Of a stretch of DNA of 64,000 nucleotides, positions 1-64,000 are shown one piece after another (the stretch's first letter is position 1; each line of letters starts with the position of its first letter). Origin of the DNA: an uncultured Alcanivorax sp. (lineage in GTDB: Bacteria > Pseudomonadota > Gammaproteobacteria > Pseudomonadales > Alcanivoracaceae); NCBI GenBank assembly GCA_913055795.1, contig CAJXLA010000002.1, forward strand, positions 21,420 through 85,419, in the 5' to 3' direction. A program made the translations under genes and the position numbers. The notes beneath the pieces were generated by a model. The model was given only the letters and a program-made list of their open reading frames with translations. It made no database searches and had not been told where the DNA came from.

Positions 1-1254
1 CCCAGTCCGTACCGGGACCGGTCATCGGCCGAGAACCGCGAGCTCTTCGAGAAGATGCGTGCCGGGGAATTCGCCGAGGGCGAGGCGGTACTGCGCGCGA
101 AAATCGACATGGCCGCGTCCAACATGAATCTGCGCGACCCGGTGCTCTATCGGGTGCTGCACGCCAGTCACCATCAGACCGGGGACCAGTGGTGCATCTA
201 CCCCATGTATGACTTCACGCATCCGATCTCGGACGCGCTGGAGGGGGTCACCCACAGCCTCTGCACCCTGGAGTTCGAGGATCACCGGCCGCTCTACGAC
301 TGGGCCATCGACAACACCTCGGTGCCGGCGCGCCCGTATCAATATGAATTCGCCCGGCTCAACATCAACTACACCGTCACCAGCAAGCGCAAGCTCAAGC
401 GCCTGGTGGACGAGGGCCATGTGGACGCCTGGGATGATCCGCGCATGCCCACCATCTGCGGTTTCCGCCGGCGCGGCTACACGCCCGCGAGCATCCGTCG
501 CTTCAGCGAGATGGTGGGTGTGGCCAAGTCGGATTCCGTGGTGGACATGGGCATGCTGGAGTCCGCCATCCGGGATGATCTCAACACCAATGCCCCGCGC
601 GCCATGTGCGTGCTGCGCCCGCTCAGGCTGGTGATCGAGAACTGGCCCGAGGGGCAGGAGGAAATGCTCACCGCGCCCATGCATCCCCAGGATGAATCCA
701 TGGGTACGCGCGAGATTCCCATGACCCGCGAGCTCTATATCGACCAGGCGGATTTCCGCGAAGAAGCGAACAAGAAGTTCAAGCGCCTGGTGCTGAACAA
801 CAAGGAGGTGCGCCTGCGCTACGGCTATGTGATCCATGCCCATGATGTGGTCCACGACGACGACGGCGAGGTGGTCGAAGTCCGCTGCACCTATGATCCG
901 GACACGCTCGGGCGTGATCCGGAGGGCGAGGACCGCAAGGTGCGCGGCGTCATCCACTGGGTCTCGGCGCCGCGCAGCCAGCCCTGCGAGCTGCGCCTCT
1001 ATGACCGGCTCTTTACCGTACCCGATCCCACCCGGCTGGAAGAGGGCGAGGATTTCCTGGACTACGTCAATCCGGAATCCCGGGTCACCCTGACCGGGGC
1101 CCGCGTAGAGGAGAACCTGGCCGCGCCCGAACCGGAATCGCGCTATCAGTTCGAACGCGAGGGCTATTTCTACGTGGACCCGGACAGCCGCGACGGCGCG
1201 CCGGTGTTCAATCTGACGGTGGGGCTAAGGGAGTCGTGGCCCCGCGATGCATGA
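1..1254 (+). CDS. glnS: Glutaminyl-tRNA synthetase, C-terminal part (5' end outside window)
   Basis: Frame 1 is open from base 1 to the TGA at 1252-1254; protein contains [61 protein letters not shown] typical of GlnRS. Confidence 0.95.
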
Positions 1255-1352
1255 AAGACGAAAGACGCAAGCCAAAAGATAAGGTCAAGCTGCGGGGTGC
1301 GCGCAGCGCACCCCGCGTCCTTCGCTTTCTACTTTCTGCTTTCTTCTTTCGT
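1253..1352. repeat. Facing heptamer arrays around an 11-bp hairpin between convergent glnS and folD
   Basis: GACGAAA GACGCAA GCCAAAA on + strand at 1255-1276; GACGAAA GAAGAAA GCAGAAA GTAGAAA on - strand over 1325-1352; perfect stem GCGGGGTGCGC/GCGCACCCCGC at 1292-1316. Confidence 0.8.
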
Positions 1353-2201
1353 CTAGATGCCGAAGGCTCTTTCCCCGGCCTCCAACGTCTGCAGGATCAG
1401 GGAGTTGATGGTCATGGGGCCGACGCCGCCCGGGACGGGGGTATAGGCGGCCACCCGGTCTTTCAGCGGCTCCAGTTCGATATCGCCGCATTTTTCCGGG
1501 TGGAAGCCGGCATCGACCACCACGGCGCCGTCGGATACCCAGTCCGCCTTGATGAACTCGGGTTGGCCCACCGCGCCCACGACCAGATCCGCCTGGCGCA
1601 CGTGTTCGGCCAGGTTGCGGGTGCGGCTGTGGCACATGGTGACGGTGGCATTCGCCTGGAGCAGCATCATGCTCATGGGCTTGCCGAGAATGGCGCTGCG
1701 GCCCACCACGACGGCGTGCTTGCCCGCCAGCTCGATACCGTAGTGATCCAGGATGCGCATGATGCCCAGGGGCGTGGCGCTGCCGTAGGCCGGCTCGCCC
1801 ATGGCCATGCGGCCGAAGCCCAGACAGGTGACACCGTCCACGTCCTTGTCCAGGGCGATGGCGTCAAAACAGCGGCGCTCGTCCACCTGCTCCGGAACCG
1901 GATGCTGCAGCAGGATGCCGTGGACATCCGGGTCCTGGTTGAGCGCTTCGATCTGCTCCAGCAATTCCTCGGTGGTGGTGGACTCGGGCAGTTCGATGGC
2001 GCGCGAGTCCAGGCCCACGCGCCGGCAGGCATTGCCTTTCATGCGCACATAGGTGGCGGAGGCCGGGTCCGCGCCCACCAGGACGGTGGCGAGAATGGGG
2101 TAGCGGCCGCCCGAGCGTTCCCGCAGGTGGTTCACGCGGGTCTGCATGTCCGCCTCGAAGTGCCGGGCGAGTTCCTTGCCTTCCAGTACCAGAGCGCTCA
2201 T
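1353..2201 (-). CDS. folD: Bifunctional methylenetetrahydrofolate dehydrogenase/cyclohydrolase FolD
   Basis: Motifs [51 protein letters not shown]. Confidence 0.97.
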
Positions 2202-2376
2202 GAATGCTCCCGCGGGTCAGGGGCGCCAGGGCCCGATTGCGAAGCGGTGATTTTCGCATGGCCGGTGTGCGGGGGCCAAACGGTGAGCACTGGTTCTGGT
2301 ATCCTGTATGCTGATCGGATCGCGTTGACCGGTCCGGGGGGCACGGGTATTATGCGCTCCGCTCAACTCGCTCGCT

Positions 2377-2454
<78 letters not shown>

Positions 2455-2510
2455 ATCTGGTGCTCCCCTGAGCATGGGTGAAGCCGGGCCTTCGAGCGGT
2501 ACAGATCAAT

Positions 2511-2587
2511 GCGCCTGTAGCTCAACCGGATAGAGCAACGGCCTTCTAAGCCGTAGGTTGCAGGTTCAAGTCCTGCCAGGCGTACCA
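2511..2587 (+). tRNA. tRNA-Arg (TCT)
   Basis: GCGCCTG/CAGGCGT acceptor; anticodon loop CTTCTAA; encoded CCA. Confidence 0.95.
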
Positions 2588-2622
2588 ATCGGAAACGCCG
2601 GCAGGGTCGACAAGTTGCCGTG

Positions 2623-2698
2623 GTGGCTGTAGCTCAGTCGGTAGAGCCCTGGATTGTGGCTCCAGTGGTCGTGGGTTCGAGTCCCATCAGCCACCCCA
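2623..2698 (+). tRNA. tRNA-His (GTG)
   Basis: GTGGCTG/CAGCCAC acceptor with preceding G; anticodon loop TTGTGGC; encoded CCA. Confidence 0.95.
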
Positions 2699-2704
2699 TT
2701 TTTG

Positions 2705-2732
2705 AAAAACCCCGGTTCTTCCGGGGTTTTTT
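2705..2732 (+). terminator. Rho-independent terminator after tRNA cluster
   Basis: AAAAACCCCGG-TTCTT-CCGGGGTTTTTT. Confidence 0.9.
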
Positions 2733-2858
2733 ATGACACGGGCGATGGCGCGTGCGCATAGGCAGCGCGCGCCGGTTTGGTTATAATCGCTCGCCTTCGC
2801 GGGAGCCGGCGCGCACCGGAGGTGCCGGCACGAAAAACGTCTTTCAAATGAGGGTGTT

Positions 2859-4172
2859 ATGCAGGTTTCTGTCGAGACGACTTCGGGGCTGGAACGCAAG
2901 GTTACGGTGGGCGTGCCGGCTCAGGAAGTGGAAAGCGCCGTGGAAGGGCGTTTGAAGGAGGCTCAGAAGAACCTGCGCCTGGACGGCTTCCGCCCCGGCA
3001 AGGTGCCCATGCAGGAGGTCAAGCGCCGCTATGGCGCGTCCGTGCGCCAGGAAATCATGGGCGAGGTCATGCGCGATCACTTCATCAAGGCCATGGAGCA
3101 GGAAGAGCTCCAGCCGGCGGGCATGCCCCAGTTCGAGACCACGAAGAATGAACCCGGCGAGGATCTGGAATTCACGGCCACCTTTGAGGTGTATCCCGAG
3201 GTGGAACTGGCGGATTTCTCGCAGATCCAGGTAGAGCGTCCGGTGTCCGAGGTGAACGAGGCGGACATCGACGAGATGATCGCCACGCTGCAGAAACAGC
3301 GTGCTGAGTGGCAGGTCGTGGACGGCCCGGCGCAGATGGAAGACCGGGTCAATATCGACTACGAAGGTAGCGTCAATGGCGAGGCCTTCGAGGGAGGCTC
3401 CGCCCAGGGGCAGAGTCTGGAGCTGGGTTCGGGGCAGATGATTCCCGGCTTCGAGGAAGCCCTGGTGGGCCTGAGCGCCGGTGAAGAGAAAAACGTCGAG
3501 GTGACCTTTCCGGACGAGTACAACGAGCCGGATCTCGCCGGTCAACCGGCGGTGTTCAAGGTCAAGGTCCATCAGGTGGAGCGCCAGGCGCTGCCCGAGG
3601 TGGATGGGGAATTCATGCAGGCGTTCGGCGTGGATAGCGGAGATATGGACGAGTTCCGCGCGGAGGTACGCCGGAACATGGAGCGCGAGCTGCGCAAGCA
3701 GATCGGCGAAAAGGAAAAGGAACAGGTCATGGACGAGCTCATCCGCGTTCATGAGCTCCACGTGCCCGAGGCGCTGATTCAGCAGGAAGTCGAGCGGCTG
3801 CGTAATCAGATGGTGCAGCAGTTCGGCGGCGGTCAGCAGTTCGACTCCAGCATGCTCCCCGACGAGCTTTTCCGCGATCAGGCCGAGCGCAGCGTGCGCC
3901 TGGGGCTGATCATGCGCGGGGTCATGGATCAGTACCAGCTCCAGGCCGATCCGGAACGCGTGCGCGAATACGTCGAGGAACTGGCCGGCCAGTACGAACA
4001 GCCCCAGGAAGTGATCAACTACGTCTACAGCAACCAGGAACAGCTGCAACAGGTGGAAGGTGCCGTGCTGGAAGAGCAGCTGGTGGAGCAGGTCAAGGAA
4101 GAGGCCCAGGTGCATGAAAAGGAAATGTCCTACCAGGACGCGGTCACGCCCCGGCAGCAGCAGGGCCAGTAA
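2859..4172 (+). CDS. tig: Trigger factor (peptidyl-prolyl isomerase chaperone)
   Basis: MQVSVETTSGLERKVTVGVPA, FRPGKVPMQEVKRRYG, DRVNIDYEGSVNGEAFEGG; located upstream of clpP. Confidence 0.97.
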   Translation: MQVSVETTSGLERKVTVGVPAQEVESAVEGRLKEAQKNLRLDGFRPGKVPMQEVKRRYGASVRQEIMGEVMRDHFIKAMEQEELQPAGMPQFETTKNEPGEDLEFTATFEVYPEVELADFSQIQVERPVSEVNEADIDEMIATLQKQRAEWQVVDGPAQMEDRVNIDYEGSVNGEAFEGGSAQGQSLELGSGQMIPGFEEALVGLSAGEEKNVEVTFPDEYNEPDLAGQPAVFKVKVHQVERQALPEVDGEFMQAFGVDSGDMDEFRAEVRRNMERELRKQIGEKEKEQVMDELIRVHELHVPEALIQQEVERLRNQMVQQFGGGQQFDSSMLPDELFRDQAERSVRLGLIMRGVMDQYQLQADPERVREYVEELAGQYEQPQEVINYVYSNQEQLQQVEGAVLEEQLVEQVKEEAQVHEKEMSYQDAVTPRQQQGQ

Positions 4173-4210
4173 CGCCGCCCTTTGGGGGCCCGTTTCCGGG
4201 TGCGCGCCTG

Positions 4211-4254
4211 CCCGGCCGGTCCGCGCGGCACCAGCGCCGCGCGGACCGGCCGGG
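4211..4254. repeat. Perfect 19-bp inverted repeat, 6-nt loop
   Basis: CCCGGCCGGTCCGCGCGGC-ACCAGC-GCCGCGCGGACCGGCCGGG; no T tract follows. Confidence 0.95.
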
Positions 4255-4339
4255 TCCGTCAATGGCCCTTATGGACGGGTCTCGTCGTTGCCCCTAAGAT
4301 GGCGGCATCCATTCCGTAGATGAACGAAGGAAGTCCCTG

Positions 4340-4996
4340 ATGATTAATCCCAGCGCCATGAACAATCCCACCCCGGAGATGCAGGAGCTGATGAACAATC
4401 CCCGCAATCTTGGCCTGGTGCCGGTGGTGATTGAGCAGACCTCGCGCGGCGAGCGCTCCTTCGATATCTATTCGCGCCTGCTCAAGGAACGGGTGATCTT
4501 CATGGTGGGCCAGATGGAAGATCAGATGGCCAACCTGATTGTGGCGCAGCTGCTCTTCCTGGAGTCCGAGAATCCCGACAAGGACATCAACCTCTACATC
4601 AACAGCCCCGGCGGCTCGGTGACTTCGGGTATGTCCGTCTATGACACCATGCAGTTCGTCAAGCCGGACGTGTCCACCATGTGCGTGGGCCAGGCGGCGA
4701 GCATGGGGGCTTTCCTGCTGGCCGCGGGCGCGCAGGGCAAGCGTTTCGCGCTGCCGCACTCGCGCATGATGATCCACCAGCCGCTGGGCGGCTTCCAGGG
4801 CCAGGCCTCGGATATCGAGATCCATGCCCAGGAAATCCTCAAGATCAAGAAGCAGCTCAATACGCTGCTCTCCGAGCACACCGGCCAGCCTTTCGAGAAG
4901 GTGGAGCAGGACACCGACCGGGACAATTTCCTGGATGCCGAGGAGGCGCGCGAGTACGGCCTCGTGGATGAGGTGATCCGCAACCGTACTGTCTAA
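4340..4996 (+). CDS. clpP: ATP-dependent Clp protease proteolytic subunit
   Basis: [60 protein letters not shown]. Confidence 0.98.
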
Positions 4997-5150
4997 GTGC
5001 CTGTTTCACAGTCGTTTCACGCATTGTTGCGCAATGTCGCGATATTGTGTGACGGCCTGCTAGAGGCGGCGACAGCGGGATGGGAGGTCTTGAAAAACGG
5101 CCTTCTTCCCGGCATCTTGATACCCAACAGTAGTGTAATGAGGCGTTCAG

Positions 5151-6437
5151 ATGACCGACCAATCCGGCGGCAAGGGTGATGATGGCAAGCTGCTGTATTG
5201 CTCTTTCTGCGGCAAGAGTCAGCACGAGGTCCGCAAGCTGATCGCGGGGCCGTCCGTGTTCATCTGTGATGAATGCGTGGACCTGTGCAACGACATTATT
5301 CGCGAGGAAGTGCAGGAAGAGGCACAGCAGAGCCCCCAGGAGCGTCTGCCCACGCCGGACGAGATCAACCGGACGCTGGATGAGTACGTCATTGGCCAGG
5401 AAAGCGCCAAGCGGGTGCTTTCCGTGGCGGTCTACAATCACTACAAGCGGTTGCGCCGCGAGGGCAGCAAGGACCGCGACGACGTCGAGCTGGGCAAGAG
5501 CAACATCCTCATGATCGGGCCCACGGGCAGTGGCAAGACGCTGCTGGCCGAGACCCTGGCGCGCATGCTGAATGTGCCCTTCACCATCGCCGACGCCACC
5601 ACGCTCACCGAAGCGGGTTATGTGGGCGAGGACGTGGAAAACATCATCCAGAAGCTGCTCCAGAAGTGTGATTACGACGTGGAACAGGCCCAGATGGGCA
5701 TTGTCTACATTGACGAGATCGACAAGGTCTCGCGCAAGGCGGACAACCCCTCCATTACCCGGGATGTCTCCGGCGAGGGCGTTCAGCAGGCCCTGCTCAA
5801 GCTCATCGAGGGCACCACGGCCTCCGTGCCGCCCCAGGGCGGCCGCAAGCATCCGCAGCAGGAGTTCCTGCAGGTAGACACCACCAACATGCTGTTTATC
5901 TGTGGGGGCGCCTTCTCGGGGCTGGAAAAGGTCATTCGGGATCGTTCGGAGAAGGGGGGTATCGGCTTCTCCGCCGAGGTGAAGAGCAAGGACAACGAAC
6001 GCAGTACCGGCGAAGTGCTGCGCTCGGTCGAGCCGGAAGACATGGTCAAGTACGGCCTGATTCCGGAATTCGTGGGCCGTCTGCCGGTGATCGCCACCCT
6101 GGAAGAGCTCACCGAGGACGCCCTGGTCGAGATCCTTACCGAGCCGCGCAATGCGCTGACCAAGCAGTATTCCCGGCTCTTCGAGATGGAAGACGTGGAA
6201 CTGGATTTCCGCGACGACGCCCTGCGCGCGGTGGCGCACAAGGCCATGGAGCGCAATTCCGGTGCCCGGGGGCTGCGCTCCATCCTTGAAAATGTGCTGC
6301 TCGAGACCATGTATAGAGTGCCGTCCATGGAAGGGGTGGTGAAGGTGGTCATTGACGCGGCTACCGTGCGGGGCGAATCCGAACCCCTGCTGATTTACGA
6401 AAACAGCGAGCAGTCCTCCCGAGTGGCCCCGGATTGA
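5151..6437 (+). CDS. clpX: ATP-dependent Clp protease ATP-binding subunit ClpX
   Basis: Zinc-binding [18 protein letters not shown], Walker [17 protein letters not shown]. Confidence 0.98.
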
Positions 6438-6479
6438 GGCATCGGCCTCGATCCGGCCCTGTTCCGCAACGAGGTTGAT

Positions 6480-8876
6480 GTGTTGAAAAATATCCCCCTT
6501 TTGCCACTGCGTGACGTAGTGGTGTATCCCCATATGGTGATTCCGCTCTTCGTGGGGCGGGAGAAATCCATTCGTGCACTCGAAGTTGCTTACGAGGCCG
6601 ACAAGCAGATCCTGCTGGTGGCCCAGCGCAATGCCTCGGACGACGATCCCGGCGCGGATGATCTGCATCCCGTGGGTACGGTGTCCACCATCCTGCAGAT
6701 GCTCAAACTGCCCGACGGCACCGTGAAGGTGCTGGTCGAAGGCGGTCATCGCGGCCATGTGGCGCGTACAGAGGTGAGCGACGAGTGCATGGTCGCCGAT
6801 GCCCGCGAGCTGGACGAGCGCCTGCCCGAAGCCAGCGAGGCGGACGCGCTGGCGAAGTCGCTGCATAACCAGTTCGAGGAATACGTCAAGCTCTCCAAGA
6901 AAGTCGCGCCCGAGATTCTCAATTCGGTGTCGTCCATCGAGGAGCTGGGCCGGCTGGCGGACACGGTTGCGGCGCACCTGCAGCTCAAGCTGGAGGAAAA
7001 GCAGGAAGTGCTGGAGATGGCCGATGTGCGCGAGCGCGTCGAGCATCTCATCGCCCTGATGGAATCGGAGATCGATATCCTCAAGGTGGAAAAGCGCATC
7101 CGCGGGCGCGTCAAGAAACAGATGGAAAAGAGCCAGCGCGAGTACTATCTGAATGAGCAGATGAAAGCCATTCAGAAAGAGCTGGGCGATCTCGAGGATG
7201 GTGGCAATGACCTGGACGATCTGGAGAAGAAGATCGACGAGTCCGGCATGCCCCAGGAAGCACTGGACAAGTGCAAGAACGAGTTGAACAAGCTGCGCAT
7301 GATGTCGCCCATGTCCGCCGAGGCCACGGTGGTGCGCAGCTATCTGGACTGGATGGTCAGCGTCCCCTGGAAAAAGCGCAGCCGGCTGCGCAATGATCTG
7401 CAGCGTGCCGAGCGCGTGCTGGACGAAGACCATTACGGGCTGGAAGAGGTCAAGGCCCGGATTCTGGAATTCCTGGCGGTGCAGGCCCGCGTGGGCAAGG
7501 TCAAGGGCCCCATTCTGTGCCTGGTAGGTCCGCCGGGTGTGGGCAAGACCTCGCTGGGCCAGTCCGTCGCCCGAGCGACCAACCGCAAGTTCGCGCGCAT
7601 GGCGCTGGGCGGTGTGCGCGACGAGGCGGAAATTCGCGGCCACCGGCGTACCTATATCGGGGCGCTGCCGGGCAAGGTGATTCAGAACCTCAGCAAGGTC
7701 GAGGTGCGTAACCCGCTGTTCCTGCTCGATGAAGTGGACAAGATGGGCATGGACATGCGCGGGGATCCGTCCTCCGCCCTGCTGGAAGTGCTCGATCCGG
7801 AACAGAACGACAAGTTCCACGACCATTACCTGGAGACGGATTTCGATCTGTCGCAGACGCTGTTCATCTGCACCTCCAACACCATGAATATCCCCGATGC
7901 CCTGCTTGACCGGATGGAAGTCATCCGGCTGCCGGGCTATACCGAGGATGAAAAGGTCAACATCGCCAAGCAGTATCTGCTGCCCAAGCAGATGAAGGCG
8001 ACGGGACTGAAAAAGGGCGAGGTCGAGGTCGACGACGACAGCCTGCGTTACATCATTCGTCACTACACGCGCGAGGCCGGTGTGCGGAATCTCGAGCGCG
8101 AAGTGGCCAAGATGTGCCGTAAGGTGGTCAAGGAACACCAGGTGGCGAATACCCGCGAGACGGTGAGTGTCGACGAAAGCGCACTGGAACATTACCTGGG
8201 CGTGCGCCGTTATGACTTCGGCCGTGCCGAGGACGAGGACCAGATCGGTCAGGTCACAGGCCTGGCCTGGACCCAGGTGGGCGGCGAGCTGCTGTCCATT
8301 GAAGGTGTGAGCACGCCCGGGAAGGGCCGGGTGACCATGACCGGTTCGCTGGGGGATGTGATGCAGGAATCCATCCAGGCGGCGAACACCGTGGTCAAGA
8401 GCCGGGCACAGACCCTGGGGGTTCGACGCCAGCAACTGGAGCACAGCGACTTCCATATCCACGTGCCCGAAGGGGCCACGCCCAAGGATGGTCCCAGCGC
8501 GGGTGTCGCCATGGCCACGGCCCTGGTATCCATTCTCACGGGGATTCCGGTGCGCGCCGATGTGGCCATGACGGGTGAAATCACGCTGCGGGGGCAGGTG
8601 CTCAGCATTGGCGGTTTGAAGGAAAAACTGCTGGCGGCGCACCGCGGGGGCATCAAGACGGTCTTGATTCCGCATGACAATGAGCGGGATCTCAAGGAGA
8701 TACCGGACAACATTACGGAATCGCTGGACATTCGTCCGGTTAAATGGATTGATGAGGTGCTGGAGATCGCCTTGCGACACATGCCCACGCCGCTCAGCGA
8801 CGAGGAAGTGGAGCAGGACGAGATCAAGGCAGAAGACGCGCGCAAAAGTGACGAAGATCGCGTCAGCACCCATTGA
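6480..8876 (+). CDS. lon: ATP-dependent protease La (Lon)
   Basis: [40 protein letters not shown], catalytic [14 protein letters not shown] (6480) or TTG start. Confidence 0.98.
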
Positions 8877-9041
8877 CTCGGGGCCCGTCCAATGGCGAAC
8901 TAGGCATGGAACGGGTCTTAACTGCAACCGCCGCAGACGGGAGCTTTCTTGACGGGGTAAGGGCCCGTTGGTATAAAGATTGCTTTCTAATGGTAGTGGC
9001 GGGCGCGTCATACAACATCGGGAAAACAAAAGGGGATATTT

Positions 9042-9314
9042 GTGAATAAATCGGAACTCATTGATGCGATCGCGGCCGAGGCCGATATTTCCAAGGCGGA
9101 CGCTGGTCGGGCGCTGGATGCCACGCTGGATTCGATTACCGGCGCACTGAAGAAAGGGGATACGGTTTCGCTGGTCGGGTTTGGTACCTTCTCCGTGAAA
9201 GAGCGCGCCGCGCGTACCGGGCGTAATCCGCAAACGGGCGAGCCCATCAAGATCGCCGCGGCCAAGACACCGGGCTTCAAGGCCGGCAAGGCACTCAAGG
9301 ACGCCGTCAACTGA
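9042..9314 (+). CDS. hupB: DNA-binding protein HU-beta
   Basis: [53 protein letters not shown] start. Confidence 0.96.
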
Positions 9315-9388
9315 ATACGGTGTGGCCATGCGAGCTGGGTGATGCGGATCAAGCGCGAAGGCGCTGATCCGGATCACCACTATTCGGG

Positions 9389-9420
9389 AAAAGCGTATCC
9401 GCCAGGATGCGCTTTTTGTT
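9389..9420 (+). terminator. Rho-independent terminator after hupB
   Basis: AAAAGCGTATCC-gcca-GGATGCGCTTTTT. Confidence 0.8.
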
Positions 9421-9491
9421 TTCCGGGGTAATCCTTTTTCGAATGGTATTGATACCGGGTTTTCGATCACGACTCGTGAGTGGAGAGCAGC

Positions 9492-11486
9492 ATGCAGGAA
9501 TTCCGGCGCTTTGTTAAAGGCCCAATGGGCAAGGTGTTGCTGGTGGCTATCATCCTGCCCTTCGTGATTTCGGCCTTTTACGGCTATTTCACCGGCGGTC
9601 AGCAGGACAATGCCGTAGCCGAGGTCAACGGCACGCCCATCAACAAGCGCACCCTGGATGCGCGTGTACGTCAGTATCGCCAGCGTATCAGCGAACAACG
9701 GCCCGAGCTGGATTCCAGCATGCTGGAGCAGTTCATCAATCCGTCCATGGTTTTGCAGGGACTGATCAACAACCAGCTGATTTACAGCTATGCGCATCAG
9801 GCCAGTATGGCCGTGGCCGATCAGCAAACGGCGCGGCGCATTCGCAGCTCGCAAACCTTTCAGAACGAGCAAGGCGAATTCTCGCGCGAACGCTTTGAAC
9901 GGATGGTGCGCAATGCCGGCATGAATCCGTCCAGCTACATGGACAATCTGCGTCGCGACATCCTGGGCAACCAGGTGCGCGCGGGTGTTCAGGACACCGC
10001 CTTCGCGCTACCGGGTGAGCTGGCGACCCAGCGGCGCCTGGGCGAGCAGAGCCGGGATCTGCGTTATGTCGTGACCCGTCCGGACGTGTTGGTGGACAGC
10101 TACAGGGTGGATGACGAGCGTGTGCGCGAGTACTACGACAACAATCGCGATCAGTTCATGCGCCCGCCGCGCTTCCAGCTGGCCTGGGTGGAACTGAGTC
10201 CGGCGCATTATGAAGACCGGGTAAACATCACCGAGGAAGACATTCGCCGCGAATATGAAGCGCGCAAGCAAACCGGCAGTCTTCAGCCCGGGAGCGCCCA
10301 GGGTCGCCAGGCAGCGCATATCCTGCTCAAAACCGGTGATCAGCGCAGCGAGCAAGAGGCCATGGCTCGAGCCATGGAACTGCGTGAACGCATCGGTCAG
10401 GGTACGTCCTTTGCCCAGGCGGCGCGCCGCAACTCCGAGGATGCCGCGACCGCGGACCAGGGCGGTGATCTGGGTCGGGTGCGCCGGGGCGATTTGCCGG
10501 AGAGCATGGCGGACGCACTCTTTGCGCTTCAGGCCGGCGAAGTATCAGAGCCGGTGGTGTCCGACAGTGGTGTGCATCTGATCAAGCGTGCGGAAGGGGA
10601 CCAGGGAGGCGGTGAGCTGCCGAGTTTCGCGGAAAAACGCGACGAAATGGCCCGGTCGCTGCGCCAGGGCGAGATTCAGGCGCTGCTGTCCGAGGATGCG
10701 TCCCGGCTGGATCAGCTGGCCTATGAACATACAGACCTGCGCACGCCGGCCGAGAAACTGGACCTGGAGATCCGGACGACGGACTGGTTCACGCTCAACA
10801 ACCCGAAGGGCATCGCCACCAACGCGGCGGTGCGCGAGGCCATGCAGACCCCGGAAGTGCGCGAGGATGATCAGAACAGTGAATTGCTGGAGCTTGGGGA
10901 CCAGCGCCGCGTGGTGATCCGGATGGCGGGTCGCAAACCGGAAGAACCCCGCCCGTTGTCGGAAGTGGCGGATCGTATCCGGCAGCAGATCAAGCGTGAG
11001 CGCGCGCGCAGCGAGCTGGATCAGCGCGCCGAGACAGTGCGCAAGGCACTGGAGCAGGGCCGGGCCCTGGACGATATCGCCGCCGAACTGGCGCTGGAGC
11101 CGCGTACCGCCTCGGATGTTCAGCGGGGTGCGCGTGAGCCCGATGCCAAGCTGGTTAACGAGGCCTTTTCCATGCGCCGGCCGGGTGACGGGGTTTCCGG
11201 CCCCGAGCTGGTGCGCCTGGCTGACGGCGGGCTGGCCGTGGTGACGGTCACGGCTGTGACCGACGGCGACCCGTCCGGACTCAGCGAGCAGCAACAGCGC
11301 CAGGCCCTGGCCCGGCTGGGCCAGGAGAACGGGCGCCAGAGCCTGCGTTCGCTCATCGCCTGGTTGCGTGCGGAAGGTGACGTGAATATCAACGAGAGCA
11401 AGCTCGAGGAAGACGGCGATGGTCGGCAAGCGCCGGCCCCGGGCGCCGGTGGCCCGCAACAGCGACCTGCCATGCCGGGGCAATAA
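9492..11486 (+). CDS. ppiD: Periplasmic SurA/PpiD-type peptidyl-prolyl cis-trans isomerase
   Basis: MQEFRRFVKGPMGKVLLVAIILPFVISAFYGYF N-terminal anchor, rotamase domain AAHILLKTGD...FAQAARRNSEDAATADQGGDLGRVRRGDLPESM; ORF track starts at an upstream GTG (9480). Confidence 0.9.
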   Translation: MQEFRRFVKGPMGKVLLVAIILPFVISAFYGYFTGGQQDNAVAEVNGTPINKRTLDARVRQYRQRISEQRPELDSSMLEQFINPSMVLQGLINNQLIYSYAHQASMAVADQQTARRIRSSQTFQNEQGEFSRERFERMVRNAGMNPSSYMDNLRRDILGNQVRAGVQDTAFALPGELATQRRLGEQSRDLRYVVTRPDVLVDSYRVDDERVREYYDNNRDQFMRPPRFQLAWVELSPAHYEDRVNITEEDIRREYEARKQTGSLQPGSAQGRQAAHILLKTGDQRSEQEAMARAMELRERIGQGTSFAQAARRNSEDAATADQGGDLGRVRRGDLPESMADALFALQAGEVSEPVVSDSGVHLIKRAEGDQGGGELPSFAEKRDEMARSLRQGEIQALLSEDASRLDQLAYEHTDLRTPAEKLDLEIRTTDWFTLNNPKGIATNAAVREAMQTPEVREDDQNSELLELGDQRRVVIRMAGRKPEEPRPLSEVADRIRQQIKRERARSELDQRAETVRKALEQGRALDDIAAELALEPRTASDVQRGAREPDAKLVNEAFSMRRPGDGVSGPELVRLADGGLAVVTVTAVTDGDPSGLSEQQQRQALARLGQENGRQSLRSLIAWLRAEGDVNINESKLEEDGDGRQAPAPGAGGPQQRPAMPGQ

Positions 11487-11550
11487 AGCCGCCTTTCCGG
11501 ATAGCGGACATCAGGGCGCCCGGCCCTGATGCCCGCCCGTCCCTGCCGGT

Positions 11551-11569
11551 TTTTACAACAGCCTGCTAG
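11551..11569. repeat. Half copy (end) of the CTAGCAGGCTGTTGA palindromic element
   Basis: TTTTACAACAGCCTGCTAG; the CTA at 11566-11568 is the reverse complement of the CopD-like gene stop codon. Confidence 0.75.
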
Positions 11570-12021
11570 AGATAACGCCCGGCCGCGCCGATTACGACCA
11601 CGACCAGCCCCAGCAGCAGATTGATGCCCACGAAACGGCGAATCTGGCCGATCCGGTGCAGGCCGTCCTGTGTGTCGTCGCTTTCCAGAGCCCGGCCCAG
11701 CCGGCGGTAGGGGGCGAAGAATACGTGCAGAAAGAGCAGGATCATGACAATGCCCAGCGCCTGCATGACATGCACATGCCAGCCCGCCTGACTCATACCT
11801 CCGAGGTGGCGAAAGACCATCATGTACCCGGATACGGGCAGAATGATCACCGCCGCCCAGACCCAGCGGAAAAAACGGCTCAGGGTGGGATACCACAACG
11901 CCGGGCGCTGCTCGGGCGCTACCGCCTCGCCCACGGCCGGGCGCATGCACTGCCAGGCGAAAAACATCCCGCCGACCCAGACCACGGCCGCGAGTACATG
12001 CAGAGCAATCCAGACACTCAT
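11566..12021 (-). CDS. CopD-family / DUF2269-like integral membrane protein
   Basis: MSVWIALHVLAAVVWVGGMFFAWQCMRP with four predicted membrane segments. Confidence 0.75.
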   Translation of the reverse strand: MSVWIALHVLAAVVWVGGMFFAWQCMRPAVGEAVAPEQRPALWYPTLSRFFRWVWAAVIILPVSGYMMVFRHLGGMSQAGWHVHVMQALGIVMILLFLHVFFAPYRRLGRALESDDTQDGLHRIGQIRRFVGINLLLGLVVVVIGAAGRYL

Positions 12022-12054
12022 ATCGACTCTCCTGCGAATGTTGCCGGAGGCAGT

Positions 12055-12080
12055 CTAGCAGGCTGTTGAACAACCTGTTA
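12055..12080. repeat. Half copy of the CTAGCAGGCTGTTGA element
   Basis: CTAGCAGGCTGTTGAACAACCTGTTA. Confidence 0.7.
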
Positions 12081-12289
12081 TCCAGCCGGCGTGGGCTGAG
12101 CGTGTGGCAGATGAGCCCGGAACCCGCGCCCTCCGTGGAGTCCACGGCCTGCCGGCGAACCCATGGGGCGCGTGTTTGCCGGTACAGGTTCTTTTGCATC
12201 ATGGCTCAACGCTGTACCTTGGATAACGGCTTTTGGTGTTTCCCGACCCGTTCCATTGTCGGCGGGCGGCGGTCCAAGGATCTTGAAGA

Positions 12290-13642
12290 ATGCTGAACGT
12301 AGATGAGCACCTGGCGCGGCTGCGCCGCAGCAGTCCGGGCCAGGATGAGTTCTATCAGGCGGTCGAGGAAGTGCTGACTTCGTTGCAGCCGTTGTTCGAG
12401 TCGGACCCGCGTTATCTGCGGGAAAGTGTCATAGAACGGCTGATCGAACCCGAGAAACAACTCATTTTCCGGGTGGCCTGGCAGGACGACGAGGGCCGTG
12501 TACGGGTCAACAAGGGTTACCGGGTGCAATTCAATTCGGCTTTGGGCCCCTACAAGGGCGGCTTGCGGTTTCATCCCACGGTGAATGGCGGCGTCATCAA
12601 GTTTCTCGGCTTCGAGCAGATTTTCAAGAACGCGCTCACCGGGCTGCCGCTGGGTGGCGGCAAGGGGGGTTCGGATTTTGATCCCAAAGGCCATTCCCGA
12701 TCCGAGATCATGCGTTTCTGTCAGGCCTTCATGACGGCGCTCTATGATCATATCGGGCCCACCACGGATGTGCCCGCCGGCGATATCGGCGTGGGTGGGC
12801 GTGAAATCGGTTTCCTCTATGGGCAGTACCGGCGCCTTAGCGGGCGTTTCGATGGCGCCATGACCGGCAAATCCTTCGCCTGGGGCGGATCGCTCGTGCG
12901 CCCGGAGGCGACCGGTTATGGTTTGGTCTACTTCACGGAAAAGATGCTGGCGGAGCGTAACGACGCCTTTGCCGGCAAGACCTGCCTGGTTTCGGGGGCG
13001 GGCAATGTGGCCCTGCACACCCTGGAAAAGCTGGTGGAGCTGGGAGCTCGGCCCATTACCTGTTCGGATTCGACCGGTGCGCTTATTCATGAAAAGGGGC
13101 TGGATGTGGCCCTGCTGAAAACGATCAAGGAAGAACGTCGCGAGCGGCTGGATCGCTATCTGGATACCCATACGGACGCGGTCTTCATTCCGATGGCCGA
13201 TTATGAACCGGGCCGTTCGCCGGTATGGGCCTGTTCCGGTGAGGTTGCCTTTCCCTGTGCGACCCAGAACGAACTGGGCCTGGAGGACGCGCGCGCACTC
13301 ATTGCCAATGGGGTGCTGGCGGTCAGTGAAGGGGCCAACATGCCCTGTACCGCGGACGCGGTGGACGAATTGCTCCATGCCGGGGTTCTCTACGGGCCCG
13401 GCAAGGCTGCCAATGCCGGCGGTGTCGCCGTCAGTCAGCTGGAGATGCAGCAGAACGCGGCCATGGCCAGCTGGGCGGCGGATAAGGTGGATGAGCGGCT
13501 GCGGCTGATCATGCGCGATATTCACCAGCGTGCCTGTGACGCCTCGAAAGAATTCGGCGAGCCGGGCAACCTTATGCTCGGGGCCAATATCGCGGGCTTT
13601 CGGCGAGTCGCCAATGCCATGATTGAACAGGGTGTGTTCTGA
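12290..13642 (+). CDS. gdhA: NADP-specific glutamate dehydrogenase
   Basis: YKGGLRFHPTVNGGVIKFLGFEQIFKNALTGLPLGGGKGGSDFDPKGHSRSEIMRFCQAF. Confidence 0.97.
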   Translation: MLNVDEHLARLRRSSPGQDEFYQAVEEVLTSLQPLFESDPRYLRESVIERLIEPEKQLIFRVAWQDDEGRVRVNKGYRVQFNSALGPYKGGLRFHPTVNGGVIKFLGFEQIFKNALTGLPLGGGKGGSDFDPKGHSRSEIMRFCQAFMTALYDHIGPTTDVPAGDIGVGGREIGFLYGQYRRLSGRFDGAMTGKSFAWGGSLVRPEATGYGLVYFTEKMLAERNDAFAGKTCLVSGAGNVALHTLEKLVELGARPITCSDSTGALIHEKGLDVALLKTIKEERRERLDRYLDTHTDAVFIPMADYEPGRSPVWACSGEVAFPCATQNELGLEDARALIANGVLAVSEGANMPCTADAVDELLHAGVLYGPGKAANAGGVAVSQLEMQQNAAMASWAADKVDERLRLIMRDIHQRACDASKEFGEPGNLMLGANIAGFRRVANAMIEQGVF

Positions 13643-13690
13643 CCCAATCGTCGGGCTGACGGCTGTCGGATTGAAAGTCCGGAACGGATA

Positions 13691-13723
13691 GAAGAAGGAG
13701 CGGGTCAAGCCCGCTCCCTCTTC
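13691..13723. terminator. Bidirectional terminator-like hairpin between convergent gdhA and monooxygenase
   Basis: GAAGAAGGAGCGGG-TCAAG-CCCGCTCCCTCTTC. Confidence 0.7.
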
Positions 13724-13736
13724 ATTCCGTTGTCAC

Positions 13737-15224
<1,488 letters not shown>

Positions 15225-15409
15225 AAGCTCCCCTGATCCTGGTTGAATCACACCGCTTGCCCACGCGGGTGTGCCTTTGTCCGGACCATTGTCGCGGCCC
15301 GGCCCGGGGGGAGACTATTCACAAGGGGCCAATCAATGGTCAGCGGGGGACGAGAGCGCGCCCGGGGCTGCCCGAAGCGTTGCAGCCCCGACGATTTCAC
15401 TGGAATAGA

Positions 15410-15515
15410 GTCGAAAGTCGAAAGCCGAAAGCCGCAAGCCGAAAGGAACAAGAATGGGCGCCGGTGGCGCCATTCGTTATTTCTTGCTACTTGCCGCTTG
15501 CCACTTTCGACTAAA
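15410..15515. repeat. Facing heptamer arrays around a GC-rich hairpin
   Basis: GTCGAAA GTCGAAA GCCGAAA GCCGCAA GCCGAAA on +; GTCGAAA GTGGCAA GCGGCAA GTAGCAA on -; centre GAATGGGCGCC-GGT-GGCGCCATTC. Confidence 0.8.
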
Positions 15516-15532
15516 CCCCGGCAGGGGTTTCA
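15512..15532 (-). terminator. Hairpin terminator overlapping the end of the TIGR04211 gene
   Basis: Minus strand TGAAACCCCTGCCGGGGTTTAGT. Confidence 0.6.
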
Positions 15533-16207
15533 GTTCATCCAGCTCCCGCGCCCGCGATTACCCCGGGATTGGAAGATCCATCCCAGAATGCCGCCCAGCA
15601 GGAGAATGCCCGCGCCCATGGCCCACTGTTGCGAGGTCTTGTCGTCACGCAGCATGGCGGTCTGGGCCTGGGCCTGGTCGAGTTCGGTGCGCAGGGCGCT
15701 GACTTTCTCGTTGAGTTCTTTGTTGGCCTTGTCGAGGCGCATGGGTTCGGCGGCGAGTTCTTCCAGGTGTTCCACCCGGTCCCGGGCCTGCTGCAGATCG
15801 GATTTCAGGGTGTCGTTTTCCCCGGCCAGCTGGTCGCGTTCGTTGCGCAGTTTTTCCCGCTCGGTCCGGGCCGCTTCCAGTTCCGACTGCACAGTACTGA
15901 AGCGTTGCTGCAATTGCTCCAGCCGCATCCGCGCGATGGGCGAACGGCTCAGATACTGTTTCTGGATCCAGCCTTCGTCGTCCTGGTAGCGCACCTGGGC
16001 CCAGTTGTTGTCCTCGGGCCATTCGACGATTTCCACGCCCGTGCCGGTTTTCAGGCCCCGGTTTACGATGCGGTATTGTTGACCGGCGCCCGAGCGTAGC
16101 GGCACAAAGAGTTCGTCGTCGATCCAGGCATTTTGCGACTGGGCCAGCGTGGGCGTGCTTGCACCGCCGAGGAGAACCAGTACAAAAAAGGCGAACAGGC
16201 GCATCAT
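15530..16207 (-). CDS. TIGR04211-type SH3 domain protein with coiled coil and C-terminal membrane anchor
   Basis: Signal peptide, AWIDDELFVPLRSGAGQQYRIVNRGLKTGTGVEI, long coiled coil, terminal GAGILLLGGILGWIFQSR. Confidence 0.85.
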   Translation of the reverse strand: MMRLFAFFVLVLLGGASTPTLAQSQNAWIDDELFVPLRSGAGQQYRIVNRGLKTGTGVEIVEWPEDNNWAQVRYQDDEGWIQKQYLSRSPIARMRLEQLQQRFSTVQSELEAARTEREKLRNERDQLAGENDTLKSDLQQARDRVEHLEELAAEPMRLDKANKELNEKVSALRTELDQAQAQTAMLRDDKTSQQWAMGAGILLLGGILGWIFQSRGNRGRGSWMN

Positions 16208-16293
16208 GAATCACTCCGTTGCGAAATCGGGCGCAGTCTAGCGAAATCGATGCCGTGATGACACGACGCGGGGCATTCCGCGCAGTAGCAGGC

Positions 16294-16593
16294 TCAAGGC
16301 AGAACCTTGTTGAAAGGTTTGACGATGACGCTGCGATAGACGCCCGCCTGCACATAGGGATCGGCGTCCGCCCAGGCCCGGGCGTCATCCAGCGAATCGA
16401 ACTCCGCCACCACCAGCGAGCCGGTGAAGCCGGCTTCGCCGGGCGATTCCGTATCCAGCGCCGGGTGAGGCCCGGCGAGGATCAGCCGGCCCTGTTCGCG
16501 CAGGGCCTGCAGGCGTTTCAGGTGTTCGTCCCGGGCCTGCTGGCGTAGCGGACCGGAATCGTCCACGTCTTCACTGATGATCGCGTAGAGCAT
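16294..16593 (-). CDS. yciI: YciI family protein
   Basis: [45 protein letters not shown]; adjacent to yciB. Confidence 0.9.
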
Positions 16594-17206
16594 CCTTATC
16601 CTCTTCGCTGGATTCGGGAACCTCCTTGCCCGTCACCCGGGCGCGATCCGCCGGGGACATGCGTTTATAAACAAAGACAAAGGCGGCGATGTAGAACAGG
16701 AACTGAATGGCCGTCAGGCCGAAGAGCTTGAAGTTCACCCAGAAATCGGTACTGAAGCTATAGGCCACCCAGAGATTGAGTCCGCCGATCAGCAGGAAGT
16801 AGACCACAAAGGCCAGGTTCAACACCAACCAGTCCCGGCGCGTGAGGGCGATGACAAAGCCCAGGCCGTTACGCATCAGCGCCTCGCACATGCGCTGGAG
16901 CAGGTTTCGGTCGCGCAGGAACTGCCCCAGCAGCAGCACGCCGGCCAGCACAAAGCTGATAATGCTGGGGCGCCACTTGATGAAGATCTCGTTCTGGAAG
17001 AGCAGGGTCATGCCGCCGAAGATGAGCGTGATCACGAAGACGGTGAGGTGCATGCGCTCCACGCGGCGCCAGATGAGCCAGCCCACGGTGACCTGAAGGG
17101 TGCAGGCCGCTATGATGCCCCAGGTGGCCAGCATGATGTCCCGGCCGCCCGCGAAATAGAGTCCGAAAAAGACGATCACGGGCAGGTAGTCGAAAAGCTG
17201 CTTCAT
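16571..17206 (-). CDS. yciB: Inner membrane septation protein A (YciB/IspZ)
   Basis: [82 protein letters not shown]. Confidence 0.95.
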
Positions 17207-17231
17207 ACGGCAAGAGTCCGGTGACGTTTTG

Positions 17232-17413
17232 GGCAGGCTGTTGATAAATTCGTTGCGCTGTCAGCGTGGCCTGAAGCGTGCAGCTGATGCGCACGGGCGC
17301 GACGGGGCAGGGTGGTGCCCTTTCCGAGCGACCCGATGCAGCAGATGGGCGCTTCCGGCCGTGCCTCTCGCGGGTTTCACGCTGGTTCGCAACGAGTTTA
17401 TCAACAGCCTGCC
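17232..17413. repeat. Full copy of the CAGGCTGTTGA palindromic element (182 bp)
   Basis: 26-nt end arms GGCAGGCTGTTGATAAATTCGTTGCG / CGCAACGAGTTTATCAACAGCCTGCC. Confidence 0.9.
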
Positions 17414-17462
17414 AACCATCATAATGCATTCCCCCATTGCCTGAAATGCATCCGGAGAGCTC

Positions 17463-18305
17463 ATGCCACCCAGGTACGATCTGCACAGCCACAGCACCGC
17501 CTCCGACGGCGCCCTGTCGCCGCGAGGACTGGTCCGCCGGGCGGCGGAGCAGGGCGTGGAGCATCTGGCGCTGACCGATCACGACACCCTGGCGGGCCTG
17601 CCCGAGGCCCGGGACGCGGCCGGGGAGGTGGGCATTTCGCTGGTGCCCGGTGTGGAACTGTCCGTGCTCTGGGGCAGCCGGGAGCTGCACCTGCTGGGGC
17701 TGTGGGTGAACCCGGATGACGCCGGGCTGCGGGAGCTGGTGGCCAACCAGATGGCCGCCCGCGAGCGCCGGGCCCGCACCATGGGCGAGCGTCTGGACAA
17801 GGCAGCCGGGCTCGCGAACAGCTATGACCGAGCCTGCGCCCTGGCGGACAGTGCTGCGCCGGGGCGGCCGTTTTTCGCCCGCCTGCTGCTGGATGCGGGC
17901 AAGGTGCGCAACTTCCAGCATGCCTTTGATCGGTTCCTCAAGCAGGGTCGCTCCGCTTTCGTGAAAACGCCCTGGTGTGAGCTGGATGAAGCGGTGCGGG
18001 TGATCGACGCCGCCGGCGGCCGCGCCGTGCTGGCCCACCCCGCGCGCTACGGGCTCACCCGGCGCAAGCTGCGTCAATTGCTTACGGATCTGGTGAATGC
18101 GGGCGGGCACGGCCTGGAAGTGGCCACGCCCGGCTTGTCCCATGATCAGCGCGCGCTGCTGTCGGCATGCGCGCGCGATTTTCCCCTGGCCGCCTCGGCC
18201 GGGTCGGACTTCCACAGCCCCGAGCAGCACTGGCTGGAACTGGGGCGGTTGCCCGAGCTGCCTACGGGCACGCGTGCGGTCTGGGAAGCTGAAGTCCCGG
18301 CCTGA
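17463..18305 (+). CDS. PHP domain phosphoesterase (YciV/TrpH, RNase AM-like)
   Basis: YDLHSHSTASDGALSPRGLVRRAAEQGVEHLALTDHDTLAGL; SAGSDFHSPEQHWLELG. Confidence 0.9.
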   Translation: MPPRYDLHSHSTASDGALSPRGLVRRAAEQGVEHLALTDHDTLAGLPEARDAAGEVGISLVPGVELSVLWGSRELHLLGLWVNPDDAGLRELVANQMAARERRARTMGERLDKAAGLANSYDRACALADSAAPGRPFFARLLLDAGKVRNFQHAFDRFLKQGRSAFVKTPWCELDEAVRVIDAAGGRAVLAHPARYGLTRRKLRQLLTDLVNAGGHGLEVATPGLSHDQRALLSACARDFPLAASAGSDFHSPEQHWLELGRLPELPTGTRAVWEAEVPA

Positions 18306-18344
18306 GCTTGCAACCGACGGGGGTGCTGCCCACAATCGCGCGCC

Positions 18345-18968
18345 ATGACCGAGATCATCGAGATTCATCCGGAAACCCCCCAGCCGCGGCTGATCCGCCA
18401 GGCAGTGGAGGTGATTCGCCGAGGCGGGCTCATCGCCTATCCCACGGACACCACCTATGCCCTGGGTTGCGGGGTGGGCGAGAAAAAGGCACTGGAAAGG
18501 CTGATCCAGCTCCGGCGCCTGGACGACAAGCACCAGTTCACGCTGCTGTGTCCGGACCTGTCGAAGCTGGCCACCTACGCGCGCGTGGACAATCCGGACT
18601 TCCGGCTGCTCAAGGCGCATCTGCCCGGCCCCTATACCTTCATTCTCAAGGCCACGGCCGAGGTGCCGCGCCAGCTCCAGCACCCGAAGAAAAAGACCAT
18701 CGGCCTTCGGGTGTCGGATGATCCCGTCTGTCGTGCCCTGCTGGACGAACTGGGTGAGCCCCTGATGACGTCCACCCTGCAACTGCCCGGCGACGAATAC
18801 CCGCTCGCCGATCCCGCCGACGTGGAAGACGAGCTGGGCAAGCAGGTGGATCTGATGCTTCTCGCCGGGCATCGGGGTCTGGAAGAAACCACGGTGGTGG
18901 ATTTGTCCAGCGGCGAGGGCCCCGAGGTGATCCGTGCCGGCGCCGGGCCGGTCGACGCGATTTATTAG
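18345..18968 (+). CDS. L-threonylcarbamoyladenylate synthase family protein (YciO/YrdC/Sua5)
   Basis: GGLIAYPTDTTYALGCGVGEKKALERLIQLRRLDDKHQFTLLCPDLSKLATYARVDNPDFRLLKAHLPGPYTFILKAT. Confidence 0.92.
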   Translation: MTEIIEIHPETPQPRLIRQAVEVIRRGGLIAYPTDTTYALGCGVGEKKALERLIQLRRLDDKHQFTLLCPDLSKLATYARVDNPDFRLLKAHLPGPYTFILKATAEVPRQLQHPKKKTIGLRVSDDPVCRALLDELGEPLMTSTLQLPGDEYPLADPADVEDELGKQVDLMLLAGHRGLEETTVVDLSSGEGPEVIRAGAGPVDAIY

Positions 18969-19059
18969 GCCGTTGTAGCCACGTATCTGTGTAAATCCGC
19001 GCTGGTGGGCGGCTATAATGGCCGCTTTCCGTTTTTCGGCAATGCATCAGGAGTAACTG

Positions 19060-20274
19060 TTGAGTTCAGTGGTGTCTTCCCAGCGGGTGGTCTCGGGCAT
19101 GCGTGCCACCGGTCGCCTGCATCTGGGCCACTATCATGGCGTTCTCAAGAACTGGGTTCAGCTGCAGCATGAATACGAGTGCTTCTTCTTCGTTGCGGAC
19201 TGGCATGGTTTGACCACGGAATACGCCGATCCCCGCGAAATCGAGCAGAACGTCTGGGAAATGGTCATCGACTGGCTCGCCGCCGGACTCAACCCGGGTT
19301 CCGCGACGCTGTTCATCCAGTCCCAGGTGCCCGAGCACGCCGAACTGCATCTGTTGCTGTCCATGATTACGCCGCTGGGCTGGCTCGAGCGTGTGCCCAC
19401 CTACAAGGACCAGCAGGAAAAGCTCCGCGACCGGGACCTCGACACCTACGGTTTCCTCGGCTATCCGCTGCTGCAGTCCGCGGACATTCTGCTCTACCGC
19501 GCCGGCTGGGTGCCGGTGGGGCAGGATCAGGTGGCCCATGTGGAAATCACCCGCGAAATCGCGCGCCGTTTCAACCACCTCTACGGTTATGAACCGGGCT
19601 TCGAGGAAGCGGTGGAACAGGCGATCCGCAAGATGGGCAAGAAGCAGGCGCGCATTTACCGCGACAACCGGCGCAAGTACCAGGAGCAGGGCGATGAATC
19701 CGCCCTGGAAACGGCCCGCGCGCTGGTGCAGGACCAGCAAAACATCACCCTGGGCGACCGGGAGCGGCTGTTCGGGGATCTGGAAGGGGGCGGCAAGGTG
19801 ATCCTGCCCGAGCCCCAGCCCCTGCTGACCCCGGCATCGCGCATGCCCGGGCTGGACGGCGAGAAGATGTCCAAGTCCTACGGCAATTTCATCGGCCTGC
19901 GCGAGGAGCCGGATGATGTGGATCACAAGATCCGGCGCATGCCCACCGATCCCAAGCGCGTGCGGCGCACGGACCCGGGCGAGCCCGAGGACTGCCCGGT
20001 CTGGCCCCTGCACCAGATCTATTCCGACGAGCGCACCCAGGAATGGGTGCAGGAAGGCTGCCGCAACGCCGGTATCGGCTGTGTGGAGTGCAAGAAGCCG
20101 GTCATTGACGCCATTCAGGCCGAGCTGGATCCGATCCGCAAACGTGCCGATGAACATATGCGCAACCCGGATCTCGTGCGTACCATCGTGGCCGATGGCG
20201 CCGAAGAGGCCCGCGAGAACGCCCGGGACACCCTCGAGGAAGTGCGCGAGGCCATGGGCCTGAAATACCGATAG
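19060..20274 (+). CDS. trpS: Tryptophanyl-tRNA synthetase
   Basis: SGMRATGRLHLGHYHGVLKNW (HIGH-like), EKMSKSYGN (KMSKS); TTG start. Confidence 0.95.
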   Translation: MSSVVSSQRVVSGMRATGRLHLGHYHGVLKNWVQLQHEYECFFFVADWHGLTTEYADPREIEQNVWEMVIDWLAAGLNPGSATLFIQSQVPEHAELHLLLSMITPLGWLERVPTYKDQQEKLRDRDLDTYGFLGYPLLQSADILLYRAGWVPVGQDQVAHVEITREIARRFNHLYGYEPGFEEAVEQAIRKMGKKQARIYRDNRRKYQEQGDESALETARALVQDQQNITLGDRERLFGDLEGGGKVILPEPQPLLTPASRMPGLDGEKMSKSYGNFIGLREEPDDVDHKIRRMPTDPKRVRRTDPGEPEDCPVWPLHQIYSDERTQEWVQEGCRNAGIGCVECKKPVIDAIQAELDPIRKRADEHMRNPDLVRTIVADGAEEARENARDTLEEVREAMGLKYR

Positions 20275-20287
20275 GGAGCGACAGCGG

Positions 20288-21166
20288 ATGCAGCAGGACG
20301 ACACCGTAGCGCAGCCAGAAACACCGCGCCTGCCCGCTCCGCGTCAGGAAGAGATGCCGTTCGGACTGGTGTACGGCCAGGCCATCACCAAGCTCCCCGA
20401 CGATCTCTATATTCCGCCGGACGCGCTGGAAGTCTTTCTGGAGGCGTTCGAGGGGCCGCTGGATCTGCTGCTCTATCTGATCAAGCGCCAGAACCTGGAC
20501 ATTCTGGATATTCCCGTGAGCCAGATCACGACCCAGTACATGGAGTACGTGGAGCTGATGAAGGCCATGAATCTGGAACTGGCCGCGGAATATCTGGTCA
20601 TGGCCGCCATGCTTGGCGAGATCAAGTCGCGCACCCTGCTGCCGCGTCCGGAAAAGGACGAGGAAGAAGAAGAGCAAGACCCGCGCGCCGAGCTGATCCG
20701 GCGCCTGCAGGAATACGAACGGTTCAAGAAGGCCGCCGAGGAAATCGACGAATTGCCGCGTGTGGAGCGCGACATTCATACGGTTGCGGCCCGGCGCCCG
20801 GATTATGTGCGCGAGAAACCGCATCCGGAAGTGGACCTGCGCGAGGTGCTGCTCGCCCTCAAGGACGTGCTCAAGCGCGCCGACATGTACGAAAGCCATC
20901 ACGTGGAAATGGAGCACCTGTCCACGCGCGAACGCATGACCCAGGTGCTGGAGAAACTTCAGGGCCGGGATTTCGTGCCTTTCGTGTCGCTGTTCACCGT
21001 GGAAGAGGGGCGTGCTGGTGTCGTGGTGACCTTTTTGGCCGTGCTGGAGCTGCTCAAGAACACCCTGGTGGAACTGGTGCAGCACGAGCCCTATGCGCCC
21101 CTTCATGTGAAGGCCCGGGCGGCGGAGATCGGAGACGAGGAACCGGTGGGATCACCGGAAGGCTAG
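20288..21166 (+). CDS. scpA: Segregation and condensation protein A
   Basis: EAFEGPLDLLLYLIKRQNLDILDIPVSQITTQYMEYVELMKAMNLELAAEYLVMAAMLGEIKSRTLLP; stop TAG lies in the repeat element. Confidence 0.95.
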   Translation: MQQDDTVAQPETPRLPAPRQEEMPFGLVYGQAITKLPDDLYIPPDALEVFLEAFEGPLDLLLYLIKRQNLDILDIPVSQITTQYMEYVELMKAMNLELAAEYLVMAAMLGEIKSRTLLPRPEKDEEEEEQDPRAELIRRLQEYERFKKAAEEIDELPRVERDIHTVAARRPDYVREKPHPEVDLREVLLALKDVLKRADMYESHHVEMEHLSTRERMTQVLEKLQGRDFVPFVSLFTVEEGRAGVVVTFLAVLELLKNTLVELVQHEPYAPLHVKARAAEIGDEEPVGSPEG

Positions 21167-21238
21167 CAGGCTGTTGAGAAACCCCTTGCGTACTCAGGCT
21201 TTCAGGCTGGTTCGCAAGGGTTTCTCAACAGCCTGCCA
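21163..21238. repeat. Short (76 bp) copy of the CTAGCAGGCTGTTGA palindromic element
   Basis: CAGGCTGTTGAGAAACCCCTTGCG ... CGCAAGGGTTTCTCAACAGCCTG, paired except for one bulged C. Confidence 0.95.
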
Positions 21239-21266
21239 GGCCCGGATATTTCCAGGGGGAGTTGGT

Positions 21267-22211
21267 TTGGAAGAACACAAGATCAAACAGATTCTGGAAG
21301 CGGCCATTCTCGCGGCGGACGGTCCGCTGGACCGGGACGGGCTGCTCATGCTTCTGGACGAGGACGACAAGCCCGACAAGCAGACTCTGGACCGGTTGCT
21401 GAACGAGCTGGCGGATGACTATGCCGAGCGCGGCGTGGAGTTGCGCGAAGTGGGCTCGGGCTTTCGCTTTCAGGTGCGCACGGAACTGGGGCCCTGGGTC
21501 AGCCGCCTCTGGACCGAACGGGCGCCGCGTTATTCGCGCGCCATCATGGAAACGCTGGCGTTGATCGCTTACCGCCAGCCGGTCACGCGCGGCGAAATCG
21601 AGGAAGTACGGGGCGTATCCGTGGGTACCCAGATCATCCGCACCCTGCAGGAGCGCGGCTGGGTGCGTGTGGTGGGCCACCGCGACGTGCCGGGCCGGCC
21701 GGCGATGTTCGCCACCACCAAGCAGTTTCTGGATTACTTCAATCTGGCGAGTTTGGATGAGCTGCCCGCGTTGTCCGAGATCAAGGACCTGGACAAGCTC
21801 AACGAAGAGCTGGAACTCGAAGACGACGAGAAGGAACAGGAAGACGCCGCTGCCGAGGCGACGGCGGACACGGGCACTTCGACTCCGCCAGCCCCGGGGC
21901 AAGAAGACGACCAGGCGGACACCGGGGACGAGGTATCCGCGGCGGAATCCGCGCTGGCGGCCGGCTGGCAGGAAGATGATCCGGATATTGACGAGTCCCA
22001 GCTGATGGAACTGTCCAAAGTGGACGCCGTGCTCAAGGATGTGGAGGAAACCTTCCACAAGAAGCCGCACCAAAAGCCGCCCGAGCAAGCCGATACCGAA
22101 GCGGAGTCGGACGACGAAGAACCAGGTACGGACGCTGATTCCATGGAAACCGAACCGCCGCACGAAGGTTCGGATCCCGATCCCACAGAGGCCGATCCCG
22201 ATCATGAGTGA
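21267..22211 (+). CDS. scpB: Segregation and condensation protein B with long acidic C-terminal tail
   Basis: LEEHKIKQILEAAILAADGPLDRDGLLMLL...ALIAYRQPVTRGEIEEVRGVS; TTG 21267 preceded by GGGGGA; the ORF-track start at 21174 lies inside the repeat. Confidence 0.9.
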   Translation: MEEHKIKQILEAAILAADGPLDRDGLLMLLDEDDKPDKQTLDRLLNELADDYAERGVELREVGSGFRFQVRTELGPWVSRLWTERAPRYSRAIMETLALIAYRQPVTRGEIEEVRGVSVGTQIIRTLQERGWVRVVGHRDVPGRPAMFATTKQFLDYFNLASLDELPALSEIKDLDKLNEELELEDDEKEQEDAAAEATADTGTSTPPAPGQEDDQADTGDEVSAAESALAAGWQEDDPDIDESQLMELSKVDAVLKDVEETFHKKPHQKPPEQADTEAESDDEEPGTDADSMETEPPHEGSDPDPTEADPDHE

Positions 22212-23049
22212 AAAACTCCAGAAGGTACTGGCCCGTACGGGCCTGGGTTCGCGCCGGCAGGCGGAAACCTGGATCCAGGACGGCCGCGTGAGCGTGGACG
22301 GCGAAACGGCCACCCTGGGCGACCGGGTGGAAGGCAACGAAGAAATCCGGCTGGATAACAAGCGCGTGCCCGTGCGACCCGAAGAAGATATCGAGCGCCG
22401 GGTCATCCTGTACCACAAGAATGTGGGCGAGGTGTCCTCGCGCAACGATCCGGAGAATCGTCCCACCGTCTTCGATCATCTGCCGCGCCTGCGCGGCGCG
22501 CGCTGGGTCCAGGTGGGCCGGCTGGACATCAACACCTCCGGACTCATGCTGTTCACCACGGACGGCGAGCTGGCGCACCGGCTCATGCATCCCTCGAATG
22601 AGTTTGTCCGCGAATACGCCGTTCGGGTGCGCGGCGAGATCACCGAGGACAAACGCGAAGCCTTGCTGAAGGGAGTAGAGCTGGAAGACGGTGTATCGAG
22701 CTTTCGCTCCGTCGAGGACGCCGGCGGCAGCGAGGAAGGGGCCAACCACTGGTACAAGGTGACGCTGATCGGCGGCAAGTACCGCGAAGTGCGGCGCCTG
22801 CTGGAATCCCAGGATCTGGACGTCTCCCGTCTGATCCGGACACGGTTCGGCGATGTGGAGCTGCCGTCCAATCTGCGCCGGGGACGCTGGATGGACATGC
22901 CGCCGGAACAGGTTCAGCAACTGGTATCCCGGGTGGAGCTCAAGAGCAAGCACTACACCGGCCTCTACGGCCGGGCCCGCCTCAAGCACCAGAAAGGCAA
23001 TCGGGGCGGCCCGCCGCGCAAGCCCAGACGCGGGCCGTACCGGAAGTAG
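22204..23049 (+). CDS. rluB: 23S rRNA pseudouridine synthase (RluB/RsuA family)
   Basis: [33 protein letters not shown] S4 domain; [27 protein letters not shown]; start overlaps scpB stop. Confidence 0.93.
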   Translation: [281 protein letters not shown]

Positions 23050-23200
23050 CAAGGCGCAAGGGGCAAGGGGCAAGGGGCAAGGGGCAAGGAGCAAGGAATC
23101 AAGCGGGCGCCTTCGGCGCCCTTGTTTTTTGCCTTGTTCGGAAGGTGCGCACGGCGCACCCTACGACTACTCGCGCCTCGCCCCTCGCGCCTCCTTCCTT
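23047..23200. repeat. Facing heptamer arrays plus terminator and GTGCGCA palindrome between convergent genes
   Basis: GGCGCAA (GGGGCAA)x4 GGAGCAA directly after the TAG stop; on - strand GGCGCGA GGGGCGA GGCGCGA. Confidence 0.85.
23105..23130 (+). terminator. Rho-independent terminator after rluB
   Basis: GGGCGCC-TTC-GGCGCCC followed by TTGTTTTTT. Confidence 0.85.
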
Positions 23201-23917
23201 TTACATGATTTTCGGCAGCACCATTCCGGTGCGCGCCTTGTATTGGTCCCATTCCGGATAGCGGGCCATGGATGCTTCCTTCATGCGCATATTGGTCTGG
23301 AACAGCAGCCCCCAGATGGCTGCCAGGATCAGCCAGGGCAGCCAGTGCCAGACCACCAGGGCATAACTGCCGTAGACCATCATTTCGCCCAGATAGTTGG
23401 GATGGCGCATGAAACGGAACATGCCGTCGGTGATCAGCCCGCGCTTGTAGCGCAGCGTGTAAAACTTCTGCGCGTCGGCGACCAGCATGATGGCCAGTCC
23501 CAGGGTATGCACCGCAATGGCCAGGGTGAGCCAGGGCAGGGAAGCGCCGTCCGCGATGCCCGAAATCAGCAAGAAGGGAAAAATCCAGTAGGGACCAAGC
23601 ACGAAGATGAGCGCGTTCAGCGCGCCGCCAAAGGTGATACGTTTCTGCCAGTTCGGGTCCGGAAAGACCGTATCCTTCATCAGCCAGGCTATGCCATAGG
23701 TGCCATGCAACCCCAGATAGACCCAGGCCTGCACCGAGGTGTCGCGGAAATACCACATCAGAAAGGCCACCCAGAGCGCGGTGGCGCCTTTCTGGAAGTT
23801 GATCACCCAGGCGAACTTGAGCACCCGGGGACCGCCCAGAAAGTCCCCGGACATATGATCAACAAAACGCGCCAGCCGCGCGAAAAAGGGATGGGGTTGC
23901 TGGGCGCCGTTATCCAT
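23201..23917 (-). CDS. DUF1295/isoprenylcysteine methyltransferase-like membrane protein
   Basis: GLITDGMFRFMRHPNYLGEMMVYGSYALVV, multiple membrane segments. Confidence 0.7.
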   Translation of the reverse strand: MDNGAQQPHPFFARLARFVDHMSGDFLGGPRVLKFAWVINFQKGATALWVAFLMWYFRDTSVQAWVYLGLHGTYGIAWLMKDTVFPDPNWQKRITFGGALNALIFVLGPYWIFPFLLISGIADGASLPWLTLAIAVHTLGLAIMLVADAQKFYTLRYKRGLITDGMFRFMRHPNYLGEMMVYGSYALVVWHWLPWLILAAIWGLLFQTNMRMKEASMARYPEWDQYKARTGMVLPKIM

Positions 23918-23990
23918 GAGACCTCCCCGGGACTGTTCTGGTAAACGCCAAGCTTAGCAACTGACGACTACCGGCAAAATCGGCAGGGCA

Positions 23991-24156
23991 AAGCCGAAAG
24001 ACGAAAGCCGAAAGTGGAAAGAAACACGGCGGACGCTTTAGTGCCCTTTTGCCGCGTTAACGGAACGTGCGCACGGCGCAACCCGGTTTGACACCCTGGA
24101 CCCGAAAGATCCTGCATTTGTCTTGCGTCTTGCGTCTTGCGTCTTGCGTCTTGCGT
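23991..24156. repeat. Facing heptamer arrays with central inverted repeat
   Basis: + strand GCCGAAA GACGAAA GCCGAAA GTGGAAA; - strand (GACGCAA)x5 abutting the TAG stop of the DCC-family gene. Confidence 0.9.
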
Positions 24157-24570
24157 CTAGAATCTTTCGTTTCCTGTCTTGCCGAGATTATTGATCCGGG
24201 TCCGGCGCAACAGCTTGAGCAGCACATTGCGCCAGGCACGCAACAGCGGATAGAGCACCCGCGCGCGGGCGGGCGCGGCAAAGAGGTGGTAGTTCAGGCG
24301 GTTGAAAACGCCGCTACGCGAACTCAGCAGCGCCAGCACCCGGATGGCGTCGTCGGCGTAGTACAGCTCATCGTCCACCTTGAGGACCATGCCCTCGTCG
24401 ATGTCCCAGCCCCGGGCGGTGATCGCCGGCAGGAAGCGGTGATCGGTGCGCGCGTCCACCAGTTCCAGCGTCCCGAGGGACTGACGCACGCGCACAAGCC
24501 GGGCATAGAAGTCGCACGCGGGACATTGCTGGTCGTAGATCAGATAAAGCTTGTGTCCGGTCTTTGCCAT
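24157..24570 (-). CDS. DCC-family (DUF393) thiol-disulfide oxidoreductase-like protein
   Basis: LYLIYDQQCPACDFYARLVRVRQSLGTLELVDART; CPAC motif. Confidence 0.85.
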   Translation of the reverse strand: MAKTGHKLYLIYDQQCPACDFYARLVRVRQSLGTLELVDARTDHRFLPAITARGWDIDEGMVLKVDDELYYADDAIRVLALLSSRSGVFNRLNYHLFAAPARARVLYPLLRAWRNVLLKLLRRTRINNLGKTGNERF

Positions 24571-24577
24571 AAGGATC

Positions 24578-25294
24578 TTATACCAGCCGCATGATGCGCC
24601 CCACCAGCGTGGGCAGGGCCGTGTCCACCTTCAGGATACGCTCGCCCAGGCCCACACAGGCAAAGCCCTGTTCGCGGAACCAGTCCACCTCGTGATCGAT
24701 CCAGCCGCCCTCCGGGCCGATGGCCAGGGTCACCGCTTCGGTAAGATCGCAGGGCATGGCCGCGTCATCACCCGGATGGGCCAGCAGACAGCGTGAATCC
24801 CGGGCGAAGCAGGGCAGTTCGTCCTCCACAAAGGGGCGGAACCAGCGCTGCAGATGAACCCGGGGCAGCAAGGTATCGCCCGCCTGCTCCAGGCCCAGCA
24901 GCAGTTTCTCGCGGATCTTGTCCGCTTCCAGCTCCGGGCTCTGCCAGAAGCTTTTCTCCACCCGATGGCTATGGACCAGCACCAGGTCCTTGATGCCCAG
25001 GCTGGTGGCGTCGATCAGGGTGCGCCGGAGCATGGCCGGGCGCGGCAGCGCCAGGATGAGGCGCAAGGGCAGCGGCTCGGGCGCGGCGCGCTCGGCCTCG
25101 AAATCCAGCACCGCGCCCTCGGCATCGCGATCGCGCACCCGGGCGGTGCCGCGCGCACCGTTCAGCAGGCCGGCGCGCAGCGCATCACCGGTGTCCAGGC
25201 CCAGCACCCGGCGGATATGCTCGGCCCGGCGCCCGGTCACGCGCCAGGTGCCGTCGTCCCGGCGGTCGGTGTCTTCCAGCAGCAACAGGTTCAT
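24578..25294 (-). CDS. rsmE: 16S rRNA m3U1498 methyltransferase
   Basis: MNLLLLEDTDRRDDGTWRVTGRRAEHIRRVLG; AIGPEGGWIDHEVDWFREQGFACVGLGERILKVDTAL. Confidence 0.92.
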   Translation of the reverse strand: MNLLLLEDTDRRDDGTWRVTGRRAEHIRRVLGLDTGDALRAGLLNGARGTARVRDRDAEGAVLDFEAERAAPEPLPLRLILALPRPAMLRRTLIDATSLGIKDLVLVHSHRVEKSFWQSPELEADKIREKLLLGLEQAGDTLLPRVHLQRWFRPFVEDELPCFARDSRCLLAHPGDDAAMPCDLTEAVTLAIGPEGGWIDHEVDWFREQGFACVGLGERILKVDTALPTLVGRIMRLV

Positions 25295-25397
25295 GCGGGG
25301 ATTATTCCAGTTGCGGCGCGCCTGCGCCATTCAGACTGACCACAGGGTCGTCGGCCTGGCGTTTTTCGAGCTTGCGCTCAGACCCGGGCTTGTTACC

Positions 25398-25557
25398 CTA
25401 GCAGGCTGTTGAAAGCCCCGCAGGGCCTGGCCTGAAACGTCCATCTGCTGCACTTTGTCGCTCGGCAAGGGAACCCCCCTTCCCGGCGCAACAAAGCACA
25501 CCAGCTGCACGCTTCAGGCCACGCTGAGTGCGCAAGGGGTCTTCCAGCAGCCTGCTA
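25398..25557. repeat. Full copy of the CTAGCAGGCTGTTGA element (160 bp)
   Basis: CTAGCAGGCTGTTGAAAG ... CTTCCAGCAGCCTGCTA; inner arms GGCCTGAAACGT / ACGCTTCAGGCC. Confidence 0.9.
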
Positions 25558-25603
25558 CCCGTGCGGCGCCGGGCCGCCGACCTGTGTGAAGATCGTGGAG
25601 AAG

Positions 25604-26452
25604 ACCATGGAGTTCCAGGGTACCGACCAGTACGTCGTCACCGAAGACCTGAAGATGGCGGTCAATGCCGCCATCAACCTGAAGCGCCCCCTGCTCATCA
25701 AGGGTGAGCCGGGCACGGGCAAGACCATGCTGGCCGAGGAAGTGGCCGAGGCCATCAATGCGCCGCTGATTACCTGGCACATCAAGTCCAGCACCAAGGC
25801 GCAGCAGGGGTTGTACGAGTACGACGCCGTGTCGCGCCTGCGCGATTCCCAGCTCGGTAACGAAGGTGTCGAGGATGTAGCCAACTACATCAAGAAGGGC
25901 AAGCTCTGGGAAGCCTTCGAGGCGGACGAGCAGACGGTGCTGCTCATCGACGAGATCGACAAGGCGGACATCGAGTTTCCCAATGACCTGTTGCAGGAAC
26001 TCGACCGCATGGAGTTCTTCGTCTACGAAACCGGCGAAACCATCCGGGCGAAGCAGCGGCCTATCGTCATCATTACCTCGAACAACGAGAAGGAACTGCC
26101 GGACGCCTTCCTGCGGCGCTGTTTCTTCCACTACATCAACTTCCCGGATGCCGAGACCATGATGGATATCCTGGATGTGCACTTCCCGGATCTGAAAAAG
26201 GACATGGTCAAGGAAGCCCTGGAAATCTTCTTCGATCTGCGCAAGGTTCCGGGGCTGAAGAAAAAGCCCTCCACCTCGGAGCTGATCGACTGGCTCAAGC
26301 TGCTGATGGCCGACGATATCCCGGACGATATTCTCACCAACCGGGATCCGAGCAAGGCCATTCCGCCGCTGTACGGCGCCCTGGTGAAGAACGAATCGGA
26401 CGTTCAGCTGCTGGAACGCCTGGCCTTTATGGCGCGCCGCGAAGGGCGCTAG
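25604..26452 (+). CDS. MoxR-family AAA+ ATPase
   Basis: LLIKGEPGTGKTMLAEEVAEA, TVLLIDEIDKADIEFPNDLLQELDRMEFFV; ORF track opens at 25586. Confidence 0.92.
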   Translation, partial: TMEFQGTDQYVVTEDLKMAVNAAINLKRPLLIKGEPGTGKTMLAEEVAEAINAPLITWHIKSSTKAQQGLYEYDAVSRLRDSQLGNEGVEDVANYIKKGKLWEAFEADEQTVLLIDEIDKADIEFPNDLLQELDRMEFFVYETGETIRAKQRPIVIITSNNEKELPDAFLRRCFFHYINFPDAETMMDILDVHFPDLKKDMVKEALEIFFDLRKVPGLKKKPSTSELIDWLKLLMADDIPDDILTNRDPSKAIPPLYGALVKNESDVQLLERLAFMARREGR

Positions 26453-26472
26453 AACAGGGCATTGCCAGCCAT

Positions 26473-26527
26473 GGTGCGCACAGCGCACCCTACGCTGGAT
26501 CAGGAGTAGGGTGCGCCCGTGCGCACC
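26473..26527. repeat. GGTGCGCA/CGCACCCTAC nested palindrome
   Basis: GGTGCGCAC AG CGCACCCTAC gctggatcagga GTAGGGTGCG CCC GTGCGCACC. Confidence 0.9.
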
Positions 26528-26559
26528 AGCGAATGATCTGAAACGGCAAGAGAAACCGC

Positions 26560-27738
26560 ATGCTCGTCAACTTTTTCCAGACGTTGCGCAACTACCGGGT
26601 GCCCGTAAGCATGCGCGAGTTGCTGGATCTCTATGAAGCGCTGCAGGCCCGCGTGGCCTGGGGCAGCATCGACGAGTTCTATCAGCTCGCCCGGGCGGTC
26701 ATGGTCAAGGATGAGGCCCACTATGACCGTTTCGACCGTGCCTTCGCCGCCTATTTCGAGGGTCTGGAAGAACTGGGCAATGAATGGCTTACGCAGTCCA
26801 TTCCCGAGGACTGGCTTCGCAAGGAACTGGAGAAGAACCTCACTCAGGAAGAAATCGACCAGCTGGAGGGCAACGGCAGTCTGGAAGAGCTCATGGAGAA
26901 ATTCCGTGAGCGCCTGGAGAACCAGGACGAGCGCCACGAGGGTGGCAACCGCCATATCGGCACCGGCGGCACCTCGCCCTTCGGTGCCTATGGTGCACAT
27001 CCGGAGGGCATCCGCCTGGGCGGGCCTTCGCGCAATCAGCGCGCCACCAAGGTCTGGGAAAAGCGTGAATTCGCTAACCTGGACGATTCGCGTGAACTGG
27101 GTACCCGCGACATCAAGCTCGCGCTGCGCCGCCTGCGCAAGCTCGCCCGCACCGGCCGCGAGGAAGAACTGGATCTGGACACCACCATCAGCTCCACGGC
27201 CAGGAACGCCGGCCTGCTGGATATCCATATGCGGCCGGAACAGGAAAACCGCGCCAAGGTGCTGCTGTTCTTCGATGTGGGCGGTTCCATGGATACGCAC
27301 ATCAAGACCTGCGAAGAACTGTTCTCCGCCGCCCGGCAGGAGTTCAAGCACATGGAATACTTCTACTTCCACAACTTCGTGTACGAGTATGTGTGGAAGG
27401 ACAATCGCCGGCGCTGGGACGAAAAGATGCCGTTGTGGGATGTGCTCCACAAGTACGGCCATGACTACAAGGTGATCTTCGTGGGCGATGCCGCCATGAG
27501 CCCCTATGAGATCAATTCCGTGGGCGGGTCCATTGAGCACTGGAACAAGGAAGCCGGCGCGGTCTGGTTTCAGCGCATCACCGAAACCTATGACAAGGTA
27601 GCCTGGCTCAACCCGGAGCCGCGCAAGACCTGGGACTATGTCACCTCCACCGCCTGGATTCGCCAGTTGGTCGACGACCACATGTATCCGTTGACCATGG
27701 AAGGGATTGATGAGGCGGTACGCTACCTCGCGAAGTAG
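26560..27738 (+). CDS. VWA domain protein (CoxE-like), partner of MoxR ATPase
   Basis: VLLFFDVGGSMDTHIKTCEELFSAARQEFKHMEYFYFHNFVYEYVW (MIDAS-like DVGGSMD). Confidence 0.9.
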   Translation: MLVNFFQTLRNYRVPVSMRELLDLYEALQARVAWGSIDEFYQLARAVMVKDEAHYDRFDRAFAAYFEGLEELGNEWLTQSIPEDWLRKELEKNLTQEEIDQLEGNGSLEELMEKFRERLENQDERHEGGNRHIGTGGTSPFGAYGAHPEGIRLGGPSRNQRATKVWEKREFANLDDSRELGTRDIKLALRRLRKLARTGREEELDLDTTISSTARNAGLLDIHMRPEQENRAKVLLFFDVGGSMDTHIKTCEELFSAARQEFKHMEYFYFHNFVYEYVWKDNRRRWDEKMPLWDVLHKYGHDYKVIFVGDAAMSPYEINSVGGSIEHWNKEAGAVWFQRITETYDKVAWLNPEPRKTWDYVTSTAWIRQLVDDHMYPLTMEGIDEAVRYLAK

Positions 27739-27969
27739 CAACACGCCAGAAGCGGGCGCGGGAGCGACCCCCGTGCCCGCTGGATAATCCCTGCCTCGAC
27801 TTGTGATTCGGGTTTGTGTGGAAGCAGGTTGAACCGGCCGTCGCTTTTCTCCGATTACGGGCCAAAAGCATCCGCTCCGCTGTCCCGGAAATGCTATTGT
27901 GAAATTTCCATTCTTTCCCGTACCGGTTGCCAAGGCGTCATGGAAGGGTGACAACATTCAGAGGGACCC

Positions 27970-28401
27970 ATGAGTCAAACGAAGATGTTCGAAAGCCTGG
28001 GCGCGCCATTGCGCAATGTGCGCTCGTCCTGTGGCAGTGTCCGCGAATCCGATGGCGCCGTGTTTCTGCGGGTCTGGCAGGACAGCAGCCGGAAAATCGA
28101 CGGCAAACGCTATATGTGGATCTCGGACGACACGCCCGTGGCCGAAGACGCAGCGACCCGGGAGCGGCTGGAGCATGCCCGTCTGATCCAGTCCGGGCGA
28201 CCCTGCTACATGGTCATGTGCCAGGCCGAGGATACCCGTGCCGAGCCGCGTAAAGTGAAGACGTTCAATGCCCGGGAGCTTTTTGAAGGCGGCGAGGTTG
28301 TTTTCACGGAAGGCGCCTACTGGCTCGAGCTGGCGGGACGGGTGGCGGTCAAGCATGTGACCTCGGAAAGGAAGGAATCGGCCGATTCCAGTAACGCTTG
28401 A
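27970..28401 (+). CDS. Hypothetical protein
   Basis: 143-aa ORF MSQTKMFESLGAPLRNVRSSCGSVRESDGAVFLRVWQD; isolated between unrelated genes. Confidence 0.65.
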   Translation: MSQTKMFESLGAPLRNVRSSCGSVRESDGAVFLRVWQDSSRKIDGKRYMWISDDTPVAEDAATRERLEHARLIQSGRPCYMVMCQAEDTRAEPRKVKTFNARELFEGGEVVFTEGAYWLELAGRVAVKHVTSERKESADSSNA

Positions 28402-28507
28402 CGCGCCTGTGTCCGGTCCGGTGTTTGCAATCGGCAAGGGCCGCGCCTTCGTGGAACTCTTTGAACCGGACTGACTCGGTCCCGAACAGCGCAACGGGCT
28501 GGCAATG

Positions 28508-28996
28508 CTATTTCCGGCTGGTTTCGTCCTTCCCGCTGATCAGCTCGGCCTCGATCAGCTTTTTCCGCAGTTTGTCCACCCGCTCGCGATTCACGTTGAA
28601 ATCGTAATAGCCCACCCGTGCACTGGACCGGACATGAACCCGGTTGCTCTCACGTGTCCGCAGGAGCTCCAGGTCATCGGTATAGAAGCGCCAGGGGCTG
28701 ACCACTTCCGCGTGCAGATAGTATTCGCTGCGCTTGACCACGGTGGTGCGTTCCATGCCGTTGACGACTTCACCCAGACGTTGCCAGGTGTCATCGCTGT
28801 GGGCCTGAAGTTCGAAGGGCGCGATCTGCTTGTCCGGGTCCTCGGCCTGACTGCTCACGCAGCGCGGCGGTTCCGGGCAGGGCGTCAGCTCGCCGTCCTC
28901 GGCCAACCCCGTGCTGTGCCGGGTGATGGAGCAGGCGGAAAGCGTCAACACCATCAGGGGCAGGGCAGTGCGGCAAGCGATGGCGCGAGCGGTCAT
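28508..28996 (-). CDS. DUF1499-like lipoprotein
   Basis: Lipobox LTLSAC; CPEPPRCVSSQAEDPDKQIAPFEL; RSSARVGYYDFNVNRERVDKLRKKL. Confidence 0.8.
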   Translation of the reverse strand: MTARAIACRTALPLMVLTLSACSITRHSTGLAEDGELTPCPEPPRCVSSQAEDPDKQIAPFELQAHSDDTWQRLGEVVNGMERTTVVKRSEYYLHAEVVSPWRFYTDDLELLRTRESNRVHVRSSARVGYYDFNVNRERVDKLRKKLIEAELISGKDETSRK

Positions 28997-29087
28997 GAGT
29001 CTCTCCGGCTGAAGTCAGACCTACAGCATACGCACGAACCGTGGTTGTGACGTGAAAAGATTCGGCCTTGCTCGTTGATCGTGCTGA

Positions 29088-29105
29088 TTGCTACATTTGT
29101 AGCAA
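29088..29105. promoter_or_regulatory. Candidate autoregulatory operator of the antitoxin-toxin operon
   Basis: Perfect 8-bp inverted repeat TTGCTACA-TT-TGTAGCAA just upstream of the antitoxin ATG codons. Confidence 0.6.
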
Positions 29106-29127
29106 GATGCAGCAGCCGAGGTGGGTT

Positions 29128-29529
29128 ATGGCAAGTCCCATGAGACTGGACGCGGCGCTGGTGCGCGCGGCCGAGGCGCAAGGGCGGCTGGAGAAGCGCT
29201 CCACGCCCCGGCAGATCGAGTACTGGGCGGAGCTGGGCCGGCAGCTGGCCGGTGAGCTGTCCCTGGAGGATGTACTGGCCGTCCGTCAGGGGCTGGCGCG
29301 CGTCCGGGTTGAGGCCGTGGAAGCGGGCCCGGTGGATTCGGACGAGGTGTTCGCCCGGGTCGACGAACTGCGCGAGGATGGTGGGCTCTATGAGGCGGTA
29401 ACGGAGGCGCCCGTTCACTTCGAGCCCAGCCGGAGCCGGCCGGGCATGCTGGACCGGGTTTATCCCGACGGCCGACGGGAAACCGGTGTGTTCCGTGACG
29501 GTGAATTCCGGGTGGCTCATTCCGCATGA
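29128..29529 (+). CDS. ParD-like antitoxin candidate
   Basis: MASPMRLDAALVRAAEAQGRLEKRSTPRQIEYWAELGR; ATGA overlap with downstream zeta-like kinase; ORF track opens at 29068. Confidence 0.7.
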   Translation: MASPMRLDAALVRAAEAQGRLEKRSTPRQIEYWAELGRQLAGELSLEDVLAVRQGLARVRVEAVEAGPVDSDEVFARVDELREDGGLYEAVTEAPVHFEPSRSRPGMLDRVYPDGRRETGVFRDGEFRVAHSA

Positions 29530-30107
29530 GTGCGCCTCAGCTCTGGCTGCTGGCCGGTGGTAACGGGGCCGGCAAATCCACCTTTTATCGTCTTGCCCTT
29601 CAGCCCCGGGGACTGCCCTTTATCAATGCGGACCGGATTGCCCGCGATCTGGCACCGACGGAGACGGACAACACGAGCTATCAGGCCGCTGTTATAGCCG
29701 AAAAGCTGCGCACGGAGTGGCTGGAAGCGGGACGGACCTTTTGTTTTGAAACCGTGTTCTCTCATCCGGGCAAGGTGGATTTCGTCGCCCGGGCCCGGGC
29801 GCTGGGCTACAAGGTTCTCTTTGTCTATATGCATCTGGAGTCTGCCGAGCTGAATCTGGCCCGGGTGAGTCAGCGCGTGAGTTCCGGAGGCCATGGTGTG
29901 CCGGAAGACAAGGTTCGCAGCCGTTTGCCCCGGACCCGGGAGCATGCCCGCCGTGTTGTCCCCCTGGTGGATGAGCTGCGTCTGCTCGACAACAGCCAGC
30001 GCGCTACCCCTTTTCACGAGCTCGCATTGGTGCGCCAGGGCCGGGTGGTGCGGGCCGTGAATCCCTTGCCCGACTGGGCGCGATCCCTGTTGGCCGTTTC
30101 GCGTTGA
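29526..30107 (+). CDS. Zeta-toxin-like P-loop kinase
   Basis: LLAGGNGAGKSTFYRLALQPRGLPFINADRIARDLAP; FCFETVFSHPGKVDFVARARALGYKVLFVYMHLES. Confidence 0.85.
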   Translation: MSAPQLWLLAGGNGAGKSTFYRLALQPRGLPFINADRIARDLAPTETDNTSYQAAVIAEKLRTEWLEAGRTFCFETVFSHPGKVDFVARARALGYKVLFVYMHLESAELNLARVSQRVSSGGHGVPEDKVRSRLPRTREHARRVVPLVDELRLLDNSQRATPFHELALVRQGRVVRAVNPLPDWARSLLAVSR

Positions 30108-30203
30108 AGGATAGCTCCGGTTCGCTGCGGCGTATGGCGGGGACGGTTACAAGTCCGGGCCCGGCTCGGGTACGCTGTGCCCTGGCCTACAGGGGAGAAC
30201 GGG

Positions 30204-30713
30204 ATGCCGGAAACACGACAGCGGCTGAATGATGTCATGACGGCATGGGGCCGTTTTCTCGTTCTCTTTCTGCTCTGGTGGATCATCTCCGAAGGCGATG
30301 GGAGCGGTCTGTGGTTCGGGGGCATCGCCGCCGCGCTGGTGGCCTGGTTCTCGGTACGTTTTTTCGCGGGCGATGACTATCGCATCCGCTGGCGGGCCCT
30401 GCCCGGTTTCGCGGTCTTTTTCCTCACCCGATCCGTGGCGGCGGGCACCGACGTGGCGCTTCGTTTGCTGCGGCCTGCACTGCCCCTTCAGCCCGGGGAA
30501 ATTACGCTCACCACCCGGCTTCCCGGCGGGGCGCCACACGGGTTGCTGGCCAATACCCTGAGTCTCTTGCCCGGCACGCTGACCGTGTCTCTGCGCGGCG
30601 ATACGCTGGTGCTTCACGGCCTGGATCTGCGCATGGACCTGGAGGCTTCGGTGCGCCAGGTGGAAGTGCGCATCGCGCGGCTGTTCGGCTGTCGGCTGGA
30701 GTCGGCATCATGA
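30204..30713 (+). CDS. mrpE: Mrp/Mnh-type cation antiporter subunit E
   Basis: FLLWWIISEGDGSGLWFGGIAAALVAWFSVRF; LANTLSLLPGTLTVSLRGDTLVLHGLD. Confidence 0.9.
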   Translation: MPETRQRLNDVMTAWGRFLVLFLLWWIISEGDGSGLWFGGIAAALVAWFSVRFFAGDDYRIRWRALPGFAVFFLTRSVAAGTDVALRLLRPALPLQPGEITLTTRLPGGAPHGLLANTLSLLPGTLTVSLRGDTLVLHGLDLRMDLEASVRQVEVRIARLFGCRLESAS

Positions 30714-30991
30714 CGCTGATGTTGTCTGGCACCGCCCTGGTGTTGCTGGCGACCCTGGTGCTGGGCCTGGTCCGCATCTGGCTGGGTCCGGCGCCGGCGG
30801 ATCGCATGCTCGCCTCGCAGCTGTTCGGTACCACCGGAGTGGCGTTGCTGCTGGTACTGGCCGAGGCCCAGACGGCGCCCGCGTTGCGGGACGCGGCCCT
30901 GACCCTGGCGGTGCTGGCCATTCTTGCCTGTGTGGCTTTTGTCACGCGCATGGTGGGTGCGGACGTGGACGAAGACGAGGGGGACTCGTGA
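30710..30991 (+). CDS. mrpF: Cation antiporter subunit F
   Basis: LVRIWLGPAPADRMLASQLFGTTGVALLLVLAE; overlaps neighbours by 4 nt. Confidence 0.88.
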   Translation: MTLMLSGTALVLLATLVLGLVRIWLGPAPADRMLASQLFGTTGVALLLVLAEAQTAPALRDAALTLAVLAILACVAFVTRMVGADVDEDEGDS

Positions 30992-31284
30992 GCGGGCTCG
31001 AGTTGCTGCGGGTGCTGTTGCTCGCCGCGGGTTGTTTCTTCTTTGCGGTGGGCACCCTGGGCCTTTTCCGCCTGCCGGATACTCGTACCCGGCTCCACGC
31101 CCTGACCAAGGTGGACAATCTGGGACTGGGCCTGATGGTGCTCGGGTTACTGCCCGGGGTGGAATCCGTGCCCGCGGGTCTGAAGCTGGTGCTGATCTGG
31201 CTGGTGGCCCTGGCGGCCGCCGCCACCGCCGCTCACCTGGTGGCCCGGGCCGTCCGTGTCAGCGAGGGAGACGACGATGGCTGA
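30988..31284 (+). CDS. mrpG: Cation antiporter subunit G
   Basis: LLLAAGCFFFAVGTLGLFRLPDTRTRLHALTKVDNLGLGLMVLG. Confidence 0.9.
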   Translation: MSGLELLRVLLLAAGCFFFAVGTLGLFRLPDTRTRLHALTKVDNLGLGLMVLGLLPGVESVPAGLKLVLIWLVALAAAATAAHLVARAVRVSEGDDDG

Positions 31285-31528
31285 ACTGTTGCTGGACGTG
31301 CTCCTGGTGCTGGCCCTGTTGAGTACGGCCTCGGCGGCCCTGCTGTCCCGGGACCTCTTCCGCGCCGTGGTGCTCTTTATCGCTTTCGGCCTGTTGCTGT
31401 CGCTGTCCTGGGTGCGGTTGCACGCGCCGGATCTGGCCCTGGCCGAGGCGGCCATCGGCGCCGGGCTGACCGGCGTATTGTTGCTGGACGCCGTCAGTCA
31501 TTTCCGCGGGCGCCGGGAGGTGGAATGA
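31277..31528 (+). CDS. MbhD/DUF4040-type subunit (equivalent of an MrpA C-terminal segment)
   Basis: MAELLLDVLLVLALLSTASAALLSRDLFRAVVLFIAFGLLLSLSWVRLHAPDLALAEAAIGAGLTGVLLLDA. Confidence 0.8.
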   Translation: MAELLLDVLLVLALLSTASAALLSRDLFRAVVLFIAFGLLLSLSWVRLHAPDLALAEAAIGAGLTGVLLLDAVSHFRGRREVE

Positions 31529-32196
31529 AAGCCGGGGTGGTGACGGTGCTGGCCTTGCTGCTGGGCGGCATCCTGGCGCCCGTGGTGGTGGCGGTGGCGA
31601 GCGCTGATCCCGGCACGAGCCTGCACACGCTGGTCCAAACCCGTCTTGAGGCCAGCGGCGTGGAGCATCCGGTGACGGCCGTGCTGCTCAATTTCCGCGC
31701 TTATGACACCCTGCTGGAAATCGGCGTGCTGGTCGTGGCGGGCATCACCGGCATGTCGCTCAGCCGCGCCGGCGCGCGGGCGGAGCCGGAGCTGCGCAGT
31801 ACCAACACGCTCCTCCATGCGCTGGCGCGCTGGTTCGTGCCCCTGATGCTGCTGCTGGCGGCCTGGCTGCTCTGGGCCGGTTCCCACCGGCCCGGCGGGG
31901 CCTTTCAGGCCGGGGCCGTGCTGGCCGCCGCCGGGGTCATGATGCGCCTCACGGGTCTGCCCACCGCCTGGATCGCCCCCGGACCCATGTTGCGGCTGGG
32001 GTTGAGCGCGGGCTTTTCCGTCTTCCTGCTGGTGGCCGCGGTGGGCGCGCTCACGGGCCGGGCCTTTCTGGCGTATCCGCCCCTGCTGTCCGGACCCCTG
32101 ATCCTGGTGATCGAGACCCTGCTGACCCTGTCCATCGGCATGATCCTGCTGGGGCTCTATGTCGCCGCTGCGCAGCGAGACGGGGCGGACGAATGA
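31525..32196 (+). CDS. mrpB: MbhE+MrpB-like subunit (apparent fusion)
   Basis: VTAVLLNFRAYDTLLEIGVLVVAGITG followed by MnhB-like HRPGGAFQAGAVLAAAGVMMRL. Confidence 0.85.
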   Translation: MKAGVVTVLALLLGGILAPVVVAVASADPGTSLHTLVQTRLEASGVEHPVTAVLLNFRAYDTLLEIGVLVVAGITGMSLSRAGARAEPELRSTNTLLHALARWFVPLMLLLAAWLLWAGSHRPGGAFQAGAVLAAAGVMMRLTGLPTAWIAPGPMLRLGLSAGFSVFLLVAAVGALTGRAFLAYPPLLSGPLILVIETLLTLSIGMILLGLYVAAAQRDGADE

Positions 32197-32498
32197 GCCC
32201 GGGTCTGCTCTATGCCCTGGCCGGAATGCTGCTCTTCGTGATGGGGCTGGCCGGTTTCGCCCTGTTGCGGCATCTGCTGCGGCGTTTGATGGCGTTCAAT
32301 CTGGTGGGCTCCGGTACCTTTCTGGTGCTGGTGGGCCTGGCGCAGCGCCCGGATGGTGAGCCCGACCCGGTCGCGCAGGCCCTGGTGCTCACCGGCATTG
32401 TCGTGGCCATTGCCGCCACGGCCCTGGCCCTGGTGCTGATGCGCCGCTGGTTCGATCTCACCGGCCGCACCCGGCTGGACGGGGAGGCGGACGAATGA
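32193..32498 (+). CDS. mrpC: NuoK/MrpC-like subunit
   Basis: RHLLRRLMAFNLVGSGTFLVLVGLAQRPDGEPDPVAQALVLTGIVVAIAATALALVLMRR. Confidence 0.88.
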   Translation: MSPGLLYALAGMLLFVMGLAGFALLRHLLRRLMAFNLVGSGTFLVLVGLAQRPDGEPDPVAQALVLTGIVVAIAATALALVLMRRWFDLTGRTRLDGEADE

Positions 32499-33946
32499 CG
32501 CTCAACCTCTTGGTGGCCGGTCTGTTGTTCACGCCCCTGGCCTGGGCTGTGGTGTCCCTGCTGATCGGCTTCCGCGCGGGCCGCTGGCTGGCCGGCGCGG
32601 GCATGGTGCTGCAGGCCGGGGTGACGCTGGGTCTGGTCTGGACGTTAACGGGGCAGGGCGGTTTCGAATATGCATTGGGCGACTGGCAGCCGCCGCTGGG
32701 CATCGGCCTGCGGGTGGATGGCATGGCGCTGACGCTGGTGTTGCTTACCACCCTGGTGGCTTCGGCCTGTGGCTTGCATGCCGCGGGCTATCTGGAGGCG
32801 GACCGCCCGGGCCAGCGCTATTTCTGGCCCCTGTTCTGGTTCCTCTGGGCGGGTATCAACGGGGTCTGGCTGGCCGGCGATATCTTCAATATCTATGTGG
32901 GCCTGGAACTGGTCACCCTGGCGGCCGTGGGGCTGGTGGCCCTGAGCGGCGAGCCGCCGGCGTTGCGCGCCGCCCTGCGCTATCTCTTTGCCGCGCTGGC
33001 CGGCTCGCTGGCCTTTCTGCTGGGCGTGGCCCTGCTGTACGGCGCCTACGGCACCCTGTCCCTGCGGTTGCTGGCGGAGGCGGTGCAGGCGGACGGCACC
33101 GGCAGCGCGGCCCTGGCGCTGATGTTCGCCGGCCTGGCGGTGAAGACCGCGCTCTTTCCCGTGCATGCCTGGCTACCGCCCGCCCATGGCATTGCCCATG
33201 CCCCGGTGAGCGCATTGTTGTCGGCCCTGGTGGTCAAGGCTTCGGCCTGGGTTGCCATCCGGCTCTGGCTGGATCTCGGGCCGGTCCTGGGCAGTTCCGG
33301 CGGAGCCTTTTTGATGGGCTTGCTGGGAACGGCGGCCATTGTCTGGGGCAGCTGGATGGCCTGGTGTCAGACCGGACTCAAGAAGCTGGTGGCCTATTCA
33401 TCGGTGGGGCAGGTGGGGTATCTCTTTTTGCTGTTCCCGCTCACCTTCGCGGTGTCGGACCGGGTGGCGGAGCTGGCGACACAGGGCGTGATGCTGCATC
33501 TGATCAGCCACGCCCTGGCCAAGGCGGCGCTGTTCATGGCCGCGGGCAATTTGATCTGGGCGGTGGGGGATGGACGCATTGTCTCGCTGGCGGGTGCGGG
33601 CCGTCATCTGCCCCTGTCCCTGTTCGCCTTCGGGCTGGCGGCCGTGTCCATCATGGGCTTGCCGCCTTCGGGCGGTTTTACCGCCAAGTGGCTGTTGTTG
33701 CAGGCGGCCTGGCAGGCCGGGCAATGGGGGTGGGCGCTGGCGGTGCTTGTGGGCGGACTGCTCGCGGCGCTCTATGTGTTCAAGGTGTTCGCGGCCTGCT
33801 ATGTGGACAAGGCAAGCGGTGATGATTTCCATTACCCGCCGCGCCGGCTGGATCTCATGCCCCTGGGCCTGGCCGTGATGGCGCTGGGTCTGGGGCTGGT
33901 TGCGGGGCTCCCGCTCCACTGGATGGGCATCGGAGGTGCGCCGTGA
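32495..33946 (+). CDS. MrpD/NuoM/N-like proton-translocating subunit 1
   Basis: AGLAVKTALFPVHAWLPPAHGIAHAPVSALLSALVVKASAW; GLKKLVAYSSVGQVGY. Confidence 0.9.
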   Translation: MTLNLLVAGLLFTPLAWAVVSLLIGFRAGRWLAGAGMVLQAGVTLGLVWTLTGQGGFEYALGDWQPPLGIGLRVDGMALTLVLLTTLVASACGLHAAGYLEADRPGQRYFWPLFWFLWAGINGVWLAGDIFNIYVGLELVTLAAVGLVALSGEPPALRAALRYLFAALAGSLAFLLGVALLYGAYGTLSLRLLAEAVQADGTGSAALALMFAGLAVKTALFPVHAWLPPAHGIAHAPVSALLSALVVKASAWVAIRLWLDLGPVLGSSGGAFLMGLLGTAAIVWGSWMAWCQTGLKKLVAYSSVGQVGYLFLLFPLTFAVSDRVAELATQGVMLHLISHALAKAALFMAAGNLIWAVGDGRIVSLAGAGRHLPLSLFAFGLAAVSIMGLPPSGGFTAKWLLLQAAWQAGQWGWALAVLVGGLLAALYVFKVFAACYVDKASGDDFHYPPRRLDLMPLGLAVMALGLGLVAGLPLHWMGIGGAP

Positions 33947-35442
33947 CGACCACCGTGGCACTACCGCTGGGCGCACTCCTGGCTTCACTGCTGGCGTCGG
34001 TGGTGATCTTCATGCTGCCGGAACGCCGGCACGGCGCGCGCATTGCCGTGAACCTGTCGGCGGCGGCGCTCAAGCTGGCGCTGGTGTGCGTCATGATCTG
34101 GGGCGTGTTTCAGGGCCGGGCATATGGACTGCGTTTCGCGGTCCTGCCGGAACTGGATTTCGTGCTCCGGGCCGACGCCCTGGCCATGATGTTCGCGGGG
34201 CTGTCCTCACTGTTGTGGCTGCTCACCACCGTCTATGCCGTGGGCTATCTGGAAGACTCGCCCAACCGCAGCCGTTTCTTCGGTTTCTTCAGTCTCTGTG
34301 TGGCTTCCACCCTGGGCATTGCCCTGGCGGGCAATCTGTTCACCTTCTTCGTATTCTACGAAATGCTCACGCTGTCCACCTATCCGCTGGTGGTCCATCG
34401 GGGCACGCCCGAGGCCCTGAGCGCCGGCCGCAAGTATCTCGCCTATACACTCACGGGCGGCGCCGTGCTCTTGCTGGGCATGGTCTGGTTGCAGAGCCTG
34501 GCCGGGGATCTGACGTTTCAGCCGCAGGGGCATTCACAGCTTCTGGCGCACCAGGATCGGGGAACCCTGACCGCCATCTTCGCGCTGCTGTTTGCCGGGT
34601 TGGCCGTCAAGGCGGCGGTCGTACCCCTGCACGGCTGGTTGCCTGCCGCCATGGTGGCGCCGGCTCCGGTGAGCGCGTTGCTGCATGCGGTGGCCGTGGT
34701 CAAGGCGGGGGCGTTCGGCATGGTGCGCGTGCTCTATCATGTCTTCGGCATCGAGTTCAGCGCCGCGCTGGGCCTGCTGGGCCCCGTCGCCGGTGTTGCC
34801 GCCTTCACCATCATCTATGGCTCGGTGCGCGCGCTCGTCCAGACGGATCTCAAGCGCCGGCTGGCGTTTTCCACCATCAGTCAGGTCGCCTATATCCCGC
34901 TGGGTCTGTGCCTGCTGGGCCCGGTGGGTACGGCCGGTGGACTCGTGCATCTGCTCCATCAGGGGCTGATGAAGATCACGCTCTTTTTCTGCGCGGGCAA
35001 CTATGCCGAAACAATTGGCGTTCAACGCATCGACGCGCTCGACGGGGCCGGGCGGCGCATGCCCGCCACCAGCATGGCGTTCACGGTCGGGGCCTTCGGC
35101 ATGATGGGCACGCCGCCGCTGGCGGGCTTCGTGACCAAGTGGACCCTGGGCACCGGGGCGCTGGCCGCGGACATGCCCTGGGTCATTGCCGTGCTGGTCG
35201 CGAGCAGCCTGCTCAATGCCGTCTATTTCCTGCCCCTTGTGCACCGGCTCTGGTTCCGTGAGCTGCCGGGGGCCTGGCCCCGGGAACATCATCACGAGGG
35301 CCGGCTGGAAACCAGCCCCTGGCTGCTCTGGCCGCCGCTGTTCACCGCCGCCAGCATTCTGGTGGTAGGCCTGCTGGCCGCCGTGCCCTTTAGCCCGCTG
35401 TCCTGGGCGGAGCTGGTGGCCGCGCGGGAGTTTGCGCCATGA
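33943..35442 (+). CDS. MrpD/NuoL-like proton-translocating subunit 2
   Basis: AGLAVKAAVVPLHGWLPAAMVAPAPVSALLHAVAVVKAGAFGMVR; DLKRRLAFSTISQVAYIPLG. Confidence 0.9.
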   Translation: MTTTVALPLGALLASLLASVVIFMLPERRHGARIAVNLSAAALKLALVCVMIWGVFQGRAYGLRFAVLPELDFVLRADALAMMFAGLSSLLWLLTTVYAVGYLEDSPNRSRFFGFFSLCVASTLGIALAGNLFTFFVFYEMLTLSTYPLVVHRGTPEALSAGRKYLAYTLTGGAVLLLGMVWLQSLAGDLTFQPQGHSQLLAHQDRGTLTAIFALLFAGLAVKAAVVPLHGWLPAAMVAPAPVSALLHAVAVVKAGAFGMVRVLYHVFGIEFSAALGLLGPVAGVAAFTIIYGSVRALVQTDLKRRLAFSTISQVAYIPLGLCLLGPVGTAGGLVHLLHQGLMKITLFFCAGNYAETIGVQRIDALDGAGRRMPATSMAFTVGAFGMMGTPPLAGFVTKWTLGTGALAADMPWVIAVLVASSLLNAVYFLPLVHRLWFRELPGAWPREHHHEGRLETSPWLLWPPLFTAASILVVGLLAAVPFSPLSWAELVAAREFAP

Positions 35443-37106
35443 ACGGGTTGATGCTGGCTGCCGTGCTCCTGCCGTTGTTGTCTTGTGGGCCCGCAGGGCG
35501 CAACGCGCGTTGGCCCATGGCGCTGCTGGTGCTTGCGCCCGTGCCGGCCCTGGTGCTGGCCTTGCTGTTTCGCCAGGGCGAGCTGGCCCTGCCGGGGCTG
35601 TTGCTGGGCGGGGTCTGGATGCTGGACGAGATCCGCGGCACTTTTCTGGTGCTCACGGCCTTGCTCTGGCTGTTCGCCGGCGTCTACGCGGCGGGTTATA
35701 TGAAGAGCGCGGGTCTGCGTGGTTTCCGCGTGTTCTGGCTGCTGACCCTGACGGGCAATCTGGGGCTGATTCTGGCGGCGGATATCGCCGGCTTCTATAC
35801 TTTTTTTGCCCTGATGACCTTTTCTGCCTACGGGCTCATTGTCCATGCACGTACGCGGGCGGCGTACCGGGCCGGGCGGATCTATCTGATCATGGCTGTG
35901 GTGGGCGAGATGCTGTTGCTTGCCGGTTTTCTGCTGGCCGCCCGCGAAGCCGGCAGTCTCATGCTGGCGGATCTGCCGTCGGCGCTGGCCGGAGCCGGGC
36001 ACTCGGCTCTGCTGATCGCGTTGCTGGGGCTGGGTTTCGGGGTCAAGGCGGGTCTGCCCCTGCTGCATTTCTGGTTGCCGCTGGCGCACCCGGTGGCCCC
36101 CACACCCGCCAGTGCCGTGCTGAGCGGCGCCATGATCAAGGCCGGACTGCTGGGCTGGTTGTTGGTGCTGCCGTTCGGGGCCGCACCCGAGTGGTCGAAC
36201 GCCATGATCCTGGTGGGTGTGGTGGCTGCGCTGGGCGCGGGGGTCATCGGCGTTTGCCAGCATGACCCCAAGACGGTGCTGGCCTATTCCAGTATCAGCC
36301 AGATGGGCTTGATGACGTTGCTGGTGGGGGCGGCCCTGGCGGATACGGCCCCGGCTCTGGCCCTGATCCCCGTACTGGCGCTCTACGCACTGCATCATGG
36401 TCTGGCCAAGGGCGCGCTCTTCCTCGCGGTGGGGCTGCATTGGCCCCGGAACCGGGTTCGCAGGGCCCTGCTGTGGCTGCCGGTGGCCCTGCCGGGCCTG
36501 GCACTGGCGGGGCTGCCCTGGAGCAGTGGGGCCGCGGCGAAACTGGCTGCCAAGCAAGCGCTGGGGCAGGGACCGGAGGCGGGCCTGGTGTCCGCCTTGC
36601 CGCTGCTGATGAGTGCCGGCGCCGTTGCCACCATGCTGCTGGTGGCCCGATTTGTGGTCTGTCTGGCCCGTCATCGCGATAACGGCAGCAACCCGCCGGG
36701 CGTTGTCTCGGGATGGGCGGTTATGGCCGGGGTCAGTATCCTGTTGTTCTGGTGGCTGCCCTGGCCGGAGGGTATCGACCCGGAGCGGGCGAAACTGCTG
36801 TTGCCCGATGGCGCGAAAATCCGGAGCCTGAGCTGGCCCTTGCTGGCGGGCCTGGGGCTCGCGTTTCTGGCGGTGCTGGCCCCTGTCCGGGTGCCCGCGA
36901 TTCCGGCGGGTGACGCAGTCGTGATTCCGGAATGCCTGGTCCGGTGGGTCGGGCGATGGAGCAGGCCGGGTTCCATCCGGCTGCCCCGATGGGTAAGGCC
37001 GGACGTGCGCAAGATGAGTGAACAAGGGGAAGACTGGATTCGCGCGCACAATGGCGTTGTCTTTCTGGCGCTCCTGGTCGCGGCTCTGGTGCTGTTACTT
37101 CGGTAA
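35439..37106 (+). CDS. MrpD/NuoM-like proton-translocating subunit 3
   Basis: GFGVKAGLPLLHFWLPLAHPVAPTPASAVLSGAMIKAGLLGWL; DPKTVLAYSSISQMGLMT. Confidence 0.88.
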   Translation: MNGLMLAAVLLPLLSCGPAGRNARWPMALLVLAPVPALVLALLFRQGELALPGLLLGGVWMLDEIRGTFLVLTALLWLFAGVYAAGYMKSAGLRGFRVFWLLTLTGNLGLILAADIAGFYTFFALMTFSAYGLIVHARTRAAYRAGRIYLIMAVVGEMLLLAGFLLAAREAGSLMLADLPSALAGAGHSALLIALLGLGFGVKAGLPLLHFWLPLAHPVAPTPASAVLSGAMIKAGLLGWLLVLPFGAAPEWSNAMILVGVVAALGAGVIGVCQHDPKTVLAYSSISQMGLMTLLVGAALADTAPALALIPVLALYALHHGLAKGALFLAVGLHWPRNRVRRALLWLPVALPGLALAGLPWSSGAAAKLAAKQALGQGPEAGLVSALPLLMSAGAVATMLLVARFVVCLARHRDNGSNPPGVVSGWAVMAGVSILLFWWLPWPEGIDPERAKLLLPDGAKIRSLSWPLLAGLGLAFLAVLAPVRVPAIPAGDAVVIPECLVRWVGRWSRPGSIRLPRWVRPDVRKMSEQGEDWIRAHNGVVFLALLVAALVLLLR

Positions 37107-37155
37107 CCGGGATGAACAGCCTGTTAAGACTTTGTTCGGCAAAACGGGAAATCGC

Positions 37156-37818
37156 ATGCGCATCAAGATTACCCACCGCCGCGTAACCCTGGTGTTGCAG
37201 CTGATCCTGTTGATCGAAGCGGTGCTGGCCTTTGCCGGTAGCCGCTGGATGGTGGGTTTCCTCAGCTCCTTCATTATCGGGATCACACTGATCCCGCTTT
37301 TGTTCGAGCGCCGTTTCCGGGTCTATGCGCCGCCGCAGCTTCAGCTGCTTGCCGTGGTTTTTGTCTTCGCGACGCTGTTCCTGGGCGAAGTCTACGACTA
37401 TTACAACCGCTTCTGGTGGTGGGATATCGCCCTGCATGCCAGTTCCGGGTTTCTGCTGGGCATCCTGGGCTTTCTGCTGGTTCATGTCATGAATGAAATC
37501 GAGCGGCTGGATCTGCACATGAAACCCGGTTTCGTGGCGTTTTTCGCCTTTTTGTTTGCCCTGGGGGTGGGCACGCTCTGGGAAATCTTCGAGTTCACCC
37601 TGGATGCGCTATTGGGCATGAACATGCAAAAGCCCATGTTGGGGGATTCGTCCGGGCTCACGGACACCATGTGGGATCTGATCGTGGACGCGCTGGGCGC
37701 GCTGGTGATCAGCGTGCTGGGTTACCGCGATCTGAAAAATCGTGACAGAAAGACGTTTCTCGAGCGCTGGCTGACCAGCTTTGTGGACCGCAATCCACGG
37801 TTTTTCCTTCGGGAATGA
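37156..37818 (+). CDS. Conserved membrane protein (DUF2238/YjdF-like)
   Basis: LGEVYDYYNRFWWWDIALHASSGFLLGILGFLLV; GVGTLWEIFEFTLD. Confidence 0.65.
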   Translation: MRIKITHRRVTLVLQLILLIEAVLAFAGSRWMVGFLSSFIIGITLIPLLFERRFRVYAPPQLQLLAVVFVFATLFLGEVYDYYNRFWWWDIALHASSGFLLGILGFLLVHVMNEIERLDLHMKPGFVAFFAFLFALGVGTLWEIFEFTLDALLGMNMQKPMLGDSSGLTDTMWDLIVDALGALVISVLGYRDLKNRDRKTFLERWLTSFVDRNPRFFLRE

Positions 37819-37854
37819 CAGAGAGCGGGATACGGGGCCTGAATGGCCCCGGTA

Positions 37855-37870
37855 TTTCAACAACCTGCTA
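37855..37870. repeat. Half copy of the palindromic element
   Basis: TTTCAACAACCTGCTA. Confidence 0.5.
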
Positions 37871-37878
37871 AAGGAGGG

Positions 37879-39117
37879 TTACGCCCTCTGTTGCACTTCA
37901 AAGGTCAGGCCCGCCCTGGCTTCCAGGCGCCGGATCAGCTTGTCACCGAAGATGGTGGCCGGCGTCCAGAAGCCGCCGGGCTTGTCCTCGCGGGGTGTTT
38001 CTTCGGCCAGGCAAAGCGCCGCCTCGGAAATCATCTTCGAGGTGGATCCGTAGCCCGGATCCTTGTCGCCGGTGACTTTCGTGCGAATCTCGTCGCCATT
38101 GGCCGTCCGGCCGTGGAAACGGATATCGAAAAAGCCCTTGTCCTGCGCTTCCGGGCTTGGGCCCTCGCCGGGCGCGGGGAGGAAGAACTTTTCCATGATC
38201 CAGCGCGTGGGTTTGATAGCGGCGCTGACCATGAAACCGCCGAGGCCGGCAGCCATGCTGTAGGCCCCCATTCGACCCTTCATGCCCTGGCCGGTAATCA
38301 CGGCTTCGTCATATTGAAAATCCGGGCCATAGGCGCCCCCGGTAATGCAGTTACTACGGTGCACCACCCGGGTGTTGATCGAGCCCATGACGAAGGGGGC
38401 CAGCCACAGGTCGAAGTCCGGGTCGTATTCGGCCGATGCGACATGGGGTTGTCGAACCCGGCTCACGCTGTCCGTGATGCACAGCGCATAGGGGTCGGCG
38501 AGAACCTTGCGCAGTTCCTTGTCCTTCGCCGCTTGCTGAGCGACGTTGAGCATGCTGGCTACCGTGCCCCCGGAAAAGGTGCCTTTCATGGATTTGACGC
38601 GCATCTTGACGCGATTGCAGGGCGCACCGAAGTTCGTTTGCGCTTGTTGCTGCAGAAAATGCACGCCCAGATCCGAAGGGATGGAGTCGAAACCGCAGCA
38701 GTGCACGATACGCGCGCCGCTTTCGCGGGCCTGAGTTTCGTATTTCTGCAGCATGGCGCGGATCCACTGAACTTCGCCGGTCAGATCGACATAGTCGGTG
38801 CCGTTTTCCACACAGGCGCTGACCATGGGCTCGCCGTAGAAGGCATAGGGGCCGACGGTGGAAAGCACGACTCGCGTCTGGCGGCACAGTTCATTGAGTT
38901 CCTCCGGCTTGTTCGCGTCGGCGGTCAGCAACGGCAGGTCCCTCGCCTTGTCACCGAGTCCCGTGCGTACCTGTTCCAGTTTTTCCCGGGAGCGTCCGGC
39001 GGCGGCCCATTTCACTTCGCCGTTCACGCCATGGGTTTCGGTGAGATAGCGGCAGATGATCTGGCCCACAAAGCTCGTGGCGCCGAATACGACAAGCTCG
39101 AAGGGTTGTTCGGCCAT
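37879..39117 (-). CDS. Saccharopine dehydrogenase-like / trans-acting enoyl reductase family protein
   Basis: FELVVFGATSFVGQIICRYLTETHGVNGEVKWAAAGRSREKLEQV; YVDLTGEVQWIRAML; HCCGFDSIPSDLGV. Confidence 0.88.
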   Translation of the reverse strand: MAEQPFELVVFGATSFVGQIICRYLTETHGVNGEVKWAAAGRSREKLEQVRTGLGDKARDLPLLTADANKPEELNELCRQTRVVLSTVGPYAFYGEPMVSACVENGTDYVDLTGEVQWIRAMLQKYETQARESGARIVHCCGFDSIPSDLGVHFLQQQAQTNFGAPCNRVKMRVKSMKGTFSGGTVASMLNVAQQAAKDKELRKVLADPYALCITDSVSRVRQPHVASAEYDPDFDLWLAPFVMGSINTRVVHRSNCITGGAYGPDFQYDEAVITGQGMKGRMGAYSMAAGLGGFMVSAAIKPTRWIMEKFFLPAPGEGPSPEAQDKGFFDIRFHGRTANGDEIRTKVTGDKDPGYGSTSKMISEAALCLAEETPREDKPGGFWTPATIFGDKLIRRLEARAGLTFEVQQRA

Positions 39118-39230
39118 GGGTTGTTCTCCAGTGGTTATCCCGCGTTTCGATATGGAAGAACATCATGGTGGCAGCACGGGCGGGTTGCAACATTCAGAAC
39201 AGGCCTGAATGACGCATGCCGTGCTTTATC

Positions 39231-40010
39231 TCATTGAAATGTCTTACGCGACCAGTCGGTCGTATCCAGGGTTTCCCGGTACCCGTGCCAGGTGGCATGG
39301 CCGATCAGCGGCAACAGCACGGCAAAGCCCAGGTAAGCGGTAAGGAAACCCGCCAGAACACAGACGCCGATACAAAGGGACCAGACCAGCATGGCTGCCT
39401 TGTTGCGCAGGGTGGCGTTCACGCTGGAGATGATGGCGGTAATGGTGTCCGCGTCCCGGTCCAGAATCATGGGCAGGGAAAAGGCGCTGGTCATGAAAAT
39501 GATGGCGCAAAAAATGGCGCCCACGGCACTGCCGATGCCCAGGAAAAGCAACCAGTCCTGAATGCTTGTATCTGCTTCCACGGGAAAGAACACATGAATC
39601 AGGGTGGCTGCGCGCGCCCAGATGAGAAAGATGATCAGCACGGCTACGGCAAAGACCATGGCATCACTGAGGGCATTCCAGGCGTCACGGGCCGTTGCGC
39701 CCAGGGTCAGCGGGTTCCCGGTTTCGCGGCGCGCACTCACCGAATAGAGGGTGAGCGCCAGCAGCGGCCCCAGAAAAACAAAGCCGGAAATCAGGCCCAG
39801 GTAAAGGCCCAGGTTGCCCAGATACCAGGCGGCCGCGCTGATGGCGTAGCTGAAGATTACCATGATCAGGCCGTAGCTCAGGCTGATTGCGCGAGCCTGA
39901 CGCAGATCCCGCCAGCCCAGGCGCAGCCAGTGGAGCGGGGCCGTCCAGTGCAGCGATTGGCAGGGCGCGGCGAGCGGCCGGGTATCTTCGTCGTTGTTCG
40001 AGGGTGTCAT
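39231..40010 (-). CDS. DUF2189-type membrane protein
   Basis: LRLGWRDLRQARAISLSYGLIMVIFSYAISAAAWYLG... multiple TM segments. Confidence 0.8.
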   Translation of the reverse strand: MTPSNNDEDTRPLAAPCQSLHWTAPLHWLRLGWRDLRQARAISLSYGLIMVIFSYAISAAAWYLGNLGLYLGLISGFVFLGPLLALTLYSVSARRETGNPLTLGATARDAWNALSDAMVFAVAVLIIFLIWARAATLIHVFFPVEADTSIQDWLLFLGIGSAVGAIFCAIIFMTSAFSLPMILDRDADTITAIISSVNATLRNKAAMLVWSLCIGVCVLAGFLTAYLGFAVLLPLIGHATWHGYRETLDTTDWSRKTFQ

Positions 40011-40060
40011 GAGCGTTGGTTGCCGGGTTATGGAGGCGGCCCTGTCAAGGCACGCCGGGA

Positions 40061-40807
40061 CTACAGATTCTGAACATTCAGCCGCAGTTCACCGTGGCGG
40101 CAGAGATGATCCCGGTCCTGTATGTCTACTTCACGGCCCTGAACGCGCAGAACCCCTTCGTTGTGCAGCCGGGTCATGATGCGGCTGACCGTTTCCACCG
40201 CCAGGCCCAGATAGTTGGCCATTTCATTACGGGGCATGGGCAGACGCAACTGGTGCGCGGACAATCCGCGCCGGTGAGCGCGGGCCGATAACGACAGCAG
40301 CAGGGCCGCGATCCGGTCCTCGGCGCTCTTGCGGCTGAGCAGCATGTGCAGCTCGCGGTCGGACTTGATTTCCTGACTCATGAGCTTAAAGAAGTGGCGC
40401 TGCAGCGAAGGAATTTGCAGCGACAGCGCTTCCATATGTTCAAAGGGCACCTCACACACGGATGAGGTTTCCAGCGCCTGGGCCGAGGAGGCGTAGTAGG
40501 CGGTACTGATGCCATCCATGCCTACCACCTCGCCGGGCAGATAAAAACCGGTGATCTGTTGCTCGCCTTCCTCGGTCAGGCTGTAGGTTTTGATAGCGCC
40601 GCTGCGAACGGCATAGACGGAACGGAACGGGTCCCGGGCGTTATACAGATGTTCGCCCGGTTTCAGGGAACGTCCACGCTTGAGGATGTTATCAAGCTGT
40701 TCTACCTGATCGGGCGCGACGGCCAGCGGCAGGCAGACCGCGCTGAGATTGCAATCATTGCAGGATACTGTCTGGACCAAGGGTGACTCCTTCAACCTGG
40801 AGGGCAT
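40061..40807 (-). CDS. fnr: FNR/ANR-family oxygen-responsive transcriptional regulator
   Basis: VSCNDCNLSAVCLPLAV (N-terminal Cys cluster), cNMP fold, HTH LPMPRNEMANYLGLAVETVSRIMTRLHNEGVL. Confidence 0.93.
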   Translation of the reverse strand: MPSRLKESPLVQTVSCNDCNLSAVCLPLAVAPDQVEQLDNILKRGRSLKPGEHLYNARDPFRSVYAVRSGAIKTYSLTEEGEQQITGFYLPGEVVGMDGISTAYYASSAQALETSSVCEVPFEHMEALSLQIPSLQRHFFKLMSQEIKSDRELHMLLSRKSAEDRIAALLLSLSARAHRRGLSAHQLRLPMPRNEMANYLGLAVETVSRIMTRLHNEGVLRVQGREVDIQDRDHLCRHGELRLNVQNL

Positions 40808-40999
40808 GCTACCGGGAGCCCCGAACCGGTTCCGCCCATAGTACGCCGTTCCGAGGCGGCATTGAAGCATTCCGCGTGAATCTGTTGGCCCCTGTAAAAA
40901 CCGGGTTTTGCAAGGCGGGGAAGCCTCTTGAGCGCTTGGCAGGAATGAGACGGGTTCGCGCTCAGGAGTAATTCGCGGTTGCACAAGGCCGGGACAGCT

Positions 41000-42373
41000 T
41001 CAAAGAATCCGGCTGAAACGGCGGTTGGTTTCAGCTGCGCTCAGATAGCGGTCGAAGACCATCGCCACGGCGCGCGCAAAGGTGCGGCCCGTTTCCGTCA
41101 GCCGGAAGCCGTGTTCATTGATATGCAGCAGCCCTTCGCGGGCGAGTTCGTCCAGCCGCGGACACTCCGCGGCAAAATACTGCTCGAAATGCAGGCCCCA
41201 GCGGTCCTCGAAAGCCGGGATGTCGATCTCCATGTCGCACAGCAGACGAATGATCAGATCCCGCCGGATCCGATCATCCCGGCTCAGTCGATACCCGCGT
41301 TCAAAGGGAAGTTGACCTGTCCGTAGCGCATCTCCCCAGTCCTGCAGGTCCTTGTGGTTCTGCGCATAAAGATCGCCGAGCTGGCTGATGGCCGACGGGC
41401 CCATGGCGATGAGATCCGCTTCGCCGTGGAGCGTGTAGCCCTGGAAATTGCGATGCAGCGTGCCGGCGCGCTGGGCCCGTGCGAGTTCGTCATCGGGCTG
41501 CGCGAAATGATCCATGCCCACATGGATGTAGCCGGCTTCTTCCAGCATGCGCGCGGCGCGGATCTGCATGCGTAGCTTTTCCTCGGGTGAGGGCAGGGCG
41601 TCGTCGTTGATCTGGCGTTGCACCTTGAAGCGTTCGGGCAGGTGCGCATAATTGAACAGCGACAACCGGTCCGGACCCAGAGCGATGATTTTCTCCAGGG
41701 TGAGCGCCAGACTGCCTTCGGACTGACAGGGCAGGCCCAGGATCAGATCCATGCTCAGCGAATGGTATTCGTGGTCGCGGATCTCCTGGACCCGGTCGCG
41801 AATCATGGCTTCGGGTTGGATCCGGTTGACGGCTTTTTGCACCCGAGGGTCGAGATCCTGCACGCCCAGGCTTACGCGGTTGAAACCAATACCGCGCAGC
41901 AGCCCCAGGCGACCGTCGTCCACGGTGCGCGGATCGATTTCAATGGCGTAGTCGCCGCCTTCTTCGAGCAGGCGAAAGCGCCGGCCCGTGAGAAACATGA
42001 GTTCGGTGATCTGGGCGTCGTCCAGCCAGGTGGGGGTACCGCCGCCCCAGTGCAGCTGTACCACCGGACGCCGGGTATCCACGCGTTGGGCGTGCAGATC
42101 CATCTCCCGTTCCAGATCGTCCATGAAGGGTTCGCCGCGGGCCTTGTTGGCCGTGATGATGCGGTTGCAGGCACAGTAATAGCAGACGGTGTTGCAGAAC
42201 GGGATATGGAAGTACAGCGACAGCGGGCGCTGATCCGTGTTGCCCTCACGGATCACCTCGGCATAGTCGTCACCGTCGACTTGTTCATGGAACTGCAGGG
42301 CCGAGGGATAAGAGGTATAACGCGGTCCCTGCCCGCCGTAGCGACGTACCAGTTCCGGATCCCGGTTGGACAT
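41000..42373 (-). CDS. hemN: Oxygen-independent coproporphyrinogen III oxidase
   Basis: YTSYPSALQFHE, LYFHIPFCNTVCYYCACNRIITANK (CxxxCxxC), LHWGGGTPTWL. Confidence 0.95.
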   Translation of the reverse strand: MSNRDPELVRRYGGQGPRYTSYPSALQFHEQVDGDDYAEVIREGNTDQRPLSLYFHIPFCNTVCYYCACNRIITANKARGEPFMDDLEREMDLHAQRVDTRRPVVQLHWGGGTPTWLDDAQITELMFLTGRRFRLLEEGGDYAIEIDPRTVDDGRLGLLRGIGFNRVSLGVQDLDPRVQKAVNRIQPEAMIRDRVQEIRDHEYHSLSMDLILGLPCQSEGSLALTLEKIIALGPDRLSLFNYAHLPERFKVQRQINDDALPSPEEKLRMQIRAARMLEEAGYIHVGMDHFAQPDDELARAQRAGTLHRNFQGYTLHGEADLIAMGPSAISQLGDLYAQNHKDLQDWGDALRTGQLPFERGYRLSRDDRIRRDLIIRLLCDMEIDIPAFEDRWGLHFEQYFAAECPRLDELAREGLLHINEHGFRLTETGRTFARAVAMVFDRYLSAAETNRRFSRIL

Positions 42374-42388
42374 AACGACTCCCGTTGG

Positions 42389-42525
42389 TAGCAGGCTGTT
42401 GAAAAACCCCTGGCGTACTCATCGTTGCCTTTTCCGGCGGGGCGGGCGTCGCCTTCAAAAGCACGCCTCGATTGCGAATCAGCCTCAAAGCCTGAGTACG
42501 TAACGGTTTTTTCAATAGCCTGACA
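42389..42525. repeat. Internally deleted copy (137 bp) of the CTAGCAGGCTGTTGA element
   Basis: TAGCAGGCTGTTGAAAAACCCC ... GGTTTTTTCAATAGCCTGACA; core CATCGTTGCC...CGCCTCGATTGCGAA shared with 54095-54254. Confidence 0.9.
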
Positions 42526-42569
42526 GGGAGCCAGTATGATTCATGCAGTCTGCAACTTCTTGATATAAG

Positions 42570-43307
42570 TCAATGGATCTGTGCGGGAGCGTCGTGTTGG
42601 CCGTGGTCCGCTCCGTGGTCCATGCCCTGGTGTGCGGCGGTCCAGCCCTGCCAGAGGAACCATGCGGCCATGAGCGCGGCCAGCACGGCGGAGCTTGCAC
42701 GCCAGCCCCGGCTGCGGAGCCAGCCCAGATGGCCGGTAATGACACCCGCGCCCATGACGGTGGGCAGCGTCACCAGACCAAAGACCAGCATCACCGACGC
42801 TCCGCTGACCGGGCCCGCGGCGGTCACCGCCAGGGCCAGGGCGGAATAGACCAGACCACAGGGCAGCAGACCCCAGGCCATGCCCAGGGCCAGCGCCTTC
42901 ACCGGCCGGTCCACGGGCACGAGTCTTTTCACCAGCGGCTGAATACGGCGCCAGAGCCCGTGCCCGAGGTTTTCCAGCCAGGCCAGCCCGCTCGCCCGGC
43001 CGGCAAGCGACAGTGCCAGCAGCAACATGAGCACGCCCGAGGCCAGAAACGGTGCGCCGCGCGGTACGGGCAGCGCATTCACGAGTGCGCCCCCGAAAGC
43101 GCCCACCAGGGCCCCCAGCAGCGTATAGGAGAGCACGCGGCCGCCGCTGAACAACGCCTGCCAGCCCCACAGGGCCCGCCCGGATTGCTTTTCGCGGGGC
43201 AGGGAAAAGGTCAGCGCGCCGCTGATGCCCGAGCACATGCCCAGGCAGTGACCGGCCCCGGCGAGCGCCAGCAGCGCCGCCGAGGCAAGCAGACCGGCAT
43301 CAGTCAT
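42570..43307 (-). CDS. Sulfite exporter TauE/SafE-like membrane protein (cbb3 maturation-associated)
   Basis: ALAGAGHCLGMCSGISGALTFSLP; GLLPCGLVYSALALAVTAAGPVSGASVMLVFGLVTLP. Confidence 0.85.
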   Translation of the reverse strand: MTDAGLLASAALLALAGAGHCLGMCSGISGALTFSLPREKQSGRALWGWQALFSGGRVLSYTLLGALVGAFGGALVNALPVPRGAPFLASGVLMLLLALSLAGRASGLAWLENLGHGLWRRIQPLVKRLVPVDRPVKALALGMAWGLLPCGLVYSALALAVTAAGPVSGASVMLVFGLVTLPTVMGAGVITGHLGWLRSRGWRASSAVLAALMAAWFLWQGWTAAHQGMDHGADHGQHDAPAQIH

Positions 43308-43464
43308 GGTCGTCTTCGCGCCGTTCGCGGTCGTCGAAGATCACCCGCCAGGCCGGGCTGTCCAGATCATCGAACTGGTTGCGCCGCAATGCCCAGATAA
43401 AGGCGGCGATAGCGCCGGCGACCAGCAGGATGGCCAGTGGAATCAACAGGATCACAATCTTCAT
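43300..43464 (-). CDS. ccoS: cbb3-type oxidase maturation protein CcoS (absent from the ORF track because it is short)
   Basis: MKIVILLIPLAILLVAGAIAAFIWALRRNQFDDLDSPAWRVIFDDRERREDDHD; overlaps ccoI stop and SafE-like start. Confidence 0.93.
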   Translation of the reverse strand: MKIVILLIPLAILLVAGAIAAFIWALRRNQFDDLDSPAWRVIFDDRERREDDHD

Positions 43465-45866
43465 GTGACGGGACTCCCCTCGTGTTGTGCATGCCCGTCC
43501 GGCGATTGTAAAAGCCGGGAGGCGTTGATGGTGACCAGCAATGACGATAGCGACATGCCGATGGCGGCCAGCCAGGGTGGCACCAGACCGGCCATGGCGA
43601 AGGGCACGGCCAGCAGATTATACCCCAGGGCCCAGGCCAGGTTCTGGCGTAGAATGCGGCGGGCGCGCAACGCCAGCGGCCGCAGCCGCGCCAGTCCGCT
43701 GAGCGCGTCATCCATCAGATAGAGCCCGGCCGCCTCGCGCGTGAGCGCCGGCCCGCGCGCCATGGCCACGGACACGTCCGCCGCCGCCAGCGCGGGGGCG
43801 TCATTGATACCGTCACCGGTCATCATCACGGTTGCTGGTTCACCCTGAAGTTCTCGCAGCCAGGCCAGCTTGGCCTCCGGGGTCAGCCCCGGCCGCCAGT
43901 CGTCGATGCCGCAGCGTTCGGCCACCGGGGTCACCGCCGATGCGCGGTCACCGGAGGCGAGATGAAGCCGCAGCCCGGACGCCATCAGCCGGTGGCACAG
44001 TTCCGGCGCCTCCGCGCGCACCGGATCCGCCAGAAAGAAGAGCAGGGCCGGGACTTCATCCCGGAACAGCGCCACCACCGTCTCGCCCTCGTTGCCGGCG
44101 TATTCGTCCGGCGCTGCCGCCAGGCGCCAGTGATGGCCCTCGGCCCTGGCCTCCATGCCCGCTTGCGACTGGATCGCGTCCACCGGGAGGGGGTCCGCCA
44201 TGGCGGCCAGCGCCCGGCCTGCGGGGTGACGCGCGTGCCGTTCCATGCCTGCCGCCAGGGCGCGCAGCCGGTTCGCATCCCGGCTGCTGTCCAGCAGCTG
44301 TTCCCGCACGACCGAAAATTCGCCCCGGGTGAGTGTGCCGGTCTTGTCCAGCAGGGCGTGCGTGAGCGCGGGCACGCGGAAGAGCTGATCGGAGTCGGCC
44401 ACCAGAATCCCTTCCCGCAACGCCCGGTCCAGCGCCGCCGACAGCGACAAAGGTGTGGCCAGCGCCAGGGCGCAGGGGCAGGCCACCACCAGCACGGCCA
44501 GGGCATGTTCAAAGGCGCCATACCCGCCCCCGTGCAGCACAAAGGTCGTACCCGCCAGGAAAACAATGGCGGCAACGAATCCGGGCACGATGCGACGCGC
44601 GAGATCCGTGCCGGCATGGCGCTGTTCCCGGGCCTGGTCCACCAGACGTCCGATCCGGGCCACGCGGTTGGCGTCCACGCCGCCGGCGGCACACAACGCC
44701 AGATGCCCCTCCACGACCTTGCTGCCCGCTACCAGGCGGTCGCCCGGCTGGCACTGGCGAGGGCGGAATTCGCCTGTGACCACGGCTTCATCCACCCGGG
44801 CCCGACCTTCGGTGACCCGGCCGTCCACGGCGATCACCTCGCCCTGGTTGAACAGCAGGTCGTCGTCGGCACGCACCGTGGCGGCGGGGACCCGGTGATA
44901 TTCCCCATCCGCCTCACGGCGGCGCACGGCCAGCGGCAGGGTGTCGCGCAGGTGGCTCAGGGCCAGCGTCACCCGGTGCCGGGCCCGCTGTTCCAGCCAC
45001 CGGCTGCCCAGCAAAAAGAACACGAACATGGAGATGGATTCGTAATACACATGCTCGCCGCCGGTCACGGTGCTGGCCGCGCTGCCGCCAAAACCCAGCA
45101 GCAGCGCCAGACTCACGGGCAGGTCCATGCCCGGGGCGCGGGCCCGCAGGCCCCGCCAGGCGCCCGCCAGAAAGGGCCAGCCCGCGAACAAGACCACGGG
45201 CGTGGCCACGATCAGCGAGAACCAGCGGAACAGGTCCCGGTAGAGGGGTTCCATGTCGTAAAAGGCGCCGGAATACAGCGCCACGGCCAGCATCATGGCC
45301 TGCATGGTCCCCAGCGCGGCCACCAGAATGCGCATTAGCAACATGCGCTGTTCGCGTTGTTCAGTGGCCAGACGGGCATCGCGGGCGGGCAGACGGGGGC
45401 GGTAACCCAGATCCAGCAGGCGTTCGGCAATGGCGCGGGCCGTGGTTGTACTGTCCCGGCGCCAGCGCACCCGCAGGCGGTGATTGCTCAGATTGAGCGC
45501 CGCGCGTTCCAGACCCGGCAGTTCCAGCAGGGCCTTCTCGATCAGCCAGGCGCAGGCGGCACAGTGAATCCCTTCGATCAGCAGGGTGAGGGAGAAGGTT
45601 TCGCCGTCATCTTCCAGCCAGGGTTCAATCAGTTCCGGGATCTCGAACACGGCCAGTTCAGCGGAGCGCTCGTCCGCGTTTTCGGGCGGGGTCAGCGGAT
45701 TGTCGCCGGTGCGCCACTGGTAGTATTCGCCCAGGCCCAGGTCATGGATGGTTTCAATGGCCGCCGCGCAGCCCGGACAACAGGCGTCGCGGGGGCCGTC
45801 CGGTGTCCGCGCCTGCACCGGCCTGGCGCCCACGGGCAGCCCGCAATGCCAGCATCCGGTGGTCAC
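43461..45866 (-). CDS. ccoI: Cu-translocating P-type ATPase CcoI/FixI
   Basis: CWHCGLPV, GIHCAACAWLIEKAL, CPCALALATPLSL, DKTGTLTRG, MTGDGINDAPALAAADVSVAM. Confidence 0.95.
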   Translation of the reverse strand: MTTGCWHCGLPVGARPVQARTPDGPRDACCPGCAAAIETIHDLGLGEYYQWRTGDNPLTPPENADERSAELAVFEIPELIEPWLEDDGETFSLTLLIEGIHCAACAWLIEKALLELPGLERAALNLSNHRLRVRWRRDSTTTARAIAERLLDLGYRPRLPARDARLATEQREQRMLLMRILVAALGTMQAMMLAVALYSGAFYDMEPLYRDLFRWFSLIVATPVVLFAGWPFLAGAWRGLRARAPGMDLPVSLALLLGFGGSAASTVTGGEHVYYESISMFVFFLLGSRWLEQRARHRVTLALSHLRDTLPLAVRRREADGEYHRVPAATVRADDDLLFNQGEVIAVDGRVTEGRARVDEAVVTGEFRPRQCQPGDRLVAGSKVVEGHLALCAAGGVDANRVARIGRLVDQAREQRHAGTDLARRIVPGFVAAIVFLAGTTFVLHGGGYGAFEHALAVLVVACPCALALATPLSLSAALDRALREGILVADSDQLFRVPALTHALLDKTGTLTRGEFSVVREQLLDSSRDANRLRALAAGMERHARHPAGRALAAMADPLPVDAIQSQAGMEARAEGHHWRLAAAPDEYAGNEGETVVALFRDEVPALLFFLADPVRAEAPELCHRLMASGLRLHLASGDRASAVTPVAERCGIDDWRPGLTPEAKLAWLRELQGEPATVMMTGDGINDAPALAAADVSVAMARGPALTREAAGLYLMDDALSGLARLRPLALRARRILRQNLAWALGYNLLAVPFAMAGLVPPWLAAIGMSLSSLLVTINASRLLQSPDGHAQHEGSPVT

Positions 45867-46372
45867 CAGGGCGCGGCCTTGAGGGTGGTGGCACGGTCCC
45901 GGTGCAGATCCAGACGCTGGCGGATACGCCAGTCACCGGGTTCGGGTTCCAGGGAAGCGACCCAGCGTCCGGTGGGCAGGCCCACCGGGGCGCTGTACCG
46001 CCCGGGGGCTTCCCGTACCAGCCGCAGCACCTGATCTCGCCTGGACTGGGTGGGGTGACGCAGGGCCAGCTTGAGCGAGGGCGCGGATACCGAGTCCGGG
46101 TTGGCAAAAAAGAGCACGGCCCGGCCGTCGCGGTTGTTCAGGGTGGCGGTCAGCCCCAGCTCATCGGCGCGTTTTTCTTCTTGCCGGGACTTGTTGATGC
46201 CGCGGCCATCCGTGTACCAGTCATCCACTACGCGCTCGTGCGCATTATTCACGGCGATGATTACGGTTGTGATGCCCGCGACCACGGAAGACGCCGGCAG
46301 CAGAATGACAACCCAGACCCAGAAATGGCGATACCAGGGCTTATCGTCCTGGTGTGATGAATCTTGATTCAT
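45863..46372 (-). CDS. ccoH: FixH family protein (CcoH)
   Basis: PWYRHFWVWVVILLPASSVVAGITTVIIAVNNA; between ccoG and ccoI. Confidence 0.9.
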   Translation of the reverse strand: MNQDSSHQDDKPWYRHFWVWVVILLPASSVVAGITTVIIAVNNAHERVVDDWYTDGRGINKSRQEEKRADELGLTATLNNRDGRAVLFFANPDSVSAPSLKLALRHPTQSRRDQVLRLVREAPGRYSAPVGLPTGRWVASLEPEPGDWRIRQRLDLHRDRATTLKAAPW

Positions 46373-47765
46373 GTTCGGTTTTCACTTTCGGGTTGCCACG
46401 AGCGCGTGCCCCAAACCAGATCGTGCCGGTATCGAGGTCGTCGTAGAACGGATCATAGCCCAGGGTGACGGCGACCGACGCCTGTTCGCCCGGACCAACG
46501 GCCACATGCTGGGGACCATTCCATTCCAGCCCCTCGGGCCCGCGGTAGGACAGGTCGTACACCTGGGCATTCTGGCTCTTGTTGACCACGCGCAGCGTGT
46601 AGGTGTTTTCGATGGAACCGTCACTGGCCGTGCGATAGAGCTGGTTACGGTCGCGCATGACGTCCAGTTCGATGGGAACGCGCAGCCAGAGCGCGCCGCC
46701 CAGGGCCGCGATGATCACCAGCAGTGCCACGCCGTAACCAATCAGGCGCGGGCGCAGCAAGTTCGTCTGACCGCCCTCGAGCGCATTCTCCGTGGTGTAG
46801 CGGATCAGTCCGCGCGGTTTGCCGATATGGTCCATGACGCTGTCACAGGCATCGATACAGGCGGCGCAGTGAATGCACTCGTACTGCAGGCCCTCACGGA
46901 TGTCGATGCCGGTGGGGCAGACCTGGACGCAGAGTCCGCAGTCAATGCAGTCGCCGAACTCCGATTCATCCCGGTCACGCTTGGCGCCCCGGTGACGGGG
47001 TTCGCCACGGTCTTCGTCATAGGAAACAATCAGTGTGTCCCGGTCGAACATCACGCTCTGAAAACGTGCATAGGGGCACATATAGATGCAGACCTGTTCG
47101 CGCATCCAGCCCGCGTTGCCGTAGGTAGCCAGGGTGAAAAAACCGATCCAGAAGGCTTCCCAGCCGCCCAGCTCGAACTGAAACAGCCGGAAGGTGAGAT
47201 CGCTAATGGGGGAAAAATAGCCCACGAAGGTCAAGCCGGTCAGCAGGGCCAGCGCCAGCCAGAGCACATGTTTGCCGCCCCGCCGCGTAATCTTGCGCGG
47301 TGTCCAGGGCGCCTTGTCCAGTTTCAGGCGAGCGTTGCGGTCGCCTTCCAGCTTGCTTTCGATCCAGGTGAAAAAGCGCGTCCAAGTGGTCTGGGGGCAC
47401 ACATAGCCGCACCAGACCCGGCCCGCGAACACGGTCACGAAGAACAGCGCGAAGGCGGCCACCATCAGGGTGAAGGCCAGCAGGATGAAGTCCTGGGGCA
47501 TGAAGGTGACCCCGAAGATGTGGAACTGGCGTTCGGGCAAATCGAACAAAACGGCCTGGCCGCCTTCCCAGCGCAGCCAGGGGCCCACCAGGTAGATGCC
47601 CATGGTGATCCAGACGGTCAGATCCCGCAGCCGCTGGAAACGCCCGTGAATGCTTTTGGGGTGAATGTGCTCGCGCGCCTCGTAGAGGCTGACGGAGCCG
47701 TCCGCTTTCACTCCCTTGTTGGTCGGCGTTTCATCCTTGACCCGGATGCGCTCGGTATCACTCAT
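46341..47765 (-). CDS. ccoG: Cytochrome c oxidase accessory protein CcoG
   Basis: CGYVCPQTTWTRFFTWIE; CIDCGLCVQVCPTGIDIREGLQYECIHCAACIDACD. Confidence 0.95.
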   Translation of the reverse strand: MSDTERIRVKDETPTNKGVKADGSVSLYEAREHIHPKSIHGRFQRLRDLTVWITMGIYLVGPWLRWEGGQAVLFDLPERQFHIFGVTFMPQDFILLAFTLMVAAFALFFVTVFAGRVWCGYVCPQTTWTRFFTWIESKLEGDRNARLKLDKAPWTPRKITRRGGKHVLWLALALLTGLTFVGYFSPISDLTFRLFQFELGGWEAFWIGFFTLATYGNAGWMREQVCIYMCPYARFQSVMFDRDTLIVSYDEDRGEPRHRGAKRDRDESEFGDCIDCGLCVQVCPTGIDIREGLQYECIHCAACIDACDSVMDHIGKPRGLIRYTTENALEGGQTNLLRPRLIGYGVALLVIIAALGGALWLRVPIELDVMRDRNQLYRTASDGSIENTYTLRVVNKSQNAQVYDLSYRGPEGLEWNGPQHVAVGPGEQASVAVTLGYDPFYDDLDTGTIWFGARARGNPKVKTEHESRFITPGR

Positions 47766-48671
47766 TCAATTTCCGGATTGGGAGAGGTTATATACGTAGG
47801 CAGCGAGAACATGGATTTGTTCCTCGGACAAGCGGTTGCCGAAGGACGGCATCTTTCCGGAGCGGCCGTTCATGAGCGTATCCTGAATCGTCTTCAGATC
47901 GCTGCCATAAAGCCAGCTGTCATCGGTGAGATCGGGCGCGCCCATGGCCTGATTGCCCGTGCCATCCTGGCCGTGACAGGCCGCGCAGGTGGCAAATTTG
48001 GGCTTGGCACGTTCGATGGCTTTCGCCTTGGCCGGGTCCTCGGCAATTTGCGGATTGCTCAGGCTTTGTACATAAACGGCCATGTCCCGCACACCTTCTT
48101 TACCGCCCAGTGCGCTCCCCATGGCGGGCATGTTGCCCTGACGGCCATTATTCAGCGTGGTTTTGATGGCTTGCGGTGAACCGCCGTAGAGCCAGGCATT
48201 GTCCGTAAGGTTGGGATAACCCCGCGCGCCGCGGCCATCGGAACCGTGGCAGGTGGCGCAGTTGTTGGCGAAAAGCCGCCCGCCCACTTCCATGGCTTCG
48301 GGATACTGCGTGAGTTCCTTGACCGGTTCCTTGGCGAATTCGGCAAAGATGGGTTGGGCGCGCTTTTCCATCATCTCGACCCGCTTTTCCAGCTGCTTCT
48401 CGGATGACCAGCCCAGGATGCCGTCGTACGCCCCCAGACCGGGATAGAGCGCCAGATAGATCAGGGTGAAGGCCAGGGTCAGCCAGAACAGCCACAGCCA
48501 CCACCGCGGCAGGGGCTGGTTGCGTTCCTCAATGCCGTCAAAGACATGGCCGGTAGTTTCCTTTTTCGCTTCTTCAGCCGACATTTTCCGGTTGGACCAA
48601 AGCAACCAGGCACAGCCGCCCAGATTGATCACCACAATGATGATGATGAACCAGCTCCAGAAATCACTCAT
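47766..48671 (-). CDS. ccoP: cbb3-type cytochrome c oxidase subunit III (diheme)
   Basis: MSDFWSWFIIIIVVINLGGCAWLLW; two CxxCH sites CATCHGSDG and CAACHGQDG. Confidence 0.95.
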   Translation of the reverse strand: MSDFWSWFIIIIVVINLGGCAWLLWSNRKMSAEEAKKETTGHVFDGIEERNQPLPRWWLWLFWLTLAFTLIYLALYPGLGAYDGILGWSSEKQLEKRVEMMEKRAQPIFAEFAKEPVKELTQYPEAMEVGGRLFANNCATCHGSDGRGARGYPNLTDNAWLYGGSPQAIKTTLNNGRQGNMPAMGSALGGKEGVRDMAVYVQSLSNPQIAEDPAKAKAIERAKPKFATCAACHGQDGTGNQAMGAPDLTDDSWLYGSDLKTIQDTLMNGRSGKMPSFGNRLSEEQIHVLAAYVYNLSQSGN

Positions 48672-48834
48672 GACGGTCTTTCTCCTTCCGGGCGGGCTCC
48701 TCGGCAAAGGGCAGCTCGGCGTGACGCTCGAAATCGGCCTTGCGTCCGGGCCGGAACACCCAGACCACCAGGGCGATAAAAGCCGCGAAGAACACCAGGG
48801 TGAGAACAATATGATAAACGGTTGCAGCGCTCAT
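48664..48834 (-). CDS. ccoQ: cbb3-type cytochrome oxidase subunit CcoQ
   Basis: MSAATVYHIVLTLVFFAAFIALVVWVFRPGRKADFERHAELPF. Confidence 0.9.
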   Translation of the reverse strand: MSAATVYHIVLTLVFFAAFIALVVWVFRPGRKADFERHAELPFAEEPARKEKDRHE

Positions 48835-48836
48835 GG

Positions 48837-49472
48837 TTACTCCCTCCGCGTCCGTTCCTTGCCCAGTGACTGCAGATAGGCCACAAGTGCGTCCATTTCC
48901 GTGGCATCCGACCACTCGTTTTCGACCTTTTTCATCTGCTTGTTGATGAACTCGTCCGAATAGAGTTCATCGTGGCCCAGCGGGCCGGCGAAGGTGCGCA
49001 GTTTCTTCTCCGTCAGGCTCCAGTCCACCTGGTTTTCCGCCAGCCAGGGATAGGCGGGCATATTGGATTCCGGCACCACCGAGCGTGGATCAAGCAGGTG
49101 CTGGCGTTGCCAGGCATCGCTGTACTTGCCGCCCACCCGCGCAAGATCCGGGCCGGTGCGCTTGGAACCCCACAGGAAGGGGTGTTCGGCCACGTCCTCG
49201 CCGGCCATGGAGTAGGGGCCGTAACGAGCGGTTTCCGAGCGCAGGGTGCGCACCATCTGGGTATGGCAGACATGGCAGCCCTCGCGGATATAGATGTCCC
49301 GGCCTTCCATTTGCAGTGCCGTATAGGGTTCCAGCGTGTCGATCTTCTCGGTGCTCGCCTTGTCCCAGAACAGCGGAATGATTTCGGCGATCCCGCCGAA
49401 GCTGACCGCTACCAGGGTGAGCACAATCAACAGGCCCACATTCTTTTCGATTCGTTCGTGTCCGGTCGCCAT
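48837..49472 (-). CDS. ccoO: cbb3-type cytochrome c oxidase subunit II
   Basis: [61 protein letters not shown]. Confidence 0.96.
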
Positions 49473-49476
49473 GAGC

Positions 49477-50904
49477 TCAGGCCTCCGCCAGGTTGGATTC
49501 ACCGTCGCGGTTTTTCTCTTCGCGAATCGTCTTGTAGACGTTCCAGGCCATGAGCAGCATGCCCGCGAAGAAGATAATCCCGCCCAGCAGGCGAACGACA
49601 TAGTAGGGGAAGCGTTCTTCCATTTCCTGAATGAACGAGAACGTCAGCGTGCCGTCCGGATTCACCGCCCGCCACATCAGCCCCTGCATGACACCGGATA
49701 CCCACATGGAGGCGATGTAGAGCACGGTGCCGATGGTGGCGAGCCAGAAGTGTGTGTTGATCCAGCCCACACTGTACATGGCCTGGCGGTTGTACAGGCG
49801 CGGCACCAGCACGTAGAGCGAGCCCATGGTGATCATGGATACCCAGCCCAGTGCGCCCGAGTGCACATGGCCGATGGTCCAGTCCGTGTTGTGCGACAGC
49901 GCGTTGACCGTTTTGATGGACATCATCGGACCTTCAAAGGTGGACATGCCATAGAAGGACAGGGCCACGATCAGGAACCGGATAATCGGGTCGGTACGCA
50001 GTTTGTACCAGGCTCCGGACAGGGTCATGATGCCATTGATCATCCCGCCCCAGCTGGGTGCGAGCAGCACCAGCGAGAACACCATGCCCAGTGACTGGGC
50101 CCAGTCGGGCAGGGCGCTGTAATGCAGATGGTGCGGGCCGGCCCACATGTAGACCGCGATCAGTGCCCAGAAGTGGACAATGGACAACCGATAGGAATAA
50201 ATCGGGCGTTCGGCCTGAATGGGCACATAGTAATACATCATGCCCAGAAAACCCGCGGTCAGAAAAAAGCCCACGGCATTGTGGCCGTACCACCACTGCA
50301 CCATGGCGTCGATGGTGCCGCTGAACACCGGATAGGACTTCATGAAGCTGACCGGCACGGACAGATTGTTGAAGATATGCAGTAGTGCAATGGCAATGAT
50401 AAAAGAGCCGTAGAACCAGTTGGCGACATAGATATGTTCCATCTTGCGCCGGGCAATGGTGGTGAAAAACACCACCGCATAGGCTACCCAGACCACGGTG
50501 ATGAGAATATCAATGGGCCATTCCAGTTCCGCGTATTCGTGGGTCGAGGTATAGCCCAGCGGCAGCGTTATGGCCGCGGCCACGATCACCGCCGTCCAGC
50601 CCCAGAAGGTGAAACCGGCGAGCTTCGGAAAAGCCAGCGTGGTTTGACAGGTACGCTGGACCACATAGTAGGAAGTGCCGATCAACGCCGACCCGCCGAA
50701 CGCGAAAATCACCGCATTGGTATGCAGCGGGCGGATACGGCCGAAACTCAGCCACGGGGTCTCGAAATTGAACCAGGGCCAGGCCAGCTGAGCGGCGATC
50801 AATACGCCCACCAGCATGCCCACGATCCCCCATACCACCGTCATGACGGTGAACTGGCGAACAACGCGGTAATTGTAGGGTGGAGACGCGGCGGGGTTCT
50901 GCAT
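49477..50904 (-). CDS. ccoN: cbb3-type cytochrome c oxidase subunit I
   Basis: [66 protein letters not shown]. Confidence 0.97.
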
Positions 50905-50967
50905 CGTGATCGTTCCTTCCCGGATGTCAGGGCAGCGAGACACTACCAAGGTTGAGCCGTGACGATC

Positions 50968-50981
50968 TTGATCTGAATCAA
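50968..50981 (-). promoter_or_regulatory. FNR/ANR box upstream of ccoN
   Basis: TTGATCTGAATCAA, exact match to TTGAT-N4-ATCAA, about 63 nt upstream of the ccoN ATG. Confidence 0.88.
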
Positions 50982-51192
50982 AGCCGTCACCCGGGCGTAT
51001 TTTACCGGAGCGCCCGAGTGCGAGAACAGAGCGGTTCGTGACTATTCAGGCAAAACAGCAATCACTCGCATCGGCGACGGCTTTGTGGGGCTGTTTGTAT
51101 TCACGCGTTCACGTTGTCCCGGTAGACTGCCCTCTGCCGCGGCCGGCATTCCGGCCGAGCGGTCGCCACGGAATACCGGGAGTTGATCCAGC

Positions 51193-52203
51193 ATGCGCGA
51201 GCTGCCCGCACTTCGCCTGCCGAGCCGGCAAAGCAGCCTGAAGGGTGCCGAGCGTCGGGTGGGCGTGGAAATCGAATTCTCGGGCATCGGTTTTAACGAG
51301 CTGGTTGCCACGGTGGCCGACTACCTGGGCGGCGAGGCCCGGGAGAAGGCCTACTACGAGATGGCCATTGCCACGCCGGAAGGCGAGTATCTGGTGGAGC
51401 TGGACTCCGCGCCGGTGAAGGCGCTGGACGATTATTATCCCAGCCTGCCCGAGCCCCTGGCCCAGTTGCGTGACGGCGCCAAGGATCTTTTTGAGGCGGC
51501 GGCGGAACGGGTGGTGCCGCTGGAAGTGGTTACGCCGCCGTTGCCGCTGTCGCTGCTGTACAAGGTTAACGGGCTCTGTGATCACCTGCGCGCGCACGGC
51601 GCCCTGGGCAGTCGCCATGCGGCCTATTTTGCCTTCGGATGCCAGCTCAATCCGGAGTTGCCCGATTACGAGGCGGATACCCTGCTGGCCTATATGCGCG
51701 CCTTTGCCGGGCTCTACCCCTGGCTGCGCGAGCGCCAGCAACTGGATTTCAGCCGCAAGCTGACCACCTATATCAGCCCCTGGCCCCGGCCCTATGTGGA
51801 GCTGATCAGTGATCCGGACTACCAGCCGTCCCGGGAACAGCTGATCATCGACCATCTGGAGTACAACCCCACGCGCAACCGGGCCCTGGATCTGCTGCCG
51901 CTCTGGGCGCATCTGCGCCCGGACATCCTCTGGCAGTGCGTGGACGACAAGCGCATCAAGGCCCGGCCCACGCTGCACTACCGGCTGCCGGACTGTGACC
52001 TGGACAACCTGGACTGGAGTTTTGCTCATGTCTGGAATGACTGGGCCGCCGTGGAGGCGCTGGCATCGGACGAGACCCGGCTGGCGGAGTTCATGGTTGC
52101 CTTCCGGGGCAGCCTGAAACGGTCTCCGGAAAACCGCCGTCGTGACTGGGTGGAGGAGTGTGATCAATGGGTACACCAGGCACTCGCCCGCTCGTCGGCC
52201 TGA
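51193..52203 (+). CDS. Putative amidoligase (GCS/COOH-NH2 ligase-like)
   Basis: RRVGVEIEFSGIGFNELVATVADYLGGE; YLVELDSAPVKAL; EVVTPPLPLS; HAAYFAFGCQLNPE. Confidence 0.85.
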   Translation: MRELPALRLPSRQSSLKGAERRVGVEIEFSGIGFNELVATVADYLGGEAREKAYYEMAIATPEGEYLVELDSAPVKALDDYYPSLPEPLAQLRDGAKDLFEAAAERVVPLEVVTPPLPLSLLYKVNGLCDHLRAHGALGSRHAAYFAFGCQLNPELPDYEADTLLAYMRAFAGLYPWLRERQQLDFSRKLTTYISPWPRPYVELISDPDYQPSREQLIIDHLEYNPTRNRALDLLPLWAHLRPDILWQCVDDKRIKARPTLHYRLPDCDLDNLDWSFAHVWNDWAAVEALASDETRLAEFMVAFRGSLKRSPENRRRDWVEECDQWVHQALARSSA

Positions 52204-52895
52204 GTTTTCGGCACCCGGGCCGTCCGGACGCGCTGCTCGCACGGCTCGCGCTGACCCGGAACGGCGCTCGGGTGCGGATGCTGCGCCCGGGCAGTCCCGT
52301 GCCCTGGGAGGCGCTCAACGCCCTGGTGATCGGTGGCGGTCATCACATTCACCCGGGTTGTTTCGGCCAGGACCCTGCGGTGCGCGCAGGCTATCGTCCT
52401 CACCGTGATCGGCTGGAACTGGAGCTGCTGGATTTCGCACGCCGGCGCGCCCTGCCGGTGCTGGGGATCTGTCGGGGCGCGCAGGTGCTGAACGTCAGCC
52501 GGGGCGGAGTGCTGGTTCAGGATATCGTGCCCCTGCGCGAGTTCACTCAACCCGGCCGGCTGCTGTTGCCGCTCCAGTCCGCGCGCGTGCAGCCCGGCTC
52601 GCGGCTGGCACGGTTGCTCACCCGGACTCGGCTGGGCATCAACCGCATTCACAGCCAGGCCATGGAAAGCCTGGGTGCCGGCCTCAGGCCCGTGGCCTGG
52701 GACGCCGACGGCTTTATTCAGGCCATCGAAAGCACCGATGGCAGCTGGCAGCTCGGGGTGCAATGGCACCCGGAATATCTGCTCTATCACCCGCTGCACC
52801 GGCGGCTGTTCGCCGGGCTGGTGCGCGCCGCCCGGCGCTGGCGCAACCGGCAGGGCAAGACCACGGCGACGCCGGGCGCGCATGAAGACGGCTAG
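52167..52895 (+). CDS. Class-I glutamine amidotransferase / gamma-glutamyl hydrolase-like (C26)
   Basis: NALVIGGGHHIHPGCFGQ; ALPVLGICRGAQVLNVSRGG (nucleophile Cys); GVQWHPEYL; overlaps amidoligase by 37 bp. Confidence 0.88.
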   Translation: MGTPGTRPLVGLSFRHPGRPDALLARLALTRNGARVRMLRPGSPVPWEALNALVIGGGHHIHPGCFGQDPAVRAGYRPHRDRLELELLDFARRRALPVLGICRGAQVLNVSRGGVLVQDIVPLREFTQPGRLLLPLQSARVQPGSRLARLLTRTRLGINRIHSQAMESLGAGLRPVAWDADGFIQAIESTDGSWQLGVQWHPEYLLYHPLHRRLFAGLVRAARRWRNRQGKTTATPGAHEDG

Positions 52896-52931
52896 CTGTG
52901 CAATCTCATCAGTTTTTCAACGGCCTGCTAG
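52892..52931. repeat. Minimal or half copy of the element between convergent genes
   Basis: CTAGCTGTGCAATCTCATCAGTTTTTCAACGGCCTGCTAG; each CTAG supplies the TAG stop of the flanking gene. Confidence 0.7.
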
Positions 52932-53353
52932 AGCAGTGTCTGTTCGCCCAGCCACAGAATCGCCGCGTAGCGCGCGCCCTTGCCCGTGCCCACCAGCAGG
53001 GTGAACAGCCAGAAGGGCACGCGCATAATGCCGCCCACAAAGGTCAGCGCGTCGCCGCCCACCGGCATCCAGGCGAGCAGCAACGACCAGGTGCCGTATC
53101 GGCGGAAGCGCTCCTGGGCCTTGTGCAGCGTGGCCGGTTTGACGGGAAACCAGCGCCGGTCCTGGTAATGCAGCAGATAGAGCCCGATGAGCCAGTTCAC
53201 ATGAGCCCCCAGCGTGTTGCCCAGCGTTGCTGCCGCCCACAAACCCCAGGGCGAAAACCCCTGATGCATGTAGGCGAGCAACACCGCCTCGGAATAAAAG
53301 GGCAGAATGGTGGCGGCGCCCAAGGCGGAAGCGAACAGGATCAGGTAGGCCAT
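52928..53353 (-). CDS. YqaA/DedA-like small membrane protein
   Basis: ATILPFYSEAVLLAYMHQGFSPWGLWAAATLGNTLGAHVNWLIG; WMPVGGDALTFVGGIMRVPFW. Confidence 0.85.
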   Translation of the reverse strand: MAYLILFASALGAATILPFYSEAVLLAYMHQGFSPWGLWAAATLGNTLGAHVNWLIGLYLLHYQDRRWFPVKPATLHKAQERFRRYGTWSLLLAWMPVGGDALTFVGGIMRVPFWLFTLLVGTGKGARYAAILWLGEQTLL

Positions 53354-53435
53354 GGCGCGTCACTCTACCCGGGCGCGCGTGCAGGGCAAAACGGCTCAGG
53401 CTCGTGCGCGCCCCGGGTAGCTCAGCGCAAGGGGA

Positions 53436-54098
53436 ATGGTTATGCAGGTATTGATCGCGGGTGCGAACGGCAAGATCGGGCGTCACCTGCTCAACTATAT
53501 GGCGGACAGCGAACACCAGGCGCGGGCGCTGATCCGCGATGCCGATCAGGCGCCGGAACTGCTGGAACGGGGCGCCTTTGAAACCGTGGTGGGCGATCTG
53601 GAAAGGGATTGCTCCCGGGCTTTGCAGGGCTGCGACGCCGTCATCTTTACCGCCGGTTCCGGCCCCCATACCGGCCCGGACAAGACGGAGGCCGTGGACC
53701 GCGACGGCGCCATTGGTCTGATCGACGCCGCCGAGGCCGCCGGCGTGCGGCGTTTTATCATGGTCAGCTCCATGCGCGCGGACCAGCCCGAAACCGGCCC
53801 CGAGCACATGCAGCACTATTTCCACGCCAAGCAGCAGGCGGATAACCACCTGCGCGCCGGCACTCTGGACTACACCATTGTGCGCCCGGGCAAGTTGACC
53901 GAAGGACCGGGCATGGGCCGGATCGAGGTGGCGGAACGGCTGGATCATTTCGGCGAGATTCCGCGCGAGGATGTGGCCCGGGCGTTGCTGGAGACCCTGA
54001 CCGCCGAGCACACGATTCGCCACGCCTATGATCTGCTCAGCGGTGACGACAACATCAGCAGGGCCATTGCGGGGCTGAGCTTTACCGGTGACGCCTAG
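53436..54098 (+). CDS. NAD(P)-binding SDR-like oxidoreductase (atypical, YwnB-like)
   Basis: VLIAGANGKIGRHLLNYMADSEHQARALIRD; DYTIVRPGKLTEGPG; stop TAG within repeat CTAG. Confidence 0.88.
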   Translation: MVMQVLIAGANGKIGRHLLNYMADSEHQARALIRDADQAPELLERGAFETVVGDLERDCSRALQGCDAVIFTAGSGPHTGPDKTEAVDRDGAIGLIDAAEAAGVRRFIMVSSMRADQPETGPEHMQHYFHAKQQADNHLRAGTLDYTIVRPGKLTEGPGMGRIEVAERLDHFGEIPREDVARALLETLTAEHTIRHAYDLLSGDDNISRAIAGLSFTGDA

Positions 54099-54254
54099 CA
54101 GGCTGTTGAAGAACCCCTTGCGCATTCAGCGTGGCCTGAAGCGCCCATCGTTGCCATTTTTCGACGGGGCGGGCCCCGCCTTCAAAATGGCGCCTCGATT
54201 GCGAACCAGACTGAAAGCCTGAGTACGCAACGGGTTTTTCAACAGCGCTGCTAG
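54095..54254. repeat. Full copy (160 bp) of the CTAGCAGGCTGTTGA element
   Basis: CTAGCAGGCTGTTGAAGAACCCCTTGCGCA ... TGCGCTGCTAG-type ends (ACGCAACGGGTTTTTCAACAGCGCTGCTAG); centre GGGGCGGGCCCCGCC. Confidence 0.95.
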
Positions 54255-54301
54255 CGCAAGATCGGGGATCCTGGACCCGGCCCGGGTTATGAGGTCATCA
54301 A

Positions 54302-54976
54302 TCAGAGCGCCGAGTTGCGTCCCTCGGCGGTCAGATCCTGCGCTGTTTCGCTTTTCTTCACCTCGCGCGGATCGGGACTGGTGCCCCAGAATCGGTCCAT
54401 GAAACGGTTGCTTACACCGAACCAGTAGCCCTCGTTGAGGAAATGATGCTTGAGGTGATCGGCGAAGGTCCGGCGCATGGGACCCCAGTCGGGACGCCAG
54501 CGCGAATGCACGGCATAGTGCATCCACTCATAGGTCGTCAGCGCGGTCCAGAACCCGGCCATGAACCAGAGTCCGTCCGCGAAGACGCCGAAACCGGCCG
54601 CGACACCCAGCACGATGGCGATGGACGGCAGCGACACCCATTCCGGCAGAAACAGCAGCTCCGGGTCCGTGGGGCGTTCGTGGTGCGCATGGTGCAGCCG
54701 GCGCATGAGTTTCTGCAGCGCCGGATGCCGCGGCTGCCAGTGCAGGATATAGCGGTGGATGGGGATCTCGATGAGATACCAGAGCACAAAACCCGCGAGC
54801 GCGACCAGCGGCACGCCCGCATGCCGGCTGCCACCCAGCACGGCCGCCAGCCAGAGACCGGCCAGGGCAGCCACGGTGACCCGCGCTTCCGGGCAACGCA
54901 GAAAGCCGCGCGTGGCCTCGCCGAAGCTGCGCGCGCGGGGGATGCGCTTTTGATCCGTGACCGAAGAGTCGAGCAT
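54302..54976 (-). CDS. Sterol desaturase/fatty acid hydroxylase family protein
   Basis: Histidine motifs HRYILHW, HHAHHERP, HYAVHS, HLKHHF. Confidence 0.9.
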   Translation of the reverse strand: MLDSSVTDQKRIPRARSFGEATRGFLRCPEARVTVAALAGLWLAAVLGGSRHAGVPLVALAGFVLWYLIEIPIHRYILHWQPRHPALQKLMRRLHHAHHERPTDPELLFLPEWVSLPSIAIVLGVAAGFGVFADGLWFMAGFWTALTTYEWMHYAVHSRWRPDWGPMRRTFADHLKHHFLNEGYWFGVSNRFMDRFWGTSPDPREVKKSETAQDLTAEGRNSAL

Positions 54977-55192
54977 GCATTCATTATGCCGGATTGCGGG
55001 CCGGATTCAAACGACCGTTCGGCACTGAATCGGGTGCGCAGGCGGTTGCGCAACCCCGGCCCGGGCGGGGCACCATTGAGCGCGCGCAGCAAGCCGTTGG
55101 CGGGCTGCCCGGGCGGACACGCTTTGACAGCTTCGCGCTTTTACTTGACCTTGACGGTCGGGTAAACCGGATATCGCAGCGGAGACCACGGA

Positions 55193-57313
55193 ATGACACG
55201 TCTTTTGCCCTTGTTGTTGCTGGTGTTGCTGGGCGCTTGTGATAACACCCCGGAACCCGATGACCGGCCCAGGGCACGCGATTTCAGCAACTATACGGAC
55301 AAGGGGGATCTGGCCGACATTCGCGAGCGCGGGTATCTGCGTCTGCTCGCGCCGCGCTCGGATCTGGACGGCCGGTTGCCGCGCGAGGGCGTGCCCATGG
55401 AGGCCTACCGTGAAGAGGCCGAGGATTTCGCCCGGTCGGAAGGGCTGACACCGGTCTGGGTCTATGTCGATAACTTCGATGTGCTACTGGCGGAACTGCG
55501 CGCCGGGCGTGGTGATCTGGTGGTAACCAATCTCACCCAGACCCGCTCGCGGGATCAGATCGTGGATTTCAGTCTGCCCGTGGCCATGGTGGATGAAGTT
55601 CTGGTGCTGCCCGCGGACTCCGGGCTGGAGTCCCTGGACGATGCCAGTGATCTCACCATTGCCGCGCCCCGGGGTACGTCCTATCTGGAGACGGCCCACG
55701 AAGTCTCTCTGGAGCGCCCGGAGATCACGGTGCGCAGGCTGGAAGGGGGTGTCAGTGACCGGCAGATGGTCCGCGGCGTGGCCACGGGGCGCCATGACGC
55801 GGCCATTATCGATTCCAACATGGTGCCTGTGCTTGTGGACGACAACCGCCGGGTACGGCGGGGCCCCGTGCTCAATGACAACCGCGCCATTGCCTGGGCC
55901 AGCCGGCCGCAGAATCCGGATCTGCGACGCCGCCTCAATGAATACCTGATCAGCCACCGCGTGCTGGCCTCACGCTCGGAAACGCAAAAGCGGGACTGGT
56001 CGGCCATCAAGGAATCGGGCGAACTGCGTGTGATTACCTCGAACAACCCGGCGAGCTACTTTGTCTGGCGCGGTGATCTCATGGGCTTCGATTACGAGCT
56101 CATGGAACGCTTCGCCGAGCGCCATGATCTGCAATTGAGCCTGGTGGTGCGCAGCACGCCTTCAGCCATGTTCGAGGCCCTCAAGAAGGGGCGTGGCGAT
56201 GTCATCGCCGCCTCGTTGACCAACACCGAGGATCGGCGCCAGCGCGGCATCCGCTTTAGTCGGCGCTACCTGGAAGTGACGGAACAGCTGGTGGGGCCGG
56301 CAAAAATGGACGGTATCGATGAAGAGGCCGATCTCGACGGCCGTACCGTGGTGGTCAATCCGGAGACCAGTTATTACGACACCCTGCAGAAGATTCAGGC
56401 GCAGAAAGACATTGAACTGACGATTCGGAAGGCGCCCGAGCAAACCACCGAACGGTTGATTGCCGGGGTCGACGACGGGCGCTATCCGCTGACGGTGGCG
56501 GACAGCCACCTGGCCGGGCTGGAATCGTCCTGGCGCTCGGGCGTGAAGGTGCTGACGGATCTGTCGGATACGCGCGATATCGCCTGGGCGTTGCGCAAGG
56601 CTCAATCCGAACTCAAAAAACAGTTGAATGCGTACATTGGCGACGAATACCGCGGCACCTTCTACAACATTACCTACAAGAAGTACTTCAAGCAGACCAA
56701 GTCCATCCGCCGGCACCGCGAACACCGGGTCGAACCGGGCGAGGCCATTTCGCCCTTTGATCATCTGGTCAAGAAATACGCGGATGAACACGGCTATGAC
56801 TGGCGCATTATTACCGCCCAGATGTTCCAGGAAAGCCGCTTCAATCCGGAAGCACGTTCCTTCGCCGGCGCACGGGGGCTGATGCAGCTCATGCCGCGTA
56901 CCGCGCGGGAGTTGGGCTATAGCAATCTTGGCGATCCGGAAGTGTCCATTGCCGCGGGCGTAGAGTATCTGGACTGGCTCTGGGACCGTTTTCCCGGTGA
57001 TTTGCCGCTGGAGGAACGCATCTACTTCACGCTGGCGTCCTACAACGCCGGTTATAACCATGTCCGCGACGCGCGACGCCTGGCGCAGCAGCAGGGGCTG
57101 GATCCGGACCAATGGTTCGCCCATGTGGAGAAGGCCATGCTGCTGCTGCAGAAGCCGCAATATTTCCGCGATGCCCGCTTTGGCTATGTGCGCGGTCGTG
57201 AACCGGTGCAGTACGTGCGTGAGATCCGCAACCGCTACATCGCCTATCTTGAGGTCACCGAACGCAAGAAGCTCGGCAAGAAGGCCCCGGCCCCGGACAA
57301 GCTGGTAGACTAG
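55193..57313 (+). CDS. MltF-like lytic transglycosylase with two solute-binding domains
   Basis: Lipobox LLGAC; two SBP_bac_3-like repeats (RERGYLRLLAPRSD... and KESGELRVITSNNPAS...); SLT domain AQMFQESRFNPEARSFAGARGLMQLMPRTA. Confidence 0.88.
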   Translation: MTRLLPLLLLVLLGACDNTPEPDDRPRARDFSNYTDKGDLADIRERGYLRLLAPRSDLDGRLPREGVPMEAYREEAEDFARSEGLTPVWVYVDNFDVLLAELRAGRGDLVVTNLTQTRSRDQIVDFSLPVAMVDEVLVLPADSGLESLDDASDLTIAAPRGTSYLETAHEVSLERPEITVRRLEGGVSDRQMVRGVATGRHDAAIIDSNMVPVLVDDNRRVRRGPVLNDNRAIAWASRPQNPDLRRRLNEYLISHRVLASRSETQKRDWSAIKESGELRVITSNNPASYFVWRGDLMGFDYELMERFAERHDLQLSLVVRSTPSAMFEALKKGRGDVIAASLTNTEDRRQRGIRFSRRYLEVTEQLVGPAKMDGIDEEADLDGRTVVVNPETSYYDTLQKIQAQKDIELTIRKAPEQTTERLIAGVDDGRYPLTVADSHLAGLESSWRSGVKVLTDLSDTRDIAWALRKAQSELKKQLNAYIGDEYRGTFYNITYKKYFKQTKSIRRHREHRVEPGEAISPFDHLVKKYADEHGYDWRIITAQMFQESRFNPEARSFAGARGLMQLMPRTARELGYSNLGDPEVSIAAGVEYLDWLWDRFPGDLPLEERIYFTLASYNAGYNHVRDARRLAQQQGLDPDQWFAHVEKAMLLLQKPQYFRDARFGYVRGREPVQYVREIRNRYIAYLEVTERKKLGKKAPAPDKLVD

Positions 57314-57372
57314 TGCGCCCGAACCGCGGCGGTGAGTGGCCGCCGCGATCTCCCAATGGCGCAGGAGCATCC

Positions 57373-59184
57373 GTGATCAGGTATCGAATCGAGCCCGTAC
57401 GGCCCGAGGCCCATCTCTATCGTGTCACCCTGACCGTGGCCGAGCCCGTGCCCGAGGGGCAGGCCTTCAGCCTGCCTGCCTGGATTCCCGGCAGCTACAT
57501 GATCCGCGACTTCGCCCGGCATGTGGCGGCATTCCATGCCTGGCAGGGCGAGCAGGAACTGGCCTGGCGCAAGCTGGACAAGCAGACTTGGCAGCTGGAT
57601 CCGGCCGAGGGGCCCGTCACGGTCGTCTATGAGGTCTATGCCTGGGATCTGTCCGTGCGCGGCGCCCATCTCGATACGCGCCACGGTTCCTTCAACGGCC
57701 CCTGTGTTTTCATGGCGGCTGTGGGGCACGAGGACCAGCCCTGTGAGGTCGAGATCCGGCCGCCCGAGGGTAGCGCGTACACCGGCTGGCAACTGGCCAC
57801 GGGCATGCCACGCGTGTCCGGCCAGGCCTTCGGCTTTGGCACCTTCCGGGCGGACAATCACGACGCGCTCATGGATTATCCGGTGGAAATGGGGCCCTTC
57901 GACCACGCCGAATTCACCGCCCGGGGCGTGCCCCATCAGGTGGTGATCAACGGCCGCCACCAGGCCGACCTGGCGCGCCTGTGCCGGGATCTGGTCCCCA
58001 TCTGCGAGCATCATATCGACCTCTTTGGCGAGCCCGCGCCCATGGACAACTACGTCTTCATTATCCGGGCCACGGATACGGTCTATGGGGGGCTGGAACA
58101 CCGCAACTCCACCAGCCTCATGGTCCCGCGCAAGGAGTTGCCCCGGCGCACGGACCCGCCCGGCGAAGTGAGCAAGGGCTACCGCAATTTCCTGGGGCTG
58201 TGCAGTCACGAGTATTTCCATACCTGGAACGTGAAACGCATCAAGCCCGAAGCCTTCACACCCTTCGATCTCTCGCGGGAAGTGCATACCGAACTGCTCT
58301 GGGCCTTCGAGGGCATTACCAGCTATTACGACGAGCTGGCGCTGGTGCGCACGGACCGCATTACGGTGAACAGCTATCTGGAACTGCTGGGCGCGCTGAT
58401 TACGCGCGTGCATCGTGGCCGGGGCCGGTTCCGTCAGACGGTGACCGAATCCAGCTTTGATGCCTGGACGCGTTTCTACAAGCAGGACGAAAACGCCCCC
58501 AATGCCATTGTCAGCTACTACGCCAAGGGCGCGCTGGTGGCGCTGGCGCTGGATCTCGTGATCCGGGACCGCACGGACGAGGTCAAATCCCTGGAAGACC
58601 TCATGCGTATGCTGTGGCAACGCCATGGGCAGACGGGCGAGGGCGTACCGGAGCAGGGCATTCAGCCGCTGGCGGAAGAACTGGTGGGCGAATCGCTGGC
58701 CGAGTTCTTCAACCATGCGCTTTACAGCACCGAGGATCTGCCGCTGCAGGAACTGCTGGCGCCGCGCGGTATCGAGCTGAACTGGCGGCCCGCCGATCAC
58801 CACGCGGATATGGGCGGCGACGTGGGCAAGCCCGAGCGGCCCGCGCCCCATCTGGGCGTGCGGCTGGCGGACGATGCCCTGGGTGCGCGCATTGCCGTGT
58901 GTTACGAGCAGGGCGCGGCCATGGAAGCCGGCTTGTCCGCCGGCGATATCATCATCGCCGTGGATCATCTCAAGGTGAATCAGGCCAACCTGGATGATGT
59001 CCTGTCCGGCTTTCATCCGGGCGAGCAGGTCGAGCTCCATGCCTTCCGCCGGGACGAGCTCATGCGCTTCACCGTCACCTTGTCCGAGGACGAGACCACC
59101 ACGGCCTGGCTGCGCATCGCGCCCAATGGCCTCACCGACAAGGGCCGGCGCTGGCTGCATCGGGAGGATGCAAAAGCTTCATGA
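57373..59184 (+). CDS. M61 family glycyl aminopeptidase-like protease with PDZ domain
   Basis: GLCSHEYFHTWNVKRIKPEAF (HExxH); WAFEGITSYYDEL; C-terminal PDZ region GVRLADDALGARIAVCYEQGAAMEAGLSAGDIIIAVDH; GTG start. Confidence 0.9.
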   Translation: MIRYRIEPVRPEAHLYRVTLTVAEPVPEGQAFSLPAWIPGSYMIRDFARHVAAFHAWQGEQELAWRKLDKQTWQLDPAEGPVTVVYEVYAWDLSVRGAHLDTRHGSFNGPCVFMAAVGHEDQPCEVEIRPPEGSAYTGWQLATGMPRVSGQAFGFGTFRADNHDALMDYPVEMGPFDHAEFTARGVPHQVVINGRHQADLARLCRDLVPICEHHIDLFGEPAPMDNYVFIIRATDTVYGGLEHRNSTSLMVPRKELPRRTDPPGEVSKGYRNFLGLCSHEYFHTWNVKRIKPEAFTPFDLSREVHTELLWAFEGITSYYDELALVRTDRITVNSYLELLGALITRVHRGRGRFRQTVTESSFDAWTRFYKQDENAPNAIVSYYAKGALVALALDLVIRDRTDEVKSLEDLMRMLWQRHGQTGEGVPEQGIQPLAEELVGESLAEFFNHALYSTEDLPLQELLAPRGIELNWRPADHHADMGGDVGKPERPAPHLGVRLADDALGARIAVCYEQGAAMEAGLSAGDIIIAVDHLKVNQANLDDVLSGFHPGEQVELHAFRRDELMRFTVTLSEDETTTAWLRIAPNGLTDKGRRWLHREDAKAS

Positions 59185-62100
59185 GCGAGCCGGCCGAGCC
59201 GACATCCCTGGAGGCGCTACGCGCACGCCTGGATGCGTGCATGGCCTCGGATCGTCACGCGCTGCGTCGGCGCATCCAGGGCCTGGAAAAGCGCTACAGC
59301 GACAAGGGCTTGCGGGCCGTGGCGCAGGATCTGGAAGCCTCCATCGCCCGCCGTGAACGCCGCGAACAGATCCAGCCGGTGCTGGAATGGCCGGAGCTGC
59401 CCGTTGTCGACCATCTGGAGGAACTGCGCCGGGTGGTGAACGAAAACCAGATCGTGATCGTTGCCGGCGAAACCGGCTCCGGCAAGACCACCCAGCTGCC
59501 CAAGCTCTGTCTGGAACTGGGCCGCGGCCGCGCCGCGCGCATCGGCCATACCCAGCCGCGCCGGCTGGCGGCGCGTTCGGTGGCGCAACGCCTGGCCGAG
59601 GAAGTGCACACGCCGCTGGGCGATCAGGTGGGCTTCAAGGTGCGCTTTCAGGACCAGGTGAGCGAAGACAGCCTGGTCAAGATCATGACCGACGGCATGC
59701 TGCTCACCGAAATGCAGGGCGATCGTTTCCTGAATCAGTACGACACCCTGATCATCGATGAAGCCCATGAACGCAGCCTGAACATCGATTTTCTGCTGGG
59801 CTATCTGAAAAAACTGCTGCCCCGACGCCCGGATCTGAAAGTTATCATTACCTCGGCCACCATCGACGAGGAACGCTTTGCGCAACACTTCGGTGACGCA
59901 CCTGTGGTGCGCGTGTCCGGCCGCACCCATCCGGTGGAAGTCGAGTATCGCCCGCCGGCGGACGACGGCGACGCCGATCTCGCACGCCAGATCGAAAACG
60001 TACTCCTCGAAATCGAGGCGCTGGAACGCGAGGAAGGCCGTCCCCGTGCCCGGGATGTGCTGGTTTTTCTCACCGGCGAGCGCGACATTCGCGAGGTGCA
60101 CCACCACCTAAAGAAATGCGGTTTCCCCGACACCGAATTCCTGCCGCTTTATGCGCGGCTGAGCCGCAGTGAGCAGAACCGCGTGTTTCAGTCCCATCGG
60201 GGCCGGCGGGTGGTGCTGTCCACCAATGTCGCCGAAACCTCGCTGACCGTGCCCGGTATCCGCTATGTCATCGACGCGGGCAAGGCGCGTATCAGCCGCT
60301 ACAGCGTGCACTCCAAGGTGCAGCGGCTGCCCGAAGAGCCCATTTCCAGAGCCAGCGCCGATCAGCGCGCGGGCCGGTGCGGACGCATCATGCCCGGCAT
60401 CTGTTATCGCCTCTACTCGGAAGAGGATTACCACTCGCGGCCGGAATACACCGACCCGGAAATCCGGCGTACCAATCTGGCGTCCGTAATTCTTTCCATG
60501 GCCGATCTCCAGCTGGGCCGTGTGGAGGATTTCCCCTTTATCGATCCGCCCGACGGCCGGCTGATCCGGGATGGCTATCGGCTGCTGGAAGAGCTGGGCG
60601 CCATGGGCGACAAGCGCAAGGTAACGAAACTCGGCCGGCGCCTGGCGAAACTGCCCGTGGACCCGAAGCTGGGGCGCATGCTGCTGGCCGCCTCGGACAA
60701 GGGCGTACTGGAGCCGGCGCTCGTGGTGGTCTCCGCGCTGTCCGTGCAGGACCCGCGCGAGCGTCCGCCGGAGAAACAGCAACAGGCGGATCAGGCCCAT
60801 CAGCCCTTCACCGACAAGGATTCCGACTTCGCCTTCTTTCTGAACCTCTGGGCCTGGGCCGAGGAACAGCGTCAGCAACTGTCGCGCAATCAGCTCGAAA
60901 AAGCCTTCAAACGCAATTTCCTGTCGCCGCTGCGCATGCGCGAGTGGCGCGATACCCATCGTCAGCTGCGCTTGCTGTGCAAGGATCTGAAACTGAATCC
61001 GGGTGGCACCGGCGATTACGAAAAACTGCATCGTGCGTTGCTGACCGGATTGCTGGGGCAGGTGGTGCGCAAGACCGATGACGGTGACTGGCTGTCCACG
61101 CGCAACCGCAAGCCCGTGATCTGGCCCGGCTCGGCCGTGGTGAAGACCAAACAGAAATGGTTGATGGCGGCCGAGCTGGTGGAAACCTCGCGGTTGTTCG
61201 CGCGCACCGTGGCCGTGATCAAACCGGAATGGGTGGAGGCCGAGGGCGCGCATCTGCTCAAGCGCCAGTATTACGAGCCGCACTGGTCGAAAAAACGCGG
61301 CTGTGTCCTGGCCAAGGAGGAAGTCAGCCTCTTCGGTCTGGTGGTGGCTGCCGGGCGGCGCGTGCATTACGGGCCGGTGGACCCGGAGCTTGCTCGCGAG
61401 ATCATGATCCGGGAAGGCCTGGTGGCCGGCGAAGTGCGCGACAAGCCGGCCTTTCTGGAACACAACGAACAAAAGATCCGTGAACTGGAGGACTACGAAC
61501 ACAAGCTGCGCCGCCGCGATATCCTGGCGGGCGAAGAAGAGCAGGTCGCCTTCTACAGCGAGCATCTGCCCGAAGGTCTCTACACGCTCACGGGCCTGCT
61601 GGACTGGTACCGCAACAAGGCCACGCAAGCGGAACGCGAAGCGCTGGAGATGAGCGAGGATTTCCTGCTGGCGCGCACGCCCGATCTGGACGAAGACGCC
61701 TATCCGGATACGCTCACCCTGGACGGACTTACCCTGCCGGTGGAATACCATTTCGACCCGCAAGCGGGCCGGGACGGCGCCACCTTGCGTGTCCCCGTGG
61801 AAGTGCTCAATCAGGTGCCCGAACCGGCGCTGGCATGGCTGGTGCCCGGGCTGCTGCGCGAGAAACTGGAGACCCTGCTGCGCGGTCTGCCCAAGGCCCG
61901 GCGGCGTCACTTCGTGCCCGTGCCCGATTTTGTCCAGGCCCTGATGGAAACCCTGACGCCGGGTGCCGAGTCCCTGCTGCCCGCGCTCACCCGCGAGCTG
62001 CAGCGCATGACGGGCGTGCGCGTGGAACAGGAAGAATGGCCCGTGGATGAGTTGCCCGCCCATCTGCGCTTCCATGTGCGCGTGGTGGACGGCGACGAGA

Positions 62101-63032
62101 CCCTGGCCGAGGGCACGGACCTGGCTGAACTCAAGGAGCGCTTCGCCGATCAGGCCCGCGAAGCCGTGGCGGAGGACGCCCAGGCGGAAACCATTGCCGG
62201 TACGGACTGGTGCTTCGACACCCTGCCGCCCACGCGGGAAGTGGAGCGCGGCGGCGTGACCCTGCGCCTCTATCCGGGCCTGCAGGACCGGGGCCGGGAT
62301 GTGGCCCTGGAGTATTTTGCAGACGCGCCCGAGGCGGACTGGCATCACCACTGGGGCGTGGCCCGCCTCTTGCTGCTGCGCCTGCCGGATCAGACCCGAG
62401 AGCTGCGCGGCAAGATCAAGCGCCTGCCGGGTTTCCAGAAGGCGGCCGGCGATTTCAGCGAGCTCACCGAGGAGGCCCTGCTGCGCCTGGCCGCGGATCA
62501 TTTCGGCGCCGGCGACGGCATCCGTGATGATCAGGCTTTCCATGCCGCGTTGTCTCGTCACCGGAGCAATTTCGTGCAGCAAGCGGAACAGCGCCTTCAG
62601 GCCTGGTCACAGTGGCTGGTGGACTACCGGCGCATCCGTGCCCGGCTGGACAAGGATTTTCCGCTCGCCTGGGCCCATGCCCACCGGGATCTCAAGGTGC
62701 AGCTGGGCGAACTCTTTCATCCCGGGTTTCTGCTGGATGTGCCCGGTGAATGGCTGCAGCGCTATCCGCGCTATCTGGAGGCCATCGATCAGCGCCTGGA
62801 GCGTCTGGGCGGGCGCATTGGGCAGGACCGCGCCGCCGTGGCCGAGCTGGAAGGTTTCCGCGAGCAGTACCAGCGCCGCGCCGGCGACCGCCCCCTGTGG
62901 CAGCAGCCCGAACCCCTGGTCACCTTCCGCTTCATGCTGGAAGAATACCGCGTGAGCCTGTTCGCCCAGCAGCTGGGTACGAAGGTATCGGTTTCGCCCA
63001 AGCGCCTGCGCAAGCAGTGGGAGCTGTGCTGA
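59181..63032 (+). CDS. hrpA: ATP-dependent RNA helicase HrpA
   Basis: [64 protein letters not shown]. Confidence 0.96.
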   Translation: [1283 protein letters not shown]

Positions 63033-63098
63033 GCGTCACAGTGCGCTGGATGCTACAATCCGCTCGCCCTGATTTCGGGAAAAGGTAGTCCGGGACCC

Positions 63099-63677
63099 AT
63101 GAAAGTTGAACTGGCCGCCACCACACGGCTGCCCACGCCCTTCGGCGAATTCACCCTTCAGGGGTTTGTCGAGGATGATGGCGCCGAGCACGTCGCGCTT
63201 ACCCTGGGGGACGTCACCGGCGACGAACCCGTGCTGGCGCGCGTGCACTCGGAATGTCTGACCGGCGACGCCCTGTTCAGCCAGCGCTGCGACTGCGGCC
63301 CCCAGCTGGAAGCCGCCCTGGAGCGCATTCACGAGGAAGGCCGGGGCGTGCTGGTCTATCTGCGCCAGGAAGGCCGGGGCATCGGCCTGATCAACAAGCT
63401 CCGCGCCTATGCGGAACAGGACAAGGGCGCCGATACGGTCGAGGCCAACGAAATGCTGGGCTTTCTCCCGGACGCGCGCAACTACGAAGTGGCCGCCGAT
63501 ATCCTCAAGGCATTGAAGGTGGCGCCGCTACGGTTGATGACCAATAACCCGGAAAAGGTGCGCTCGCTGGAGGAATACGGCATCACCATCAGCGAGCGCC
63601 TGCCCCACAAGGTCGCCGCCACCGACCACAACCGCCATTATCTGTTTACCAAGCAGGAAAAGTTCGGGCATTTATAA
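63099..63677 (+). CDS. ribA: GTP cyclohydrolase II
   Basis: [56 protein letters not shown]. Confidence 0.96.
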
Positions 63678-63730
63678 GACGAAAGACGAAAGACGAAAGA
63701 CGAAAGCCGAAAGCCGAAAGAAGAAAGCGA
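63676..63730. repeat. Heptamer array starting at the ribA stop codon
   Basis: TAA then (GACGAAA)x4 (GCCGAAA)x2 GAAGAAA. Confidence 0.95.
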
Positions 63731-63761
63731 GCAGACTGATAGCACGGCGGTGGCTGCAGGT

Positions 63762-63856
63762 GGTTCCTCCCCTGGCAAGGGAGGCCAGGAGGGGTCGAGT
63801 TCCAGAGCTTCTGCCTGTGTGACCCCCTCTAACTCCCCCTTGCCAGGGGGAGAACC
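63762..63856. repeat. Inverted repeat of about 35-bp arms, MITE-like
   Basis: GGTTCCTCCCCTGGCAAGGGAGGCCAGGAGGGGTC / GACCCCCTCTAACTCCCCCTTGCCAGGGGGAGAACC. Confidence 0.85.
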
Positions 63857-63924
63857 GGAGGCGGGTATCAGGTGGCAACCCAGCCCCAAAAATATAACCA
63901 CAGAGATCACGGAGAACACAGAGC

Positions 63925-64000
63925 TTAACAGGCTGTTGAAAAACCCCTTGCGCGCTCAGGCTTTCAGGCTGGTGCGCAATCGAGGCGCCCTTTTGAAGGC
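63925..64000. repeat. Copy of the CAGGCTGTTGA palindromic element truncated by window end
   Basis: TTAACAGGCTGTTGAAAAACCCCTTGCGCGCTCAGGCTTTCAGGCTGGTGCGCAATCGAGGCGCCCTTTTGAAGGC. Confidence 0.9.

Follow-up and report, generated by a model that had tools for sequence, protein, structure and literature searches.

A conserved amidoligase and PuuD/SpuA-type hydrolase gene pair in an uncultured Alcanivorax, and its recurring YqaA-type neighbour

Organization of the locus

The DNA analysed here (the window) is a stretch of 64,000 nucleotides from the genome of an uncultured Alcanivorax sp., in which the gene of an amidoligase overlaps that of a C26/GATase-like hydrolase and is followed, on the opposite strand, by the gene of a small membrane protein. 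The features of the locus, in window positions, are these:

51178-51182, + strand: purine-rich ribosome-binding stretch GGGAG, before the ATG of the ligase gene
51193-52203, + strand: Amidoligase_2 protein gene, 336 aa (PF12224, 181.7 bits, E=2.9e-53)
52152-52158, + strand: ribosome-binding site GGAGGAG of the hydrolase gene, 8 nt 5' of its ATG and inside the ligase gene
52167-52203, + strand: overlap of the ligase and hydrolase reading frames, 37 bp; overlap or near-contact recurs in relatives
52167-52895, + strand: Peptidase C26, PuuD/SpuA-type hydrolase gene, 242 aa (PF07722, 132.9 bits, E=1.8e-38)
52928-53353, - strand: YqaA-type (COG1238) DedA/VTT membrane protein gene, 141 aa (VTT_dom PF09335), convergent to the pair

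The coordinates of both reading frames and their overlap, as given in an earlier note on this DNA, were confirmed, and so were the GICRGAQ and WHPE motifs that it had read in the C26/GATase-like protein, the first containing Cys102 and the second His201 and Glu203. It is likely that the 37-bp overlap couples the translation of ligase and hydrolase. The source genome carries a single amidoligase gene. Between that gene and a divergent cbb3 oxidase gene (start 50949) there is a perfect FNR/ANR-type box, TTGATCTGAATCAA, at 50968-50981, which most likely serves the oxidase gene. Further along, positions 55193-57313 of the window encode a 706-aa MltF-like lytic transglycosylase whose N-terminal part apparently includes an additional solute-binding domain, giving two tandem binding domains before the transglycosylase.

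Predicted enzymes of the pair

At the sequence level, the ligase matches Amidoligase_2 along the whole domain (profile positions 2-244 of 245), its score of 181.7 bits exceeding the cut-off of 22. When the protein was aligned with 20 relatives in the order and with 39 in named genomes, a set of residues proved to be kept, all of them present here (R21, GVE26xE28, E69xD71, N153, R228, D233 and RPxxHYR at 258-264), and R228-R230 was conserved as well. The GVExE start of the protein is typical of the Glu/Cys-ligase fold, as in gamma-GCS. Among the NCBIfam families neither the ligase nor the hydrolase reaches a cut-off. The AlphaFold model of the ligase (pLDDT 87.5, pTM 0.87) has its best PDB matches in 2gwc, 1r8g and 3ln7, with plant glutamate-cysteine ligase in first place (E 2.4e-4, probability 1.00) followed by YbdK and GshF, and the top seven matches are all GCL/YbdK/GshF-type ligases. 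The overall fold is therefore like that of glutamate-cysteine ligase (GshA, plant GCL) and YbdK, whereas the search of the ligase sequence against solved structures gave no significant match. The TM-score against GCS of about 0.47, with an rmsd of 8 A, places the two enzymes in the same superfamily and not in the same family, and at this distance the fold does not reveal the donor or the acceptor. The model thus supports a predicted ATP-dependent, amide-forming COOH-NH2 ligase of the GS/GCS fold. A phage or defence origin of the ligase was also considered and rejected, there being no ligase match in PHROGs, PADLOC or the phage collection.

The hydrolase has an intact triad, C102-H201-E203, that is invariant in 36 sequences. 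Its best NCBIfam match is PuuD (NF008471), at 67.7 bits and far below the cut-off of 266 that PuuD orthologues reach; judged by sequence, it is a predicted enzyme of the same kind as PuuD and not PuuD itself. PuuD and SpuA hydrolyse gamma-glutamyl amines and serve polyamine catabolism. In a sequence search against the PDB, lin1909 (3fij), SpuA and PuuD were the only entries below 1e-10, and the same three proteins are nearest to the AlphaFold model (pLDDT 91.8): 6vtv PuuD, 7d50 SpuA and 3fij lin1909 were matched with E values of 1e-20 to 1e-19 (1e-20 to 5e-20 for PuuD and SpuA), as against 5e-13 or worse for the GATase domains of synthases. The Arg of the GICRG motif is also seen in SpuA, and PuuD has it as well. 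The SpuA structure 7d50 was solved with a glutamyl thioester, that is, with the mechanism proposed here for the hydrolase. Two suggestions of the earlier note, namely a glutamine synthetase/gamma-GCS (COOH-NH2 ligase) fold for the amidoligase and a gamma-glutamyl-hydrolase-type partner for it, are consequently supported, the former by the structure prediction and its PDB matches, the latter by the family profile, the intact triad and the proximity of PuuD and SpuA.

Conservation of the pair

Within the order, the ligase was found in 21 of 95 genomes, and in 19 of these 21 the hydrolase gene lies directly downstream. It also directly follows the ligase gene at 31 of 34 further loci from the class and phylum and at 77 of 80 named database loci, samples that overlap in part. 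The relatives in genome contigs were recovered with an alignment query, a single-sequence query having returned none. The Marinobacter group contributes 56 of the 80 named loci, the rest including Salinisphaera, Haliea, Spongiibacter, Pleionea, Halochromatium, Oceanimonas and Salinivibrio; the named ligase matches, ranked by similarity to one query, seem to lean towards marine or halophilic organisms. Alphaproteobacterial plasmids carry the pair too, with an amidoligase and a glutamine amidotransferase or gamma-glutamyl-GABA hydrolase annotated side by side in public records. The same gene order and orientation in dozens of genera rule out a chance pairing, so that the two-gene unit proposed in the earlier note is real; the lack of co-occurrence in other genomes, which that note had named as the outcome that would speak against it, was looked for, and these neighbourhood surveys found the reverse. 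Scores above 300 bits for the hydrolase subfamily were confined, in the order, to the 19 genomes in which its gene adjoins that of the ligase (19 of 19), and the next best score was 140 bits. The pairwise distances of ligase and hydrolase are correlated (r=0.92), a value expected from shared species history alone. The ligase stands without the hydrolase at several loci (L018, L020, L097, L112, L113, L157, L217 and L219), which indicates that the hydrolase is not obligatory.

A wider operon around the pair was considered and rejected, as no gene other than those of the hydrolase and of YqaA recurs. In the Marinobacter group (L147-L202) the pair is located between lexA-sulA and TamB-TamA, genes that were named by eye from the sequence; these flanks were rejected as members of the unit, since they reflect genus-level synteny and occur at none of the 24 other loci.

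YqaA as a recurring third partner

Clustering of the neighbouring genes left the small VTT protein, YqaA, as the sole further family that recurs across bacterial families, and it is regarded here as a third conserved partner of the pair, absent from the earlier two-gene description. The copy in the window and E. coli YqaA share 39.8% identity across 128 aa (E 1e-24). In other genomes the gene comes directly after the hydrolase gene, co-oriented with it and almost touching it, as observed at L003, L007, L010 and L017 and at 10 of the 24 named loci outside the Marinobacter group, in which YqaA is in the unit at none of 56 loci. Spongiibacter marinus and Oceanimonas baumannii, both cultivable and marine, have this co-oriented arrangement. 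At L018 and L020, both from one family, it comes immediately after the ligase gene, in genomes that lack the hydrolase subfamily. At L087 and L089 a distance of 2.9 kb separates it from the pair, with two inserted genes in between that are on the opposite strand and look permease-like and dipeptidase-like by eye. Two further loci carry remains: at L227 (genome G434, 1458-2209) a YqaA gene sits next to a hydrolase gene fragment on a contig with no ligase, apparently a decaying unit, and at L081 (G339) a YqaA remnant of about 75 codons is found behind the pair, with a complete YqaA belonging to the same subclade on another contig.

Some YqaA/VTT-like match is present in 217 of 369 genomes of the class, and for genes this common the adjacency to the pair needed a control. 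Around 33 unlinked YqaA loci there was no conserved neighbour; any gene that recurred did so at no more than a few loci, which mostly came from a single family. A tree built from 78 YqaA proteins unites all 24 linked copies in a single group of 37 rows (support 95/86), and the window protein belongs to the subclade of linked copies. The 13 unlinked members of this group include six from genomes with a ligase elsewhere and one that is the G434 remnant. High-scoring YqaA proteins occurred in 11 of 18 ligase-bearing genomes of the class sample and in 4 of 351 others (Fisher p ~1e-13), a p value that serves as a guide only because it ignores shared ancestry and the YqaA model was trained on linked copies. 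In E. coli, gshA adjoins a yqaA gene. This link was considered as support and rejected: gshA adjoins yqaA at none of the 33 other unlinked loci, and the tree places E. coli YqaA outside the subclade of linked copies.

Relation to known systems

A neighbourhood of Amidoligase_2 (PF12224) with a glutamine-amidotransferase-like thiol peptidase was reportedly predicted by Iyer et al. in 2009. The window locus is a member of it, with the same ligase family, the same type of partner and the same gene order; the difference lies in the YqaA-type membrane partner, of whose link to that neighbourhood no mention was found. The literature search retrieved no later experimental work on PF12224 pairs and, with most subscription journals outside its reach, no report of a link between YqaA and the amidoligase pair. 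As far as was found, the pair has thus stood as a prediction without an assigned substrate since 2009. The description of this system as poorly described, made in the earlier note, holds as to the substrate; it does not hold for the neighbourhood, said to have been proposed in 2009, or for the genes, which are publicly annotated side by side. The pair was therefore already predicted, and the YqaA link is an added observation worth testing.

The gamma-glutamylpolyamine pathway of PuuA/PuuD and SpuI/SpuA (Pau) shares with the present pair the family and fold of the hydrolase and the logic of making and cutting an amide, but the ligase here belongs to the Amidoligase_2 branch and is not a PuuA-like glutamine synthetase. 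Membership in Puu/Pau was looked for in the form of a linked oxidase, dehydrogenase or PuuA-type ligase, and none of these recurs beside the pair. With the DedA/VTT proteins of COG1238 (YqaA), the membrane protein has homology along its length and the VTT domain in common, whereas the linked copies form a subclade of their own tied to the amidoligase unit. This dedicated subclade provides a second, independent handle on the pair, as the product of the enzymes should concern a DedA-type membrane protein.

Proposed function and alternatives

In the mechanism proposed here, the ligase would activate a carboxylate with ATP by way of an acyl phosphate, most likely the gamma-carboxylate of glutamate, and would then join it to the amine of an acceptor. 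The hydrolase would take this glutamyl group off again, with Cys102 carrying it as a gamma-glutamyl thioester. Encoded by overlapping genes and produced in step, the two enzymes could between them control how much of a gamma-glutamyl amide is present, while YqaA proteins of one subclade would act in that pathway in many lineages, perhaps transporting its product or a product-linked lipid. That the ligase gamma-glutamylates an amine with ATP, that the hydrolase undoes this and that YqaA serves the same pathway is, taken together, moderately probable; we infer the use of ATP, glutamate as the donor and a substrate common to both enzymes.

The second protein might instead be a glutaminase subunit that splits glutamine and hands ammonia to the ligase for the formation of a primary amide, in the manner of TrpG with TrpE or of the GATase of GMP synthetase. 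Its class-I GATase fold with a full triad would suit such a role, and overlapping genes with near-obligate pairing are typical of subunits. Nevertheless, by sequence and by predicted structure the protein groups with the free-standing PuuD, SpuA and lin1909, well apart from the synthase GATases, which points to a hydrolase of gamma-glutamyl amides more than to a supplier of ammonia; the GICRG Arg shared with SpuA and the ligases that occur beside YqaA without any hydrolase (L018, L020) also tell against a subunit, and this alternative is considered unlikely. A catabolic route of the Puu/Pau kind, with the ligase glutamylating an amine, other enzymes oxidising it and the hydrolase freeing the end product and recycling glutamate, would agree with the role of the closest characterised hydrolases, PuuD and SpuA, in polyamine catabolism and with an aldehyde dehydrogenase upstream of the pair in one Rhodobacteraceae plasmid. 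Across families, however, the recurrent neighbours of the ligase are limited to the hydrolase and YqaA, with no oxidase, aldehyde dehydrogenase or transporter among them, and the ligase comes from a fold branch other than that of PuuA; such a route is decidedly improbable.

The adjacency of YqaA could also be incidental, a common gene having been inherited beside the pair in one ancestral lineage with no functional link. That YqaA/VTT-like genes abound in the class, with some match in 217 of 369 genomes, agrees with this, and since the linked copies occupy a single clade, many loci may go back to one ancestral event. On the other hand, unlinked YqaA genes lack a conserved neighbour in 33 loci, while the linked copies have kept their shared strand and close spacing in some dozen family groups, including at loci that lack the hydrolase (L018, L020); the enrichment in ligase-bearing genomes (11 of 18 versus 4 of 351, p ~1e-13, with ancestry ignored and a model trained on linked copies) points the same way. 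An incidental adjacency appears rather unlikely.

A more specific version of the glutamylation and deglutamylation reading is a three-component envelope system, in which the ligase would glutamylate an amine-bearing lipid or precursor, the hydrolase would reverse the reaction and the dedicated YqaA would flip or export the product. It is offered as a speculative and very improbable extension, and if true it would provide a first substrate for COG1238 DedA proteins. It draws on the association of one YqaA subclade with the pair, on the proposal that COG1238 proteins move uncharged or positively charged lipids (PMC10127716) and, as a weak hint, on a distant Azospirillum amidoligase near a DedA gene. 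A YqaA mutant has been described to accumulate indium (PMC8679861). On the Azospirillum plasmids in question (L250, L252), the distant amidoligase gene directly precedes those of a response regulator and a sensor kinase, the DedA gene lies downstream and there is no hydrolase; the L250 plasmid also carries an undecaprenyl-diphosphate phosphatase (UppP) gene near the distant amidoligase.
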